Of a stretch of 64,000 nucleotides of DNA, positions 1 through 64,000 are shown one piece after another (within the stretch, counting starts at the first letter, position 1; each line of letters opens with the position of its first letter). Position numbers and translations under genes: made by a program. The stretch is taken from the NCBI GenBank assembly GCA_015709315.1, contig JACCQI010000005.1, forward strand, positions 1 through 64,000, in the 5' to 3' direction. This DNA comes from Desulfovibrionaceae bacterium (GTDB taxonomy: Bacteria; Desulfobacterota; Desulfovibrionia; Desulfovibrionales; Desulfovibrionaceae). Under the pieces are notes generated by a model that did no database searches, was not told where the DNA came from, and saw nothing but the letters and a program-made list of their open reading frames with translations.

Positions 1-50
1 AAGGATGGTTTAAGAATTGTGGGTATGAGTTATTTCAATCGTGAAATGCT

Positions 51-1001
51 CTAGAATACCCATCTCACCAGACCCAGCGCAGGAATGAGCAGCCAGGCCG
101 CCCGGGTTCCGGTGGAATCGCACAGCCGGATCAGGACGCGCAGTTTCTTCTTGTCCCACTCTTTCCCCTCAGGTCCGAGCACGGGCTTTTGCTTGGGACG
201 GCCGAAGTACACGGCCGGGCCGCCCATCTGTCCGCCCACAAGCCAGGCCGCCGTGGCCATGGGCCATCCCGCATTGGGGCTTTCCATCCTGGCGGCGTCA
301 TCCGCGTGGTTGGCCTTGGCCGCCGCATAATCCAGCCCCAGGCGTTTGCCGACAAAAAGCATGAGCCGGGCCGTGAGCCGGGCCGGAATCCAGGCCAGAA
401 AATCGTCAGTCCGGGCCGCTCCCCTTCCCAGGTCCCGATACCGCTCGTTTCGGTATCCCCACATGGAGTCCATGGTGGAAACGGTCTTGTAGGCCCACAT
501 GCCGCCGGGGCCAAACAGGGCGAGATAGAACAGCGGGGCCACGAATCCGTCGTTGAGGTTTTCACTGACGGTTTCGGCCAGGGTCCGCCTGAGGGCCGGG
601 GCGTCCAGGTTTTCGGTGTCCCGGCTGACGAGCATGGAAAGCTGGTGCCGCGCCTCGCCGATATTGCCCGTGTCCAGCAGCCCCGCCACCCGGCGGGCGT
701 CCTTCAGAAGACAGCCGAGCGCCAGGCCCGCGTAGGCGAAATACACGGCAAAGACCCAGCCGACATACGGAATGGCCGTAAGGCACTCCACCGCGCCCCA
801 GGCCGCTGTGGTGAACAGGCACACGGCCGCCCAGCCCGCCGCCCGCAGGTTGATGCGGACCCGCCGGGCCGCCGCCTCGTAAAGATCAAGACCCTTGCCG
901 ATGAAGCGGACCGGGTGCGGCCAGGACACGGGGTCGCCGACCAGGCCGTCCAGGATCACGGCGATGGCGGGAACGAGAAAAATGGCGATGCAGGATTCCA
1001 T
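51..1001 (-). CDS. cbiB: Adenosylcobinamide-phosphate synthase CbiB/CobD
   Basis: Membrane enzyme of the late cobalamin pathway that attaches the aminopropanol arm to adenosylcobyric acid. The 316-residue product starts with a hydrophobic segment followed by the family signature GDPVSWPHPVRFIGK (residues about 22-36). It also carries SENLNDGFVAPLFYLALFG and PNAGWPMA, all typical of CbiB, plus several membrane helices. The frame stays open upstream to 1181, but those residues overlap the end of rpoD and its terminator and look non-coding. The ATG at 1001 begins directly before the conserved N-terminus, so I chose it. It lies just downstream of the rpoD terminator and reads in the same direction; a separate promoter is not evident. 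Confidence 0.9.
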   Translation of the reverse strand: MESCIAIFLVPAIAVILDGLVGDPVSWPHPVRFIGKGLDLYEAAARRVRINLRAAGWAAVCLFTTAAWGAVECLTAIPYVGWVFAVYFAYAGLALGCLLKDARRVAGLLDTGNIGEARHQLSMLVSRDTENLDAPALRRTLAETVSENLNDGFVAPLFYLALFGPGGMWAYKTVSTMDSMWGYRNERYRDLGRGAARTDDFLAWIPARLTARLMLFVGKRLGLDYAAAKANHADDAARMESPNAGWPMATAAWLVGGQMGGPAVYFGRPKQKPVLGPEGKEWDKKKLRVLIRLCDSTGTRAAWLLIPALGLVRWVF

Positions 1002-1007
1002 GGCATG

Positions 1008-1043
1008 AAAAAAGCCGGGAAGACGCGGTGGCGTCCTCCCGGC
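1008..1043 (-). terminator. Rho-independent terminator of rpoD
   Basis: A 13-bp stem (1014-1026 with 1031-1043, one mismatch) with a 4-nt loop is followed on the minus strand by six T residues (1013-1008). It lies 14 bases past the rpoD stop and ends the rpsU-rpoD cluster. Confidence 0.85.
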
Positions 1044-1056
1044 CGGTTGGATCGGG

Positions 1057-2785
<1,729 letters not shown>

Positions 2786-2799
<14 letters not shown>

Positions 2800-4534
2800 C
2801 ATCCCTCCTGCGAGATTCCTTCAAGGCCAAGAGTTCCAGTGCCCGCTTCGTGTCTCCGCTTTGTTGCGCCTGCCGTATGGCCTCTGTGAGCTGTTTTTCG
2901 TCCTTGATCCTTTGTTCGGACGAAATCTTATTGCATAAGTAGTTCCATTCCCTCAGCAGTTCCCGGCCGGAAAGGACGTTCGCCCTGAGTTCCTCGCGGC
3001 ATCTGTAGTAGAAGCTTTTTTCCTGGTCGTTCAGCAGGCTCGTTATTTGGCCCGGCTGCGTGTTTGCAAGCTTCTCCCAGATCGCCTTGGCCCAATCGGT
3101 GCGAAGAATCCGCTCGAATCCTCTTTCCGCCAGGGCCGGAACATAGTCCGGGTACTGGATCGGAAACCGTAAAAAATACCTGTCGTCCTTGTCGTCCTTG
3201 CCGACGGGCACTTTCTGCGGGCGGGACGGCGTTTGCGCCTGCTGAGGCTGCTGCTGCGTATTGCGCGGCGGTGCCATGGCACCGGCTTCGCGCCTGAAAT
3301 CAGCCTCCGACAGACCCAGCCCGTTCACCAGCCGGGGCAGGTAGTACGCCCGCAGGGACGCGTCGGACAAATCCGATAAAAAACTCTTGGCCCACGCCAT
3401 GATATCCCTGGGCGCGTAGTCCGCGTTCAGGGTGTTCATGCAAAAAACAAGGCCGTCCGGCGCCTCGTTCATGCACGCATCCAATCCCTCGGCGCCCTGG
3501 GATTGAAGCAGGCTGTCCACGTCCTCGCCTTCCGGCATGAGGACCACCCGGCAGGCCACGCCCTGAAGCAGGATCATCCTTGCGGACTTCATGGCCGCCT
3601 TGCGCCCCGCGCCGTCGCCGTCGAAAATAAGGTCCACGCGCGACACGAATCCGGCCAGCCGTTTTACCTGATCCGGCGTCAGGGCCGTGCCCAAAACGCC
3701 GCAGGAGTCGGTGTAGCCGAACTGGTGGAGCGATATGACATCCATGTACCCTTCGGTCAGGATGGCCCGCTTGGTGCGGGTCATGGTGGACCGGGCCAGA
3801 TTCAACCCGTACAAGTGTTCGCCCTTCTTGTAGATGGGTGTATCCGAGCTGTTCAGGTACTTTGGTTCTCCATCAGTAATTACTCTGCCGCCAAAAGCAA
3901 TAACCCGGCCCGATAAATTTTGTATGGGGAAAATCAATCTTCCCCGGAACCTGTCGTAGATGTCGCCCTTGGCATTGCGGGACAGGAGGCCCGCCTCCAC
4001 GCCCTGCTCCGGGGTCCGGCCCCGGGTCTTGAGAAAATTGTCCAGCCCGTGCCAGTCTTCGGGGCTGTAGCCCAGCCCGAATTTCCCGATCATCTCGCGG
4101 GTCATGCCCCGGTCGGCGAGATATTTGCGGCAATGGTCCCCGGCGGCCACGGACAGGTTGCGCTGGAACCAGCTATTGGCCTCGTTGTGCATGTCAATGA
4201 GCAATTGCTTGCGCGCCTTGCGCTCCGCCGCATGCGGATCGTGCGGTACGTGCTCCAGCTCGATCCCGGCCTCGGCGGCCAGTTGTTCCAGTGCCTCCCG
4301 GAACTCCAGGCCGTTGATGCGGCCGTAAAAATCAATGACGTCGCCGGACGCCTGGCAGCCGAAGCAGTAAAAGAAGCCCTCCTCGTCGTTGACCGACATG
4401 GACGGCTTGGTTTCCTGATGGAAGGGGCAGGCACCCATCCACCGGCCGGACACAGGCTTCAGGTCCACATATCGGCGCACGACGTCCGAGATGTTTATCC
4501 TGGCCTTGACGGCCTCTATACCGCTTCTGTCCAC
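2786..4534 (-). CDS. dnaG: DNA primase DnaG
   Basis: Makes RNA primers at the replication fork. The 582-residue protein has the CHC2 zinc-binding domain (C36-x2-H39 and C57-x2-C60), the RNA-polymerase domain ([16 protein letters not shown]) and a TOPRIM fold with [16 protein letters not shown] and [12 protein letters not shown]-terminal helicase-binding part is present, preceded by a Q/P-rich linker. The open frame continues to 4957, but that part is antisense-like and overlaps mutS2. The GTG at 4534 has GGAGG five bases upstream and starts directly before the conserved N-terminus, so I use it. It follows mutS2 by 11 bases and overlaps rpoD by 14. Confidence 0.97.
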
Positions 4535-4545
4535 CCTTTCCTCCG

Positions 4546-6843
4546 CTACTTCAGGGTCACTTCTGTCATGCCGTCCCCGCCGCGATCCTCGTTGGCCAGG
4601 GAAAAATGTGCCACTGCCGGATAATGCGCGAGAAATTCGTGGACCTCGCGCCGCAGGGCTCCGGTGCCCCGGCCGTGGACAATCTCCATCTTGCCCGCGC
4701 CCTTGAGCAGCGCGGCGTCCATGGCCCGCTCCAGCTCGGCGACGGCCACGTCGGCCCGGTTGCCGCGCAGATCCACCTCGACGACAAGGTCGCTGGGGGA
4801 CGCGCCGACATCCTTGGGGCTCTTGGGGGCGGGCCTGTCCGTCTTGGAAGCCGGGCCGAGATTGTCCGCGGATACCCACATGGCGACGCCGCCGATGTCC
4901 ACCTTGGCCTGCTGTTTCTTTTCGTTGACTTCCAGTACGATACCGGACTTGTTCCAAGCCAGATACGACACTTTTTTGCCTGGGACAATATCATTGAAAG
5001 AAAAGCTGGGAACTTTTTCCCTTTCCCCGCCCAGATCCTCGACCTTCATCCTGACCTGGGCCAGCTTCTTGCGCGCTTCCTTGCGTCCGATACGGTCGGA
5101 CTGCCACTGCTTGACCACATCCTGGGCGTGGGCCTGCACGTCCTTGAGTATCTTGGTGCGTTCCTTTTCGAATTTGGCCTCAAGCCCTGCCCGCTTCTTT
5201 TCTATCCGCTCCTTTTCCAGCTCGATGGCGTCCAGTTCCGCCTCCCGCTTCACGGCCATGGCGTTGAGCCGGTCCAGCACGGCGGAGGTGTCGGAGCCGT
5301 CCAGCAACAGATACTTTTCGGCGCGGACGAGAATTTCTTCAGGCAGGCCGTGCTCCTTGGCCACATCCAAGGCGATGGACGCGCCCACCTGGTCGTATGC
5401 CAGCCGGAAAAGAGGTTTCTTGGTGGAAGGGTCGAAAAGCACGCTGGCCGCCCGCACGGACTTGGCGGCCATGGCATATGCCTTGAGCGCCGGGAAATGG
5501 GTGGCCGTGAACGTGGTTGCCCCCTTCTCCACCAGGGAGTCGATGACCGCCTGGGCCAGCGCAGCGCCCTGGGTGGGATCGGTGCCCGCGCCGAATTCGT
5601 CCAGAACGAACAGGGAATTGCCGTCCACCCTGTCCCAGACGCGCCGCAGATACTGAATTTGCGCGGTGAAGGTGGAAACGTTCTCCTCCAACGACTGCTC
5701 GTCGCCCATGATGACGAAAACGTCGTGCCATAGGGGCAGCCGGCTGCCTTCCCTGGCGGGCACGGGCAGACCGGAAAAGGCCATCAGCCCGATGAGACCC
5801 ACGGTCTTGAGACAGACGGTTTTGCCGCCCGCGTTGCCGCCGCTGACGATCATCGCCTTCTGGCCGTCCAGCAGTTCGATGTCCATGGGCTGCACGCCGT
5901 CCTCGGCCAGGGCCAGGAGCGGATGACGGGCCTTTATCAGGCTGGGCGAGCCGTGTTCGACGATCTCGATGGTCCGGCCGTCGTACCTGTCGGCCAGACG
6001 GATCTTGGCCATGAGCACATCGATCAGGACAACGCCCCGGTAGGCGTCGTGAACCTCTTCGGCCTCGTCGCGGACGAGTCCGCTCAGGTACTGGAGGACC
6101 TTGTATTCCTCCTGGCGCTCCTCGCGCTTGAGTTCCTGAAGCCGGTTGTTGGTCTCCACCAGGAATATGGGCTCGAAATAGCAGGTCTCGCCGGTCTGGG
6201 AGTAGTCGTGGATGATGCCCTTGGTCTTGTTCTTGAAATTCGACTTGATGGGCAGCACGTACCGATCGGACGAGATGGTCATGTAGTCATCCTGCATGGC
6301 CGAACCGAGATTCTCCTGGAGAATGAAATCCTTGACCCGCTTGGTGCAACGTTGATGAATGGCGCGGATCTCCTGGCGCACGGCCATCAGGTCGGGCGAG
6401 CTTTCGTCCCGGATCATGCCTTCCCCGTCCAGGCAGCGGGTGATGCCGGACACGGTCTTCTGCGGCCATTCGGAGGCGGACAGCGACCCGAACAGGGTGT
6501 CCCAGCCGCGTTCCGCGTATCCCTTGAGGGATTCGCGGGCGGTCAGGGCCAGATCGAGCACGATCCGCAGTGCATACAGCGCGTCCTGGTCGAGCACGGC
6601 CGTTTCGCGGTCGATATGCGGAAAGATGGCGTCGATGTCGGGAAAAACGGCTGGCTTGAAGCCCGATTCACGGACCCAGGACCTGGCCTGTTCAAATAGC
6701 TCGTTTTCCCTGCGGATCGCGTCAAAGGAATCCAACGGGCGGATGTCCAGGCAGGCGGCGGCACCGGGTTCGGAAACGGCGAAACCCGACAGTGCAGCAA
6801 GGATCTTGGGAAATTCCAATACCTGAAATGTTCTGGACTCCAT
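4546..6843 (-). CDS. mutS2: MutS2 family endonuclease/ATPase with Smr domain
   Basis: MutS2 proteins act on recombination intermediates or collided ribosomes rather than on mismatches. This 765-residue protein lacks the MutS mismatch-recognition domain. It has the core and lever region, the ABC-type ATPase with Walker A GGNAGGKT and the Walker B/signature part DEFGAGTDPTQGAALAQ, and a coiled-coil stretch rich in K/E (about residues 520-620). The C-terminal Smr nuclease domain carries VDLRGNRADVA and the HGRGTGALR motif. The ATG at 6843 is used; an in-frame TTG lies directly before it and is closer to AAGGAAG, so it is a possible alternative. Its place between yqeY and dnaG makes it part of the rpsU-rpoD cluster. 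Confidence 0.95.
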   Translation of the reverse strand: MESRTFQVLEFPKILAALSGFAVSEPGAAACLDIRPLDSFDAIRRENELFEQARSWVRESGFKPAVFPDIDAIFPHIDRETAVLDQDALYALRIVLDLALTARESLKGYAERGWDTLFGSLSASEWPQKTVSGITRCLDGEGMIRDESSPDLMAVRQEIRAIHQRCTKRVKDFILQENLGSAMQDDYMTISSDRYVLPIKSNFKNKTKGIIHDYSQTGETCYFEPIFLVETNNRLQELKREERQEEYKVLQYLSGLVRDEAEEVHDAYRGVVLIDVLMAKIRLADRYDGRTIEIVEHGSPSLIKARHPLLALAEDGVQPMDIELLDGQKAMIVSGGNAGGKTVCLKTVGLIGLMAFSGLPVPAREGSRLPLWHDVFVIMGDEQSLEENVSTFTAQIQYLRRVWDRVDGNSLFVLDEFGAGTDPTQGAALAQAVIDSLVEKGATTFTATHFPALKAYAMAAKSVRAASVLFDPSTKKPLFRLAYDQVGASIALDVAKEHGLPEEILVRAEKYLLLDGSDTSAVLDRLNAMAVKREAELDAIELEKERIEKKRAGLEAKFEKERTKILKDVQAHAQDVVKQWQSDRIGRKEARKKLAQVRMKVEDLGGEREKVPSFSFNDIVPGKKVSYLAWNKSGIVLEVNEKKQQAKVDIGGVAMWVSADNLGPASKTDRPAPKSPKDVGASPSDLVVEVDLRGNRADVAVAELERAMDAALLKGAGKMEIVHGRGTGALRREVHEFLAHYPAVAHFSLANEDRGGDGMTEVTLK

Positions 6844-6870
6844 CAACGAGTCGCTTCCTTGGGAAAGGGG

Positions 6871-7317
6871 TTAGGAAAGTTTGGACTTGACCAGTCCGCT
6901 GGCTTTCTTGCCGTCCACCTGGCCCTTGTGGGCACCGAGCACGGCCTGCATCACCTTGCCCATGTCGGCCATGGACGATGCGCCGACCTCGGCAATGGCC
7001 GCGTCGATGGCGGCATCCAGTTCCGCGTCGGACAACTGGCTGGGGAGATAGGCTTCGAGTTCGGCCATTTCCTCGGCCTCGACCTTGGCCAGATCGTCCC
7101 TGCCCGCCTTGGAGTACTGGTCGAAGGAGTCCTTGCGCTGCTTGACCTGCTTGGCGATGAGCTCGAGCACGACGTCGTCGGAGAGGGCGTCCGCCTTCTC
7201 CTCGATCATACGGTTTTTAATGGCCGTCTTGAGATGCCTCAAGACGGCCACCTTTACCGTAGCTTTGGCCTTATAGGCCTCAATGTAGTCTTTTTCTATC
7301 TGCTTGGAAAGACTCAT
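6871..7317 (-). CDS. yqeY: GatB/YqeY domain-containing protein
   Basis: A 148-residue helical protein of the YqeY family, related to the tRNA-binding tail of GatB. The family is commonly found next to rpsU and dnaG, and its precise role is not settled. Recognisable stretches are LRHLKTAIKN near the N-terminus, the central KQRKDSFDQYSKAGR and the C-terminal MGKVMQAVLGAHKGQVDG, which is the conserved tail signature. It begins 3 bases after the rpsU stop and is almost certainly cotranscribed with it. Confidence 0.93.
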   Translation of the reverse strand: MSLSKQIEKDYIEAYKAKATVKVAVLRHLKTAIKNRMIEEKADALSDDVVLELIAKQVKQRKDSFDQYSKAGRDDLAKVEAEEMAELEAYLPSQLSDAELDAAIDAAIAEVGASSMADMGKVMQAVLGAHKGQVDGKKASGLVKSKLS

Positions 7318-7320
7318 TTT

Positions 7321-7521
7321 CTACATGCTGCGCATTTTGCGCATCTTTTTGGCAAGCCGTTTCTTGGCGGCAGCTTTCTTTTTCTTCTTCTGCACGCTGG
7401 GCTTTTCGTAGTGCTGACGTTTCTTCAGTTCGGAAAGAATTCCGGCCTTCTCGACCTGCTTCTTGAAGCGGCGGAGAGAGATGTCGAAATTATCGCTATC
7501 TTCGAGGTATACACCTGGCAA
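7321..7521 (-). CDS. rpsU: 30S ribosomal protein S21
   Basis: Small basic ribosomal protein of 66 residues, the usual S21 length, with the family pattern [21 protein letters not shown] followed by a lysine/arginine-rich tail. It starts with TTG at 7521, with the Shine-Dalgarno GGAGG eight bases upstream. No ATG exists at the expected N-terminus, so the rare start is well supported. It heads the rpsU-yqeY-mutS2-dnaG-rpoD cluster. A promoter candidate and two small hairpins lie in the 5' leader, one of which includes the ribosome binding site. Confidence 0.96.
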
Positions 7522-7526
7522 TCAAA

Positions 7527-7566
7527 TCACCTCCTCGGTGAACCGCCCGCACCATTTTTTGCGGGC
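7527..7566 (-). promoter_or_regulatory. Structured leader of rpsU
   Basis: On the minus strand the leader first forms a 7-bp stem (7566-7560 with 7551-7545, 8-nt loop). It then forms a 5-bp stem (7541-7537 with 7531-7527) whose loop and 3' arm contain the GGAGG of rpsU. Pairing would hide the ribosome binding site, so translational control is possible. This is inference from base pairing only. Confidence 0.4.
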
Positions 7567-7584
7567 TGGCGAAATAAGACGTTT

Positions 7585-7613
7585 TTCATATACGCATCGG
7601 AAACAAAATGCAA
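7585..7613 (-). promoter_or_regulatory. Candidate sigma-70 promoter of rpsU cluster
   Basis: Minus strand TTGCAT (7613-7608), a 17-nt spacer and TATGAA (7590-7585), about 64 bases before the rpsU start. The match is moderate: 3 of 6 and 4 of 6. Confidence 0.45.
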
Positions 7614-7655
7614 CCGTAAACCGGGCGAAAAGACTTTTTGCCCGGGCGCATAAGG

Positions 7656-7686
7656 AAGGCCCGTCCGCCGATGGCGGTCGGGCCTT
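7656..7686. terminator. Terminator-like hairpin between the small membrane gene and rpsU
   Basis: Stem of 8 plus 5 bp (7656-7663 with 7679-7686 and 7665-7669 with 7673-7677, one mismatch) around a 3-nt loop. It lies 23 bases past the stop of the 56-residue gene. No long T run follows on either strand, so it may be a weak terminator. Confidence 0.55.
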
Positions 7687-7708
7687 CATCGTCATTCGCA
7701 GGCGGCGA

Positions 7709-7879
7709 CTAGTGATTTGCGTTTTTCGCGTCGCGCAGGGCCTGAAAAACCGTGACTGCCAGGGCTATGCCGATGACGCCGAGCACGGCGTACAGGACGC
7801 CGAAAAAGACGAAATGGTCGGGCATCCACCAGGGGAGGTCCATGGGCAGCGGACTGTGGACTGTTTCACCATGAATCAT
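7709..7879 (-). CDS. Small single-pass membrane protein (56 aa)
   Basis: A short frame starting ATG at 7879 and ending TAG at 7709, with AGGGAGG seven bases upstream of the start. The product begins MIHGETVHSPLPMDLPWWMP, followed by one hydrophobic helix (about residues 23-46, with FFGVLYAVLGVIG and ALAVTV) and a short charged tail ending RDAKNANH. This suggests an inner-membrane protein with a single span. It lies 18 bases after the HU gene on the same strand and is followed by a terminator-like hairpin, so it is probably cotranscribed with HU. I do not recognise a family. Good ribosome binding site, clean spacing and a coherent membrane profile support a real gene. Confidence 0.75.
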   Translation of the reverse strand: MIHGETVHSPLPMDLPWWMPDHFVFFGVLYAVLGVIGIALAVTVFQALRDAKNANH

Positions 7880-7897
7880 AGGAGTGCCTCCCTGAGT

Positions 7898-8170
7898 TTA
7901 TTTGACGGCGTCCTTGAGGAGCTTGCCGGGACGGAACTTGACGACCTTGGTGGCCGGAATCTTGATTTCCGCGCCGGTGCGGGGATTGCGGCCAACACGT
8001 GCCTGGCGGGCTTCGACAACGAAGGTGCCGAAACCGGTCAAAGTCAGCTTGCCGTCGGCAACCAGGGTGCCTTCAACGGTTTCCAGGAACGCATTCAGGG
8101 CGCGTTCGGCATTCGCCTTGGTCATGTTGGCCTTCTCCGCGATTTTGACAACCAATTCAGCCTTTGTCAT
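7898..8170 (-). CDS. HU family DNA-binding protein
   Basis: Nucleoid protein of 90 residues that bends DNA as a dimer. It has the N-terminal helices (MTKAELVVKIAEKANMTKA), the HU/IHF signature in the beta-arm region (GFGTFVVEARQARVGRNPRT) and the C-terminal FRPGKLLKDAV. A GAGGAGGAAGG ribosome binding site precedes the ATG. This is the first of two HU-type genes in the window; the other is at 20992-21267. The two differ in sequence, so they may form homo- or heterodimers. The 56-residue membrane protein follows in the same direction. Confidence 0.96.
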   Translation of the reverse strand: MTKAELVVKIAEKANMTKANAERALNAFLETVEGTLVADGKLTLTGFGTFVVEARQARVGRNPRTGAEIKIPATKVVKFRPGKLLKDAVK

Positions 8171-8446
8171 CAGTCCTTCCTCCTCAATAGAAATAATTAC
8201 CGTAACGTATCATGCTAACGTGCTGTCAGAGCACAAAATGCACCCGCATTTTGATTCCTGCAACAGCCTACCCTTGGCCTTTAAATGAACTTTCGTTCTG
8301 TGTCCAGCCCATGGAACCAAAAAATGGAAAAAAACTACGCCATTCATGGCTTCCGGGACTTTTTGCCCCTTCCGAGACTCCTCCAAAAACACTGTTTCCC
8401 GAAACAAGTCAATAGGGGAAGTCCCCAAATGTTGTGAAAAAACGCA
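8171..8446. other. Intergenic region upstream of HU
   Basis: 276 bases between the HU start and the rsmA stop. They should hold the HU promoter. A minus-strand CTGACA-like hexamer sits near 8240, but I could not assign a convincing -10. No gene is supported here. Confidence 0.5.
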
Positions 8447-9232
8447 CTAAACCCTTTGTGACAGCGAACGAAACTGCTCAGGGGTCAGATTTTCGGGTCG
8501 CAGACCGGTTTTTATGCCCTTTTCGTCGAACCACGACTGCACGTGGTCCGACCAGTGCTTTTTAAGGATGGTTGATATCTGCTTGCGGCGCTGCTGGAAC
8601 AGGAGCTTGATGAGTCGGGCCAGCGCTTCCGGGTCCTCCGGCCGTTCGCCCGGCGGCAGCGGGTCGAATCGGACCACCGCCGAGTCGACCTTGGGCTGTG
8701 GCCTGAAGACCGTGGGCGGGACCTTGAAAAGATAGGTGGTGCGGCAAAAATTCCTTACCCAGGCCGTCAGCCCGCCGTATGCCTTGGTGGACGGCTCGGC
8801 CGTCAGCCTGAGAGCCACCTCGTGCTGGACCATGAACACGGCGCGCTCAAGCGTCGTCACCCGGCTGACGATATCCCATATGAGCTTGGAACCCACGTTG
8901 TAGGGCAGGTTGCCTATGATCCGGCACGGCCCGTTATCGTTCAGCGATTCCCAGGGGAACCGGGTGGCGTCGGCCTGCATCACCTCGATGGAGGGCCAGC
9001 GGGCGGCCAGTGCGTCCGCCAGGGAATCGTCCTTCTCGATGACCATGAGTCGGCCCGTTACGGCCTCGACCAAGTGTTCGGTGAGCGCGCCCTGCCCCGG
9101 GCCGATCTCGATGACGAGATCATCCGCGCCCGGCGCCAACGAATCCGCGATCTTCCGGCAGATGTTCGGGTCCTTGAGAAAATTCTGCCCGAGGCTTTTT
9201 TTGGCCCTGTGCCGGTTGGTTTGGTCAGCCAT
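8447..9232 (-). CDS. rsmA: 16S rRNA (adenine(1518)-N(6)/adenine(1519)-N(6))-dimethyltransferase RsmA
   Basis: Dimethylates two adjacent adenines near the 3' end of 16S rRNA, using S-adenosylmethionine (KsgA family). The 261-residue product has the entry motif KSLGQNFLKDP, SAM motif I VIEIGPGQGALTEHL, the catalytic NLPYNV motif and FRPQPKVDSAVVRF. The frame extends upstream to 9292, but the ATG at 9232 has GGAG seven bases before it and starts right at the conserved N-terminus. It is divergent from apt. The 112-base gap holds the apt promoter. Confidence 0.95.
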   Translation of the reverse strand: MADQTNRHRAKKSLGQNFLKDPNICRKIADSLAPGADDLVIEIGPGQGALTEHLVEAVTGRLMVIEKDDSLADALAARWPSIEVMQADATRFPWESLNDNGPCRIIGNLPYNVGSKLIWDIVSRVTTLERAVFMVQHEVALRLTAEPSTKAYGGLTAWVRNFCRTTYLFKVPPTVFRPQPKVDSAVVRFDPLPPGERPEDPEALARLIKLLFQQRRKQISTILKKHWSDHVQSWFDEKGIKTGLRPENLTPEQFRSLSQRV

Positions 9233-9285
9233 GTACGTGCTCCATGGGGCCTGGATAGCGGATGGTCCGCCAACTGGCAACAATA

Positions 9286-9315
9286 TTGACACGTTGTATT
9301 CTCAAACCGTATGAC
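9286..9315 (+). promoter_or_regulatory. Sigma-70 promoter of apt
   Basis: A perfect TTGACA (9286-9291), an 18-nt spacer and TATGAC (9310-9315), 30 bases before the apt start. Confidence 0.65.
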
Positions 9316-9344
9316 TTCTCGTATTCATTCATCGAGGAGGAACC

Positions 9345-9866
9345 ATGAATTTACGCCATTTCGTCAGAGACGTCCCGGACTACCCCAAAAAGGGCATCAC
9401 CTTTTTCGACATAACCCCGATCCTGAAATCCCCCGAGGCGTTCCGCTACTGCATCGACCGCTTCGTGGACCTGTACAAGGACAGCGGCGCGACCAAGATC
9501 GTGGCAGCGGATGCGCGAGGCTTTATCTTCGGCGCTCCCCTGGCCTTGGAACTGGGCATCGGTTTCGTCCCCATCCGCAAGCCCGGCAAGCTCCCCTACA
9601 AGAACCGCTGCATCACCTACGATCTGGAATACGGCACGGACACCCTATGCATGCACGTGGACGCCGTAGAGCAAGGCGACAAGGTCTTGATGATCGACGA
9701 CTTGCTGGCGACCGGCGGCACCGCCGAAGGCATGGTCAAGCTGGTCAGGGAAGCCGGAGCCGACATCGCGGGCGCGGGGTTCGTGGTCCAGCTCAACTTC
9801 CTTGACGGCGACGAGGTCATGAAGGCCAACGACGTCAGGCACGACTATCTTCTCGAAATCGATTAA
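9345..9866 (+). CDS. apt: Adenine phosphoribosyltransferase
   Basis: Converts adenine and PRPP to AMP in purine salvage. The 173-residue protein has the family N-terminus (VPDYPKKGITFFDITPIL), the substrate loop region ADARGFIFG, the flexible-loop motif FVPIRKPGKLPY and the PRPP-binding motif VLMIDDLLATGGTAEG. GAGGAGG lies just upstream of the ATG. The next two genes are methylthioadenosine phosphorylase, which releases adenine, and an MTA/SAH deaminase. Apt would therefore recapture the adenine made by its neighbour. Confidence 0.96.
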   Translation: MNLRHFVRDVPDYPKKGITFFDITPILKSPEAFRYCIDRFVDLYKDSGATKIVAADARGFIFGAPLALELGIGFVPIRKPGKLPYKNRCITYDLEYGTDTLCMHVDAVEQGDKVLMIDDLLATGGTAEGMVKLVREAGADIAGAGFVVQLNFLDGDEVMKANDVRHDYLLEID

Positions 9867-9879
9867 TTAAGGAATACCC

Positions 9880-10629
9880 ATGCAGACCATAGGCATCATC
9901 GGCGGCAGCGGCCTGGACAACCCCGATCTCCTTCTCGATTCCCGCGACGTCGAGGCCGACACGCCATACGGCAAGCCCTCCGCCCCGCTCAAACGCGGGA
10001 CCATCGCAGGCCGCGAGGTCGTGCTCCTGGCCCGCCATGGCCGCGAGCACACCATTCCGCCCACGTTCGTCAACTACCGCGCCAACATCCGCGCTCTCAA
10101 GGATGCGGGCTGCGACTGCATCCTGGCCACCACGGCCTGCGGCTCCCTGCGCGAGGAAATCGACCGGGGGCACCTGGTCGTGCTGGACCAGTTCATCGAC
10201 TTCACCCGCCGCCGCCCGGTTTCCTTCTACGAGGAATTCGAACCCCACGCGGCCATGCACACCCCCATGGCCGAACCCTTTGACGACATGTTGCGCGGGC
10301 TGTTCAACGCGGCCTGCGACAGGCTCGGCCTGGTTCATCACGAGACCGGCACCGTGATTACCATCGAGGGTTCCCGCTTCTCCACCCGCGCGGAATCCAA
10401 CATGTTCCGCATGTGGGGCGCGGACGTCATCAACATGTCCGTGGCCCCGGAGTGCATCCTGGCCAACGAGGCGGGCATCCCCTACGGCGCGGTGGCCATG
10501 TCCACCGACTACGACTGCTGGAAAACCGACGAGGCCCCCGTGACCTGGGAGGAAATCCTGGAGGTCTTCACGGGCAATGTGGAAAAGGTCACCTCCCTGC
10601 TCGTCGAGGTGATCGGGAACATGGATTGA
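9880..10629 (+). CDS. mtnP: S-methyl-5'-thioadenosine phosphorylase
   Basis: Phosphorolytic cleavage of methylthioadenosine, a by-product of polyamine and other SAM-dependent synthesis, to adenine and methylthioribose-1-phosphate. The 249-residue protein has the nucleoside phosphorylase family 2 pattern: IGIIGGSGLDNP at the N-terminus, the phosphate-binding LARHGREHTIPP, NYRANIRALKDAGC and the substrate-site NMSVAPECILANEAGIPY. A purine nucleoside phosphorylase of the same family is the alternative. The neighbours apt and mtaD favour MTA. It starts 13 bases after apt. Confidence 0.88.
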   Translation: MQTIGIIGGSGLDNPDLLLDSRDVEADTPYGKPSAPLKRGTIAGREVVLLARHGREHTIPPTFVNYRANIRALKDAGCDCILATTACGSLREEIDRGHLVVLDQFIDFTRRRPVSFYEEFEPHAAMHTPMAEPFDDMLRGLFNAACDRLGLVHHETGTVITIEGSRFSTRAESNMFRMWGADVINMSVAPECILANEAGIPYGAVAMSTDYDCWKTDEAPVTWEEILEVFTGNVEKVTSLLVEVIGNMD

Positions 10630-10636
10630 TTCGGCC

Positions 10637-11974
10637 ATGTCTGGCTTGAATGCCCCCATCTCCTGCGACCTGCTTGTGCGGGCGGACGCCGTCGTGACCC
10701 AGGACGCCGAACGGCGTGTCCTGGACGACGCGGCCGTGGCCGTGCGCGACGGCGTGGTCGTCGAAGTGGGCGGCCGGTCCGGCATGGAAGCCCGGTACGA
10801 CCCGGGGCAACGCCTCGACCTGTCGGGCAAGATGCTTCTGCCCGGACTGGTCAACGCCCATACCCATCTTCCCATGACCCTGCTGCGGGGGTTCGCCGAT
10901 GACCTGCCGCTCATGGAATGGCTGGAAAAACACATCTGGCCCGTGGAATTCCAACTTACGGAGGAATTGCTCGCCGTGGGCGCGAGGCTGGGCTGCGCGG
11001 AATTGATCCGCACCGGCTGCACCGCGTTCCTCAACGGATATCTCCGTGAATACGTCACCGGCCAGGTCGTGGCCGACTGCGGCTTGCGGGCCGTGCTGGG
11101 CGAGGGGTTCTTCAGCTTCCCCTCCCCCATGTTCCCTTCGGCCGAGGATTGCTGGAAGACCGTCCGCGACCTGGACGCGCGTTTTGCCGACAACCCGCGC
11201 CTGCGTACGGCGATCACGCCCCACGCGGCCTTCACCGTGTCCCCCGACCATCTGGCCGCCAGCTTCGAACTGGCCGTTGAGTTGGGCGTTCCCTGGCAGA
11301 TCCATTTGGCGGAATCCCCCTCGGAAACGGCCATGTGCCTGGAGAAATACGGCAAACGGCCCGTGGAGTTGCTCCACGACAGCGACCTGCTGGGCGGGCG
11401 CACCACCCTGCACCACTGCGTGGACGTCACGCCTGATGAAATCGCCATCCTGGCCGAGACCGGCACGAACGTGGTCCACAACCCGGCGTCCAACTTCAAG
11501 CTTTGCTCGGGCGTGGCCCCGGTACAGGCCATGCTCGACGCGGGCGTAACCGTCGGGCTGGGCACGGACGGCGCGTCGAGCAACAACCAGCTCAATATGT
11601 TCCGGGACATGGGGCTGGCCGCGCTGGCGGGCAAGGTTCGGGCGGACGACGCCTCGGCGATGAATGCCCAGGCCGTCCTGGACATGGCCACCCTCGGTTC
11701 GGCCAAATGCCTCGGCTGGCCGGAACTGGGCCGCATCGAGGCGGGGTTTCCGGCGGACATAATCGCGCTCGACCTCGGCAGCCCCAACCTGATGCCGGTC
11801 TTCAACCATGTCTCCCACGCCGTGTACGCGGCCACGGGCATGGAGGTCTGCATGACCATGGTGGCGGGCCAGGTTCTCTATCTCTACGGCAATTTCAGGA
11901 CCATGGACATACAGTCCCTCAAAACCGAGGCCGGAGAGGCGGCAAAATGGGTTCTCGCGGCGGCAGGAAAATGA
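10637..11974 (+). CDS. mtaD: 5-methylthioadenosine/S-adenosylhomocysteine deaminase (amidohydrolase)
   Basis: Deaminates MTA or SAH to the inosine form. The 445-residue amidohydrolase has the metal-binding NAHTHLPM after the strand GKMLLPGLV, the conserved FADDLPLMEWL, a metal histidine region WQIHLAESPSE, HHCVDV and the late GLGTDGASSNNQLNMF with the catalytic Asp. A C-terminal beta-sandwich part (GFPADIIALDL) follows. It starts 7 bases after mtnP. Together they form a two-step route for MTA, with Apt recovering adenine; the hypoxanthine branch would need other enzymes. Deamination of another aminohydrolase substrate is the alternative. Confidence 0.88.
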   Translation: MSGLNAPISCDLLVRADAVVTQDAERRVLDDAAVAVRDGVVVEVGGRSGMEARYDPGQRLDLSGKMLLPGLVNAHTHLPMTLLRGFADDLPLMEWLEKHIWPVEFQLTEELLAVGARLGCAELIRTGCTAFLNGYLREYVTGQVVADCGLRAVLGEGFFSFPSPMFPSAEDCWKTVRDLDARFADNPRLRTAITPHAAFTVSPDHLAASFELAVELGVPWQIHLAESPSETAMCLEKYGKRPVELLHDSDLLGGRTTLHHCVDVTPDEIAILAETGTNVVHNPASNFKLCSGVAPVQAMLDAGVTVGLGTDGASSNNQLNMFRDMGLAALAGKVRADDASAMNAQAVLDMATLGSAKCLGWPELGRIEAGFPADIIALDLGSPNLMPVFNHVSHAVYAATGMEVCMTMVAGQVLYLYGNFRTMDIQSLKTEAGEAAKWVLAAAGK

Positions 11975-11992
11975 AAAAAAGTCGTAAATACC

Positions 11993-12022
11993 TTGACAAC
12001 ACCCGCTTCGGATGCCTATCGA
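11993..12022 (+). promoter_or_regulatory. Candidate promoter of PxxKW gene
   Basis: Perfect TTGACA (11993-11998), an 18-nt spacer and a weak TATCGA (12017-12022), about 70 bases before the start of the PxxKW gene. Confidence 0.4.
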
Positions 12023-12092
12023 AATCTGCTCTTGCACTGATATGAATTTTCCCGTGGCCCAGGCCACAGTATTTTTAGGAGGAAGGCACGAC

Positions 12093-12380
12093 ATGGCCAA
12101 GAAAAAAGCTACCGTTTCCCTGGAAGGCGCCGTCAAGACCGATGCCGGTCTGACCTACAAGGGCGTCGTCATGGAGCCCATTGTTGAGAAGTGCGAAGGA
12201 TGCGAGCGCATCGTTCCCTTCGAGGGCGACAACTACTGCCCGACCTACGCCCAGCCCGAACGCAAGTGGGCCGGCGGCGTCTGCAACTTTGCCACCCACG
12301 TCCGCGCCGAGATGGACAAGGCCGGCAAGGTCAAGGTCAACCCGCTGAAGGCTTCCAAGCGCGCAGCACGCGGCCGCTAG
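12093..12380 (+). CDS. PxxKW family cysteine-rich protein
   Basis: A 95-residue basic protein with four cysteines in the order CEGC, YC and VC, and the family-naming stretch PERKW followed by AGGVCNFATH. The tail is lysine/arginine rich. The cysteine spacing suggests a metal or Fe-S site. The function is not known to me; the family is typical of sulfate reducers. The frame is open from 12012, but TAGGAGG lies just upstream of the ATG at 12093 and the conserved part starts MAKKKATVS, so that start is used. It stands alone between a promoter candidate and a strong terminator, as expected for a separately and possibly highly expressed gene. Confidence 0.85.
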   Translation: MAKKKATVSLEGAVKTDAGLTYKGVVMEPIVEKCEGCERIVPFEGDNYCPTYAQPERKWAGGVCNFATHVRAEMDKAGKVKVNPLKASKRAARGR

Positions 12381-12393
12381 GATTTTGCACGCC

Positions 12394-12427
12394 AAAAAGG
12401 CGGGGGCTGCTGTCCCCGCCTTTTTTT
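12394..12427 (+). terminator. Rho-independent terminator after PxxKW gene
   Basis: GC-rich stem (12399-12405 with 12414-12420) flanked by five A and seven T residues; works in the plus direction right after the gene. Confidence 0.9.
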
Positions 12428-12487
12428 GTTTGTGCAGACCGATTGTGATACTGAACCGTTGTACGAACACCACCACGGAGGCATTCC

Positions 12488-13711
12488 ATGGACGAACTCT
12501 TCGCTCTTCTCGACAAACAATCCGACAAGGTCGTCGAACTGCAGACGAATCTCACGGCCATCCCCGCCATCGGTCCCAAGAACGGGGGCGACGGCGAAGT
12601 GGACAAGGCCCGATACCTGCATGAATACCTTGAGTCCATGGGCATCGAGGACGTGCGTGAATTCCGTGCTCCCGACAGCGAGGTGCCGTGCGGTTACCGC
12701 CCGAACCTCGTGGCCGTGATTCCCGGCAAGGACACCGGAAAGACTCTGTGGGTCATCTCCCATATCGACGTGGTGCCCCCCGGAGACCTGCAGCTCTGGA
12801 AGACCGATCCCTACACCATGGTCCACGACGGGGACACCCTCATCGGGCGCGGGGTGGAGGACAACCAGCAGGGCATCGTCTCCTCGCTTTTGGCGGCGCA
12901 CGCCCTTCTGGACTGCAAGATCACCCCGGAAATCAATTTCGGCATGATCTTCGTCGCCGACGAGGAAACCGGCTCCACCTTCGGCCTGGACTACCTGGTC
13001 CGGGAGCAGGAGGACCTGTTCAAGAAAGACGATCTCTTCCTGATCCCGGATTTCGGCGTGCCCAGCTCCGAGATGGTGGAAGTGGCCGAGAAGTCCATGT
13101 TCTGGCTGAAGGTCATCATCGAGGGCAAGCAGTGCCACGCATCCACTCCCGACCAGGGCGTGAACTCCCTGGTGCCGTGCGCCGAGTTCATCCTCCGCAT
13201 CAAGGAGCTGGAAACCCTCTTCCCGGCCGAGAATCCCATCTATGATCCGCCCCGCTCCACCTTCCAGCCCACCATGAAGGAAGCCAACGTCACCAACGTG
13301 AACACCATTCCCGGCCGCGACGTCTTCTATGTGGACAGCCGGGTCCTGCCCGAATACGAGTTGTCCGAGGTGCTGGACGTCATCAAAGGTTTCGGCAGGG
13401 ATATCGAGGCCAAGTACGATGTGAACGTCACCTACGAGATCACCCAGGAAGAGCAGGCCGCTCCGGCCACTCCGGCCGACAGCGAGGTCGTGGTCAAGGC
13501 CATCCGGTCCATCAAGAAAGTGTACAACAACGACCCCCGGCCCGTGGGCGTTGGCGGCGGCACCGTGGCCGCGTTCCTGCGCCGTTGCGGGTACCAGGCC
13601 GTGGTCTGGGCCACCCTCAACCACAACGCCCACCAGCCCAACGAGTGGGCCTCGATCAGCAACACCATCGGCGACGCCAAGGTCATCGCCGACATGCTGC
13701 TCGCCGAGTAG
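12488..13711 (+). CDS. M20 family metallo-hydrolase (peptidase/deacylase)
   Basis: Zinc-dependent hydrolase of the ArgE/DapE/carboxypeptidase group, 407 residues. Metal-binding and catalytic motifs are visible: SHIDVVPPGD (His, Asp), RGVEDNQQG (bridging Asp), VADEETGS (catalytic and metal Glu) and a late HNAHQPNEW (His). The lid domain contains CHASTPDQGVNS. The motifs fit a family member acting on an N-acyl amino acid or peptide, but the substrate cannot be read from the sequence. Succinyl-diaminopimelate desuccinylase is a possibility, since dapA lies 8 kb away. GGAGG stands before the ATG. mnmG follows 15 bases later. Confidence 0.88.
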   Translation: MDELFALLDKQSDKVVELQTNLTAIPAIGPKNGGDGEVDKARYLHEYLESMGIEDVREFRAPDSEVPCGYRPNLVAVIPGKDTGKTLWVISHIDVVPPGDLQLWKTDPYTMVHDGDTLIGRGVEDNQQGIVSSLLAAHALLDCKITPEINFGMIFVADEETGSTFGLDYLVREQEDLFKKDDLFLIPDFGVPSSEMVEVAEKSMFWLKVIIEGKQCHASTPDQGVNSLVPCAEFILRIKELETLFPAENPIYDPPRSTFQPTMKEANVTNVNTIPGRDVFYVDSRVLPEYELSEVLDVIKGFGRDIEAKYDVNVTYEITQEEQAAPATPADSEVVVKAIRSIKKVYNNDPRPVGVGGGTVAAFLRRCGYQAVVWATLNHNAHQPNEWASISNTIGDAKVIADMLLAE

Positions 13712-13726
13712 CGCACACTGACGGTC

Positions 13727-15610
13727 ATGCAGCGCAAAGCCCCGTTTCCCGAAAAATTCGACCTTATTGTGGTCGGGGCGGGCCACGCCGGTTGCGAAGC
13801 GGCCATGGCGTCCGCCCGCCTTGGGCTTCGGACGCTGCTTTTGACCATCAATATCGACCGCATCGGGCATCTGTCCTGCAACCCGGCCATCGGCGGCCTG
13901 GCCAAGGGGCACATGGTCAAGGAGATCGACGCCCTGGGCGGCATGATGGGGCTGTGGGCCGACGCCGCGGGCATCCAGTTCCGCATCCTGAATACCCGCA
14001 AGGGGCCTGCGGTCCGGTCGAGCCGCGCCCAGATAGACCGCACCGAGTACATGCGTGTGGTCCAAAAGTCCGTCTTCTCCCAGGACAATCTCTGGGTTTT
14101 TCAGGACATCGGGGCGGCCGTGCTGACCCGTAACGGACGGGTATGCGGCCTGCGCACCGAGCTGGGCGAGGTCCTGCCCGCCCGCGCCGTGCTGCTCACG
14201 ACAGGCACCTTCCTGCGCGGACTCATGCATATCGGGCTGGAGAGCTTCACCGGCGGCCGCATGGGCGACCCTCCGTCCAACCAGTTGTCCGACAACCTGC
14301 GCGAGCTGGGCTTCGAGCTGGGCCGCCTCAAGACCGGCACCACGCCAAGGCTGCTCAAAAGCTCCATTGATTTCGAAGCCATGCAGGTTCAGCACGGCGA
14401 TGATCCGCCCATCCCGTTCAGCTTCCGCAGCACCAAGGTGGTCATGCCCCAGGTGCCCTGCCACCTGACCTACACCAACGAGGCGGCCCACGCGGCCATC
14501 CGTTCCGGGTTTGACCGCTCCCCCATGTTCACGGGAATCATAGAAGGAACCGGGGCCCGGTACTGCCCGTCCATTGAGGACAAGGTGGCCCGCTTCCCGG
14601 AAAAGGACCGGCATCAGATATTTGTCGAACCCGAAGGGCTGGACAGCCCGGAAGTCTACCCCAGCGGCATCCCCACCAGCCTGCCCTTTGATGTGCAGAA
14701 GAAGATGGTCGCGGCCATTGCGGGATTGGAAAACGCCCAGATCGTCCGGCCCGGCTACGCCATCGAGTACGACTACGCCCCCCCCACGCAGCTCAAGCCC
14801 ACACTGGAGACCAAGGCGGTACCCGGCCTCTATTTCGCGGGCCAGATCAACGGCACTTCCGGGTACGAGGAGGCCGCCGCCCAAGGGCTGTGGGCCGCCC
14901 TGAACGCCGCCGCCGCGCTCACGGGCCGGGAGCCGTTCCTGCTCTCCCGCGACCAGGCGTACATGGCCGTGCTCGTGGACGACCTGGTGACCAAGGGCAC
15001 CGAGGAGCCGTACCGCATGTTCACTTCCCGCGCCGAACACCGCCTGCTCTTGCGCGAAGGCAACGCGGATGAGCGGCTGACGCCCGTGGGCCGGGACATC
15101 GGACTGGTGGACGACGACCACTGGGCCTTGTTCTCGGCCAAGCGCGAGACCGTGCGCGAAACCCTTGCCGCCATGCACTCCATCCGCATTCGGCCGGATG
15201 CGGAAACTCGTGATATTTTAAGAAAAATCGGCGCATCTATCCCCGGCAAGGCCGTGGAGCTGGCCGCCCTGCTGCGCCAGCCGCAAATGGAAATCGGGCA
15301 GTTGGCCGTGTTCCATCCCGCCCTGGCCGAGACCCCCGAGAACGTGCTCCGCGAGGTCGAAACCCAGGTTCGCTACGAAGGGTACCTGGTCAAGCAGGAG
15401 GAACTGGTGGCCAAATTCAGGACCATGGAGGACGTGCGACTGCCCGAGGACCTGGACTATGCCGCTGTTTCCGGTTTGACCCGAGAGGTTGTGGAGAAGC
15501 TGACCAAGGTCCAGCCCGTGACCCTGGGACAGGCGGGCCGCATCTCCGGCATCACTCCCGCCGCCCTTTCCTGCCTGGAAATCCACCTGAAGAAACACGG
15601 GCTTCTGTAA
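13727..15610 (+). CDS. mnmG: tRNA uridine-5-carboxymethylaminomethyl(34) synthesis enzyme MnmG
   Basis: FAD enzyme that works with MnmE to modify the wobble uridine of several tRNAs. The 627-residue protein has the N-terminal dinucleotide fold [15 protein letters not shown], the GidA signatures [20 protein letters not shown] and [11 protein letters not shown], the YCPSIEDKV motif, [21 protein letters not shown] and the C-terminal MnmE/tRNA-binding part with [10 protein letters not shown]. Full length. It follows the M20 hydrolase closely and is probably cotranscribed with it. Confidence 0.97.
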
Positions 15611-15632
15611 CGGAATCCTTTTCTTCCGCGTA

Positions 15633-15661
15633 TTGACAGGTCATAGCGCACCCATTACATA
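15633..15661 (+). promoter_or_regulatory. Candidate promoter upstream of corC
   Basis: Perfect TTGACA (15633-15638), a 17-nt spacer and TACATA (15656-15661), with a further AT-rich -10-like stretch directly after. A small hairpin (15679-15705) with a T-rich loop lies in the presumed leader. Confidence 0.45.
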
Positions 15662-15739
15662 GATAATTGTTGAAGAAAATGGCGCGGCATTTTTTTTGCC
15701 GCCATTCAACCCAGCGCAATTTTTTTAAGGAGTCTGATC

Positions 15740-16561
15740 TTGGACGAAGGGTCTGACAGTCGATTCTTATCTGTACTTAAAAATATCTTCGGTTCTCACG
15801 ACCAGCATATCGAGGAGCATATCCTGGAAGCCCGCGCGGACGGCGAAATCGACCGCGACGAGGTCTCCATGCTACTCAACGTCCTGGAGCTGGACCAGAA
15901 AATGGTCAAGGAGATCATGGTGCCCAGAACCGATATGATCTGCACCGATTCCGGCAGCTCCATACGGGAAGTGGCGGACATCATCGTTTCACAGGGGGCG
16001 CACTCCCGCATTCCGGTCATCAAGGGGTCCAAGGATCACATCATCGGCGTGGTCCATGCCAAGGACCTGCTTGAATCCTTCCTGCACGGCCGGGTCGATG
16101 TTCCGGTGAACAGCCTCATGCGGCCGCCCTTTTTTGTCCAGGAAAAGGAAAAGCTGGACGAGGTTCTGGCCTCGCTGAAGCGGGAGCGGCTCCACATGGC
16201 CATCGTCAGGGACGAGTACGGCGGAACCGCCGGCATCGTGACCATGGAGGACGTCCTGGAGGAGATCGTGGGCGAGATCGCCGACGAATACGACCAGGAG
16301 CGGCCCGAGGAAATCACCGAGCTGGCCGACAACGTCTATGTGGTTTCCGGCCGCGCCACCCTGGAAGATGTGTGCAAGCAGTGTTCCCTCAACCTGGAAA
16401 GCGAGGACGTGGACTCCGTCGGCGGCTACCTGGCGGCCATGGTCGGACACATTCCCAATCCGGGTGATTTTTATACCGTGGACAACCACCGCTTCACCGT
16501 GCTCGAAGCGGACGACAGGCAGATCTGGTCCATCCGGATCGAACCCATGGACACGGTCTAG
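15740..16561 (+). CDS. CorC/HlyC family CBS-domain transporter-associated protein
   Basis: Cytosolic protein of 273 residues with a short N-terminal segment. The CBS pair follows (about residues 60-190, with [32 protein letters not shown] and [20 protein letters not shown]). The C-terminal CorC/HlyC FAD-binding-like domain has [16 protein letters not shown]. It lacks the DUF21 membrane part, as in CorC/YbeX. It starts with TTG, with AAGGAG seven bases upstream. lnt begins 3 bases after its stop, the same corC-lnt pairing seen in many Gram-negatives. Its role in metal resistance or envelope function is known only by analogy. Confidence 0.92.
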
Positions 16562-16564
16562 CCC

Positions 16565-18082
16565 GTGCTGGCCCTGGTCTGCATCGCGGCGGTCGGCGCC
16601 TGGATCGGGTTCGCCAACCCCCTGTTCCATTTTCCTCCGGTCGTCCTGGCGTTTCCCCTGGGACTGGCCTGGATCGGCCTGCGCGCAACATCCGGGAAGA
16701 ACGCCTTCAAGTACGGCTGGCTGGCCGGTACGCTCGCGGCCACGGGCTGCTATTACTGGATGGTCATCCCGGTCCAGATATACGGCGGCCTGCCCTGGTA
16801 CATCGCCCTGCCCTGCCCGTTGTTGCTGGCCGCCTTCATGAGCCTGTACTACGGCCTTTTTTCCCTGAGCATGCATTTTGCCGGGCAACGGATTTCGGGG
16901 ATCGCGCTCTGTCTGCTGGCGGGCCTTTCCTGGACCACGCTCGAAATGCTGTCCAGCTTCGTGCTTTCCGGGTTCCCGTGGATCAACCTGTCCGCCGCCT
17001 TCGCCGCGTGGCCCGTGGCCATCCAGGGGGCGTCCGTGCTGGGAGCCTACGGCTTGTCCGGGGTCCTGGCCTGCCTGGCCGTGGCCGCCCTGCTCTGCTC
17101 CACCTATCGCAGCGCGCTCTGGCTGACCGTTGTGCTGGCCATCGGACTCACCGCTTTCGGTGTATACCGGACCAGCGCCTTCGACGTGGGCCAACGCGAC
17201 TACACCGTGTCGCTCATTCAGGGCGACGTGGACCAGGGAGCCAAGTGGACCCCCGAATACCTGACGAAAACCGTCAGGAAATACACCAGGTTGAGCATAG
17301 AAGCCATTGAGAGGGAACAGCCGGACCTGGTCATCTGGCCGGAAACGGCCATGACCTTTTTCGTCCAGGACCAATCCCCGCTACGCCAGGGGCTTGAAAT
17401 CCTGGCCCGCGAGACCAAGACGCCCATCGTCATCGGCTCCCCGGCCTACTTGATCACCGACCCGAAAACCAAGGCGTACAACCTGTTCAACCGGGCCTGG
17501 CTCATGGACGCGACCGGGGCCACGAACCAGTTTTACGACAAGGAACATCTGGTCCCGTTCGGCGAATACATGCCCTTTGAGGACTGGGTGCCTTTCGAGA
17601 AGCTCGTCCAGGCGGCGGGGAATTTTCTGCCCGGCGTGGAAAACAGGCCGCTTGTCTCCGGCGACGTTGCCCTCGGGATGCTCATCTGCTATGAAGCCAT
17701 ATTCCCGGAGCTTGCCCAGAGACAGGTGTCCATGGGAGCCAACGTGCTGGTGAACATCAGCAATGACGCATGGTTCGGCAACACATCCGCCCCCGCCCAG
17801 CATCTGGATCTGGCCGTCATGCGGGCCGTGGAACAGGGCCGCTGGCTGGCCCGCTGCACCAACACGGGCATCACGGCCTTTGTTGATCCCGTGGGCCGGA
17901 TCGCGGCCAAGGGGACGCAGTTCCGCGCCGAGAGCCTGAGCATGCGAATCGCCCCGCTCACCGGCCTGACCGTCTACCACCGAATCCGGGACTGGCTCGA
18001 CGCGGCCGTGTACGTCATAACCGCAGCCATATTTGCCGGGCTGGCCTTCAAGGCCGGGCGGAAGAAAGGAAATACATTGTAA
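16565..18082 (+). CDS. lnt: Apolipoprotein N-acyltransferase
   Basis: Inner-membrane enzyme that adds the third acyl chain to lipoproteins. The 505-residue product has an N-terminal block of about six membrane helices and a periplasmic nitrilase-like domain carrying the catalytic triad: Glu in WPETAM, Lys in YDKEHLVPFGEYMP and Cys in GMLICYEAIFPE. A last membrane helix is near the C-terminus. It starts with GTG 3 bases after corC, and its TAA stop shares a base with the ATG of prfB (TAATG). Three genes are therefore tightly coupled. Confidence 0.96.
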   Translation: MLALVCIAAVGAWIGFANPLFHFPPVVLAFPLGLAWIGLRATSGKNAFKYGWLAGTLAATGCYYWMVIPVQIYGGLPWYIALPCPLLLAAFMSLYYGLFSLSMHFAGQRISGIALCLLAGLSWTTLEMLSSFVLSGFPWINLSAAFAAWPVAIQGASVLGAYGLSGVLACLAVAALLCSTYRSALWLTVVLAIGLTAFGVYRTSAFDVGQRDYTVSLIQGDVDQGAKWTPEYLTKTVRKYTRLSIEAIEREQPDLVIWPETAMTFFVQDQSPLRQGLEILARETKTPIVIGSPAYLITDPKTKAYNLFNRAWLMDATGATNQFYDKEHLVPFGEYMPFEDWVPFEKLVQAAGNFLPGVENRPLVSGDVALGMLICYEAIFPELAQRQVSMGANVLVNISNDAWFGNTSAPAQHLDLAVMRAVEQGRWLARCTNTGITAFVDPVGRIAAKGTQFRAESLSMRIAPLTGLTVYHRIRDWLDAAVYVITAAIFAGLAFKAGRKKGNTL

Positions 18083-19201
18083 TGCTTGAATACCCGGAAC
18101 TCAAAGCCGCTTCGGCGGAACTCCTGACTCAATTCGAAACCCTCTGGGGGCGTCTTTGACTACGCCGAAACCCGGCATCGGCTGGACGAGATAGAAAAGG
18201 CCCTTTCCAAGCCGGGCGCGTGGGACAAACCCGAAGCCCTGACCCCTGTACTCAAGGAAAAAAGCCAGCTTACCACCAAGCTCGACATGTACGACGGACT
18301 GTCCGAGGCCAAGGACGACCTCGACGCATGGCTTGAGCTGGCCCATGAAGACCCGGACGAGGAATCCCTTTCCGCCCTTTCGCAGCAGGTGAATCTGTTG
18401 CGTGAACGGCTGTCCGGCATCGAGCTGGCGACCATGTTCGCCTTCGAACACGACAGGCTGGGCGCCATCCTGGAAATCCATCCGGGCGCGGGCGGCGTGG
18501 AATCCCAGGACTGGGCGGAGATGCTTCTGCGGATGTACAACCGCTACGCCGAGCGCAAGGGGTTCAAGGTCACCCAGCTCGACTACCAGGCGGGCGAGGA
18601 AGCGGGCGTCAAGTCCGTCACCCTGCAAATCGAGGGATTGTTCGCCTACGGGCTGCTCAAGGGCGAGGCCGGCGTTCACCGGCTCATCCGCATCTCCCCC
18701 TTTGATTCCTCCGGGCGTCGGCACACGTCGTTCGCCTCGGTGGACGTTTATCCCGACATGGATGACGACATCGAGATCGAGATCAAGGACGAGGACCTTC
18801 GCATCGATACCTTCCGGTCCAGCGGGCCGGGCGGTCAATCCGTGAACAAGACCAGCTCGGCCGTCCGCATCACCCATATCCCGACCGGCATCGTGGCCCA
18901 GTGCCAGAACGAAAAGTCCCAGCACCGGAACAAGGCCACGGCCCTGCGCCTGGTCAAGGCCCGCCTGTACGAAAGAGAGCTCAAGAAGATCGAGGAAAGC
19001 CGCAGACAGGATTACCAGGCCAAGGAGGCCATTGCCTGGGGCAGCCAGATCAGGACATACACTCTGCAACCGTATCGTTTGGTCAAGGATCACCGTTCCA
19101 ACAGCGAAACCGGCAACGTGGACGCCTTCCTGGACGGGGACATGGACGAAATGATCAGAAACCACCTACTCTGGATACATGCCCAAGGACAAAACAATTG
19201 A
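18082..19201 (+). CDS. prfB: Peptide chain release factor 2, programmed +1 frameshift
   Basis: Releases peptides at UGA and UAA. Translation starts at ATG 18082 and reads 25 codons up to an in-frame UGA at 18157-18159 within CTT TGA C. A +1 slip on CTT brings the ribosome into the frame that continues GAC TAC GCC and stays open to 19201, giving about 372 residues. A GGGGG run a few bases upstream (18146-18150) is the Shine-Dalgarno-like stimulator. The body has the RF2 recognition tripeptide in ISPFDSSG and the GGQ motif in SSGPGGQSVNKT. This is the classic RF2 autoregulatory shift, so a single-frame reading misses the first 68 residues. Confidence 0.97.
18146..18160 (+). promoter_or_regulatory. 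prfB +1 programmed frameshift site
   Basis: GGGGG (18146-18150), a 3-base spacer, then CTT TGA C (18154-18160). Spacing and slippery codon match the canonical RF2 site. Confidence 0.93.
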
Positions 19202-20033
19202 TTTCCCCGAAAGCGAGCTGTTGACGGAGCTTTCCGTTCTTCAGGAGGAACTCGCCGAGTTCGCCAGGGAGCATGGCGCGGTGGATGGCGGCGACGCGGT
19301 CTGGATTTTTCGCCTGGTGCAGGGAGTGACGCCCGACGAATGGGAGTCCCTGACGGAACGCCACGACTTCAAGCAGTGGCTGACCCTGCCCATCAACAGC
19401 GATGCCTTTCCGCATCTCAAGCTCGTTCAGCAGACCCTTGAGCGGCTGACGTACCAGACGGACCACGACGCCCTGACCGGGCTGGCCAACCGCCGGGCCT
19501 TCGACCGCACCCTGGACATCGAAATCGAGCGCTCCAAGCGGACTCGTACGCCGCTTTCCCTGGCCATCCTCGACCTGGACAACTTCAAGCACGTCAACGA
19601 CACCTACGGCCACCCCAAGGGGGACGAGGTCCTGGCGCGTTTCGCCAGGCAGTTGAAAGCGTCCACCCGGCGCTATGACCTGGCCGCCCGGTTCGGCGGC
19701 GAGGAGTTCGCCCTGATCATGGCCGGTTCGGGCGTGGTCAAGGCCCAGCGCCTCCTGAACCGCCTGCTCGGCGAATTCAGGGAAATCGAATTCGACACCC
19801 CGGACGGAGGGGACGTGTTCTCGGTCACCTGCTCGGTGGGCCTGACCTGCTACAAGGGCAGCGTTCCCATGACGGACGAGCAGTTGATAAAGCTGGCGGA
19901 CGACGCCCTGTACGAGGCCAAGGCGGCCGGAAAGGACCAAGTCAGGATATCCAAGCTGGCCTTTGCCGACAACGTGCCCAACGACACCCTGGTCCAGGCA
20001 AACGAGAAGCAATTCCTGTTCGGCGGGAAATAA
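19179..20033 (+). CDS. GGDEF domain protein (diguanylate cyclase)
   Basis: Makes cyclic di-GMP. The 284-residue soluble protein has a helical N-terminal part (about residues 1-95) without a recognised sensor, then a GGDEF domain starting DHDALTGLANRRAFD. The active-site motif is GGEEF (residues 173-177), an accepted functional variant, with DLDNFKHVNDTYGHPKGD upstream. The inhibitory site RxxD (R164-D167) is present, so product feedback is likely. Its start overlaps prfB by 23 bases and has no clear ribosome binding site, implying coupling. A MinD-like ATPase follows 12 bases later. Confidence 0.93.
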   Translation: MPKDKTIDFPESELLTELSVLQEELAEFAREHGAVDGGDAVWIFRLVQGVTPDEWESLTERHDFKQWLTLPINSDAFPHLKLVQQTLERLTYQTDHDALTGLANRRAFDRTLDIEIERSKRTRTPLSLAILDLDNFKHVNDTYGHPKGDEVLARFARQLKASTRRYDLAARFGGEEFALIMAGSGVVKAQRLLNRLLGEFREIEFDTPDGGDVFSVTCSVGLTCYKGSVPMTDEQLIKLADDALYEAKAAGKDQVRISKLAFADNVPNDTLVQANEKQFLFGGK

Positions 20034-20045
20034 CGGAGTCGAACC

Positions 20046-20855
20046 ATGAACGAAAACAATACGCTTTCAATCTCCATCCTGAGCGGCAAGGGCGGGGTCG
20101 GCAAGACCAATATCGTCCTCAATCTCGGATATGCGCTGAACCAGGCCGAACAAAAGGCCTTGATAATGGACTGCGATCTCGGGCTGGCCAACCTCGACGT
20201 CCTGCTGGGCATCTCCCCCGACCGCAACCTCCAGGACCTGCTGCGCGAGGATGTGGGTGTCGAGGACGTGCTCGTCTCCATCGAGAACGGATTCGACATG
20301 CTCCCGGCCACCAGCGGCGTGCCCGAACTCGTGGAGATGGACGAGGACCTGCAGGACATCCTGTTCAAGAAGCTCGTCAACATCGCGGGCCGGTACGACT
20401 ATCTCATGCTCGACCTGGGCGCGGGCATCAGCCCCACGGTCCTGTCGCTGGCCTCCGTAACCCAGCTTCGGGTCGTGGTCATAACCCCGGAACCGACCTC
20501 GTTGACCGACAGCTACGCCATGATCAAGGTCCTGGCCACGCAATACGGCATCAAGGACTTCCTGGTGCTCATCAACCAGGCCGCCACCGCCGCCGAGGCC
20601 AACCAGACGTTCGACAGGCTCGACGCGGCCTGCCGGAATTTCCTCAATCTCAAGCTGCGCAACCTCGGGTTCATCCACCAGGATTCCACGGTGATAAAGT
20701 CGGTGCGGCGGCAAACGCCGCTCATGAAAATGGCCCCGGAATCGCGGGCCGCAAAGGATATTCAGGCCCTGGCGAAACGGATCATGCGCTACCGCGAAGA
20801 CAATCTGGAGCGCATCTCCGGACGCCCCATTCTGAAGAATTTCTTCGACGCATGA
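20046..20855 (+). CDS. MinD/ParA family ATPase (FlhG-like)
   Basis: P-loop ATPase of 269 residues with the deviant Walker A SGKGGVGKTNIVLNLGYAL, MDCDLGLANLDVLLG and the Walker B region YDYLMLDLGAGI. Such proteins place or count cell structures. The overall pattern, including a C-terminal RRQTPLMKMAPESRAAKDI, looks more like FlhG/YlxH (flagellar number control) than MinD. No flagellar genes are nearby, so the cargo is open. A GGAG site precedes the ATG. It follows the diguanylate cyclase, so a shared role in motility or surface choice is conceivable. Confidence 0.85.
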   Translation: MNENNTLSISILSGKGGVGKTNIVLNLGYALNQAEQKALIMDCDLGLANLDVLLGISPDRNLQDLLREDVGVEDVLVSIENGFDMLPATSGVPELVEMDEDLQDILFKKLVNIAGRYDYLMLDLGAGISPTVLSLASVTQLRVVVITPEPTSLTDSYAMIKVLATQYGIKDFLVLINQAATAAEANQTFDRLDAACRNFLNLKLRNLGFIHQDSTVIKSVRRQTPLMKMAPESRAAKDIQALAKRIMRYREDNLERISGRPILKNFFDA

Positions 20856-20872
20856 TAAATACAAATAAAGGG

Positions 20873-20902
20873 TTGACGAAAAGAGCCATTTTTCGGCATA
20901 GT
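20873..20902 (+). promoter_or_regulatory. Candidate promoter of second HU gene
   Basis: TTGACG (20873-20878), an 18-nt spacer and CATAGT (20897-20902), 5 of 6 and 4 of 6 matches; about 90 bases of leader precede the HU start. Confidence 0.5.
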
Positions 20903-20991
20903 TAGTAAGAATTTCGGAATTGATTTCTTTTTCTTTTCCCGCAATGGGGCTTTTCTCCCAGCGGGCAATGTACCATTCTGAGGGGGAAATT

Positions 20992-21267
20992 ATGAATAAG
21001 AGCGAATTGATCAAGGCTCTGTCGGAACAGAAGAAAATGCACGTGGACGAGGCCACCAAGGTGGTCGGAGCCTTCGTCGATTCCGTCAAGGAAGCCCTGC
21101 TCCGCGGCGACCGCGTCGAAATCAGAGGTTTCGGCAGCTTCAAGATCAAGGACTATGAAGGCTATACTGGACGCAATCCCAAGACCGGTTCCGTGGTCCA
21201 GGTCAAGCCCAAGAAACTTCCTTTTTTCCGTCCCGGCAAAGAGCTGAAGGAATACATCAACCAGTAG
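20992..21267 (+). CDS. HU/IHF family DNA-binding protein (second copy)
   Basis: A 91-residue nucleoid protein: N-terminal MNKSELIKALSEQKK, the DNA-binding arm region with GFGSFKIKDYEGYTGRNPKT and the C-terminal FFRPGKELKEYI. It is distinct from the HU at 7898-8170. The open frame reaches back to 20920, but GAGGGGG before the ATG at 20992 and the family N-terminus set the start. Its TAG stop is one base from the ATG of the selenoprotein candidate, so both are probably read from one mRNA. Confidence 0.95.
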   Translation: MNKSELIKALSEQKKMHVDEATKVVGAFVDSVKEALLRGDRVEIRGFGSFKIKDYEGYTGRNPKTGSVVQVKPKKLPFFRPGKELKEYINQ

Positions 21268-21268
21268 G

Positions 21269-22129
21269 ATGCGACGGTTTGCGTACTGCCTTTTTTTGGC
21301 GGTCGTCGTCTTCGCCTGTGGGTCCGCGCGGGCGGGGCAATCGGTTCTGAGTATCCTGTACTCGGCCAACACGTATGGCACGTTGCGACCATGCCCTTCC
21401 TGAGGGGGTAAAACCCTCGGAGGCTTGGCCCGGCGGGCCACCTATTTTTTTGACGTCCACAAGACTTCGGCTCCGCGGCTCCTGGTTTCCGGCGCATGGG
21501 AATACATGCGGCCGGGCGGCCTGCCGTTATCCCGGTCCGTCCTGGCCTCGACCTCCGAGGCTCTGAGCATCATGGGCTACGACGTGGGGTTTTTGTCGCG
21601 CGAAGAGGCCGACGTCCTGGCCGAGGCGGACATCGCTCCGCCATCCTGGCAACGGACAGCCGAAGCGGCCCCCGTCACCATCGTGACCACATCGGCGGGA
21701 GACAGGATCGGGTTTTTGCGATTCCCCGCCCTGGCGGCGAACCTCGACGCGCCGCCCCAGGATGTCGTGGACAGCCTGTCGCGGGAAATCGAGAAATGCC
21801 GCTCCGGCGTCAAGTTGCTCATCGGCCTGTCCGACTGGGGCTGGCTGGCGGAGCAGGAATACCTGTCCGGCGACCCGAAGTTCGTGCCGGACATCCTGTT
21901 CGGAAGCGGCAGAGGCTCCGGGGTCAACGGACGCATACGCGCCGACGGCCGCTGTCTTTGGGTCAGGGCCTATGACATGGGCAGGAGCTTGGCCGAAATA
22001 ACCATTCTCCAATGGCCCGAAAGGAAAAATTCATTTGCATGGAAACCCGCGAAAAATTATAACACTGAATCCATCGGGTTGAACGATCGGATCAAGGACA
22101 ACCCGGCCGTGAACGCCGTCCTTGAATGA
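21269..22129 (+). CDS. UshA-like selenoprotein, UGA decoded as selenocysteine (predicted)
   Basis: The frame from ATG 21269 runs through an in-frame TGA at 21401-21403 and stays open to 22129: 286 residues with Sec at position 45. The part before the UGA is coherent: a signal peptide (residues 1-22, MRRFAYCLFLAVVV then SARA) and mature SVLSILYSANTYGTLRPCPS. The part after continues GGKTLGGLARRATYFF, a signature I associate with UshA/5'-nucleotidase-like exported proteins whose relatives carry Cys where this has the UGA (CPSC-G). The result is a C42-x-x-U45 redox-type motif. A hairpin at 21422-21442 has SECIS geometry. It starts 1 base after HU, with no own strong ribosome binding site. A pseudogene or sequencing error is the alternative. 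Confidence 0.8.
21404..21442 (+). promoter_or_regulatory. Bacterial SECIS-like element
   Basis: Downstream of the UGA, bases 21426-21431 pair with 21435-21440 around the apical loop GGC (21432-21434). Below is a bulged CT (21424-21425) and a GG/CC pair (21422-21423 with 21441-21442). The loop lies about 28 bases after the UGA and starts with G. Both features, and a bulged U, agree with known bacterial SECIS rules for SelB. Confidence 0.65.
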
Positions 22130-22181
22130 CGGCATGGCGGCCGTGAGGATAACTCACTTTAAGCGTGACAAGGAGATGACC

Positions 22182-23063
22182 ATGGAATTTCGAGGAGCAT
22201 TCACAGCCCTCTCGACCCCGTTCAAGGACGGGCTGATCGATGAAGACACCTACCGGGACTTCATCGAGTGGCAGATCGAGCAGGGAATCGACGGGCTGGT
22301 GCCCTGCGGCACCACCGGCGAGGCGGCCACCATGTCCCACGAGGAACAGGGACGCACCATCAAGGTCTGCGTGGACCAGGTCAAAGGCCGTGTTCCGGTC
22401 ATCGCCGGGGCCGGTTCCAACTCCACCAAGGAAGCCATCGAGCTGACCAAGATGGCCAAGGAAGCCGGGGCCGACGCGACGCTCCAGATCACGCCCTACT
22501 ACAATAAACCCACGCCCGGCGGTCTGGTGGAGCACTTCAAGGCCATCGCCAAAGAGACCTCCATGCCGTTCGTCATTTACAACGTGCCCGGCCGCACCGG
22601 CCTGAATTGCCTGCCCGAGCACCTCAAGATGATCGTGGACGCGGTGCCCGAGGCCGTGGCCGTGAAGGAGGCCACCGGCAACATGAACCAGGCCGCCCAG
22701 GTCATCGAACAGTGCGGCAGGAATTTCAATCTGCTTTCCGGCGACGACTTCACCGTTCTGCCCCTGCTCGCAGTGGGCGGCTGCGGCGTGATCTCGGTCA
22801 TTTCCAACATCATGCCCGGCGAAATGAGCGGACTGGTCAAGGCGTTTTTCGACAAGGACATGGACAAGGCGCTCGACCTGAGCCTCAAGATGGCCCCGGT
22901 CAACCGCGCCATGTTCATGGAGACCAACCCCATTCCGGTCAAGACCGCCCTGGCCATGATGGGCCTTTTCAAGAAAGACGAGTTCCGGCTGCCCATCGTT
23001 CCTTTGCAGCAAGCCAATAAACCCAAACTGGAAGCCGTTCTGAAGAACGCCGGCGTCTTGTAA
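22182..23063 (+). CDS. dapA: 4-hydroxy-tetrahydrodipicolinate synthase
   Basis: Condenses pyruvate with aspartate semialdehyde in lysine and diaminopimelate synthesis. The 293-residue TIM barrel has the GTTGEAATMS motif, the catalytic Tyr in FVIYNVPGRTG and the Schiff-base Lys in AVAVKEATGN. The frame opens at 22122, but AAGGAG six bases before the ATG at 22182 and the family length set the start. It is followed by two terminators in series. The selenoprotein candidate lies just upstream on the same strand, with a 52-base gap. Confidence 0.97.
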   Translation: MEFRGAFTALSTPFKDGLIDEDTYRDFIEWQIEQGIDGLVPCGTTGEAATMSHEEQGRTIKVCVDQVKGRVPVIAGAGSNSTKEAIELTKMAKEAGADATLQITPYYNKPTPGGLVEHFKAIAKETSMPFVIYNVPGRTGLNCLPEHLKMIVDAVPEAVAVKEATGNMNQAAQVIEQCGRNFNLLSGDDFTVLPLLAVGGCGVISVISNIMPGEMSGLVKAFFDKDMDKALDLSLKMAPVNRAMFMETNPIPVKTALAMMGLFKKDEFRLPIVPLQQANKPKLEAVLKNAGVL

Positions 23064-23068
23064 TCAAT

Positions 23069-23097
23069 AAAACCCCTGTCTTGCGGCAGGGGTTTTT
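23069..23097 (+). terminator. Terminator of dapA
   Basis: Stem AAACCCCTG/CAGGGGTTT around a short loop, followed by a T run, 6 bases after the dapA stop. Confidence 0.88.
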
Positions 23098-23109
23098 CGT
23101 CATCTCCTG

Positions 23110-23141
23110 AACGGGATGGTCTTCGGCCATCCCGTTTTTTT
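23110..23141 (+). terminator. Second terminator after dapA
   Basis: Perfect 10-bp stem (23110-23119 with 23127-23136), 7-nt loop and a run of T residues. It is shared with the converging gene, whose stop codon lies in the T run. Confidence 0.88.
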
Positions 23142-23898
23142 ATTCGATTCGCCACGTTCGAAGCACGCCGTTCAGCTTTCCGTTGTTTCGCAGCTCGTCC
23201 AACGCCTGATCCAGAAGATCGCGCAGGCGCGTATTCCCCTTGATGACGGCCATCCCTACGGGACTGCCGGGGTCCGAATCGTCAATTATCCTCACGGCGA
23301 TGTTGTGACGTGAAGCAAGATAATAGCCCACGGCCTTGGGTGCGACCACGGCGACCACCTTCCCTTGCTTCAAAAGCCGGAAGGACATGTCTTTGCTTTC
23401 GGTCTGCCGGATGCGGATGCCTTGCTTGATGCCGAGCCGGGCGAACAGTCCCTCCATGTAGGAATGGCGGTCGCCGGTAATGATTCGCCCCCTGAGGTCC
23501 TCGAGGGTTTGTATCTCGGAGTTGTCCATGAGCGTGAACACGGCTCCTTTCCTGCTGTAGTAGGGATCCGTGAAATCGAGAACCTGCAACCGCTTGGCGT
23601 TGATCTCCATGCCGCCCAGGCAGTCGACCTTGCCGACGCGCAGCGCGGTGACCATTTCGTCCCATGGTCCCTGGATGATTTTGACCCGTATGTTCAGGCG
23701 TTCGCCGATGAGATGGATGACCTCGACGTCCAGGCCGGTCGGTTGTCCATCTTCCGTACGGAACTGGTACGGAGGATACCCCCTGGCCACGGCGAACCGC
23801 ACCTCGGGCCGATATTCCTCCGCCGACACGGGCACACAGGGCACGGCAAGCAGGACAACGAGAATAACCAAGCGGACTGTCCACGGGCAAATGGTCAT
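23140..23898 (-). CDS. Periplasmic solute-binding protein, family 3
   Basis: Secreted 252-residue protein with a signal peptide (residues about 1-26, ending VSAEE). It has the SBP_bac_3 fold pattern: FAVARGYPPYQFRTEDGQPTG near the mature start, GLDVEVIHLIGERLNI, DCLGGMEINAKRLQVLDFTDPYYSR and EDLRGRIITGDRHSYMEG. It would bind an amino acid or similar small polar ligand. No permease or ATPase gene is adjacent, so it may act alone as a sensor, serve a distant transporter, or be a remnant of one. It converges on dapA and shares its terminator region. Confidence 0.88.
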   Translation of the reverse strand: MTICPWTVRLVILVVLLAVPCVPVSAEEYRPEVRFAVARGYPPYQFRTEDGQPTGLDVEVIHLIGERLNIRVKIIQGPWDEMVTALRVGKVDCLGGMEINAKRLQVLDFTDPYYSRKGAVFTLMDNSEIQTLEDLRGRIITGDRHSYMEGLFARLGIKQGIRIRQTESKDMSFRLLKQGKVVAVVAPKAVGYYLASRHNIAVRIIDDSDPGSPVGMAVIKGNTRLRDLLDQALDELRNNGKLNGVLRTWRIE

Positions 23899-24111
23899 CC
23901 ATGCCCATTACAATCATTCACCTCATCAGTAAATTGATATCACGGTTCCTGATGATTCGGCACCTTAACCTTTTGCGGCACAGCCCTTGGCAAACGGCTG
24001 GCGCGGGGACACAAATCCCCTTTAATATGCTGGATTAGTGTGTTAATTGGGTGACAATAGTAAAATTCAATATTGTTTCGACATACGACACCCAATGAAC
24101 AGAGGTGGTTA

Positions 24112-24819
24112 ATGCGTATTTTGCGGCCGTTTATTCTATCCCTGCTATGCTTTCTTCTTGCCGGCGTGCCCGGCCATGCCGAGGAGATTACGCTCACCAC
24201 GCACAACCTGTGCCCCTACGGCTGTTATGACGCGAACGGCAATTTCGACGGACATGCGGTCCGCGTGGTCCGGTATGCATTGAAAAAAATGGGAGTTGGC
24301 CTGAACCTGGTGGTCGTCCCCTGGAAGCGGGCGCAGAACATGGTTTACTTCGGCGAGGCCGACGGCTTTTTCGCCGCGTCGAACAACGCCGAACGGGACA
24401 AGCGCGGCGTCATGTCCGCCACCATCGCGGAACAGACATGGACCTGGTATCTGCTCAAGGACAATCCGCTTGATCCCGGTTTACCGAATTTCAAGAAAAA
24501 GGCGCGAGTCACCTCCTTCGTGGGCGCCAACATGCTCACCTGGTTGAAGGAGAACAGCTACAACGTGGTATCCCCTCCCCCCACCACGGACTGCCTTGCC
24601 GACATGCTCCTTGCGGGACGCTTCGACGCCATGTTGGGCAACGACCAGGTCATGAAGGCCATTATGCAGGACCAATGCTCACAGGAACTGATCCGGTCGC
24701 ACAAGCTCATGGAAAAGCCGCTCGGGGTTGTCTTTTCCAATCAGTTCGTGGCCGACCATCCGGGCTTCGTGGAGAAATTCAACGAAGCGGTGAAGGAATA
24801 TCGAAAAAGGAACCACTAG
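24112..24819 (+). CDS. Periplasmic solute-binding protein, family 3 type
   Basis: Second secreted binding protein, 235 residues, with a signal peptide (MRILRPFILSLLCFLLAGVP, cleavage after GHA). The mature protein begins EEITLTTHNLCPYGCYD and has VVRYALKKMGVGLNLVVVPWKRAQ, a pattern of the SBP_bac_3 group often found as lone periplasmic proteins in sulfate reducers. Several cysteines occur (LCPYGC, TTDC, DQC) and could form disulfides. A GAGGTGG site fixes the ATG at 24112. It is divergent from the binding protein at 23140-23898, and no transporter partners are present. Confidence 0.85.
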   Translation: MRILRPFILSLLCFLLAGVPGHAEEITLTTHNLCPYGCYDANGNFDGHAVRVVRYALKKMGVGLNLVVVPWKRAQNMVYFGEADGFFAASNNAERDKRGVMSATIAEQTWTWYLLKDNPLDPGLPNFKKKARVTSFVGANMLTWLKENSYNVVSPPPTTDCLADMLLAGRFDAMLGNDQVMKAIMQDQCSQELIRSHKLMEKPLGVVFSNQFVADHPGFVEKFNEAVKEYRKRNH

Positions 24820-24860
24820 TCCAAGCATCTGCACGGCCCTTTTTCTCTGCCCAAGACGCA

Positions 24861-24892
24861 AGAAAGCCCCCTCGGCACAACGCCAAGGGGGC
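24861..24892 (-). terminator. Terminator of ppaC
   Basis: Stem 24866-24876 with 24882-24892 (one mismatch), followed on the minus strand by TTTCTT; located 30 bases after the ppaC stop. It may also serve the converging binding-protein gene. Confidence 0.75.
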
Positions 24893-24921
24893 AGTACTTT
24901 GCGCTTAATCAGTCAGCCGGG

Positions 24922-25842
24922 TTAGCCTTCAAAGACTTTGATGAAGTTGGGAGCGACCTGCTTCTTGCGGCTCATGACGCCGTCGAGGTAAACGGGCTCG
25001 CCCTTGGTGGCGATGCCGAAAGCCTTCTCGACCACGGAGGGGTCGTCGGAGGCGATGAGCATCTCCGAGCCTTCCTTCATGATGTCGGTCAGCAGCAGGA
25101 AGACGGAGTGGCGGCCGTCGGCCTTGACCTTCTCGATTTCAGCCTGCAGGGCGTCCTTGTGGGCGTCCAGCATGGACAGGTCCACGACTTCCAGCTGGCC
25201 GATGCCGACCTTGTTGCCGGACATGTCGAAGTCCTTGTAGTCGCGGAAGACCAGTTCGCTGGGGGAAGCGCCGTCAACGGCGGACTTGACTTTGAACATC
25301 TCCATGCCCAGGGCCATGACGTCGTCCACACCGGCGATCTTGGCCAGCGCCTCGACGGCCTCCTTGTCGGCGTCGGTGCAGGTAACGGACTTGAACATGA
25401 CGGTGTCGCTCAGGATGGCACAGAGCAGAATGCCCGCGATGTTGGCCGGCATTTCGATGTTGTAGAAATCGTACATGGACTTCAGAACGGTGCCGGAGCA
25501 ACCCACGGGCCAGACCCACATTTCCAGCGGGCCGGGGGTGGTCACGTCGCCCAGCTTGTGGTGGTCGACCACGGCAAGAAGCTCGCCCTTGTCCAGGTTG
25601 TCGATGGTCTGGGAGATGTCGGTGTGATCAACCAGGATAATCTGCTTATCCGTGGCGTCGGTGACGATCTCGGGCGCGGTGAAGCCGAATTTTTCCAGAA
25701 CAAATGCGCTCTCGGGAGCGATCTCACCCTGGGTGATAGCCTTGGCCTCCATGCCGCGCTTGGTGTAAAGATCAGCGGCGGCAATCGCGGAAGCGACAGT
25801 GTCGGTATCGGGATTTTTGTGTCCAACAACCAAAATAGCCAT
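24922..25842 (-). CDS. ppaC: Manganese-dependent inorganic pyrophosphatase (family II)
   Basis: Hydrolyses pyrophosphate, which sulfate reducers make in bulk during sulfate activation. The 306-residue DHH-family protein has metal-binding GHKNPDTDTVASAIA, LVDHTD, the DHH motif AVVDHHKLGD, LCAILSDTVMFKS and the C-terminal DHHA2 substrate motif SRKKQVAPNFIK. No CBS insert is present. The frame opens at 25881, but AGGAGG before the ATG at 25842 sets the start. It follows the PTS genes on the same strand with a 93-base gap and ends at its own terminator. Confidence 0.96.
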   Translation of the reverse strand: MAILVVGHKNPDTDTVASAIAAADLYTKRGMEAKAITQGEIAPESAFVLEKFGFTAPEIVTDATDKQIILVDHTDISQTIDNLDKGELLAVVDHHKLGDVTTPGPLEMWVWPVGCSGTVLKSMYDFYNIEMPANIAGILLCAILSDTVMFKSVTCTDADKEAVEALAKIAGVDDVMALGMEMFKVKSAVDGASPSELVFRDYKDFDMSGNKVGIGQLEVVDLSMLDAHKDALQAEIEKVKADGRHSVFLLLTDIMKEGSEMLIASDDPSVVEKAFGIATKGEPVYLDGVMSRKKQVAPNFIKVFEG

Positions 25843-25935
25843 ATCAAGTCCTCCTAATATTGAATTATCCGAATCTCCCATAAATGCCTTCGAAATAGAA
25901 TGTGACGAATATCACAATCTACTCCGGCTGCCAAG

Positions 25936-26633
25936 CTAAAATCGTGTGAAAAGTGTGAAAAGCACAAAAAGGGTGACGCCTGTTGCAAGAACGGCATACG
26001 CCCGTTTCAGGCGCAACGCCATAAGTCCGCCAAGGGTGGCGGCGCCCCAGAGATGGGCCCATTTGATGTCCAGAGTGGACAGCGCACCGGGGTAGAGTGT
26101 GAAAAGTGTCTCAAACAGGAACTTCAAAGCCATGACGGAAACGAAAAAGCACGCCCAGGAAACAACGAAAGTTCGCGTCAGGGAACGGAGGATCAGCACG
26201 CCGGGACCGTTTTCATTATCAGGATGGCGCACCCAGTGAAGCAGCTTGTTGTATCCCGATTGCTCCTGGTCGCGGAGCCAACCCTCAACCTTGCTGCCCA
26301 GCCAGGCCAGCGGCATGCAGGCCAGGATCACCCCGAGCGCTCCGCCAGGGGTTTTCAGGCCGAAGAAGGTCGTCAGCGACAGGGCCGAAAAAGTCACGGC
26401 CGTTAGGTGAGGCGGAAGAAAAGTACCGACAGGAATCAGATCAAGCCAGAAAAGCTCGAAGAATATCGCAATATTGAGACTGATGGAATATTCGCCGGTA
26501 AAGACGCCCCATAGAAAGCCCACGACCAGCGGCCGTTCGAGCATTCCGATGCTCAGGGAGTAGCGAAACAGGGAAAACAGAGCAAAAAAAAAGCGATCAT
26601 GGCAAACCAGGCCACCGGGCTGTCAAAGGACAT
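25936..26633 (-). CDS. PTS mannose-type sugar transporter IIC, frameshifted
   Basis: Membrane component of a mannose/sorbose-type PTS. Translation should start at ATG 26633, with GAGG nine bases upstream, 3 bases after IIB. This frame reads MSFDSPVAWFAMIAFF, then stops at 26553-26555. A -1 shift or one extra base in the nine-T run (26592-26584) joins it to the long frame that continues LFSLFRYSLSIGMLERPLVVGFLWGVF and runs to 25936, giving about 232 residues. The joined protein has several membrane helices and the IIC-like FELFWLDLIPVGTFLPPH. The shift could be programmed slippage, a true mutation or a homopolymer base-call error. A shorter protein from ATG 26544 would lack the first membrane helix. 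Confidence 0.75.
26584..26592 (-). other. Nine-T slippery run in PTS IIC
   Basis: Minus-strand reading GCT TTT TTT TTG contains T TTT TTT, a perfect -1 slippery heptamer. Nine T residues are also enough for transcriptional slippage. Shifting here restores the full IIC reading frame. Confidence 0.7.
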
Positions 26634-26636
26634 GGA

Positions 26637-27098
26637 TCAAAACCTCACCTGGGACTGATCGTTGGGGACGCAGCGGAAATCGAGCTCCACGCCCTTCCTG
26701 CTCAGATGGCGCAGACAGCTTTCATCCTCGTCCGAAAGGGCCACGCTGGGCGAGACCTGCCGTTTGCCCGGACTGTAATGGACATTGCCGACATTCAGAA
26801 TGTGGAAGCCGAATCCGGTATCAAAGGCGCGCTTGGCGTCGGAACAGTTGGAAAAAAGGACGATCACGCTGTTGTCGCCCTTGTCCGATAAGGACTTCAT
26901 GGCCTTGGGGAGCGCGTCCACGCCGACAAAGAGGCTGTCCACGGTCTGGGGGATGGCCAGGGACATGATCTCCTGCTGCAGCACGTCATGGGCCAGTTCG
27001 TCGTTGGCGACCACGACCCTGCGCGCGCCGATGTAGGGCAACCACGTCTCGATGATTTGGCCGTGAATCAACCGATTGTCGATACGCACGAGAACCAC
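26637..27098 (-). CDS. PTS mannose/sorbose-type IIB component
   Basis: Cytosolic phosphocarrier of 153 residues. The active-site histidine is in VRIDNRLIHGQIIETW at the N-terminus, the hallmark of the IIB-sorbose/mannose family. FGFHILNVGNVHYSPGKRQVSPSV matches the conserved middle part. Start is GTG at 27098 with AGGTGGG upstream. It is placed between IIA (10-base gap) and IIC (3-base gap). The sugar cannot be told from sequence, and no IID gene is visible nearby. Confidence 0.9.
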   Translation of the reverse strand: MVLVRIDNRLIHGQIIETWLPYIGARRVVVANDELAHDVLQQEIMSLAIPQTVDSLFVGVDALPKAMKSLSDKGDNSVIVLFSNCSDAKRAFDTGFGFHILNVGNVHYSPGKRQVSPSVALSDEDESCLRHLSRKGVELDFRCVPNDQSQVRF

Positions 27099-27108
27099 GG
27101 CCCCACCT

Positions 27109-27546
27109 CTACTTCTTCGCCTTCTTGCGGAGCATCGCGCCCGCGACCTTGATGCCCTGACGCCCGGCGTCCGCGACCTTTTCGGCCAGTTCGTGCAGCT
27201 TCATGGATCGCGATTGCAGGGTTGCCACCAGCATGGGCAGGTTGACCCCGGTGATGACCTCCAGATTCTCGGATTTCATCAGCGACAGGCTCATGGTGGT
27301 CGGGGAACCGCCGAAGAGGTCGGTCAGGGTGACTACCCCCCTGCCCTGTTCCACCTTTTGGATGGATGAACGGATCAGCTCCATGGTTTCGTCCACGTCA
27401 CGGGTCACGTCAACGCCGATGGCCACACAGTTTTCCTGAGTGCCCATGACCATTTCGGCGGCTTCAAGCAAGGTCGCGCCGAAATTGCCGTGAGTCACCA
27501 GAACGATGCCCACCTGCGGTGTATTCTTTTCAACATTTTCGGCCAT
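27109..27546 (-). CDS. PTS mannose-type IIA component
   Basis: 145-residue EIIA of the mannose family. It has the phosphorylatable His in IVLVTHGNFGATLLEAAE and the conserved VVTLTDLFGGSPTTMSLSL. The N-terminal 10 residues are extra, and the C-terminus is lysine-rich. It would take phosphate from HPr and pass it to the IIB next to it. It starts 5 bases after rapZ, so PTS regulation (ptsN, rapZ) and this transporter share one transcript. Confidence 0.92.
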   Translation of the reverse strand: MAENVEKNTPQVGIVLVTHGNFGATLLEAAEMVMGTQENCVAIGVDVTRDVDETMELIRSSIQKVEQGRGVVTLTDLFGGSPTTMSLSLMKSENLEVITGVNLPMLVATLQSRSMKLHELAEKVADAGRQGIKVAGAMLRKKAKK

Positions 27547-27551
27547 TTATA

Positions 27552-28439
27552 TCATCCAAGTTCCATGTGTCGATGTTCAATCGAAACACTATATCCTTTT
27601 TTCTTCAGGGTCGCCAGCAGGGATTCCGCTACGGAAACAGACCGATGACGGCCGCCGGTGCAGCCGAGCGCGAGAGTGATCCGGTAACGCCCCTCCTCGG
27701 CATACTGTGGCAGGAGATAGGCCAGGAAATCATGGAATCGCGCGTTGAATTCCCTGCCCGCATCGCTGCCCAGCACGAATTCGGAAATGGCCGCGTCCAT
27801 GCCGGACAGGGGCCGCAGGGCTTTGTCGAAATAGGGATTCGGCAGGAACCTGAGATCGAACACCAGGTCCGCCTCGGACGGGACGCCGTATTTGAAGCCG
27901 AAGGTGATGATATGCACCCGCATGCCCCTGCCCGCCTCTTCCAGCGAGGACCATTTGGTCTGGATGACCCGCCTGAGGTCGTGGATGGAATATCCCGTAG
28001 TGTCGATGACGAGCGCGGCTTCCGTGCGGACCGGGGCAAGCAGCTCCTTTTCCTTTTCCAGGGCCTTCTCCAGCCCGTGCTCGGTGGATTCGAGCGGGTG
28101 CAGCCTGCGCGTAGTGGCGTACCGGCGGACCAGCTCGGCCATCTTGGCTTCCAGGAACAGGACCTGGGGGGTGACGCCGAGACGGGCGAACTCCTTCTGC
28201 GCCTGGCTCCACCCTTCCACGAATTCGAACTGGCGCAGGTCCATGCCCAGGGCCAGCCCGCGATATTTGGTATCGATCTTGAGGACCAGGTCCGCGATCT
28301 TGGGCGACATCTCCGACGGCAGGCCGTCGATGCAGAAAAAGCCCAGATCCTCGAACACGTTGAGCGCCGTGCTCTTGCCGGACCCGGAAAGGCCGGTCAC
28401 GACGACGACGGGAAAGGTGTTCGAGGGAGTCACGGGCAC
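27552..28439 (-). CDS. rapZ: RNase adapter protein RapZ (GTP/ATP-binding)
   Basis: In enterobacteria RapZ guides RNase E to small RNAs that control amino-sugar synthesis. Outside that group it is a nucleotide-binding regulator, often near ptsN. The roughly 295-residue protein has Walker [35 protein letters not shown], the [23 protein letters not shown] motif and the C-terminal [16 protein letters not shown]. The frame opens far upstream inside ptsN. GTG codons at 28439 and 28433 are the plausible starts; neither has a clear ribosome binding site, so coupling to ptsN (stop at 28450) is likely. I use 28439. Confidence 0.93.
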
Positions 28440-28449
28440 GGCACCAAAG

Positions 28450-28899
28450 TTATACGCTCTTGAGGATCTGCCAGAGCGAATCGAAGCCGTCCGCCTCAAG
28501 AAAAACCCTGCGGAATTCTTCATCCTTGAGCACCCTGGATATCTGGGCCAAAACGCGCAAATGCATGCCCGCCACCTGTTCCGGGGCCAGCACGAGGAAG
28601 AAGATCGAGCAGGGTTTATGATCCAGGGCGTCGAATTCGACTCCCTGGAGGCTGCGGCCCACCACAACGACGACCTGATCCAGGTCCTCGAGCTTGCCGT
28701 GGGGAATGGCGATGGCGTCGCCGATTCCGGTGGTTCCGAGTTTTTCACGGTCGAGAAGGACACGGACCGCCTGGTCCGTGTCCATCTCGGGATATTTCAC
28801 GCCCACGGGGGCGATGAGTTCTTTAAGGACGTCCGACTTGGTTTCGGCGTCCAGTTCGGGAAGGACGAGGTCCTTCTCCAGGTAATCGCCAAGTTTCAT
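28450..28899 (-). CDS. ptsN: PTS IIA-like nitrogen regulatory protein PtsN
   Basis: 149-residue EIIA of the fructose/Ntr family. The phosphorylation site is the His in [17 protein letters not shown], with [17 protein letters not shown] and [24 protein letters not shown] after it, a standard EIIA-Ntr layout. It is a regulator, not a transporter, and commonly sits in the rpoN operon, as here. hpf ends 2 bases upstream, and rapZ starts about 10 bases downstream. Confidence 0.95.
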
Positions 28900-28901
28900 A
28901 A

Positions 28902-29441
28902 TCAGTATCCGGGATCTATCAGGCCGTAATCGCCGTTCTTTCTTTTGTAAATTACGTTAATACCCTCGGTTTCCGCATTGCGGAAAACCAGGAACTCATT
29001 GTCGAGCGCATCAAGTTGCATGGCAGCCTCGTCAATGGACATGGGCTTGGGCACGTATTCGTCCGTGCCCACGATCCGGGGAGCGGATTCCTGCGCCAGG
29101 TCCTGGAACGAAATGACGTTCATCATCACCTTGTTGCCGCGCGCCTTCTTGACTCGGCTCTTCTGCTTTTCACGCATCTTGCGGAGTTGGGCCTCGAGCT
29201 TGTCCAGCACCATGTCGATGGTGGAGTACATGTCCTCGGAGTCTTCGTACGCGGATATATGAATGCCTTCCGAATTGAGAATCACGTCGGCCTTGTGACG
29301 ATATTTGTCGACCAGCAGATTGACTTGGAGATCGGCTTCCGAATCCGAAACGTATTTCGCAACCTTTTCAAAACGCTTTTCAGCGTAGCCCTTGAGATGA
29401 TCGGACGGCTCAAAGTTTTTGAAAGTGAAGCTGATGTTCAT
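28902..29441 (-). CDS. hpf: Ribosome hibernation promoting factor (long form)
   Basis: 179-residue protein of the long HPF type that dimerises 70S ribosomes in resting cells. The N-terminal S30AE domain (residues about 1-100) has ISFTFKNFEPSDHLKGYAEKRF. A lysine/arginine-rich linker (MREKQKSRVKKARGNK) leads to the C-terminal dimerisation domain with PMSIDEAAMQLDALDNEFLVFRN and YKRKNGDYGLIDPGY. AAGGAGG precedes the ATG. It is second in the rpoN-hpf-ptsN-rapZ order. Confidence 0.96.
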   Translation of the reverse strand: MNISFTFKNFEPSDHLKGYAEKRFEKVAKYVSDSEADLQVNLLVDKYRHKADVILNSEGIHISAYEDSEDMYSTIDMVLDKLEAQLRKMREKQKSRVKKARGNKVMMNVISFQDLAQESAPRIVGTDEYVPKPMSIDEAAMQLDALDNEFLVFRNAETEGINVIYKRKNGDYGLIDPGY

Positions 29442-29477
29442 ACGCTGCCTCCTTATTAGGGGTCCGGCAAACAGGAC

Positions 29478-30887
29478 TTAGAAGTACTGCTTGCGTTTCG
29501 AAGACGACGGGATGCCCATGGCGGAACGGTATTTGGCGACCGTGCGTCGGGCGATGTTCACCTCGAGCCTTTCCTTGAGGATTTCGCCTATCCGTTCGTC
29601 GCTCAACGGCTTCTTGGTGTCTTCATCTGCTATCATCTGCTTGATGAGCGCCTTGACGCTCTCCGAACCCACCTGGGAACCGTCGTCCAAATCCAGGGCC
29701 GAGTTGAAGAAAAACTTCAGCTCGTAGATCCCGTGCGGAGTCGAAACGTACTTGTTGGTAGTAATGCGGCTAACGGTGGATTCGTGCATCTCGATATCCT
29801 CGGCCACCTCCTTGAGAATCAACGGTTTAAGCTTGGTTACGCCGTCAACGAAGAAGTCCCGCTGAAAGCGCACAATGCTCTCGACCACCTTATACAATGT
29901 CCTCTGCCGCTGGTACAGGCTTTTCATCAACCATGCGGCAGAACGCATCTTTTCTTGAAAATATTCTTTTTCCTTGTCCGCTGCGCCCTTCATGGAATCC
30001 ATGTAGAAGGTGTTCATCTGCAGCCGAGGCATCCCGTCCTCGTTCAGGATGATGACGAACTCGTCGCCGTAGCGGTAGACGAAGACGTCCGGGCTGACAT
30101 AATGAGGTTCGGTGGAGGAAAAGTTGGTGCCCGGCATGGGGTCGAGCGTCTGGAGGAGGTCGATGTAATCCTTGAGATCCTCCATGGACAGCCTGAACTT
30201 GCGGGCCAGGGGCTTGTACCGGTTCTTCTCCAGGTCTTCCAGATGATCCTGCACCAAAGACACCAGGATCGGATCGTCGTATTCGAGGACCTCCATCTGG
30301 ACGAGCAGGCACTCCTGGGGCGTGCGCGCGCCCACCCCGACCGGGTCCAGCCGCTGAATGCGCGCCAAAACGGCCTCGACCTCCTCCTCGGAGGCCTGAA
30401 CCATGCCGGTGATCTCCTCAACCGACGCCTGGAGGTATCCGTTGGGATCGATGTTGCCCAGAATGATCTCGCCGATGGCGATTTCCTTCTCGGAAAAATT
30501 GGAAAGGCGCATCTGCCAGTTGAGATGGCCGTCAAGGGAAGGCTTGGACGCCAGGCGCGCCTCGAAGGACAATCCGTCCTCCGGGATTTCGGCCTCGCGG
30601 GCCATGGCCTGCTTCGAGGTGCTGGAGAACTCGCCCAGGTAGTTTTCCCAGTCGGCATTTCGGACAAGCTCTTCCTCGGCCTGGGATTCGGTCATCTTTT
30701 CGGAGGACTCGGAAACCTCGGTCTCGACTTCGGTCTCGTCGAGAAACGGGTTTTCCAAGAGCTCCTGCTGCACGGTCTCGAGCAGTTCCAGACGGGAAAG
30801 CTGCAGCAGCTTGATGGCCTGCTGCAACTGCGGCGTCATGACCAGTTGCTGAGAAAGTTTGAGTTGTTGCCTAAGTTCCAAGCCCAT
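29478..30887 (-). CDS. rpoN: RNA polymerase sigma-54 factor RpoN
   Basis: Alternative sigma factor for activator-dependent promoters. The 469-residue protein has the N-terminal glutamine-rich activator region (LRQQLKLSQQLVMTPQLQQAIKLLQ), an acidic region, the core-binding part and the C-terminal DNA-binding domain ending in the RpoN box ARRTVAKYR, followed by SAMGIPSSSKRKQYF. Full length. A 236-base gap to lptB suggests its own promoter; a candidate is at 30975-31003. Confidence 0.97.
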   Translation of the reverse strand: MGLELRQQLKLSQQLVMTPQLQQAIKLLQLSRLELLETVQQELLENPFLDETEVETEVSESSEKMTESQAEEELVRNADWENYLGEFSSTSKQAMAREAEIPEDGLSFEARLASKPSLDGHLNWQMRLSNFSEKEIAIGEIILGNIDPNGYLQASVEEITGMVQASEEEVEAVLARIQRLDPVGVGARTPQECLLVQMEVLEYDDPILVSLVQDHLEDLEKNRYKPLARKFRLSMEDLKDYIDLLQTLDPMPGTNFSSTEPHYVSPDVFVYRYGDEFVIILNEDGMPRLQMNTFYMDSMKGAADKEKEYFQEKMRSAAWLMKSLYQRQRTLYKVVESIVRFQRDFFVDGVTKLKPLILKEVAEDIEMHESTVSRITTNKYVSTPHGIYELKFFFNSALDLDDGSQVGSESVKALIKQMIADEDTKKPLSDERIGEILKERLEVNIARRTVAKYRSAMGIPSSSKRKQYF

Positions 30888-30974
30888 ATTTTATATCTCT
30901 GAATTCGCTGGGATCAAATTACACATGACGATTCATGCATTTTTTTCCGTGCAGCGTATCAATTCTGCGTTTTC

Positions 30975-31003
30975 AGTATGGCACATTCAAAATGGAGAAG
31001 CAA
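30975..31003 (-). promoter_or_regulatory. Candidate promoter of rpoN operon
   Basis: Minus strand TTGCTT (31003-30998), a 17-nt spacer and CATACT (30980-30975), about 88 bases before rpoN. Confidence 0.4.
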
Positions 31004-31123
31004 CAAGATTGTTATAACAGTCTGTTACTATTGATGATAAGGAAGGCACTAATGAGCATGAAAAAAGTGTACCAACCTTTGGAAGGGGTGTAAATCGGAA
31101 TCGGCAGGAATGAAGGCGGGTCG

Positions 31124-31849
31124 CTACAGACTGAAATCCTCGCCCAGGTATATCTGACGGGCGCGGCTGTCCTGTACGATCTCGTCGGGCGACCCTTCCA
31201 GGATGATCGTCCCCTCGTAGACCAGGTAGGCGCGGTCGCATATATTCAATGTTTCCCGAACGTTATGGTCTGAAATCAGGATGCCTATGCCCATTGACTT
31301 GAGCACGGAAATGATTTCCTGGATGTCGATGACCGCAATGGGGTCGATGCCGGCGAAAGGTTCGTCGAGCAGGATGAACTGCGGGTCCATGATCAACGCC
31401 CTGGCGATTTCGAGCCGTCGGCGCTCGCCACCAGAAAGAAACATTGCCGCCTGGTCCGCCAGCTTGGAGATGGTGAACATGTCCATCAGTTCGTCAGCCC
31501 TGGCCCGCTGTTTTTCGGGAGTCATATCGGTTTGTTCCAGGATGATCTGAAGGTTCTGCCGGACGGTCAGCTTCTTGAAGATGGAACTTTCCTGGGGCAG
31601 GTAGCTGACTCCCATGCGGGCCCGCTCGTGCAGCGGCTTGTCCGTCAGCGGCTCGCCGTTCAGCGAGACATGGCCGGTGTTGGGCGTGACGATGCCCACC
31701 AGCATGTAGAACGTGGTGGTCTTGCCCGCGCCGTTGGGTCCGAGCAGGCCGACCACTTCCTTGGTGTTCAGCTCCAGGTTGATGCCGTGTACGACCTCTT
31801 TCTGGCCGTACCGTTTGGACAGGTTCGCCGCCCTCAGGCCGTCCTTCAT
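31124..31849 (-). CDS. lptB: LPS export ABC transporter ATP-binding protein LptB
   Basis: ATPase that powers LPS extraction from the inner membrane. The 241-residue protein has Walker A GLLGPNGAGKTTTFYMLVG, the Q-loop YLPQESSIFKKLTV, the signature SGGERRRLEIARAL, Walker B FILLDEPFAGIDPIAV and the switch His in ISDHNVRE. The FAGIDP stretch is diagnostic for LptB. Its ATG follows the lptA stop directly, with AAGGTG six bases upstream inside lptA. LptF/G are not in the window. Confidence 0.97.
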   Translation of the reverse strand: MKDGLRAANLSKRYGQKEVVHGINLELNTKEVVGLLGPNGAGKTTTFYMLVGIVTPNTGHVSLNGEPLTDKPLHERARMGVSYLPQESSIFKKLTVRQNLQIILEQTDMTPEKQRARADELMDMFTISKLADQAAMFLSGGERRRLEIARALIMDPQFILLDEPFAGIDPIAVIDIQEIISVLKSMGIGILISDHNVRETLNICDRAYLVYEGTIILEGSPDEIVQDSRARQIYLGEDFSL

Positions 31850-32728
31850 CTATTGCACCTTCAGCGTTTCCGGGGTCATGAATATGGCCTTGACCCGCTT
31901 CTTGCCGCCCTCGACCTCGGAGCGGTTCTCCCGGATGTTGAAATTGATGATCTCGCCGGTCAGGCTGTTGGGGCCGTCCTGCAAAAGCGGTTCGTCCTCC
32001 ATTTTGAGCAACTGGGGATCAACGAAATAGGTCAGCTTGCCGCAGGTGCCTTCGGTGGTCTCCTTCTTCACCTTGACGTTGCCCTCGGCCACGATGCGGT
32101 CCACGCTGTCGGCCGTGAACTTCTTGCCGGACTTTGAGGCGAGATAGGCGGAAAGGCTGTCGGCCCACAGGGTCAGCTGGCCGTGCTCGGCCACCACGTT
32201 GCCCACGAAGGACACGACCTTGCCGGACTCGTCGTAGGTCATGCGGTCGGAGGTAATCTTGACCGGGATACGGCTTGGGTCCACACCCACCCTGATGGGA
32301 TCAAGCGTGGGCTGCTCGGTCACCGGGACCGACACCTCGCCCTCCCCGCTGCTCGACGGCACCTCGGAGGGGGTGCTGACCACGGGCTTGTCGGGAGCGG
32401 TGACAGCCGCTTGCCCGGCCGATGTTGCCGCATGCGATATCACCTTGAGATACTTGGCATTGGCATAGCCCACGGCGCGGGAGAGATCGCGCGTCTTTTC
32501 GTTCAGGTTGAATACGGCCACCCAGCCGTCATCGGTCATGAAATCCGTCTTGACCCGCTGCCCCTTGGCCAAGGTGAGAACATGCTCGCCGGCCCGGTCG
32601 GGCTTTTCACGGACATTGAGGTTGACGGCGGCCTCGCGGATTTCGCCCCACTCCTGTGCCGCGGCAAGGGAAGGCATCAGCAGCGCGGCCAGGGCAAGCA
32701 GAATCGTCAAAGCGCGTAGGTTCAGCAT
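31850..32728 (-). CDS. lptA: LPS transport periplasmic protein LptA with N-terminal SH3-like domain
   Basis: 292-residue exported protein. It has a signal peptide (LRALTILLALAALLMP, cleavage after LAAA), then an SH3-like domain (about residues 27-95, with AAVNLNVREKPD, LAKGQRVKTDF and DDGWVAVFN), a P/S/V-rich linker and a C-terminal OstA/LptA domain from about residue 155 (VKITSDRMTYDESG, FVGNVVAEHGQLTLWADSL, EGNVKV). LptA normally bridges LPS across the periplasm. The SH3-like part is an addition that could bind peptidoglycan or a partner. The ATG at 32728 has GAGGAG upstream; the longer frame is not needed. Confidence 0.88.
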   Translation of the reverse strand: MLNLRALTILLALAALLMPSLAAAQEWGEIREAAVNLNVREKPDRAGEHVLTLAKGQRVKTDFMTDDGWVAVFNLNEKTRDLSRAVGYANAKYLKVISHAATSAGQAAVTAPDKPVVSTPSEVPSSSGEGEVSVPVTEQPTLDPIRVGVDPSRIPVKITSDRMTYDESGKVVSFVGNVVAEHGQLTLWADSLSAYLASKSGKKFTADSVDRIVAEGNVKVKKETTEGTCGKLTYFVDPQLLKMEDEPLLQDGPNSLTGEIINFNIRENRSEVEGGKKRVKAIFMTPETLKVQ

Positions 32729-32747
32729 CAAAAGTCGCTCCTCATCG

Positions 32748-33353
32748 TCATTGCAGCGGGTTGTTTTCCAGGCCCTCCGGCGCAAGGAGGGCTTCGACGC
32801 CGCCCGCCGCCACCAGTTGGCGGGTGACCAGATCGATCTCCATGGCCTTGGCCTTGATGGTCATGTCCGGGCGGCGCACGGCCACGCCGCCCTTGAGATA
32901 CACCTTATCAATCGCACCGACATAATCAAGAAATTGCGCGTCCAGGGCCAGGTCGCCGAAACGGCCGCTCACTCCGTCGTACAGCGTCAGGTTGTCGTTC
33001 TGCTGGTCCACGTCGCCCCGGTCCGCCCGGACGTATACCTCCTGGCGGTCCTCGCCGAAAAAGGCGGTCAGTTGCGGATATTCCACGCCGATAAGGCCCT
33101 TTTCCTGATTGTATTTCGCGGTCTTGGCGAGCAATTTCCAGGTCATGGCCCCCTGCTTGCCCTGGACCAGTTCGATGTCCTCTGCGGACACGTCGGCGTC
33201 TTCGAGCAGTTGCTTCCTGGTGGGACGGTCCATCCTGTCGGATTCGGTGGTTTCCACAATCGGTTCGGAAAAGAACAGGGTCTTGATCGCGATGCCGAGC
33301 GCCAGGCCGACCACGAAGATGAGCACGAGGATCAGCGCCGGACGCCCTTTCAT
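32748..33353 (-). CDS. lptC: LPS export protein LptC
   Basis: 201-residue protein with one N-terminal membrane anchor (residues about 5-27, PALILVLIFVVGLALGIAI) and a periplasmic beta-jellyroll part of the LptC family (GVEYPQLTAFFGEDRQEVYVRA, YDGVSGRFGDLALD, LVTRQLVAAGGVE). It hands LPS from the LptBFG complex to LptA. The ATG at 33353 overlaps the kdsC stop by one base (TGATG). The frame upstream of it lies within kdsC. lptA follows after 19 bases. Confidence 0.88.
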   Translation of the reverse strand: MKGRPALILVLIFVVGLALGIAIKTLFFSEPIVETTESDRMDRPTRKQLLEDADVSAEDIELVQGKQGAMTWKLLAKTAKYNQEKGLIGVEYPQLTAFFGEDRQEVYVRADRGDVDQQNDNLTLYDGVSGRFGDLALDAQFLDYVGAIDKVYLKGGVAVRRPDMTIKAKAMEIDLVTRQLVAAGGVEALLAPEGLENNPLQ

Positions 33354-33880
33354 CAGATCACCCATTTTTTCGTGGCTTCGGCCTTGAGACCGCGCGCATC
33401 GAGAATGAAATCGACCGCTTCGCGGACGGCTCCCTGGCCGCCTTGGCGCGTGGACACCCAGTCGGCGGTCTCGATGATCTCGGGCACCGCGTTGGGCACG
33501 GCCATGGCCAGCCCGGCCGCCTTCATGGGGGCGAAGTCGAGCAGGTCGTCGCCCATGAACGCGGTCTGGGACGGACTCACGCCGACTTGGGCGCACATCT
33601 CCTTGAAAAAGGTGATTTTGTCATGCGTTCCGGCGATGTAGCGGCTGACGCCGAGTTCGTTGATCCGGGCCTCCACCGGCTTCTGGTTCAGGCCGGTGAT
33701 GACGCCGATCTCCAGCCCCACGGCCTGGGCCATCTTGATGCCGAGTCCGTCCAGAACGTGGAAACGCTTCATGGCCAGCCCGTGGTCGTCGTAATACAGG
33801 CCCCCGTCGGTCAGGACCCCGTCCACGTCGAGCACGAGCAGCTTGATGTTTTTTGCGAGTTCAACGGCGCGATCAGGCAC
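33353..33880 (-). CDS. kdsC: 3-deoxy-D-manno-octulosonate 8-phosphate phosphatase KdsC
   Basis: HAD-family phosphatase of 175 residues that yields free KDO for lipid A. It has the nucleophile motif [19 protein letters not shown] (motif I DxD), [18 protein letters not shown], and motif [25 protein letters not shown]. It lacks a cap domain, as expected for KdsC tetramers. It starts with GTG at 33880, with GGAG seven bases upstream, and overlaps kdsA by 8 bases. Confidence 0.95.
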
Positions 33881-34676
33881 GGTTCAGCTCCCACAGGGCC
33901 TTGAGGCGTTTGAGCAGCGGCTCGACCTGGTCGAGCGGCAGGCTGTTGGGACCGTCGCACAGCGCCTTGTCGGGATCGGGATGAACTTCCATGAACACCC
34001 CGTCCGCTCCGGCGGCCACAGCCGCCGAGGCCAGCACGGAAACGAATTCCCGCTGCCCCCCGGACGAACCGCCTTGCCCGCCCGGCAACTGCACCGAATG
34101 AGTGGCGTCCATGACCACGGGCACGCCGAAGGCGCGCATCTGGGGTATGGACCGCATGTCCACCACCAGATTGTTGTAGCCGTACGTGGAGCCGCGCTCG
34201 GTCAGCCAGACCTGCTCGTTGCCCGCGACGCGGACTTTTTCCACGGCGTTCTCCATGTCCCACGGGGCCAGAAACTGCCCCTTCTTGATGTTGACGATTC
34301 GTCCGGTTTCGGCCGCGGCCGCCAATAGGTCGGTCTGGCGGCAGAGAAAGGCCGGAATCTGGATCACGTCCGCCACCTCGGCCACGGGCGCGGCCTGTTC
34401 GGGATGGTGGATGTCGGTAATCACGGGCAGCCCGGTAGCCGCCTTGACCTCGGCGAGAATCGCAAGCCCCCGCTCCATTCCCGGCCCGCGAAAGCCGGCC
34501 GACGAAGTCCGGTTGGCCTTGTCGAACGAGCTTTTGTAGACCAGCGGAAGGCCGAGCCTGTCGGACACCACGGCCAGGAAATCGGCGGTTTCAAGCGCGA
34601 TCTCCCGGCTCTCAATGGCGCAGGGTCCGGCCAGAATGAACGGACCGGACAGGCTGGCTTGATACAGGTCTGCCAT
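33873..34676 (-). CDS. kdsA: 3-deoxy-8-phosphooctulonate synthase KdsA
   Basis: Condenses phosphoenolpyruvate and arabinose-5-phosphate to KDO-8-phosphate. The 267-residue TIM barrel has [13 protein letters not shown], the [11 protein letters not shown] loop, [14 protein letters not shown], the CRQTDLL segment, [19 protein letters not shown] and [15 protein letters not shown]. KdsA exists in metal-dependent and metal-free forms. The Cys in FLCRQTD corresponds to a conserved position and does not by itself decide. It starts 3 bases after pyrG. Confidence 0.95.
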
Positions 34677-34679
34677 GAA

Positions 34680-36417
<1,738 letters not shown>

Positions 36418-36490
36418 CCTGCCCAGCACATAGCTGCTTTGCAAATTTTGCAGGGTACTGAGGTAAAGTCAATACGAAGAGGAGATTTTC

Positions 36491-37306
36491 ATGGCCCGAG
36501 TCAACGCACTCGTCATCACTGGTTACGGGACCAACTGCGAAAAGGAGTCCGCCTACGCGCTCACCCAGGCCGGTGCCGACAATGCGGACATCGTCTATTT
36601 TTCCGATCTGGCCGCCGGTCACGTACGCATGGACAATTACAATTACCTGTTGTGTCCCGGCGGGTTCCTGGACGGCGACGATCTCGGCGCGGCCCAGGCG
36701 GCCGCCCTGCGCTGGCGCTGGTCCAACGACGCCGACGGCAAACCGGTTCTCGACCAGCTCAAGGCATTCTTCGAGTCCGGCGGCATCATTCTCGGCATCT
36801 GCAACGGCTTTCAGCTTCTGTGCAAGCTCGGCCTGCTTCCGGCCATCGGCGGCCGGTACTTCGAGCGCCAGGTGTCCCTCTCCTACAATGACTCGGGCCG
36901 CTTCGAGGACCGCTGGGTGCGGCTCAAGGCCAACCCGGAATCGCCTTGCGTGTTCACCAAAGGCATCACGTATCTCGACGCTCCGATACGCCACGGCGAG
37001 GGCAAGATCATCCCCATGGACGAGCCGACCTTCCAGGCGCTCAAGGACGACAACCTGATCGCGCTCCAGTACGTGCATCCCGAAACCAACGAGATCACCC
37101 AGGAGTATCCCTTCAATCCCAACGGATCGCCTCTGGGCATCGCCGGCCTGACTGACCCCTCCGGCCGCATTCTGGGCCTCATGCCCCATCCCGAGGCGTA
37201 CAACCACCCCACAAACCACCCGTCCTGGACCCGCGGCACCGACCCGGACATCCCGCTCGGCCTGGTCATGCTCGAAGCCGGGGTGAACTACCTCAAGGCC
37301 AGATAG
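36491..37306 (+). CDS. purQ: Phosphoribosylformylglycinamidine synthase subunit PurQ
   Basis: Glutaminase subunit that feeds ammonia to PurL in purine synthesis. The 271-residue class I amidotransferase has the N-terminal ALVITGYGTNCEKESAYAL, the PGGF loop, the nucleophile Cys in ILGICNGFQLLCKLGLLP and the catalytic His-Glu in LGLMPHPEAYNHP. It is somewhat longer than Bacillus-type PurQ. A GAGGAG site precedes the ATG. No purL or purS is in the window. tadA follows 12 bases later. Confidence 0.93.
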   Translation: MARVNALVITGYGTNCEKESAYALTQAGADNADIVYFSDLAAGHVRMDNYNYLLCPGGFLDGDDLGAAQAAALRWRWSNDADGKPVLDQLKAFFESGGIILGICNGFQLLCKLGLLPAIGGRYFERQVSLSYNDSGRFEDRWVRLKANPESPCVFTKGITYLDAPIRHGEGKIIPMDEPTFQALKDDNLIALQYVHPETNEITQEYPFNPNGSPLGIAGLTDPSGRILGLMPHPEAYNHPTNHPSWTRGTDPDIPLGLVMLEAGVNYLKAR

Positions 37307-37318
37307 GACAGCACTCCC

Positions 37319-37807
37319 GTGGCCGCCCCCATACCTCCGCAGCCGCCCCGTGGAACGAGCTGGCGCTCGCTCATGGACGCGGCCTTCCGCGAGGCGTGTT
37401 TGGCGGCGGCCAAGGGGGAGGCGCCCATCGGGGCCGCCCTGTTCTCGAAGTACGGTGAGTTGCTGGCCAAGGCCCACAACCAGCCCATCGGCCTGACCGA
37501 CCCCACCGGCCACGCCGAAGTGCTCTGCCTTCGCAAGGCCGCGGCCGTCCTGGGCAACTACCGCCTCACGGACACCATCCTGGCCGTGACCCTGGAGCCG
37601 TGCCTCATGTGTACCGGCGCGCTCATCCACGCCCGGGTGGGCGGCGTGGTGTTCGCCGCGCGCGACGACCGGGCCGGAGCGCTCGTTTCCAACCTGGACG
37701 GCGCGAATCTGCCCTTCGCCAACCACCGCATGTGGGTCGTGGAGGGCGTCATGCACGACGAATGCGCCGCCCTGCTGAAGCGCTTTTTTCTGGAACGACG
37801 AAAATAG
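37319..37807 (+). CDS. tadA: tRNA adenosine(34) deaminase TadA
   Basis: Converts A34 to inosine in tRNA-Arg(ACG). The 162-residue protein has zinc and catalytic motifs TGHAEVLCLRKAA (HAE) and LEPCLMCTGALIHARV (PCxxC). The C-terminal NHRMWVVEGVMHDECAALLKRFFLERR is typical for the family. It starts with GTG at 37319 without a strong ribosome binding site. The N-terminal 15 or so residues are proline-rich and unusual, so the ATG at 37373 is an alternative start. Confidence 0.93.
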   Translation: MAAPIPPQPPRGTSWRSLMDAAFREACLAAAKGEAPIGAALFSKYGELLAKAHNQPIGLTDPTGHAEVLCLRKAAAVLGNYRLTDTILAVTLEPCLMCTGALIHARVGGVVFAARDDRAGALVSNLDGANLPFANHRMWVVEGVMHDECAALLKRFFLERRK

Positions 37808-37889
37808 CAATTCCCCCCCCCTTTACAATCTGATTTGCGTCGTTATTCTCCGGCATCGAATCCAATCCAGTTATCCAGGAGAAAACGAC

Positions 37890-38270
37890 ATGATACTCGC
37901 ACTCCCCACCCGGGACGGCAGGATCGACGACCACTTCGGCCACTGCGACCACTACACCCTGATGACGGTGGACGACAGCGGCACCATCGTTTCCAGCGAA
38001 CGCATGGACTCTCCCGAAGGATGCGGCTGCAAATCCGACATCGCCCCCATGCTGGCGGGCAAGGGCGTCAAGGTCATGCTCGCGGGCAACATGGGCCAGG
38101 GCGCGGTCAACGTGCTCACCCAAAGCGGCATCGAGGTCGTGCGGGGCTGCTTCGGTTTTGTCGAGGAAGTGGCCGTCAAGTGGCTGGCCGGCGACCTCGC
38201 GGACAATGCCGAGACCTGCGACCATCACGACTGCGACAGCCACGGCCACGAGCAGATGAAACCGCTGTAG
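37890..38270 (+). CDS. NifX/NifB-type iron-molybdenum cofactor-binding family protein
   Basis: 126-residue protein of the dinitrogenase Fe-Mo cofactor-binding family: ALPTRDGRIDDHFGHCDHYTLMTV at the N-terminus, EGCGCKSDIAPMLAGKGVKVMLAGNMGQGAVNVL in the middle. It ends in a histidine/cysteine-rich tail (CDHHDCDSHGH) that could bind metal. Such proteins are common in anaerobes without nitrogenase and may carry an Fe-S or Mo cluster. No nif genes are visible here. AGGAG precedes the ATG, and a bidirectional terminator follows. Confidence 0.87.
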   Translation: MILALPTRDGRIDDHFGHCDHYTLMTVDDSGTIVSSERMDSPEGCGCKSDIAPMLAGKGVKVMLAGNMGQGAVNVLTQSGIEVVRGCFGFVEEVAVKWLAGDLADNAETCDHHDCDSHGHEQMKPL

Positions 38271-38290
38271 CCGTCCCTTTTCCCTGCGAA

Positions 38291-38327
38291 AAAGGCCCCG
38301 AAGCGATTTGCTCCGGGGCCTTTCCTT
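38291..38327. terminator. Bidirectional terminator between converging genes
   Basis: Stem AAGGCCCCG-AGC/GCT-CGGGGCCTT (38292-38304 with 38310-38322, one mismatch) with A/T runs on both sides; serves the NifX-like gene and the converging lipoprotein gene. Confidence 0.85.
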
Positions 38328-38340
38328 TACGGCAAGAGGG

Positions 38341-39372
38341 TTATCTGAGTTGTGTCGAATCCACGATGGCGCCGTTGACTATCACGAGCGCATGCAGCTT
38401 TGTAGGCGTCAAGGCCGCCCTTTCGAGCTTGAACGGCGCAAATACCACCGGCCAGCCTTTGCCCGTGGAATAGACAGGGCGCATGGTCGCCCTGTAATCC
38501 GAGTCCTTGCGGTTGGCGAATTCCGAGAAACCGACCTGTATGGCGGTATCCTTGGGAAGTTGGTCGTGGAAGTAGATCACGGCGAGGAAGTTGCCGCCGC
38601 CCCTCGACCTGGACGCGAACTGCGCGGCGGGGATCGCCTTGGCGCTCACGGCCGATATGCCGTCACGGCCGTTCAGGTAGGTATCGGGATCGTTCTTGGC
38701 CAGGATTTCGTCGATGATGTACATGGTGAACCGGGGATTGTCCGGGTAGACCGGGGCGGAAGCCAGCAGGGAAAATTCCTGAACGCCGAGAGACTTGGCC
38801 ATGGCCATAGCCGTCCGGGAACCGAGCACGCCGTCCACGGACAACCCGGCCTGTTCCTGGAACCCGCGCACGGACTCCTGGGTTTCCTGCACGAGCTCGG
38901 CATTGCCGGAATTGAGAATTGCCCGGTAATCCATGACCAGCGACAGGGCGTGAACCTGGGCTTCCTCGTCCGTAGGCCGGCGAACGGTGTATCCGGCCAT
39001 ATCCATGAACATCTGAACGCGCCCGTACCCGTCCTCATACCGCCGTGCCACCTCGAGCAGGGTGCTGCCGTCCGGCAGGGTCGCAATGTGGGACAGCTTC
39101 GCCTCTTTTTCGATGAAACCCGGCTCCGGCCGGACCATGTCCACCTTGGCCCCGGGAGCGAGCCGTATCGGCCCGACCTCGGGCAAAGCGCCGTTCCGGG
39201 CGAGATCAAGCGTCATCAGGGCCGTCATGTCGCTGCCGGACAACTGGTCGGCTGAAACCGACTGGGGCTGGACCACGGGCAGATCGGGAGCCGTTGTCGA
39301 AGCAGCGGTCATGCAACCGGCCATCAGCGCGAGGCAGGAAATCAGACACGGGATGAACCTGAATATATGCAT
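38341..39372 (-). CDS. Lipoprotein with peptidoglycan-binding-like segment, unknown function
   Basis: 343-residue protein with a lipoprotein signal (residues 1-20, lipobox LMAGC with Cys20). After a disordered S/T/P-rich part comes a mixed domain. Residues about 161-196 (VRGFQEQAGLSVDGVLGSRT) resemble the PG_binding_1 helical repeat. The last 100 residues form an unrecognised beta-rich part. It would sit in the periplasm or outer membrane and touch the cell wall. The ATG at 39372 is preceded by GGAGGAG. It follows the secreted protein at 39389-39868 by 16 bases, so they are probably made and exported together. Function unknown. Confidence 0.8.
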   Translation of the reverse strand: MHIFRFIPCLISCLALMAGCMTAASTTAPDLPVVQPQSVSADQLSGSDMTALMTLDLARNGALPEVGPIRLAPGAKVDMVRPEPGFIEKEAKLSHIATLPDGSTLLEVARRYEDGYGRVQMFMDMAGYTVRRPTDEEAQVHALSLVMDYRAILNSGNAELVQETQESVRGFQEQAGLSVDGVLGSRTAMAMAKSLGVQEFSLLASAPVYPDNPRFTMYIIDEILAKNDPDTYLNGRDGISAVSAKAIPAAQFASRSRGGGNFLAVIYFHDQLPKDTAIQVGFSEFANRKDSDYRATMRPVYSTGKGWPVVFAPFKLERAALTPTKLHALVIVNGAIVDSTQLR

Positions 39373-39388
39373 ATGATTCTCCTCCCTG

Positions 39389-39868
39389 CTACCGCTGGTT
39401 GCGATGTCTGTTGGCGATCGCATAAATTGCAAGCAGATCAAACGCCTGGGCGGGCTTGATGGCCCTGCCTGCCACCATCTGCTCCAGGACTATTGCAAAA
39501 CGGCGGACAGACGGGGCCACGTCGAACTGTTCGTCCCAGGCCGCTCTTGAAATGGACAGTCCCGCATCGACCTCCGCATAATATTCCTGAGTGTCTTCAC
39601 TCTGGTACCCGAACCTGCCGGTTTCCCTTTCCTCGGCAGCGTCCGCCCTGTCCCGCGCCTCCTGGTACGAGGCATGGTCCGTGATATTGGCCATCCATCT
39701 TTGATATCCTGTGGAGTAACCGCTGCTGACGGTGGCTCCGGTTCCCTGGTTTTGTCCGGTCCCCTCGCCGCCACCGCCGTAGGTCCATCCGGCTCCCGAA
39801 GTTAAAACGAGAGCGACAGCGACCAGCACCGCAATTAAAATACCCCTAAAAAGCACACAATTCCGCAT
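39389..39868 (-). CDS. Secreted hypothetical protein
   Basis: 159-residue protein with a signal peptide (residues about 1-29, GILIAVLVAVALVLTSG) and a low-complexity G/T/Q-rich segment (residues about 30-50, with GGGGEGTGQNQGTG). A charged helical part follows (DHASYQEARDRADAAEERE) and a C-terminal helix region. I do not recognise a family. GGAGGG lies four bases before the ATG at 39868; a TTG four codons earlier overlaps this site and is unlikely. Paired with the lipoprotein gene that follows. Confidence 0.75.
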   Translation of the reverse strand: MRNCVLFRGILIAVLVAVALVLTSGAGWTYGGGGEGTGQNQGTGATVSSGYSTGYQRWMANITDHASYQEARDRADAAEERETGRFGYQSEDTQEYYAEVDAGLSISRAAWDEQFDVAPSVRRFAIVLEQMVAGRAIKPAQAFDLLAIYAIANRHRNQR

Positions 39869-40371
39869 GGTTCCCTCCAAATGTCAGGACTACTCATTTC
39901 CACTACTCTATATTTCAGGCTTTAACTATATCAGATTGATGCATTTCGTTCTACATTGGAGTTGGTCTATTCAACAAATTTTCTTTGGCTGGCCAAATCC
40001 ACAACGAATTTGGCGGAGTCATAAATCCGATAGCATCTCACAAGACCGTCCGCTGCGAGCCATTGACACACCTGCTCACCGCGCTCCTATTGTCATTCGC
40101 GACTGATGTTTTAAACAACAAATACGAAACTGAAATAACATTTTCCCATATTATGAAACAATAATTCTATTGGATTTACCTATAGAGATGATCCGTCCGC
40201 CATGCATTCGTTCCAATGCATTGCCTGACAACACGCACCAACGCTTCACATCAGGCGCAATGGCCAATCAAAAGAAAAAAATCAGCCCCGCCGCATAAGG
40301 ACGATTTTGCCAAACCATAACTCATTGCAAATATGTTTCAAAAAGCATAAGCAAATACTATAATCATTTGG
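39869..40371. other. A+T-rich intergenic region
   Basis: About 500 bases, clearly richer in A+T than the rest of the window, with no supported gene. It contains a 7-bp inverted repeat (40202-40208 with 40215-40221) and, at its right end, a promoter with a perfect TATAAT. The promoter of the secreted pair at 38341-39868 should be at its left end. Confidence 0.55.
40337..40364 (+). promoter_or_regulatory. Promoter with consensus -10, possibly giving a leaderless mRNA
   Basis: Perfect TATAAT (40359-40364), with TTCAAA (40337-40342) 16 bases upstream. The first ATG begins at 40372, where transcription would be expected to start. Confidence 0.55.
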
Positions 40372-41175
40372 ATGTTCACCATGAGTTTTAAGTACACATT
40401 GAAAGACGAACGGGGATATCTGCTGGTCACCGCTTCCGGCTGCCCCGAAAGCACCGAGGAGATGTTTCAGTACATCGACTCGCTTTTTCGCGAAATCAAG
40501 CATAGAGGGTATCCATCTGTATTAATCGATGAATCCAAGGCCAACCTGCGGTTCGACATCCTGAACGCCGTCTTCAAGATCAAGATTCCCTCCTTGGATG
40601 TTAATTCAATGCAAATCGTCCATGTGGCCATGATAAGCGCTCCTCACAGCGTGGAATTGTACAAATTTTTTGAAGGCGTCTTCAAAGACAGCACCTTCCA
40701 ATTCAAGGCGTTCGACAATATAGCCGGCGGCGAGGAGTGGCTGAGGACATCAACCGGGACATCTCTCGACCTGAGCAAGGGCTATTCCTACGAGGTTGTC
40801 GAAAAGGACGGATACATCCGCATCAACCTGTTCGGAAAGCTCAACGAAGTGAACAACATGCTTGTCCTGGCCGGGGAAATGATCCGGGAAGCCACGGCAT
40901 GCGACACAAACTGTATTCTGAGCTACGGCCGCGATGTCGAAATTGATCTGGATATCTCGCAGGCATTCAAGATAGCCCAAACGCTGGGCGATTATATCCC
41001 CCTGCTCGGTCTGCGCATTGCGTCGGTCCCCAGCGCGAAACAGATAAAACTGGACCAGTTTTTTGAAACCGTTTTCCAGAACAGGTCGATCAACTATCGT
41101 GTGTTCGGGTCGGCCGAAGAGGCCGAAGCCTGGCTGCGGACCAGGAAATACACATCCCGCACCGCAAGTTCCTGA
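40372..41175 (+). CDS. Protein with two tandem SpoIIAA/STAS-like domains, unknown function
   Basis: 267-residue soluble protein made of two similar halves of about 130 residues. Each begins with a beta-rich stretch (YLLVTASGCPEST and YIRINLFGKLNEV). Each has a middle with IAS/MIS and SAKQ/APHSV segments, and ends in an F-x-x-F-x-x-VF-x-(N/D) pattern plus an AEEAEAWLRT or GGEEWLRT tail. The WLRT ending is typical of STAS/SpoIIAA-like single-domain proteins. No ribosome binding site is visible at ATG 40372 or at ATG 40381, and a consensus -10 lies just before, so leaderless translation is likely. Codon use is less GC-rich than the neighbours at the start. Confidence 0.8.
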   Translation: MFTMSFKYTLKDERGYLLVTASGCPESTEEMFQYIDSLFREIKHRGYPSVLIDESKANLRFDILNAVFKIKIPSLDVNSMQIVHVAMISAPHSVELYKFFEGVFKDSTFQFKAFDNIAGGEEWLRTSTGTSLDLSKGYSYEVVEKDGYIRINLFGKLNEVNNMLVLAGEMIREATACDTNCILSYGRDVEIDLDISQAFKIAQTLGDYIPLLGLRIASVPSAKQIKLDQFFETVFQNRSINYRVFGSAEEAEAWLRTRKYTSRTASS

Positions 41176-41313
41176 CCGCCGATTTGCCTTCATATCCGAA
41201 GACGTTTTGACGACACTGGATGAGACAAGTCATACGGCCTATCTCCGACGTCAAACTCGTTTTTTTGAACCAAACGCATATGAAAAGGCACATTGCCCGC
41301 TTCCACACCATAC

Positions 41314-41346
41314 AAAAAGGGGCCACGCTTTTATACGTAACCCCTT
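41314..41346 (-). terminator. Terminator of tRNA-Ser
   Basis: On the minus strand AAGGGG (41346-41341) pairs with CCCCTT (41322-41317), followed by T residues to 41314. It lies just downstream of the tRNA. Confidence 0.55.
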
Positions 41347-41352
41347 GAAATA

Positions 41353-41448
41353 TGGCGGAGAGGGTGGGATTCGAACCCACGTACGGGCTATGAACCCGTA
41401 ACTCGATTTCGAGTCGAGCGCGTTACGGCCGGACTTCGCTACCTCTCC
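41353..41448 (-). tRNA. tRNA-Ser (anticodon CGA)
   Basis: Class II tRNA on the minus strand. The acceptor arm pairs GGAGAGG (41448-41442) with CCTCTCC (41363-41357), discriminator G, and the CCA end is encoded (41355-41353). The anticodon arm is CTCGA, loop CTCGAAA, TCGAG, giving anticodon CGA for UCG codons. A long variable arm and a T arm GTGGG-TTCGAAT-CCCAC complete it. Confidence 0.97.
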
Positions 41449-41493
41449 GTTTGTCTGCGCCTCGCCTTGCGGCTCACGCTGATGTGAAGTGGG

Positions 41494-41522
41494 TTTATAA
41501 ACAGAGTCGGCGCTGCTGGCAA
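41494..41522 (-). promoter_or_regulatory. Promoter of tRNA-Ser
   Basis: Minus strand TTGCCA (41522-41517), exactly 17 bases, TATAAA (41499-41494). Five of six matches in each box, 46 bases before the mature 5' end. Confidence 0.75.
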
Positions 41523-41607
41523 GCTACTTTTACGGTTCCGGGAGCCGAATTTGATCGGGAAGCCCTTGGGTTTTGCCATTCGCGCCCGGATGGCCTATCC
41601 CTTTTGC

Positions 41608-41919
41608 ATGGCCGTTACCCCGTTCACGCAAAAAGTCATGGACTGCATACGAAACATCCCGCGCGGCAAGGTCGCCACATACGGCGGCATTGCGGCCATG
41701 GCCGGAAACCGGCTGGCGGCCAGGCAGGTGGCGCGAATCCTTCACACCTGTTCGCGCACCGGGGAACTGCCCTGGCACCGGGTCGTCAACCGGGAAGGCG
41801 GCATATCCCTGCCCGAACACCGGGGCTATGACAGGCAAAAAATATTGTTGCTCCGCGAGGGCGTCGAATTCGACCGCCGGGAACGGATCGACCTGGACCG
41901 CTTCCTATGGAGGCCTTGA
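41608..41919 (+). CDS. MGMT-family alkyltransferase-like protein (ATL)
   Basis: 103-residue protein with the fold of the O6-alkylguanine transferase C-terminal domain: FTQKVMDCIRNIPRGKVATYG, the helix-turn-helix RLAARQVARIL, then GELPWHRVVNREGGISL. The reactive cysteine of MGMT (PCHR) is replaced by Trp (PWHR), the mark of ATL proteins. ATL proteins bind O6-alkylguanine and flag it for nucleotide excision repair rather than reversing it. ATG 41608 is used because the family begins there; ATG 41590 is possible, and neither has a clear ribosome binding site. Confidence 0.9.
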   Translation: MAVTPFTQKVMDCIRNIPRGKVATYGGIAAMAGNRLAARQVARILHTCSRTGELPWHRVVNREGGISLPEHRGYDRQKILLLREGVEFDRRERIDLDRFLWRP

Positions 41920-41968
41920 GGCAACAATGCACTTGTCAGATACCGGCCTTTGCACTACCTGAGTTACC

Positions 41969-42859
41969 GTGAAACTTGAAAACAGACCCCTCGGGTTTGC
42001 TTATGCCTTGCTGGCCGTGACCATCTGGTCCGGGAACTTCATCCTGGCCAGCGGCCTGGCCGACACCATTCCGCCCATCGCACTGGCAGCGTTGCGCTGG
42101 TCCTGCGCGGTCGTCGTCTTTCTGCCCTTTGCCTGGAGACACCTTCGACGCGACTGGCCGGCCATCCGCTCCCACAAGCTCTCCCTGGCGGTCGCGGCCG
42201 TCACCGGCGTCAGCCTGTTCAACACCCTCGTATACCTGAGCGCCCACACTACGGACACCGTGAATATGGCCCTGATCGCCTCGACCACCCCCGTGTTCGT
42301 GGTCGTGCTGTCGCGCATCTTCCTGGGTGAACCCATCAGCCGCCTGCGGGCGGCCGGACTTGTCGTGGCTATCGCGGGCATGGCGGTCATCGCCACGCGG
42401 GGCAGCCTCCATATCCTGCTCGACCTGACCTTCCGCGAGGGCGACCTGTGGATGGTGTTCGCGGGCCTGCTGTGGGCCGTCTACTCCATCCTGGTCAAAC
42501 GCAAGCCGCCTGAAATCAGCCAGCACTCCTACCTGGCCGTCATCTTCATGGCCGGTGCCATCCCGCTCATCCCGGCGGCTTTCCTTGAACAACCCTACTA
42601 TCCCGCATGGTCCCTGACCCCGGCCATCATCGGCGCGACCCTCTACATAGGCGTGGGCGCATCACTGGCGGCGTTTTTTCTGTGGAATTCCGCGATAATG
42701 GCCATCGGGCCGGGCACGGCCTCTCTGTTCCAGTACTTCATCCCGGTCTTCAGCGGCATCGGCGCCTATTTTCTGATCGGCCAGCCGATCACGGTTGCCC
42801 ATATCATCGGCTTTGTCCTGATCTTCAGCGGCGTGTTCCTGGCCACTCGCCTCCAATAG
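41969..42859 (+). CDS. DMT superfamily EamA-type transporter
   Basis: 296-residue inner-membrane protein with about ten membrane helices in two EamA repeats. The first begins GFAYALLAVTIWSGNFILASGL and ends with AGLVVAIAGMAVIATRG. The second includes LWMVFAGLLWAVYSILVKR and ends with QYFIPVFSGIGAYFLIGQPI and a last helix. Members export amino acids, nucleosides or other metabolites; the substrate cannot be read. It starts with GTG at 41969. A terminator shared with the converging ferredoxin gene follows. Confidence 0.93.
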   Translation: MKLENRPLGFAYALLAVTIWSGNFILASGLADTIPPIALAALRWSCAVVVFLPFAWRHLRRDWPAIRSHKLSLAVAAVTGVSLFNTLVYLSAHTTDTVNMALIASTTPVFVVVLSRIFLGEPISRLRAAGLVVAIAGMAVIATRGSLHILLDLTFREGDLWMVFAGLLWAVYSILVKRKPPEISQHSYLAVIFMAGAIPLIPAAFLEQPYYPAWSLTPAIIGATLYIGVGASLAAFFLWNSAIMAIGPGTASLFQYFIPVFSGIGAYFLIGQPITVAHIIGFVLIFSGVFLATRLQ

Positions 42860-42866
42860 CGACGCA

Positions 42867-42898
42867 ACAAAAAAAGGGCCGCACCAAGTGCGGCCCTT
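42867..42898 (-). terminator. Terminator of ferredoxin gene
   Basis: Perfect 11-bp stem (42898-42888 with 42884-42874), 3-nt loop and a T run on the minus strand. It may also end the DMT transporter mRNA from the other side. Confidence 0.85.
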
Positions 42899-42919
42899 CC
42901 AAAACTCTGAAAGCATCAA

Positions 42920-43147
<228 letters not shown>

Positions 43148-43258
43148 TTACATCTATATATACCGTTATGGTTTTTGGATGCAACTGTTTTCTCCATTTC
43201 ATTCTTCGGCACAATATCCGGCATTGGCAGCCGGGTAAAAATCCTATAAGTCACGCCC

Positions 43259-43981
43259 ATGCCGGACACCGTCCTCATTCTGGTCATCATCCTTCTGGCC
43301 GCGTTCCTTCAGGGGCTGACGGGATTCGGATTCGCCCTCATCGCCCTGCCGCTGCTCGGGTTCTTCATCGACATCAAGCTGAGCGTCCCCCTGATGCAGC
43401 TCCTCGCTGTCATCGTCAGCATCTACCTGGGCTTTCGACTGCGTAAAAACATCCATCTCCAATCCATATACATACTCATGGCCGCCACCCTTCCGGGCAT
43501 CCCGCTGGGCACCTATGCGCTGAAGCATTTCTCCACTCAGTGGCTGTCCATAGGAATCGGCCTGCTCATGGTCCTGTTCACCAGCTACATGCTGCTGTTC
43601 AAGCCGCGCGCCAGGGAGCTGGGCGCGCCCGTCACCGCATTGGCCGGGTTTCTCTGCGGTGGCCTGGGGGCCAGCATAGGAGCGGGCGGACCGCCGGTCA
43701 TCATCTACACCGCCCTGCAGCCCTGGGACAAGGACCGGGCCAAGGCCACCCTGTCCTTCTATTTCAGCATCGCCGGGCTGCTGACCATCGCGTCGTCCGC
43801 GTTGGGCGGAATGATCACCCCCGCCGTCCTGCACCTGTACGCCCTGTCCCTTCCTTCCCTGGTGGCCGGGATATGGCTCGGCACCGCCGCCTACAAGCGG
43901 CTTTCCGACAAGGGCTACCGGAAACTCGCCTTTGTCCTCGTCTTTCTGCTCGGATGCATGATGCTCGCCAGGAACATCTGA
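43259..43981 (+). CDS. TauE/SafE family sulfite/organosulfur exporter
   Basis: 240-residue membrane protein with about eight helices. It has the family repeats FLQGLTGFGFALIALPLLGFF and the later GFLCGGLGASIGAGGPPVIIYTALQ, the TauE/SafE (DUF81) signature. Members export sulfite, sulfoacetate or related anions, which suits a sulfate reducer; the actual substrate is inferred. A strong terminator follows. Confidence 0.92.
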   Translation: MPDTVLILVIILLAAFLQGLTGFGFALIALPLLGFFIDIKLSVPLMQLLAVIVSIYLGFRLRKNIHLQSIYILMAATLPGIPLGTYALKHFSTQWLSIGIGLLMVLFTSYMLLFKPRARELGAPVTALAGFLCGGLGASIGAGGPPVIIYTALQPWDKDRAKATLSFYFSIAGLLTIASSALGGMITPAVLHLYALSLPSLVAGIWLGTAAYKRLSDKGYRKLAFVLVFLLGCMMLARNI

Positions 43982-43989
43982 CCACCGGA

Positions 43990-44027
43990 ACGGGGCGATA
44001 TTTTTTTCTTTATCGCCCCGTTTTTTC
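43990..44027 (+). terminator. Terminator of TauE/SafE gene
   Basis: Stem AACGGGGCGATA/TATCGCCCCGTT (43990-44001 with about 44012-44022) with a T-rich loop and a T tail. Confidence 0.88.
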
Positions 44028-44070
44028 TCTGCTAGGGTGATGCGACAAAACCTCTTACCCCGGTGACGCC

Positions 44071-46296
44071 ATGTTCGCATCGCTCAAGAAGGCATTCAAG
44101 AAAGACCAGTTGATCCTCCTGGGCTCCGGCCTGACCATCACCCTCCTGATGACCGTCCTGTTCATCAGCCAGCCCCAGTTCCTGAACCTGCTCGAACTCA
44201 AAATCTACGACAGCTACCTCAAGCATTACCACACGCCCGCCGCCACCGAGGTCCCGGTCATCATCGACCTGGACGAAAAAAGCCTTGAGGAGTTCGGCCA
44301 ATGGCCCTGGCCCCGATACAGGGTGGCCATTCTCATGAAATACCTTCAGGCATACGGCGCCATGGCCGTGGTCTCGGACATCATCTTCGCGGAGCCGGAC
44401 CGCACCTCGCCCGTGGCCATCAAGGCGGACATGAAGCGGGAGCTCAAGGTGGACATCGACTTCGCCGGACTCCACGACAGCCTCATGGATTACGACAAGC
44501 TCCTGGCACACAACCTGAAGGCCGGTCCGTTCGTGCTCGGCATCGACTTCGTGGCCGGGACAGGCCTGATCCGCGCAAAGGATGCGAAGCCACATGAATC
44601 CGACCTGCCGTACGCCAAGGTGGCGGTGCTGGCCCCGCCCGGCTCCATGCCCCCGGAAAAGGCCCTGCTGTCGTCCGACGACATGATCGGCCCCACCCGA
44701 ACCCTGGCCGAGGCGCGGCCGAGGGTCGGGTTCATCACCATCACCCCGGACGAGGATTCCGTGTACCGGCGTGTGCCCCTGCTCTACAGCTGGCGCGACA
44801 GGATGTACCCCAGCCTGGCCCTGGCCGCCCTGATCCAGGCCATGGGCGAGGAAAACATGATCCTCAAGCTCTCGTCCCTGGGCGTGGAGGCCGTCCGGTT
44901 CAACGGCGTGGTCATCCCCACGGACAAACGGGGCAGGATGCTCATAAATTATCGGGGACCCTCCAGGACCTTTCAATACATCAGCGCCTCGGACATCCTG
45001 AACAAACGCCTGCCGCAGGGCGCGCTCCAAGGGCGCATCGCCTTCATCGGCACCACGGTCGCCGGACTCAAGGACATCCGTCCCATTCCCCTGGACCCGA
45101 GCTATCCCGGCGTGGAGGCACACGCCACCATCGTGGACAACATCCTGTCCCAGCAGTTCCTGTCCATTCCCGACTGGGCCAAGGGCCTGGAGTTCCTGGG
45201 CATGGTGGCCGCCGGGCTGACCACCACTCTGCTGCTCATGTGGGCCAGGGCGTCCTGGCTGGCCCTGCCCCTGATAGGACTCGGCTGCGCCATGTGGTAC
45301 GGATCGGTTTTGCTGTACGAGAAAAACCACTACTTCCTTTCGCCCCTCTACTCGTACATCATCCTGGCCCTGACCTTCCTCACCCTGACGGTCATCAAAT
45401 ACTGGCGCGAAGAAAGCGCCAAGCGGTTCATCCACGGCGCATTCGCCCAGTACCTGGCCCCGTCGGTCATCCAGCAGATCATGGACAACCCGGACGCCCT
45501 GTCCCTGGACGGCCAGGAAAAGGACATCACCATCCAGTTCTCGGACATCCGTGGCTTCACCTCGCTTTCGGAAAGGCTCACCCCCACCCAGGTGACCAAC
45601 CTGCTTCAGGACTACCTGACGCCCATGACGCGCATCATCACCGACAACCAGGGCACCCTGGACAAGTTCATCGGCGACGCGGTCATGGCCTTCTGGAACG
45701 CCCCGGTGGACGTGGACTGCCACCAGGAAAAGGCCCTTGTGTCCGCCCTGGCCCAACTGGAAAAGCTCGAAGAACTGAACAAGCTCTTCATCGATAAGTA
45801 CGGGTTCACCATCGCCGTGGGCATCGGCATCCATTCCGGCCCCGTGCGTGTGGGCAACATGGGGTCCGCCGACCTCTTCGACTACACGCTCATCGGCGAC
45901 AACGTGAACCTCGCCTCGCGCCTGGAGGGGCTGACCAAATATTACGGCCAGAAGCTGGTGGTCAGCCAGGCCATCAGGGACGCCTGCTGCAACGAATACC
46001 GATTCCGCCTTCTGGACCGCGTACGGGTCAAGGGAAAGAACAAGCCCGTGTCCATTTACACGGCCTACTCCTTTGCCGAGGCCCAGTCCCGGCGCACGGA
46101 ACTCGAAACCTACGACAATGCCCACGATCTCTACGAGAACAAACGCTTCGGGGAAGCCGCAGACCTGTTCCGCTCGCTCCGCGAAACAAGCCCGGAACGA
46201 ATTCTGTGCAAGATTTACCTCGACCGCTGCGCCGCGCTCATGGAAAACCCGCCCGGCGACGACTGGGACGGCGTGTTCACCCACAAGTCCAAATAA
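44071..46296 (+). CDS. CHASE2 domain class III adenylate/guanylate cyclase
   Basis: 741-residue sensor enzyme. It has an N-terminal membrane helix (about residues 15-33), a large extracytoplasmic CHASE2 domain (about 40-370, with VPVIIDLDEKSLEEFGQWPW and GRIAFIGTTVAGLKDI), three membrane helices (about 375-450) and a cytosolic class III cyclase domain from about 475. Metal-binding Asp residues are in FSDIRGFTSL (Asp491) and DKFIGDAVMAFWNAP (Asp535). YTLIGDNVNLASRLEG and the transition-state region follow. Probable product is cAMP. A short helical tail resembles a TPR unit. It stands alone between two terminators. Confidence 0.93.
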   Translation: MFASLKKAFKKDQLILLGSGLTITLLMTVLFISQPQFLNLLELKIYDSYLKHYHTPAATEVPVIIDLDEKSLEEFGQWPWPRYRVAILMKYLQAYGAMAVVSDIIFAEPDRTSPVAIKADMKRELKVDIDFAGLHDSLMDYDKLLAHNLKAGPFVLGIDFVAGTGLIRAKDAKPHESDLPYAKVAVLAPPGSMPPEKALLSSDDMIGPTRTLAEARPRVGFITITPDEDSVYRRVPLLYSWRDRMYPSLALAALIQAMGEENMILKLSSLGVEAVRFNGVVIPTDKRGRMLINYRGPSRTFQYISASDILNKRLPQGALQGRIAFIGTTVAGLKDIRPIPLDPSYPGVEAHATIVDNILSQQFLSIPDWAKGLEFLGMVAAGLTTTLLLMWARASWLALPLIGLGCAMWYGSVLLYEKNHYFLSPLYSYIILALTFLTLTVIKYWREESAKRFIHGAFAQYLAPSVIQQIMDNPDALSLDGQEKDITIQFSDIRGFTSLSERLTPTQVTNLLQDYLTPMTRIITDNQGTLDKFIGDAVMAFWNAPVDVDCHQEKALVSALAQLEKLEELNKLFIDKYGFTIAVGIGIHSGPVRVGNMGSADLFDYTLIGDNVNLASRLEGLTKYYGQKLVVSQAIRDACCNEYRFRLLDRVRVKGKNKPVSIYTAYSFAEAQSRRTELETYDNAHDLYENKRFGEAADLFRSLRETSPERILCKIYLDRCAALMENPPGDDWDGVFTHKSK

Positions 46297-46326
46297 AGAG
46301 AGCCGCATTATGCGGCTCTCTCGTTT
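46297..46326. terminator. Terminator between cyclase and FAD oxidoreductase
   Basis: Perfect 11-bp stem (46297-46307 with 46311-46321), TTA loop, then a short T-rich tail. Confidence 0.75.
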
Positions 46327-46344
46327 TCGGATTTGAACGCCCCC

Positions 46345-47607
46345 CTAGGGGTTGTTCATCATGGCCTCAATGAACTCGTCCGGCCACAGGGCGGGCGACG
46401 GATCGCCTTCCATGAGGCGGGCCTTGGCCTCCTCGTCGAGCTTGAAACCGTTCTTGATGAAGCTGGTGTAGAAGCCCGCCGCGTCGATGGAGCCGATGAG
46501 AATGCAACCGGCCAGCACGTCGCCCTTGAAGATCAGCTTGCGGTACACGGCGTTGTCGCGGTCCAGGTGAATGGCTGTCTCGTAGCCGTCCTTCCCCTCC
46601 ACGTTTGTCTCGCCCACCGAGATGGTGGGCAAGCCGTAATAGGTGATGGAGTTCATGGACAGGCCGCCCGTATACGGCGAATCCGAACCGGCCATGTTCA
46701 GGCCTGCGTAACGGCCCTGGGTGTAGGCGTTGGGCCAGATGGGACGCACGGTGTATTCGCCGGTGAGCAGGTCCTTGGCCTCGGCCACGTCGCCCGCGGC
46801 GAAGATGTCCGGATTGCTGGTGGCCATGTAGTCGTCCACGCGAATGCCCTTTCCGGTGGCAAGGTTCGCCGCGGCGGCCAGCCCCATGTTGGGACGGACG
46901 CCCGCGGCCACGATGACCACGTCCGCGTCCACCAGTCCCCGGTCGGTCTCCACGCCCCGGATGGAACCGTCCTCGTAGCGGACGATCTCCTTGGTGCCGG
47001 TGCCCTGGAGAAAGCGGATGCCGTTCTTTTCCAGGTGATCCACGATCATCTCGCCGGCCGTTTCATCGAAATAGGTGCGCATGATGCGCGAGCGGACAAC
47101 GATGGTCACGTCCACGCCTTTTTCGGCGAAGCCCTCGGCCGCCTTGAGCGCGATGAGTCCCGCGCCGATGACCACCACCTTCTTGACCCGGTCCACCAGC
47201 TCCTTGAGGATTTCGGCATGGGCCACGGTGGTGAAGTTGTGGACACCGGGCCCGTCGATGCCCGGCAGCGGCGGCCGGACCGGCGTGCCGCCGGTGGCCA
47301 GCAGCAATTTGCCGTAGGAAACGGTGTCGCCGCAGTCGAGCGTCAGGAGCTTGGCTTCGGTGTCCACGGACAGCACGCGGGAACCGAGCCGCATCTCGAC
47401 CCTGTTCCGCTCATAAAATTCCTCGGGACGAAACGGCAGGGTATCGAACTTGATCTTGTCCGAGAGATAATAGGAAATGAGCGGTCGTCCATAGGTGGGA
47501 ACGGCCTCGTCGCTGATCACCAGGATGGAACCGTCCCGGTCGATCTGTCGAATACCCTCGATTGCACCGATGGCTGAAACGCCGTTTCCAACAATAACGT
47601 AATCCAT
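46345..47607 (-). CDS. NAD(P)/FAD-dependent pyridine nucleotide-disulphide family oxidoreductase
   Basis: 420-residue flavoprotein. The FAD-binding N-terminus is YVIVGNGVSAIGAIEGIR, the NAD(P)-binding fold is KVVVIGAGLIALKAAEGFAE and the second FAD motif is NPDIFAAGDVAEA. It has no redox-active CxxC, so it belongs with nitrite-reductase-like/rubredoxin reductases and NADH oxidases rather than thioredoxin reductases. A C-terminal part (about residues 325-420) could bind a partner. ATG 47607 is preceded by AGAGGTG. Partner protein unknown; a rubredoxin or the nearby ferredoxin is possible. Confidence 0.88.
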   Translation of the reverse strand: MDYVIVGNGVSAIGAIEGIRQIDRDGSILVISDEAVPTYGRPLISYYLSDKIKFDTLPFRPEEFYERNRVEMRLGSRVLSVDTEAKLLTLDCGDTVSYGKLLLATGGTPVRPPLPGIDGPGVHNFTTVAHAEILKELVDRVKKVVVIGAGLIALKAAEGFAEKGVDVTIVVRSRIMRTYFDETAGEMIVDHLEKNGIRFLQGTGTKEIVRYEDGSIRGVETDRGLVDADVVIVAAGVRPNMGLAAAANLATGKGIRVDDYMATSNPDIFAAGDVAEAKDLLTGEYTVRPIWPNAYTQGRYAGLNMAGSDSPYTGGLSMNSITYYGLPTISVGETNVEGKDGYETAIHLDRDNAVYRKLIFKGDVLAGCILIGSIDAAGFYTSFIKNGFKLDEEAKARLMEGDPSPALWPDEFIEAMMNNP

Positions 47608-47853
47608 TCTAAGCACCTCTTGTCTCGTATCTCCGGCAATTGACAATAATGACAATTATGACCGTACTCAATGGAGCGGACCGACTTTTTACACATTTTC
47701 AGATAAAAAATCCACAGCTATTATTCAAACGGATGTTTCATCACAACCAATCGAAATAAAAAGGAAAATCGGCAAATACAAAGATTTGCAAGATGGAGCG
47801 ATAAGGGCTATTTAAAGCACCTTCAAATCACACCTCAACCCAAGACAATTACC
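47608..47853. other. Divergent control region, with direct repeat
   Basis: 246 bases between two divergent genes. TGACAAT-AA-TGACAAT (47641-47656) is a 7-bp direct repeat near the start of the FAD oxidoreductase. A minus-strand TTGAGT-17-TATTGT promoter overlaps it. This may be an operator. Confidence 0.4.
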
Positions 47854-49272
47854 GTGAGCATAGACGGAAACAAAGTATTGATCGCCAACAGAGGCGAGAT
47901 CGCCATTCGCATCATGGAAGCATGTGCCGACCTCGGTCTCCCCTTTGTGGCCCTGTATACAAAGGAAGACGCCGAGTCCGGCCATATTGACGCCGCCCGC
48001 AGACTGGGCGGCGATGACTCCCTGTACCGCATCCACAACTACCTGGACGCGGGCGACATCCTGTCCGTGGCCGACGAGTCCGGCGCCACGGCCATTCATC
48101 CGGGCTACGGTTTCTTTTCCGAAAACTATCGTTTCGCCCGCCGTGTGACGCAACGCGACCGGCCCATGACCTTTATCGGTCCCTCCTGGGAAGTTATCCG
48201 CGACCTGGGCGACAAGATCAACACCAAGCGGCTGGCCCGCGCCCTGGACGTCCCCACGGTTCCCGGCTCCGACCGGGCCATCTACGACGAGCTGGAGGCC
48301 GAATCCATCGCCGAAAGCCTGTTCGAGTTCCAGGCCAAGATGGGCATCAACCGCCCGGTGGTCCTGGTCAAGGCTTCCGCAGGCGGCGGCGGCATGGGCA
48401 TCGACGAGGTCGAGGACATGGCCCGCTTCCGCCAGACCTACCGCCGCATCCGCAACTACAGCCTCCGCACCTTCAACGACGAAGGCGTACTCATCGAGCA
48501 GCGGGTCTTCAATTTCAACCACCTGGAAGTGCAGATCGCGTCCGACAGGTCCGGCATCAACCCGGTCCACTTCGGCACCCGCAACTGCTCGGTCCAGTCC
48601 CCCGGCCTCCAGAAGCGCATCGAGGTCGCGCCCGGCTTCAGGCCCGAAAACCTGCACTACGGGTTCGACGCGGCCAAGCTCCTTGACGACATCACCGGAT
48701 ACTCCCTGTCCATCGCCAGGGAGATCAAGTACGACAACGTGGGCACCTGGGAATGGATCGTCACCCCGCAGGGCGACCCCTTCCTCATGGAGGTCAACAC
48801 CCGCATCCAGGTGGAAAACGGCGTATCCGCCTGCATCGCCAAGGTCCGGGGCGACACCGACGTCAACCTTGTCCGCGAACAGATACGCATCGGCCTCGGC
48901 GAGCCGCTGGGCTATACCCAAGACGATGTGACCTTTGACGGCGTATCCATCGAATACCGGATCATCGCCGAGGATACGGACAACGGCTTCACCCCCTGGG
49001 TGGGCAAGATTGAGGAACTCGGCTGGACCGGCCGGGAATGGCTGTCCCTGCATACCCACGTGCCCACGGACCGCGCCTACCAGATCCCCACGGAATATGA
49101 CCCCAACCTGGCCCTGGCCATCATCTGGGGCAAGGACCTGGCCGAGGCCAAGGCGCGCGGCCTGGATTTCCTGAACGACCTCAAGATGAACGGCCGGGAC
49201 TCCTCCGGGGCCTCCATGCGCTCCAACATTCCGTTTCTCGTCAAAAAAACCGAAAACCTGCTCGAATTTTAG
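47854..49272 (+). CDS. accC: Acetyl-CoA carboxylase biotin carboxylase-type subunit
   Basis: 472-residue ATP-grasp enzyme that carboxylates biotin. The N-terminal KVLIANRGEIAIRIMEAC and HPGYGFFSEN, the glycine loop VLVKASAGGGGMGIDEVEDM, the catalytic EQRVFNFNHLEVQI region and MEVNTRIQVENGVSACI are all biotin carboxylase marks. The typical EVNTR-L-Q-VEH ending is altered to RIQVENGV, and the domain is divergent overall. It starts with GTG at 47854. The fused carboxyltransferase follows 3 bases later. No biotin carrier protein is seen here. Propionyl-CoA carboxylation is an alternative. Confidence 0.85.
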   Translation: MSIDGNKVLIANRGEIAIRIMEACADLGLPFVALYTKEDAESGHIDAARRLGGDDSLYRIHNYLDAGDILSVADESGATAIHPGYGFFSENYRFARRVTQRDRPMTFIGPSWEVIRDLGDKINTKRLARALDVPTVPGSDRAIYDELEAESIAESLFEFQAKMGINRPVVLVKASAGGGGMGIDEVEDMARFRQTYRRIRNYSLRTFNDEGVLIEQRVFNFNHLEVQIASDRSGINPVHFGTRNCSVQSPGLQKRIEVAPGFRPENLHYGFDAAKLLDDITGYSLSIAREIKYDNVGTWEWIVTPQGDPFLMEVNTRIQVENGVSACIAKVRGDTDVNLVREQIRIGLGEPLGYTQDDVTFDGVSIEYRIIAEDTDNGFTPWVGKIEELGWTGREWLSLHTHVPTDRAYQIPTEYDPNLALAIIWGKDLAEAKARGLDFLNDLKMNGRDSSGASMRSNIPFLVKKTENLLEF

Positions 49273-49275
49273 CGT

Positions 49276-51522
49276 ATGAATATTGAAAAAAAATTGCAGG
49301 AGCTGCAAAAACGGGTGAACTACGCCCGGGACATCCTCGGCCGCGAAACGCGCCCGGAACTGGACGCCTTTTCCCGCGAAATCGCGGGGTTTCCCGACCG
49401 GACCAGGGACTTTTCCGAGGACCAGGCCATCCGGGCCGTCGAGTCGCTGGACACCCGCCTGTCCGCCATGGAATCCGCCATCGACGCCCAGCTCACGGCC
49501 ATGGACAAGGTCCGCATCGTGCGCCATCCCCAGCGCGCCTGCCTCAAGGACATTCTGGAAAACGTCTACGACAACTACACCGAGATCGGCGGCCAGGACG
49601 AGCATTCCATCGACCCCGGCATGCTCATCGCCAGGGCCTACATCACCCGGCACCGCGGCAAGAAGGTCATCAACCAGCCCGTCATGGTGGTGGGCCAGGA
49701 AAAGGGCCACGGCGAGGAGTTCCGCAACGGCGGCTCCATCAAGCCCTGGGGCAACAGCAAGGCGCTCAAGTACATGAAGGTCGCCGCCCGCGAGCAGATT
49801 CCCATCCACGCCTACGTGAACACCCCCGGCTCCTATCCGGTGGAGGACTTTCCCGGCGCGGCCCAGCAGATCGCGGAGAACATCTATGAAATGGCCGGGC
49901 TGCCCGTGCCCATCGTGGCCATCTTCTCCGAGGGCGGCTCAGGCGGTGCCGAGGCCATCGGCATGGCCGACAAGCGGCTGATGCTCTCCCACGGCTACTA
50001 CTCGGTCATCTCCCCCGAGGGAGCGGCCGCCATCGAAGGACACGTCCGAGGCTCCCAACGTGCCCCGGCCGAGCTGATCGAAGCCTGCGCCGTGTCCCAG
50101 CGCATCACCGCACAGGACAATCTGGAAAACGGCTACATCGATGCGATCATCCAGGAGCCGCCGCTGGGCGTCCGGGCCGATCATTTCGATTTCTACAAGC
50201 GCGTCCGCGAACAGGTCATCCGCGCCACCGATGAAGTGGCGCTCGGCGTTCGCGGCGTCCGCCTCTTCCGCGCCCTGGCCATGCGCCACTTCAAGAAGCA
50301 CGAGGACATCATCGTCCGCTGGTCCCTGAACGAAAAGGCGCGCGAACGGCTCGTCGCCCGCCGGTTCAGGAAATACCGCAGGATGGCCCAGAGCGCCTAC
50401 CAGGACAACCGTTCGCTGCTGGAAAAGCTCTACGCCACCAGCACGGGCATCGTGTCCAACACCACCGGCATCGTCCTGTACGGGCTCATCAAGCCCTTCC
50501 GCCAGCGCATCGAGCGGCTGGTGGAGGAAGTGACCGACGAGGTGCATGTCATCACCGGCCGCGTGAATGGCTTTCTGCGGAAGGGACTCAAGAAAATGGG
50601 CCTGCTCCAGAACGGCGACAGGCAGAAGGAAATGGAGCTGACCGGGCTTTCCGACCCCGCGCCCGTCAATGGCGGCATTGAAGCGGATACCGGCTACGTC
50701 AGCCCCCAGGCCCTCGAAGACCGCGAAGTCACCTGCCCGCACGCCGCCAAGCGCGGCTGCCTGGACATCTGGGCGCGCGACCTGTTCACGGATTTCGCGG
50801 GCGTCTGCCCCCACTGCGGCTACAACTTCCCCATGGAATACCAGTGGTATCTCCACAACGTCTTCGATGAAGGCTCGGTCCGCGAGTTCAACCGCGACAT
50901 CGCCTCGGGCAACCCCACCGGGTTCCCCAACTTCGACAGCCGCATCGAAGCGGCTAAAAAGAAGACCGGCCTGCAATCGAGCTGCCTGACCTTCAACGCC
51001 ACCCTGGAAGGATTGCGCGTCACCTGCGCCACGCTGGTCGCCAACTTCCGCGGCGGCTCCGTGGGCGCGGCCGAGGGCGAGAAATTCATCCGCGCCCTGG
51101 AACTGGCCGGGGCCAAGCACCAGCCCTTCCTGGCCTACATCCACGGCACGGCGGGCATCCGCATCCAGGAAGGCGTCAACGGCCTGATCCAGATGCCCAG
51201 GGTGACCATGGCCGTGCGCCGCTACATCGAGGAAGGCGGTCTCTACATCGTGCTCTACGACACCAATTCCTATGCCGGTCCGGTGGCCTCCTTCCTGGGA
51301 TGCTCGCCCTACCAGTATGCGGTGCGCTCCTCCCGGCTCGGCTTTGCCGGACCCGGCGTCATCAAGGAGACTACGGGCATGGAGATTCCGCCCAACTACC
51401 ACAACTCCTTCAAGGCCCTTTCCAGGGGCCACATCCAGGGCGTGTGGAGCCGCACGGACATACGGAAGAATCTGCATCAGGCATTCCTGACCATCGGCGG
51501 TCGGAATTTGTACTACCGCTAA
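49276..51522 (+). CDS. accA-accD fusion: Acetyl-CoA carboxylase carboxyltransferase, fused alpha and beta subunits
   Basis: 748-residue protein. Residues about 1-330 are AccA-like (ARAYITRHRGKKV, FPGAAQQIAENIYEMAGL, SEGGSGGAEAIGMADKRLML, SVISPEGAAAI). A linker with amphipathic segments (about 330-470) follows. The C-terminal part is AccD-like, beginning with a zinc ribbon (Cys487, 495, 511, 514) and including FNATLEGLRVTCATLV, GAAEGEKFIRAL and FAGPGVIKETTG. The order alpha then beta is opposite to the usual operon order (accD before accA). The first zinc cysteine pair is spaced by seven residues instead of two. A strong terminator follows. Confidence 0.92.
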   Translation: MNIEKKLQELQKRVNYARDILGRETRPELDAFSREIAGFPDRTRDFSEDQAIRAVESLDTRLSAMESAIDAQLTAMDKVRIVRHPQRACLKDILENVYDNYTEIGGQDEHSIDPGMLIARAYITRHRGKKVINQPVMVVGQEKGHGEEFRNGGSIKPWGNSKALKYMKVAAREQIPIHAYVNTPGSYPVEDFPGAAQQIAENIYEMAGLPVPIVAIFSEGGSGGAEAIGMADKRLMLSHGYYSVISPEGAAAIEGHVRGSQRAPAELIEACAVSQRITAQDNLENGYIDAIIQEPPLGVRADHFDFYKRVREQVIRATDEVALGVRGVRLFRALAMRHFKKHEDIIVRWSLNEKARERLVARRFRKYRRMAQSAYQDNRSLLEKLYATSTGIVSNTTGIVLYGLIKPFRQRIERLVEEVTDEVHVITGRVNGFLRKGLKKMGLLQNGDRQKEMELTGLSDPAPVNGGIEADTGYVSPQALEDREVTCPHAAKRGCLDIWARDLFTDFAGVCPHCGYNFPMEYQWYLHNVFDEGSVREFNRDIASGNPTGFPNFDSRIEAAKKKTGLQSSCLTFNATLEGLRVTCATLVANFRGGSVGAAEGEKFIRALELAGAKHQPFLAYIHGTAGIRIQEGVNGLIQMPRVTMAVRRYIEEGGLYIVLYDTNSYAGPVASFLGCSPYQYAVRSSRLGFAGPGVIKETTGMEIPPNYHNSFKALSRGHIQGVWSRTDIRKNLHQAFLTIGGRNLYYR

Positions 51523-51547
51523 TCGAGTCCGCGACCGAAAAACACTC

Positions 51548-51577
51548 AAGGCAGCCCCGGCGGGCTGCCTTTTTTCG
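51548..51577 (+). terminator. Terminator of accC-accAD
   Basis: Perfect 10-bp stem (51548-51557 with 51562-51571), 4-nt loop and T run. Confidence 0.9.
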
Positions 51578-51717
51578 TTTTGAAACTCAATTCTTGCAAC
51601 ACCGTCACCAGACGGTAACAACCTGACATTTGAACAATGTATCAATGATACGGCTTTGCGCCACGGGACAAAAGACAGGGATATCACAGCCAGGACGGAT
51701 CAGAACCGAGGACGCCC

Positions 51718-53940
51718 ATGCATATGCAATTGCAGACGACAACACACGCCGACCGCCGACTCACCCCAATGCCCCCCCGAACGCTCGTGCTCATCTCCAT
51801 CCGCGACCACGCCGCCCTTCGGGAGATGTACGGACAGACCTTCATCGAACTGTTGGAGAAGAGACTCGACGAATCCTTGCGCATGACCGCCGAGGCGAAC
51901 AACGTCCGGCAGATCGCCATCGAACGTGTTGGGCCAGGCAAAGCCGCCTTTCTCGTGCCCCTGGGAAACAACCCGGCAGACATCGCCTACGAATACAAGA
52001 TCCAGGCGCAAAACGGCCTGGAAAACATCATGCTGCGCCATACCGGACTCGGCATCGATCTCGGCATGGGATATGCGTCCGTCCCGGCCGTGAACAATGA
52101 CAACGCCGAGGCCTTCGCCCGCGCCCTGGAAAAGGCCCGAAGCATGGAACGCCGCCCGTTGAACATGAACGAACTGTCCGTGTCCAGCCGCTTCAACACG
52201 ATTTTGACCCAAGGCTGGATAACGGCCCACTACCAGCCCATCCTGGATTTCCGCACCGATAACATTCTCGGCTGGGAAGCCCTGGCGCGGGGGCCGGAAA
52301 ACTCCTCCTTCCGCTCCCCGGTCATGCTGTTCGAGACCGCCGAAAAGCTGGGCCGCCTTTTCGCCTTGGAAAAGCACTGCCGCGAAGTGGCCGTGAGGAA
52401 CGTGGGCGAACTCCGTACCGGGCAAAAGCTCTTTTTGAACATTCATCCCAAGACCATGGCCGACCCGGCCTTCACGCCCGGCCAGACCCTGGCCCTCATG
52501 GAGCAGTCCGGCCTCACCCCGGACAACGTGGTTTTCGAGATCACGGAACGCCATTCCGTGCAGGACTTCGACCTGTTCTACCGCACGCTCGACCACTACC
52601 GTTCCCAGGGCTTCCAGGTGGCGGTGGACGACGCGGGCGCGGGCTATGCCGGTCTGTCGCTTATCGCCGAGTTGCAGCCCGACTTCATCAAGCTCGACAA
52701 ATCGCTGATCACGGACATCCACAAGGACCCGGTGAAGCGGGCGTTGGTTGAGACCACGGTCACCTTTGCCGACAAGATCGGCGCGCGCATCATCTCCGAA
52801 GGCATTGAGACCAAGGCCCAGGCCGTCTGCCTCAAGGAGATCGGCGTGCATTGCGGGCAGGGGTATTTCCTGGCCCGCCCGGCCGTGCCCAAGCCCCGGG
52901 TAAGCCCGGAGTGCATGGCGCTGAAAACGGTCCGCGACTTATCCTCCAATCTTTCCTGCTCCCCGCCCGTGGGCGAGTTGGCCAAGACGCCCCACACGGT
53001 CGGCCCGGACTGCCTGGTGTCCACGGCCCAGGACATGTTCTGCACGCAGGGCGCGTTCACCAACATCGTGGTGGTGGACAACGGCGTTCCCACCGGACTG
53101 GTCATGGAATACCAGCTCAACAGGCAGCTCTCCTCCCAGTACGGCATCGCCCTGTACCACAAGCGGGCCATCGCCACGATCATGGACTCCGCCCCGCTCA
53201 TCGTGGACATAGACACCCCGGTGGAACAGGCCGCGCGCATGGCCATGAAGCGGGACTCAATCAAGGCTTACGACGACATCATCGTCACCAAGCGGGGCAA
53301 GCTCTACGGCATCGTCACGGTCCAGGCCCTGCTCAACGTCCTGGCCAAGATCCAGGTGGAGATGGCCAAGGGCACCAACCCCCTGACCGGCCTGCCCGGC
53401 AACGTGGCCATCGAACAGGCCGTGGAAAACCGGATCAGGCAGAAACGCGCCTTTTCCATCATCTATGCCGACCTGGATCACTTCAAGGTGTACAACGACA
53501 CCTACGGGTTCAAGAACGGCGATCACATCATCAAGCTGGCGGCGGACGTCATGTCCTGGGCCACGCGCAAGCACGCGCCCAAGAACGCCCAGCTCTGCCA
53601 CATCGGCGGCGACGACTTCGTGCTCATCACTTCGCCCGAGACAGTGCAGAAGATCTGCCGCTCCATCACCCGCTGCTTCGGCAGGCTGGTCAAGAACCGC
53701 TACTGTTCCGAAGACCGCGAACGCGGCTGGATCAAGGCGCGCGGCCGGGACGGCAAGGAACGCGAATACCCGCTGGTGACCATCTCGCTCGGCGTCATCG
53801 AGGTGTTCGGCCAATGCTCGCTCATGGAAATCGGCGAACGCGCCGCACACATCAAGAAATACGCCAAATCCATCCCAGGCAACTCGGTCGCCATCGACCG
53901 TAGGCAGGCCATCGGCTCCCAGGAATTCGAGTGTAAGTAA
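51718..53940 (+). CDS. EAL-CBS-GGDEF protein for cyclic di-GMP turnover
   Basis: 740-residue soluble protein. The N-terminal unrecognised part runs to about residue 155. The EAL domain (about 165-400) keeps its catalytic set: EALAR (from 187), the Asn in NIHPKT, FEITE, DDAGAGYAGL, FIKLDKSL and ISEGIET. A CBS pair follows (about 420-555, TVGPDCLVSTAQDMF and KAYDDIIVTKRGKLYGIVTV). The GGDEF domain (from 560) has NPLTGLPGN and the active site GGDDF (630-634), a conservative change of the fourth residue, without an RxxD site. The EAL-first order is the opposite of the common GGDEF-EAL. It may degrade c-di-GMP, with the GGDEF part tuning it. Confidence 0.92.
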   Translation: MHMQLQTTTHADRRLTPMPPRTLVLISIRDHAALREMYGQTFIELLEKRLDESLRMTAEANNVRQIAIERVGPGKAAFLVPLGNNPADIAYEYKIQAQNGLENIMLRHTGLGIDLGMGYASVPAVNNDNAEAFARALEKARSMERRPLNMNELSVSSRFNTILTQGWITAHYQPILDFRTDNILGWEALARGPENSSFRSPVMLFETAEKLGRLFALEKHCREVAVRNVGELRTGQKLFLNIHPKTMADPAFTPGQTLALMEQSGLTPDNVVFEITERHSVQDFDLFYRTLDHYRSQGFQVAVDDAGAGYAGLSLIAELQPDFIKLDKSLITDIHKDPVKRALVETTVTFADKIGARIISEGIETKAQAVCLKEIGVHCGQGYFLARPAVPKPRVSPECMALKTVRDLSSNLSCSPPVGELAKTPHTVGPDCLVSTAQDMFCTQGAFTNIVVVDNGVPTGLVMEYQLNRQLSSQYGIALYHKRAIATIMDSAPLIVDIDTPVEQAARMAMKRDSIKAYDDIIVTKRGKLYGIVTVQALLNVLAKIQVEMAKGTNPLTGLPGNVAIEQAVENRIRQKRAFSIIYADLDHFKVYNDTYGFKNGDHIIKLAADVMSWATRKHAPKNAQLCHIGGDDFVLITSPETVQKICRSITRCFGRLVKNRYCSEDRERGWIKARGRDGKEREYPLVTISLGVIEVFGQCSLMEIGERAAHIKKYAKSIPGNSVAIDRRQAIGSQEFECK

Positions 53941-53951
53941 GCCTCCGGCGG

Positions 53952-54008
53952 CCGGGGGAAGGGGAGGAAAAACCCTTTGTAAAGGGTTGTTTCCTCCCCT
54001 TCCCCCGG
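53952..54008. repeat. 57-nt near-perfect palindrome
   Basis: A perfect 19-bp outer stem (53952-53970 with 53990-54008), one bulged G (53989) and an inner 7-8 bp stem (53971-53978 with 53981-53988). The purine-rich arm GGGGGAAGGGGAGGAAA also stands out. Such A/G-rich palindromes with an AACCCTTT core recur in Desulfovibrio genomes as far as I recall. It may double as a terminator. Confidence 0.85.
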
Positions 54009-54171
54009 ACCCCTATCCCCTTCTTTTCCCAAACTTTTTATTGCGCCTTCGGCGTGTACGCCGGTGTATGGTCAGGTGGTATTATTTTTTTGGTATTGAA
54101 ATGTGCCAAGAAATACAAAAAAGAAGGCAAACTCATCGCCTTTACATTTTTCCTCTTAACTAACCCAACCC

Positions 54172-54248
54172 GCGATTCGGGCGAGAAAAAACGCCACACC
54201 ATGTCTGCACATGGCACGGCGTTTCTCGTTTTTACTCGCCCGAATCGC
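54172..54248. repeat. 77-nt nested palindrome
   Basis: Three perfect stems, one inside the other: 14 bp (54172-54185 with 54235-54248), 7 bp (54189-54195 with 54218-54224) and 6 bp (54199-54204 with 54209-54214) around a CTGC loop. The internal loops are A-rich on one side and T-rich on the other. Confidence 0.85.
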
Positions 54249-54303
54249 CAACCGGTACGGCATGCGGCGTCCGCACGGCCCTCGCCGAAGGCGACACGGG
54301 ATT

Positions 54304-54346
54304 CCAAAGGGGCTCGCCCTTTGGCGGGTCCAGGGCAGCGCCCTGG
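54304..54346. repeat. Two REP-like hairpins
   Basis: CCAAAGGG/CCCTTTGG (54304-54311 with 54317-54324, 5-nt loop) and CCAGGGC/GCCCTGG (54330-54336 with 54340-54346, 3-nt loop), 5 bases apart. This tandem arrangement resembles REP/BIME units. Confidence 0.75.
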
Positions 54347-54401
54347 TCTCTCCGAAGGAGGCCCGCCGGCAAGCGCCGCCGGAGGCTTCCCCCTGATCGA
54401 C

Positions 54402-56084
54402 CTATCGCGTCAACTTGCGGAACTTGATGCGGTGCGGCTGGTCCGCGTCCGCACCGAGGCGCTTCTTGCGGTCCTCCACGTAGTCGCTGTAGCCGCCTTC
54501 GCAAAAGATCACCTTGGAATCGCCCTCAAAGGCGAGGATGTGGGTGGCGATGCGGTCCAGAAACCAGCGGTCGTGGCTGATGACCAGCACGCAGCCCGCG
54601 AAGTTTTCCAGCCCGTCCTCCAGGGCGCGCATGGTGTTCACGTCCAGGTCGTTGGTCGGCTCGTCGAGAATCAGGACGTTGGCCCCGGACTTGAGCATCT
54701 GGGCCGTGTGAACGCGGTTGCGCTCGCCGCCGGAGAGCACGTCCACCTTTTTCTGCTGGTCCTGCCCGGCAAAGTTGAACCGGGAGCAGTAGGCGCGGGC
54801 GTTGACCTCGCGGTCGCCCAGCTTGATGAACTCCGCCCCGCCGGAAATGACCTCGTACACGGTCTTGCCCGGCGTCAGGGAGGCGCGGTTCTGGTCCGCA
54901 TAGGCCAGCTTGACCGTGGACCCGACCGTCAGGGTGCCGGAATCCGGCTGCTCGTCGCCCACGATCATCTTGCACAGGGTGGACTTGCCCGCGCCGTTGG
55001 GGCCGATGATGCCCACGATGGCGTTCGGGGGCAGGATAAAATCAACGTCCTCCATGAGCAGCTTGTCGCCCATGGACTTGGACACATGCTCGGCCACAAC
55101 GACCTGCTTGCCCAGATGCGGTCCCGGCGGAATGTAGATTTGCAGATCGTCCGCCAGCCGCTCGGACTCATGGCTGACCATGGCCTCGTAGGCGTTGATG
55201 CGCGCCTTGGACTTGGCCCGGCGGCCCTTGGGCGACATGCGTATCCACTCCAGTTCTCGCTCAAGCGTCTTCTGCCGCTCGGCCTCCTGCCTGCCTTCCT
55301 TGGCCAGCCGATTCTGCTTCTGTTCCAGCCAGGAGGAGTAATTGCCCTTCCACGGAATGCCCCGGCCGCGATCCAGTTCCAGAATCCACCCGGCCACGTT
55401 GTCCAGGAAATAGCGGTCGTGGGTCACGGCGATGACCGTGCCCGGGAAGGTGGACAGGTACCGCTCCAGCCAGGCCACGGAATCCGCGTCCAGGTGGTTG
55501 GTGGGCTCGTCGAGAAGCAGAATATCGGGATTCTGAAGCAGCAGGCGGCACAGGGCTACACGACGCTTCTCGCCGCCGGAAATGACGGGAACGGGCGTGT
55601 CGCCCGGCGGGCAGCGCAGGGAATCCATGGCCATTTCCAGGCGCGAGTCGATGTCCCACGCGCCCTTGGCGTCCATCAACTCCTGGACCTCGCCCTGGCG
55701 GGCGATGAGCGCGTCCATCTCGTCGGTCTCCATGGGCTCGGCGAACTTCTCGTTGATGGCGTTGTATTCGCGGATGATCTCCATGACGTCGCCCACGCCC
55801 TCTTCGACCACCTCGCGCACGGTGCGGGTCTCGTGGGAAAGCGGCTCCTGCTCCAAGTAGCCGACCGCGAACCCGTCCTTGACGTGGGTTTCGCCCTCGA
55901 ATTCCGTGTCCACGCCCGCCAATATCTTCAGCAGGGAGGACTTGCCCGAGCCGTTGAGGCCCAGCACGCCGATTTTCGCGCCGTAGAAGTAGGACAGGGA
56001 GATGTTTTTCAGCACCTCTTTCTGCCCATGCTTCTTGGACACCTTGTACATGGAATAGATTATCTTGTCCGGTTCGTTGCTCAT
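54402..56084 (-). CDS. ettA: Energy-dependent translational throttle protein EttA
   Basis: ABC-F protein that binds the ribosomal E site and gates the first peptide bond by ATP/ADP level. The 560-residue protein has two ABC modules with Walker A GVLGLNGSGKSSLLK and GIIGPNGAGKSTLCK, signatures ISGGEKRRVALCRL and LSGGERNRVHTAQM, and Walker B LLLDEPTNHLDADS and LILDEPTNDLDVNT. An arm insertion and the P-site tRNA-interacting linker (MSPKGRRAKSKARINAYE) complete the EttA layout. The C-terminus RIKFRKLTR is the family ending. Start ATG 56084. Confidence 0.97.
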   Translation of the reverse strand: MSNEPDKIIYSMYKVSKKHGQKEVLKNISLSYFYGAKIGVLGLNGSGKSSLLKILAGVDTEFEGETHVKDGFAVGYLEQEPLSHETRTVREVVEEGVGDVMEIIREYNAINEKFAEPMETDEMDALIARQGEVQELMDAKGAWDIDSRLEMAMDSLRCPPGDTPVPVISGGEKRRVALCRLLLQNPDILLLDEPTNHLDADSVAWLERYLSTFPGTVIAVTHDRYFLDNVAGWILELDRGRGIPWKGNYSSWLEQKQNRLAKEGRQEAERQKTLERELEWIRMSPKGRRAKSKARINAYEAMVSHESERLADDLQIYIPPGPHLGKQVVVAEHVSKSMGDKLLMEDVDFILPPNAIVGIIGPNGAGKSTLCKMIVGDEQPDSGTLTVGSTVKLAYADQNRASLTPGKTVYEVISGGAEFIKLGDREVNARAYCSRFNFAGQDQQKKVDVLSGGERNRVHTAQMLKSGANVLILDEPTNDLDVNTMRALEDGLENFAGCVLVISHDRWFLDRIATHILAFEGDSKVIFCEGGYSDYVEDRKKRLGADADQPHRIKFRKLTR

Positions 56085-56119
56085 TGCCTATCCTGTTTGA
56101 TGAATGGGTTGCGGACCGT

Positions 56120-56950
56120 CTAGGTATACGACTGCATCACGGCTTTCAAGTCGTTTCGGTCATATTCGCTGCAGGCCAGCCGCTTGCCGAGGGGAAACGC
56201 CTCCCTGTCGTTGCGATAGATCACGCCGAGCGGGATGCGGTCGCCGAACTCGTCGGCCACGGCCATGGCCGCGCCCCAGTCCGATGCATCGTGATCCTTA
56301 AGCAGGTACGTTCTCTCCTTGTACCAGCCGAACGTGTTGACCTTGTTGAAGGAAACGCACGGCTGAAGGATGTCCACCAGGGCGAAGCCGGGATGGTCCA
56401 TGGCCTCCTTGATGACCGAAACCAGGTGTTCCGGTTCGCCGGAAAACGCCCTGGCCACGAAATTGGCCTTCATGGCCACGGCCGTGGCAATGGGATTGAA
56501 AGGCGCGGACCTGACCCCGGTGGGCTGGGTCTTGGTCACATGGCCCAGCGCCGACGTCGGGCTGGCCTGGCCCTTGGTCAGGCCGTAAATCTGGTTGTCG
56601 TGTACCAGAAGCGTGATGTCGAGATTGCGCCGGATGGCGGCCAGAAAGTGGTTGCCGCCCTCGCCGTAGCTGCACCCGTCGCCGGACACGCACAACACGC
56701 GCATGTCGGGATTGGCCAGCTTCATGCCCTGGGCCAGGGGCAGCACGCGCCCGTGCAGGCCGTTGAACATGTGGCAGTTCATATAATGCGGCAGCTTGGC
56801 CGCCTGGCCGATGCCCGAGGCGATCATCACCTCACTCGGGGCCACGCCCATCTCCGCCAGCGCGGTCTTCACGGACGCGAGAATGGGGAAGTTCCCGCAG
56901 CCGGGGCACCAGGTCGTCTGGAATTCACCGTAATCTTCAATGGATACCAT
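56120..56950 (-). CDS. korB: 2-oxoacid:ferredoxin oxidoreductase subunit beta
   Basis: Thiamine-diphosphate subunit, 276 residues: TTWCPGCGNFPILASVKTAL at the N-terminus, ASGIGQAAKLPHYM, the ThDP motif VSGDGCSYGEGGNHFLAAIRRN with the later DNQIYGLTKGQASPTS, and VDILQPCVSFNKVNTF. It partners the alpha subunit 12 bases upstream in the operon and passes electrons to ferredoxin. No separate delta/ferredoxin subunit is present. Substrate is most likely 2-oxoglutarate, by the Kor-like sequence; pyruvate is less likely because the large one-chain enzyme is usual for that in this group. Confidence 0.92.
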   Translation of the reverse strand: MVSIEDYGEFQTTWCPGCGNFPILASVKTALAEMGVAPSEVMIASGIGQAAKLPHYMNCHMFNGLHGRVLPLAQGMKLANPDMRVLCVSGDGCSYGEGGNHFLAAIRRNLDITLLVHDNQIYGLTKGQASPTSALGHVTKTQPTGVRSAPFNPIATAVAMKANFVARAFSGEPEHLVSVIKEAMDHPGFALVDILQPCVSFNKVNTFGWYKERTYLLKDHDASDWGAAMAVADEFGDRIPLGVIYRNDREAFPLGKRLACSEYDRNDLKAVMQSYT

Positions 56951-56962
56951 GGATCGATCCTC

Positions 56963-58648
56963 CTAGATGATGCCGTTGAGTCCGGCCAGGACGTATTCGG
57001 CCGTCAGGGGGCGGCCGTCAAAGCGCAGGACATACTCGTCCACCTGAAATCCGGTTTCGCGGGCCACCAACTTGGCGAACTGGCCGGTGGCGTTGCCCTC
57101 CACGGAAACCACGGTTCCCGCCTTTTCCAGGTCGTCGAGGAAAAGCGATTCGCACAAGGGATAGACCTGGCTGAAATGCAGCACGGCCATGGTCTTGTCG
57201 GTCTCGGCCCTGTCCATGGCGTCCAGGCAGGCGCCGAGGCTCGACCCCCAGCACAGAAGCAGGACATCCGGGGCGTCCTCGCCGTAGTAGTCCGGGTCCA
57301 CGACCTCGTCCTCAAGGCCGAACCCCTTGTCCAGCCGCTTGGAATTCTGCACCACGCGGTTCATGCCGTCCTCGGTGATCCGGCCCGCCTCGTCGTGCTC
57401 GTGGGAATCCGCCCGCACCAGGGGGGTGGAAGGACCGGGCACAAGACGCGGCGACACGCCGTCCTCGGTCAGGACGTATCGCTTGTATCCCTCCTCCGCC
57501 TCGGTCATGGGCCGGGCGACCGGCGGCAGGCCGTCGATGTCGAACGGCTCCACGTCGCGGTAGGAGTCCGCCAGATACTGGTCCGTGAGCAGGAAAACCG
57601 GCGTCTGAAAGCTCTCGGCCAGATCAAAGGCCCTGTGTGCCAGATGAAAGCATTGCTCCGGGTCGGCCGGGGCCAGGACCGCGCGGGGGAACTCGCCGTG
57701 CCCGGCATGGACCACCAGGTCCAGGTCGCCCTGCTCGGTGCGGGTGGCCATGCCCGTTGCCGGTCCGGGACGCTGGGCCACCACGAAAACCATGGGCGTC
57801 TCGGACACGCCCGCCAGGCTGACGCCCTCGCCCATGAGCGCGAACCCGCCGCCCGAGGTGGTCACCAGGGCGCGCGCCCCGGCATAGGACGCGCCGACGG
57901 CCATGTTCGCGGCCGCGATCTCGTCCTCCGCCTGCTCATGCACAAGCCCCAACGGAGCGCCCTTGTCGATCAGGGCCTGGGCCACGGAAGTGGACGGGGT
58001 CATGGGATAGAAGGAAACGAAATTGCACCCCGCCGCCAGCGCGCCCAAGGCGATGGCCTCGTTGCCGTTGACCATCATCCGGGTCGGCGCGTCCGGTTCG
58101 GGCGGCATGATGCAGGAAAAGTCGAACGCCTGTTCACTCACCCATTCAAAGGCGGCGCGGACAACGTCCACATTGGCCCGCACCACTTCCTCGCCCTTTT
58201 TGGCAAAGGTCTCGGCCAGGAGCGCTTCCAGGATGGCGACGTCGTTGCAGAGGGTGGCCCCGAGCACGCCCAGGGCGACCGTGTTGTGGAAAAGCGGCTT
58301 GGGCGCAAGTTTTTTGAAGGGAATCCGCAGGGCGTTCAGGCCGCCGGTGTCGATCTCCTCACCGGCCAGCACGATGGCCCCCTCCGCCAGCTCGCCGCGG
58401 TGCAGCTCAAGCGTTTCTTCGTTGAGCGCCACCAGGATGTCGATCCCTTCGGCGGGACCGTACAGCGGCTCCGTGCCCACGCGCATGCCGAAGGTGTTGT
58501 GCCCGCCGCGCACGCGCGACATGTAACGCTGGTCCACCAGCAGATGGTATCCGGCCCGGACCGCCGCACGGGACATGAGGCGGCCGATGGTCGCCAGTCC
58601 CTGGCCCGCGGCCCCGCCCACGACAATGTTTGTGCCGTTCTCGTTCAT
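56963..58648 (-). CDS. korA: 2-oxoacid:ferredoxin oxidoreductase subunit alpha (gamma-alpha fusion)
   Basis: 561-residue protein in which the gamma domain (residues about 1-190, IVVGGAAGQGLATIGRLMSRAA and YMSRVRGGHNTFGMRV) is fused to the alpha domain (from about 200, VNGNEAIALGALAAGCNFVSFYPMTPSTSVAQAL). The alpha domain carries the TGMATRTEQGDLDLVVHAGHGE catalytic-loop region and a C-terminal dimer domain. The gamma-alpha order is the two-subunit Kor form. GGGAGG precedes the ATG. A terminator from the ferritin gene separates it from upstream genes. Confidence 0.93.
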   Translation of the reverse strand: MNENGTNIVVGGAAGQGLATIGRLMSRAAVRAGYHLLVDQRYMSRVRGGHNTFGMRVGTEPLYGPAEGIDILVALNEETLELHRGELAEGAIVLAGEEIDTGGLNALRIPFKKLAPKPLFHNTVALGVLGATLCNDVAILEALLAETFAKKGEEVVRANVDVVRAAFEWVSEQAFDFSCIMPPEPDAPTRMMVNGNEAIALGALAAGCNFVSFYPMTPSTSVAQALIDKGAPLGLVHEQAEDEIAAANMAVGASYAGARALVTTSGGGFALMGEGVSLAGVSETPMVFVVAQRPGPATGMATRTEQGDLDLVVHAGHGEFPRAVLAPADPEQCFHLAHRAFDLAESFQTPVFLLTDQYLADSYRDVEPFDIDGLPPVARPMTEAEEGYKRYVLTEDGVSPRLVPGPSTPLVRADSHEHDEAGRITEDGMNRVVQNSKRLDKGFGLEDEVVDPDYYGEDAPDVLLLCWGSSLGACLDAMDRAETDKTMAVLHFSQVYPLCESLFLDDLEKAGTVVSVEGNATGQFAKLVARETGFQVDEYVLRFDGRPLTAEYVLAGLNGII

Positions 58649-58661
58649 ATGGCCTCCCCTG

Positions 58662-58694
58662 AAAAAAAGGCCGGGAGAAATGCTCCTCCCGGCC
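58662..58694 (-). terminator. Terminator of ferritin gene
   Basis: Minus strand: stem of 9 bp (58694-58686 with 58677-58669) and a run of seven T (58668-58662), 15 bases past the ferritin stop. Confidence 0.88.
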
Positions 58695-58708
58695 CGTTGC
58701 TGATATTG

Positions 58709-59215
58709 CTATGCGGCCACCGGGGGCGTGAACACCCTGGTTCCGAGATCGCGGTCGAGCATGAACAGGCCGCCGCCGTCGCCGACCATCTTCAGCTTGC
58801 CCACCACGTCGGACACGGTATCCTCTTCCTCCACCTGCTCGGAAATGAACCACTGCAGGAAGATGCCCACGGCGTGATTGCGCTCGTCCTGGGCCAGGTC
58901 GGCCAGGGCGTTGATGCGCGCGGTGACGCCCCTCTCGTGCTCAAGCGCCTCCTCGAAGGCGGCCAGCGGAGTCTCCCACGAATAGGCCGGAGCGTCGATG
59001 ACGCCTAGCTTGGCGTGCCCGCCCGCTTCGTTGATGTAGTTGAAGAACTTCAGGGCGTGGAACATCTCTTCCTGGTACTGGGCGTACATCCATTGGCCGA
59101 TCCCGGGCAACCCTTCCTGGGCGAAATGGGAGGACATGGACAGGTAGATATGTGCGGAATAGATTTCCCAATTCATCTGCGCGTTGAGCGCGGCTTCCAG
59201 TTTCTCGCTGAGCAT
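58709..59215 (-). CDS. ftn: Non-haem ferritin
   Basis: Iron-storage and oxygen-defence protein forming 24-subunit cages. The 168-residue four-helix bundle has ferroxidase-site residues in NWEIYSAHIYLSMSSHF, YQEEMFHALKFFNYINEAGG and FLQWFISEQVEEE. Two ATGs (59221 and 59215) stand close to AAGGAG; the second has the better spacing. It stands alone with its own terminator, and the 164-base upstream gap should carry its promoter, for which I saw only an extended -10-like TGTGATACT. Confidence 0.95.
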   Translation of the reverse strand: MLSEKLEAALNAQMNWEIYSAHIYLSMSSHFAQEGLPGIGQWMYAQYQEEMFHALKFFNYINEAGGHAKLGVIDAPAYSWETPLAAFEEALEHERGVTARINALADLAQDERNHAVGIFLQWFISEQVEEEDTVSDVVGKLKMVGDGGGLFMLDRDLGTRVFTPPVAA

Positions 59216-59379
59216 GGACATGGACTCCTTGAATAATTTTACACTATTTGGGACGGACGCCTGCGCGCCGCGCCCACAGTATCACAAGAAGAAAAGATAA
59301 TCACTTTAATACAAAACACCAGGGACCTGGACCACTTTTTCACCATGCCGCAACACGGCCGCTCCGCCGCGCCGGGCCG

Positions 59380-61590
59380 TCAGCAGAGGCGGTTTTCGGA
59401 GAAGATGGCCCGCAGCCGGTAGGCGAGGTGGGTGTTGCGCTTGCCCGCCGTGACGTTGTTCAGGCCGATCTGGAAGGCGCGCTCCGAGCCGACCAGCACG
59501 GCCAGTTCGCGGGCGCGGGTCAGGCCGGTGTAGAGCAGGTTGCGCTGGAGCAGGAGAAAATGCTGGGTGACCACGGGCATGACCACGGCCTTGTACTCGC
59601 TGCCCTGCGACTTGTGGACGCTCACGGCATAGGCCAGGCCCAGCTCATCCAGGTCGCCGGATTCGAAATGCACGTGGTTGCCGTCGAACTCGACCAGAAG
59701 CTCGTGCTCGTCCGGGTCAACGCCCACGATCCAGCCCAAGTCGCCGTTGAAGACTTCCTTGTCGTAATTGTTCTTGAGCTGGATGACGCGGTCCCCTTCC
59801 CGGAAGGTGGCGAACTTGCGCTTGAGCTCGCGTACGCCGGGCCGCGAAGGATTGAGCCGGGCCTGCAACGCCACGTTCAGGGCCTGGGTGCCCACCTCGC
59901 CCTTGTGCATGGGGGTGAGCACCTGGATGTCCCTGAGCGGGTCCAGCCCGTAGCGTTCGGGAATGCGGTCGCACACGGAATCCAGAATAAGCTTTTGGAC
60001 CTTGGCCGGGTTCTCCTGGGGTATCCAGTAGAAGTCGGCCTCCGGAGGCAGGCTCGGGTGCTGGCGCGGGAACTGCCCGGCATTGATTCGGTGGGCGTTG
60101 ACCACGATGAAGCTCTCCTCCGCCTGGCGGAAAATGTGGGTCAGCACCGCGCACGGCACGCGGCGGGAATCGATCAGGTCGCCGAGCACGTTGCCCGGCC
60201 CCACGCTGGGCAACTGGTTCACGTCGCCCACCAGGATCAACCGGCAGGTATGCGGCAGGGCGCGGAGGATGGACACGAAAAGCTGGGCATCGACCATGGA
60301 CGCCTCGTCCACCACCAGCACGTCAGCCTTGAGCTTCTGATCCTCGCAGTAGTAGAAGCCGCCGTCCGGCTGGTACTGGAGCAGACGATGCACGGTCTTG
60401 GCCGGATGGCCCGTTGCCTCGGCCATGCGCTTGGCCGCCCGTCCCGTGGGCGCGGCCTGCTTGATCTTCAGCCCCAGCTCCTTGAGGGTGAGCATGATCG
60501 CCTTGGTGATGGTGGTCTTGCCCGTGCCCGGCCCGCCGGTGATGATGAACGCCTTGTTGGAGCACGCCTCGAACACGGCCTCGCGTTGTTCGTCGGACAA
60601 ATTGAAGCCCAGCTTCTCCTCCACGCGCGGCAGGGTCTTGTCGATCTTCTTGCGGCTGACCGGCGTGGGGTGGCTGATGAGCTGATACAGCCGCTTGGCC
60701 GTCTCGTTCTCGTAGTGATAGAAATAGATGAGGTACACGGCCTCGGAGATGCCCTGCTCGGAAAGGTCCTCGATGCGGATGCGCTTCTTTTCTTCCAAGG
60801 CGTAGAGCGCCAGCTCCAGCTTTTCGTAGTCCGTGGTGTCGAGCATGCGGGCCACATCCTCCAGCAAGCTCGGCTTGGGCAGGAAAAGATGCCCCTTGCG
60901 CTCGCAGGAGGTAAGCAGCGTATAGGCCAGCGCCGCCTCCAGCCGCTGGGAGCAGTCCGGGGCGAAGCCGAGCTTCATGGCCATGTGGTCGGCGGTCTTG
61001 AAACCCACGCCCCGGATCTCGTAGGCCAGGTCGTAGGGATTCTCCCGCAGCTTGAGTTCGGCTTGGGCACCGTAGAGGTGAAAAATCTTTCCGGCAAAGG
61101 TGGTGGGCACGTTGTGGGTCTGGAGAAAGACCAACAGGTTCTTGATCTCCCGCTGCTTGGACCAGGACTCCACGATATCCTTGAGCTTCCGCTTGGAAAT
61201 GCCGCGCACGGAAAGCAATCGCTCCGGGTCGTCGTCCAGGATGTCCAACACCTCCACGCCGAACTCCTCCACCATGATCGTGGCCGTCTTCTCGCCCACG
61301 CCCTTGATGGAGGACTGCAAAAAGCGGATGACGCCGTTCTCGGTGGCGGGCCGGGCCTGCTCGAAGGTCGACACCTCGAACTGGCGGCCGAACTTGGGGT
61401 GGTTGATCCAGGTGCCGCTCAGGTCGAGCGTGGCCCCGGCGGACAGCTCGCCCAGGGTGCCCACGATGGTGGTCTGCCCCGGTTCGTCCTTGGCCCGCAC
61501 ACGGGCGATGGCGTAGCCATTCTCCTTGTTGTGGTAGATGACGCTGATGACCTCGGCGCCGGGGATGTAGGTGAGTTTGTCGTCCGACAT
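59380..61590 (-). CDS. recD2: RecD2-type ATP-dependent 5'-3' DNA helicase
   Basis: 736-residue helicase of the RecD2 kind, found in bacteria without a need for RecBCD. An N-terminal helix-hairpin-helix region (IKGVGEKTATIMVEEFG, VRGISKRKLKDIVESW) precedes the motor: Walker A IITGGPGTGKTTITKAIM, LVVDEASMVDAQL (motif II), LVGDVNQLPSVGPG (motif III) and VSVHKSQGSEYKAVVMPV, NLLYTGLTRARELAVLVG (motifs V-VI). It follows recR by 15 bases and completes the dnaX-ybaB-recR-recD2 repair/replication group. Confidence 0.95.
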   Translation of the reverse strand: MSDDKLTYIPGAEVISVIYHNKENGYAIARVRAKDEPGQTTIVGTLGELSAGATLDLSGTWINHPKFGRQFEVSTFEQARPATENGVIRFLQSSIKGVGEKTATIMVEEFGVEVLDILDDDPERLLSVRGISKRKLKDIVESWSKQREIKNLLVFLQTHNVPTTFAGKIFHLYGAQAELKLRENPYDLAYEIRGVGFKTADHMAMKLGFAPDCSQRLEAALAYTLLTSCERKGHLFLPKPSLLEDVARMLDTTDYEKLELALYALEEKKRIRIEDLSEQGISEAVYLIYFYHYENETAKRLYQLISHPTPVSRKKIDKTLPRVEEKLGFNLSDEQREAVFEACSNKAFIITGGPGTGKTTITKAIMLTLKELGLKIKQAAPTGRAAKRMAEATGHPAKTVHRLLQYQPDGGFYYCEDQKLKADVLVVDEASMVDAQLFVSILRALPHTCRLILVGDVNQLPSVGPGNVLGDLIDSRRVPCAVLTHIFRQAEESFIVVNAHRINAGQFPRQHPSLPPEADFYWIPQENPAKVQKLILDSVCDRIPERYGLDPLRDIQVLTPMHKGEVGTQALNVALQARLNPSRPGVRELKRKFATFREGDRVIQLKNNYDKEVFNGDLGWIVGVDPDEHELLVEFDGNHVHFESGDLDELGLAYAVSVHKSQGSEYKAVVMPVVTQHFLLLQRNLLYTGLTRARELAVLVGSERAFQIGLNNVTAGKRNTHLAYRLRAIFSENRLC

Positions 61591-61605
61591 GCGAAAACGC
61601 CGCGC

Positions 61606-62211
61606 CTAGATTTTCTGCCGATGGACCAGGGATTGCTTGAGCGTTTCCCGGTCCATGAATTTGACTTCCGCGCCCATGGGAATGCCCTGGGCTAGACGGC
61701 TGACCGACACGCCGGGGAACTCGGTTTCCACGAGGTTCTTGATGTAGGAGGCCGTGGCCTCGGCGTCCAGGGTCGCGCCCAGGGCCAGGATCACTTCCGC
61801 CACCTCGCCCGTGCCGAGCTTGGCGCGCAAGCGGTCGACCTCCAGGCAGGCGGGATCAACCCCGTCCAGGGGCGACAACAGGCCGCCCAGGACCAAATAC
61901 TTGCCGCGATACACGCCCATGTCCTCCAGGGCCAGCAGCGCGTCCCACTCGGGCACGACGCAGACCTGCGAATCGTCCCGTGACGGGTCGCCGCAAATGG
62001 CGCAGGGGCTGGATTCCGCCAGGCAGGCGCAGTCGTCGCACAGGCAGAGTTTCTCGCGCAGCTCGATGATGCACCGGCCCACGCAGCCCGCCTTTTCACG
62101 GGGCATCTTGAGCAAAGTCAGGGCGATGCGTAGCGCGGACTTCGGGCCGATGCCCGGCAGGCCGGAGAGCTGTTCGACCACTTCCTTGAGCGGTCCGGGA
62201 AGATTCGACAA
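61606..62211 (-). CDS. recR: Recombination protein RecR
   Basis: RecFOR pathway protein that loads RecA at gaps. The 201-residue protein has the helix-hairpin-helix LSGLPGIGPKSALRIALTLL, a four-cysteine zinc motif (LCLCDDCACLAESSPCAIC), a TOPRIM domain (YLVLGGLLSPLDGVDPAC) and the C-terminal Walker B-like part. It starts with TTG at 62211, with GAGG seven bases upstream. A 129-base gap to ybaB holds a long inverted repeat. Confidence 0.95.
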   Translation of the reverse strand: MSNLPGPLKEVVEQLSGLPGIGPKSALRIALTLLKMPREKAGCVGRCIIELREKLCLCDDCACLAESSPCAICGDPSRDDSQVCVVPEWDALLALEDMGVYRGKYLVLGGLLSPLDGVDPACLEVDRLRAKLGTGEVAEVILALGATLDAEATASYIKNLVETEFPGVSVSRLAQGIPMGAEVKFMDRETLKQSLVHRQKI

Positions 62212-62244
62212 TTCAGATCCTCACAGCAAATTGTTCAAATGGAT

Positions 62245-62330
62245 AAAAACGCGGGGCGCAAAAAGGAATTGGAACCGGGACACGCCACGGCGCGCAGGAA
62301 CCGAAACCGTGCTCCGCCCCTGCGCCCCGC
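62245..62330 (-). other. 80-nt stem-bounded structured element between ybaB and recR
   Basis: GCGGGGCGCA (62251-62260) and its exact reverse complement (62321-62330) enclose 60 bases with a further CACGG/CCGTG pair. On the minus strand the closing stem is followed by GTTTTT, as in a terminator or a small RNA end. Confidence 0.5.
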
Positions 62331-62340
62331 CACGGCCGGA

Positions 62341-62652
62341 TCAGAACATGCCGGGAATGGACAGCCCGCCGGTCACGCCCTTCATGGCCTCTTCCATCAT
62401 TTCCTTGGACTTCTTGATGGCCTCGTTGGCGGCGGTCATCACCAGGTCCTGAAGCATCTCCACATCGCCGGATTCCATGACGGACGGCTCGATGGACACC
62501 TTGGTGATCTCCTGCGCGCCCGTGCAGGTCACCGTGACCATACCGCCGCCGCTGGTCGCCTCGATTTTCTTGGTCTTGAGCTCGTCCTGGGCCTGGGTCA
62601 TCTTGCGCTGCATGATCTGCGCCTGGCGGATCATCTCGTTCATGCCTTTCAT
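62341..62652 (-). CDS. ybaB: YbaB/EbfC family nucleoid-associated protein
   Basis: 103-residue DNA-binding dimer, almost always next to dnaX and recR as here. It has MNEMIRQAQIMQRKMTQAQDEL, the VTVTCTGAQEITKVSIEP strand region and the methionine/glycine-rich tail GVTGGLSIPGMF. AGGAG precedes the ATG. Its role is suggested as nucleoid structuring or RecR support. Confidence 0.95.
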   Translation of the reverse strand: MKGMNEMIRQAQIMQRKMTQAQDELKTKKIEATSGGGMVTVTCTGAQEITKVSIEPSVMESGDVEMLQDLVMTAANEAIKKSKEMMEEAMKGVTGGLSIPGMF

Positions 62653-62673
62653 TATGCTCTCCTGAAATGCTTG

Positions 62674-64000
62674 TTAGCGTTTTCTGGGTTCCACGGACAC
62701 CAACTGGGCGTTGAACGAATCCATTATTCTGGTCACGCCGGGATGGTTCTCCGCCTCTTCCTGCAATTGCTTGTTCGATTTATGGACCGTGGCATTGCCT
62801 TTTTCCACACGAACTTCAACCGCTGGGCCGAAATATTCTTTTGTCAATGAATCCAATGCAGTGAACGTCTGCTTGTCCGACAATTGCTCGCAGTGGATGC
62901 GGGAGCGGCAGGTGATGACCAACCGGCTGCCCGTGCATTCGCCCTTTGTCAGGTGCAGCATGCTCACCTGAACGCCCGCCTTGCCGTTGCGCTCCTCCAC
63001 GAACCTGAGGAACCCGTCCCAGTCGCGCGGGCCGGAAGGCGCGGAAACAGGCGGTTCGGACATGGGCGTGGCATCCGAAGGAACAACGGGGTCGGGGTCC
63101 GGCGCGGGCGGGACCGGCGGCTCCGGCCGCGAAGCGGGCGCGGCGGGTTCACGCCGGGACGGCGAAACCGGCGGCGCGGCGGGCTGCGACGCGGGCGATG
63201 CGGACCGCCCCGGGGAAGTCTCCGTCCGCTCCGTCTGCCGTTGCGGCGCAGGCGGCGGGGAAACCTGCCGGGTCCGAGGCCCTGCGCCGCCCTGCCCCGG
63301 CATGGGGTCGGAAGTCGGGCCGGACGTTCTTCCCGTTGGTCCGCCCTGCCCTCCGGTCATGGGCTTTTGCGCGGGCGTGCCGCCCCGCGAAGGACGGGCC
63401 GAAACCGTCTCCAGATTGACCAGATCGGGCAGGCAGGTCAGGTTGAGCAGCAGCAGTTCCAGGGCCAGGGCCGGTTCCAGGCTGGTCATCACCTTGCGCT
63501 GGCCGTCGAGCGTCATCTGCCAGGAGGCATGGATGTGGGCGGGGTCGAACCGTCCGGCCCAGTCCATCCATGCGGCCGCCTCCTCGCCGGACAGGCCGAG
63601 CAGCGGCAGCGCGGATTCGCCCGCCTGCCTGAGCAAAAACATGTTGCGCCAGCAGTTGGTCAGCTCGCGCAGGAAGAACCCGAGATCCAGCCCCTGGTCG
63701 AGCACCTGGCGGAGCACTTGGCCCACGGCCACCAGGTCGCGGTCATGCATGGCCTCCATAAGGCCGAAAAAGACATCCTGGCCCGCCAGGCCGAGGAACC
63801 CGCGCACGTCCTCCTCCCGGAGCACGTCCTCGCCCATGGCCAGGGCCTGGCCGAGCAGGGACATGGAGTCGCGCACGCTGCCCGCGCCGCGCTTGGCGAT
63901 GATCTGGAGTGCGCCCGGTTCGTACTTGAGCGACTCGGCGTTCATGATCTTCTCCAGATGCGCCACCAGCTCGCCCTGGGGCAGCATCTTGAAGATGTAA
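62674..64000 (-). CDS. dnaX: DNA polymerase III gamma/tau subunit, 3' part
   Basis: The C-terminal roughly 440 residues are in the window; the 5' end lies beyond base 64000. The visible frame continues unbroken to the edge, reading YIFKMLPQGEL at the AAA+ sensor region. RGAGSVRDSMSLLGQAL marks the clamp-loader domain II, then domain III, a long P/S/T/R-rich disordered linker and a C-terminal tau-like domain (RFVEERNGKAGVQVSMLHLTKG). No internal gamma frameshift signal is visible in this part. It is followed by ybaB. Confidence 0.95.
   Translation of the reverse strand, partial: YIFKMLPQGELVAHLEKIMNAESLKYEPGALQIIAKRGAGSVRDSMSLLGQALAMGEDVLREEDVRGFLGLAGQDVFFGLMEAMHDRDLVAVGQVLRQVLDQGLDLGFFLRELTNCWRNMFLLRQAGESALPLLGLSGEEAAAWMDWAGRFDPAHIHASWQMTLDGQRKVMTSLEPALALELLLLNLTCLPDLVNLETVSARPSRGGTPAQKPMTGGQGGPTGRTSGPTSDPMPGQGGAGPRTRQVSPPPAPQRQTERTETSPGRSASPASQPAAPPVSPSRREPAAPASRPEPPVPPAPDPDPVVPSDATPMSEPPVSAPSGPRDWDGFLRFVEERNGKAGVQVSMLHLTKGECTGSRLVITCRSRIHCEQLSDKQTFTALDSLTKEYFGPAVEVRVEKGNATVHKSNKQLQEEAENHPGVTRIMDSFNAQLVSVEPRKR

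Follow-up and report, generated by a model that had tools for sequence, protein, structure and literature searches.

A predicted selenoprotein of UshA-like family 2 in a Desulfovibrionaceae bacterium, with a candidate SECIS hairpin and a replaced metal site

Phosphoesterases of the UshA/SoxB type carry a set of metal-ligand motifs, DxH, AGD, GNHE, LSHxG and GHTH. Two selenoprotein types described as UshA-like come closest to the gene considered here. One, modelled at NCBI as NF049981 ("UshA-like (seleno)protein family 2"), stands in Table 1 of a 2026 review with the motif CxxU and the entry 'GenBank annotated'; SECIS covariation, linkage to an HU gene and overlap of SECIS with a terminator are absent from the consulted parts of its account of family 2 (PMC13188914). 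The other, the PCGU type modelled as NF041198, is listed in the consulted parts of two papers as COG0737 UshA-like with the motif CxU (PMC2398784, PMC9312934). The bacterial SECIS model quoted in the same parts of the review has an apical loop of 3-9 bases that opens with two G, an upper stem of 4-16 pairs, a distance of 16-37 bases from the UGA and a minimum free energy of at most -7.5 kcal/mol (PMC13188914). We compared these systems with a gene in a 64,000-nucleotide stretch of Desulfovibrionaceae DNA (contig JACCQI010000005.1, assembly GCA_015709315.1), hereafter the window.

Relationship to described families

21269-22129, + strand: gene of UshA-like (seleno)protein family 2; 286 residues when TGA is translated as U (Sec45)

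The protein matches NF049981 at 316.8 bits (cut-off 140) over residues 27-285, and a search of the genome itself with this model gives 308.1 bits. The score lies far over the cut-off along almost the whole mature protein, CxxU is found in both, and nothing speaks against membership. By this profile evidence the gene adds one member to an already known selenoprotein family; the family itself is not new, given that it has both an NCBI model and a place in the review. The NF041198 type is more distant: its model reaches 36.3 bits, far below a cut-off of 275, and aligns with residues 6-73 only, and a profile search with it touched three places in the genome, none above the cut-off. The two types share this N-terminal stretch and a Cys and Sec near the old metal site, but the motif is CxU there and CxxU here, and the model spans 519 positions compared with the 286 residues of our protein. 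Pfam gave no match to the protein and, across 18 relatives, nothing beyond stray matches to single members.

At the scale of the bacterial family, profile search found a match in 84 of 119 genomes. The 102 matched places, less nine short or partial ones, leave the 93 members examined, which come from 82 genomes; members lying in two overlapping loci were entered once. The nine places left out (two each in G010:C2, G032 and G099:C57, and one each in G080:C3, G109:C59 and G084) include one with a single TGA and one with a single TAA. In one genome, two overlapping matched pieces (G010:C2:107172-107934, - strand) seem to represent a further family copy that is broken.

Across the phylum, some match to NF049981 occurs in 153 of 395 genomes and passes the cut-off in six, all from the window's own family. 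Among 24 phylum-level sub-family loci that were scanned, the motif is present in 17 and absent from 7; all 17 have TGA, with 15 reading CPxU, one CHTU and one PCGU. With the TGA motif in 17 of these 24 loci, UshA-like proteins with Sec seem to form a larger group, of which family 2 would be a single branch. A search for relatives by back-translation returned 34 stretches and one locus (L049, Desulfovibrio sp. UBA4079); its pattern was built with Cys codons and was thus blind to TGA-bearing genes.

Reading of the in-frame UGA

21269-21337, + strand: predicted signal peptide, placed by eye from its basic start, its hydrophobic core and A-R-A
21401-21403, + strand: UGA predicted to encode selenocysteine, residue 45, in the motif CPSU

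On translation, 21269-22129 (+) consists of 44 codons, TGA, 241 codons and a closing TGA (22127-22129), with no further stop. The signal peptide, recognized by eye, is MRRFAYCLFLAVVVFACGSARA, and the product is presumably exported. The first strand and the loop behind it read ILYSANTYGTLRPCPS-U-GGKTLGGLARRAT, in which codon 45 has the context C-P-S-U-G-G and the CxxU motif takes the form C42-P-S-U45. Residues invariant in 18 aligned members include P41, C42, P43, U45, G46, R56, E78, S188, E195 and D208; this alignment (A1), drawn from 18 of the 30 best loci, also served for the profile and the Pfam check described here. All seven members of the genus that the family-wide profile search returned, our own included, have a single TGA, at codon 44 or 45.

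Evidence on the meaning of this codon comes from the family. The residue aligned to position 45 is encoded by TGA in 75 of the 93 members, is Cys in the remaining 18, and is nothing else in any of them; the selenoprotein family is thereby widespread in the window's bacterial family. On a tree of the 93 members there are five changes between the Sec and Cys forms, four of them forced by well-supported branches. Tandem copies occur in five genomes (L043, L046, L083, L086 and L091), with the Cys type first and the Sec type second.

One alternative is that the TGA is an ordinary stop, through pseudogene formation or sequencing error, and that the real gene starts at the TTG at 21425. An open reading frame from this TTG does exist (21425-22129, in the list of open reading frames), and TTG, CTG, GTG or ATG occupies this place in many relatives, although there the codon encodes the conserved L, V or M of the LARR stretch. 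Counter to this, 75 of 93 members share the TGA and the other 18 have Cys, and the presence of the same TGA in 75 members excludes a sequencing error. A start at the TTG would also remove both the signal peptide and the CP motif, which does not vary among the 18 aligned members. Moreover, substitutions at codon positions 1, 2 and 3, summed over comparisons with six congeners, number 81, 48 and 120 in 261 codons before the TGA and 599, 399 and 876 in 1,444 codons after it, and this periodicity on either side makes both halves of the gene look selected in one frame. We give the ordinary-stop explanation practically no credence. The initial annotation had warned that gene calling would lose the N-terminus: the TTG frame it pointed to is real, but annotation with NF049981 presumably need not lose the gene.

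The genome encodes the components for selenocysteine insertion, all above curated cut-offs: tRNA-Sec with anticodon TCA (80.7 bits, cut-off 47), SelB (383.6, cut-off 242.25), SelA (601.3, cut-off 267.9) and SelD (328.2, cut-off 125). The same cut-offs were passed by 5, 2, 1 and 2 of 14 control genomes, respectively. Two FdhA genes of the genome also have an in-frame TGA. The selD gene (L048, G000:C16, around 1530) is, by sequence, itself a selenoprotein gene with one in-frame TGA. The only tRNA that ARAGORN reports in the window, a tRNA-Ser with anticodon CGA (41353-41448, - strand), is also matched by the tRNA-Sec model, though below its cut-off.

Readthrough by other means (Trp, Cys or near-cognate suppression) would be a second alternative. 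We found no evidence in its support; the full Sec machinery in the genome, the absence of Trp at the position from all 93 members, and a complete hairpin behind the codon in 66 of 75 Sec members as against 3 of 18 Cys members all argue against it, and we regard it as extremely improbable. Thus, the UGA of codon 45 is almost certainly decoded as selenocysteine, to judge from these comparisons. This is what the initial annotation had proposed from the raw sequence, together with a single frame broken only at codon 45, and it had named Cys in homologs and selA, selB, selC and selD in the genome as checks. The frame is borne out by translation and by the seven genus members, Cys is found as described above, all four genes are present, and the call is thereby confirmed.

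Presence of the machinery follows the Sec form in broad outline. We compared SelA in 80 of the 119 genomes: the nine with Cys-type genes only, the 35 in which the gene had no match and, from the remaining 75 (among which G084 and G099 have partial matches only), 36. Where a TGA-type gene is present, 35 of 36 genomes passed the SelA cut-off; so did 3 of the 9 that have the Cys type only and 28 of the 35 that lack a match. Counter to a strict link, SelA is retained in three Cys-only genomes and was not seen in one genome of the TGA type, which is 67% complete. From these counts, Cys forms often, but not always, accompany loss of the machinery. One genome whose family 2 gene is of the Cys type has a sub-cut-off piece of SelA (G095:C24:10721-11230; 213.4 bits, profile positions 17-184); a Sec pathway since lost may have left it behind, or the assembly may have a gap there.

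A candidate SECIS hairpin and its terminator-like overlap

21426-21440, + strand: SECIS-like hairpin TGGCCC-GGC-GGGCCA; 6 pairs, 3-base loop GGC; from family comparison and folding
21426-21451, + strand: hairpin + CCTA + T7, intrinsic-terminator-like, inside the reading frame; from a pattern scan

The hairpin starts 22 bases past the UGA, with 28 bases between the UGA and the loop, and a 24-base version of it has a folding energy of -11.2 kcal/mol. In these values it agrees with the bacterial SECIS model quoted above. Like the SECIS elements of, for example, formate dehydrogenase, it is a small hairpin behind the UGA with a 3-base loop starting GG; in the folds predicted for this genome's two fdhA genes and its selD, the 3-base loops are GGC, GGG and GGA and lie 23, 23 and 20 bases past the UGA.

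Across the family, the five inner pairs are all formed in the 66 Sec members and three Cys members noted above; the nine Sec members in which they are incomplete, like those three Cys members, are evidence against the assignment. Two pairs join third codon positions, on which the protein sequence puts no constraint for most residues. Both co-vary: they are Watson-Crick in 60 and 68 of the 75 Sec members, a level reached in 0 of 5,000 shuffles each, although kinship of the sequences inflates this significance. Against synonymous recoding, the 24-base hairpin has a mean z of -2.14 in 26 Sec members and -1.04 in four Cys members. The window hairpin by itself is unexceptional, both against synonymous recoding (z -1.48, p 0.114) and against shuffles (z -1.51, with 15 of 200 folding equally well), so the case for a SECIS element rests on the family comparison. 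An Rfam scan of 20600-22700 gave zero matches at E values up to 1. For the reasons given with each, we discard a decayed gene, a sequencing error and readthrough other than as Sec.

In the mechanism we propose, SelB with Sec-tRNA(Sec) would bind the hairpin at 21426-21440 and bring selenocysteine to the UGA, codon 45. If selenium were lacking, translation would end at this codon, giving a fragment of 44 residues.

The same hairpin is followed in our gene by a run of seven T, which sets it apart from the fdhA and selD hairpins of this genome, none of which has one. A terminator scan of the region gave three sites, two of them being the SECIS hairpin, and is weak when taken alone because 1.6 sites are expected by chance. 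The pattern occurs in each of the 7 genus members examined and, across the family, in 18 of the 75 Sec members and none of the 18 Cys members. In all seven genus members, at loci of 43-62% G+C, the hairpin is followed by 6-7 T. The codons TAT TTT are identical across the seven. Among 82 columns with an invariant amino acid in these seven members, a single codon is kept in just five, three of them within codons 53-61; such columns make up 3 of 6 in this range and 2 of 76 elsewhere (Fisher p 0.002, for a range picked post hoc and rows that are related). Speaking against a second function, TTT is not rare elsewhere in the seven genes (30 TTT, 35 TTC), though ten other genes of the window have 32 TTT and 93 TTC.

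One reading of this overlap is that, in the genus, a single hairpin serves both as SECIS and, together with its T-run, as intrinsic terminator or pause site, forming a selenium-responsive transcription attenuator. If Sec insertion failed, the ribosome would come off at the UGA and the hairpin would stop transcription, lowering expression of the remainder of the gene and perhaps of dapA too; if Sec were inserted, the ribosome would advance and disrupt the hairpin. One study reports that recoding in vivo is 30-40% and needs sufficient selenium (PMC4513850), which makes it plausible that stopping at the UGA depends on selenium. The sequence patterns leave us thinking an attenuator unlikely overall. 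If it were true, selenium supply would set transcription through an attenuator built into a selenoprotein gene; our search of titles and abstracts found no such mechanism and no SECIS that doubles as a terminator.

Metal site, likely role and gene context

A profile of the 18 aligned members is weakly similar to 5'-nucleotidases (E 0.028) and SoxB (E 0.083). At the places put opposite each other by these weak alignments, AGD is replaced by GAW, GNHE by SREE, LSHxG by LSDWG and GHTH by GRGS. The place of DxH, located by eye, is NTY, a placement supported by a phylum-level relative (L071) that still reads SNDTHG there. All five motifs of the two-metal site of UshA, 5'-nucleotidase and SoxB are therefore replaced. 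In addition, given its 286 residues and the lack of a Pfam match, the protein shows no sign of the C-terminal nucleotide-binding domain of the nucleotidases, and it differs from them in having Sec. A structure model built from two sequences, those of the window and L049, is poor (pLDDT 46.6), and at this quality the fold search is a hint only: metallophosphoesterases lead the Foldseek list, with Mre11 best at E 2.7e-3, and none reaches E 0.001.

The NCBIfam name and these top fold matches might suggest that the protein is still a phosphoesterase or nucleotidase. With the metal motifs standing as NTY, GAW, SREE, LSDWG and GRGS, and with so short a protein lacking both Pfam match and C-terminal domain, we consider such activity very unlikely. 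The label 'UshA-like' of the initial annotation thus holds for ancestry and fails for activity, and the name UshA is misleading for what is seemingly a phosphoesterase relative without its metal site and with CPxU instead.

With the five metal-ligand motifs replaced at the aligned places, the protein probably works in redox chemistry and is built on a phosphoesterase that is no longer active. The mature protein would descend from a UshA/SoxB-type metallophosphoesterase that has had its metal-ligand motifs replaced, and the Cys42-Pro-Ser-Sec45 loop would come behind strand one, in the position otherwise expected for the metal site. There, Cys42 and Sec45 would most likely form a selenenylsulfide redox pair in the periplasm and carry out thiol/selenol redox chemistry. 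The CxxU motif points to such a pair; as a counterexample, one Sec member, L135 (G001:C3), reads PEAGU, keeping the TGA without the Cys. A literature search with most subscription journals outside its reach found nothing on the function of family 2.

The main rival to a redox role is a selenoprotein of another kind, in which CPxU is a soft-metal site or carries sulfur or selenium, as in a metallochaperone or a persulfide carrier, SoxB being a protein that handles bound sulfur. Three observations are consistent with this: SoxB is weakly similar (E 0.083), Pfam gives no thioredoxin-type match, and the metal site is replaced. Arguing against it, neither of the neighbours surveyed, HU and DapA, handles metal or sulfur. 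We hold a carrier or soft-metal role to be possible but the less probable of the two, and a redox role to be reasonably likely.

20992-21267, + strand: hup, HU-like DNA-binding protein; from sequence, list of open reading frames and motif survey
22182-23063, + strand: dapA-like gene (dihydrodipicolinate synthase), an open reading frame downstream of the selenoprotein gene

The neighbours, which we take to be HU and DapA from their motifs, recur across the family. By motif search, 76 of 93 members have an HU-like gene directly upstream; of the 17 others, five are second tandem copies and one is near a contig end. At one locus (L020) the search matched the wrong frame, and the upstream bases do show the end of an HU gene. 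In the window a single base separates the TAG stop of hup from the ATG of the selenoprotein gene, and in 19 of the 30 best loci the distance is -1 to +3 bases, a spacing that suggests translational coupling of the two genes. On the downstream side, at least 44 of 93 members have a DapA-like motif; the stretches searched are short, so this is a minimum. This HU linkage, the replaced metal site and the SECIS/terminator overlap are additions to the initial annotation.

Further upstream in the window lies another case of apparent recoding, in what we presume to be prfB (release factor 2; 18082-19201, + strand). Its frame opens at ATG 18082, ends at CTT TGA C (18154-18160) and continues in the frame of the open reading frame 18287-19201, presumably by a classical +1 frameshift.
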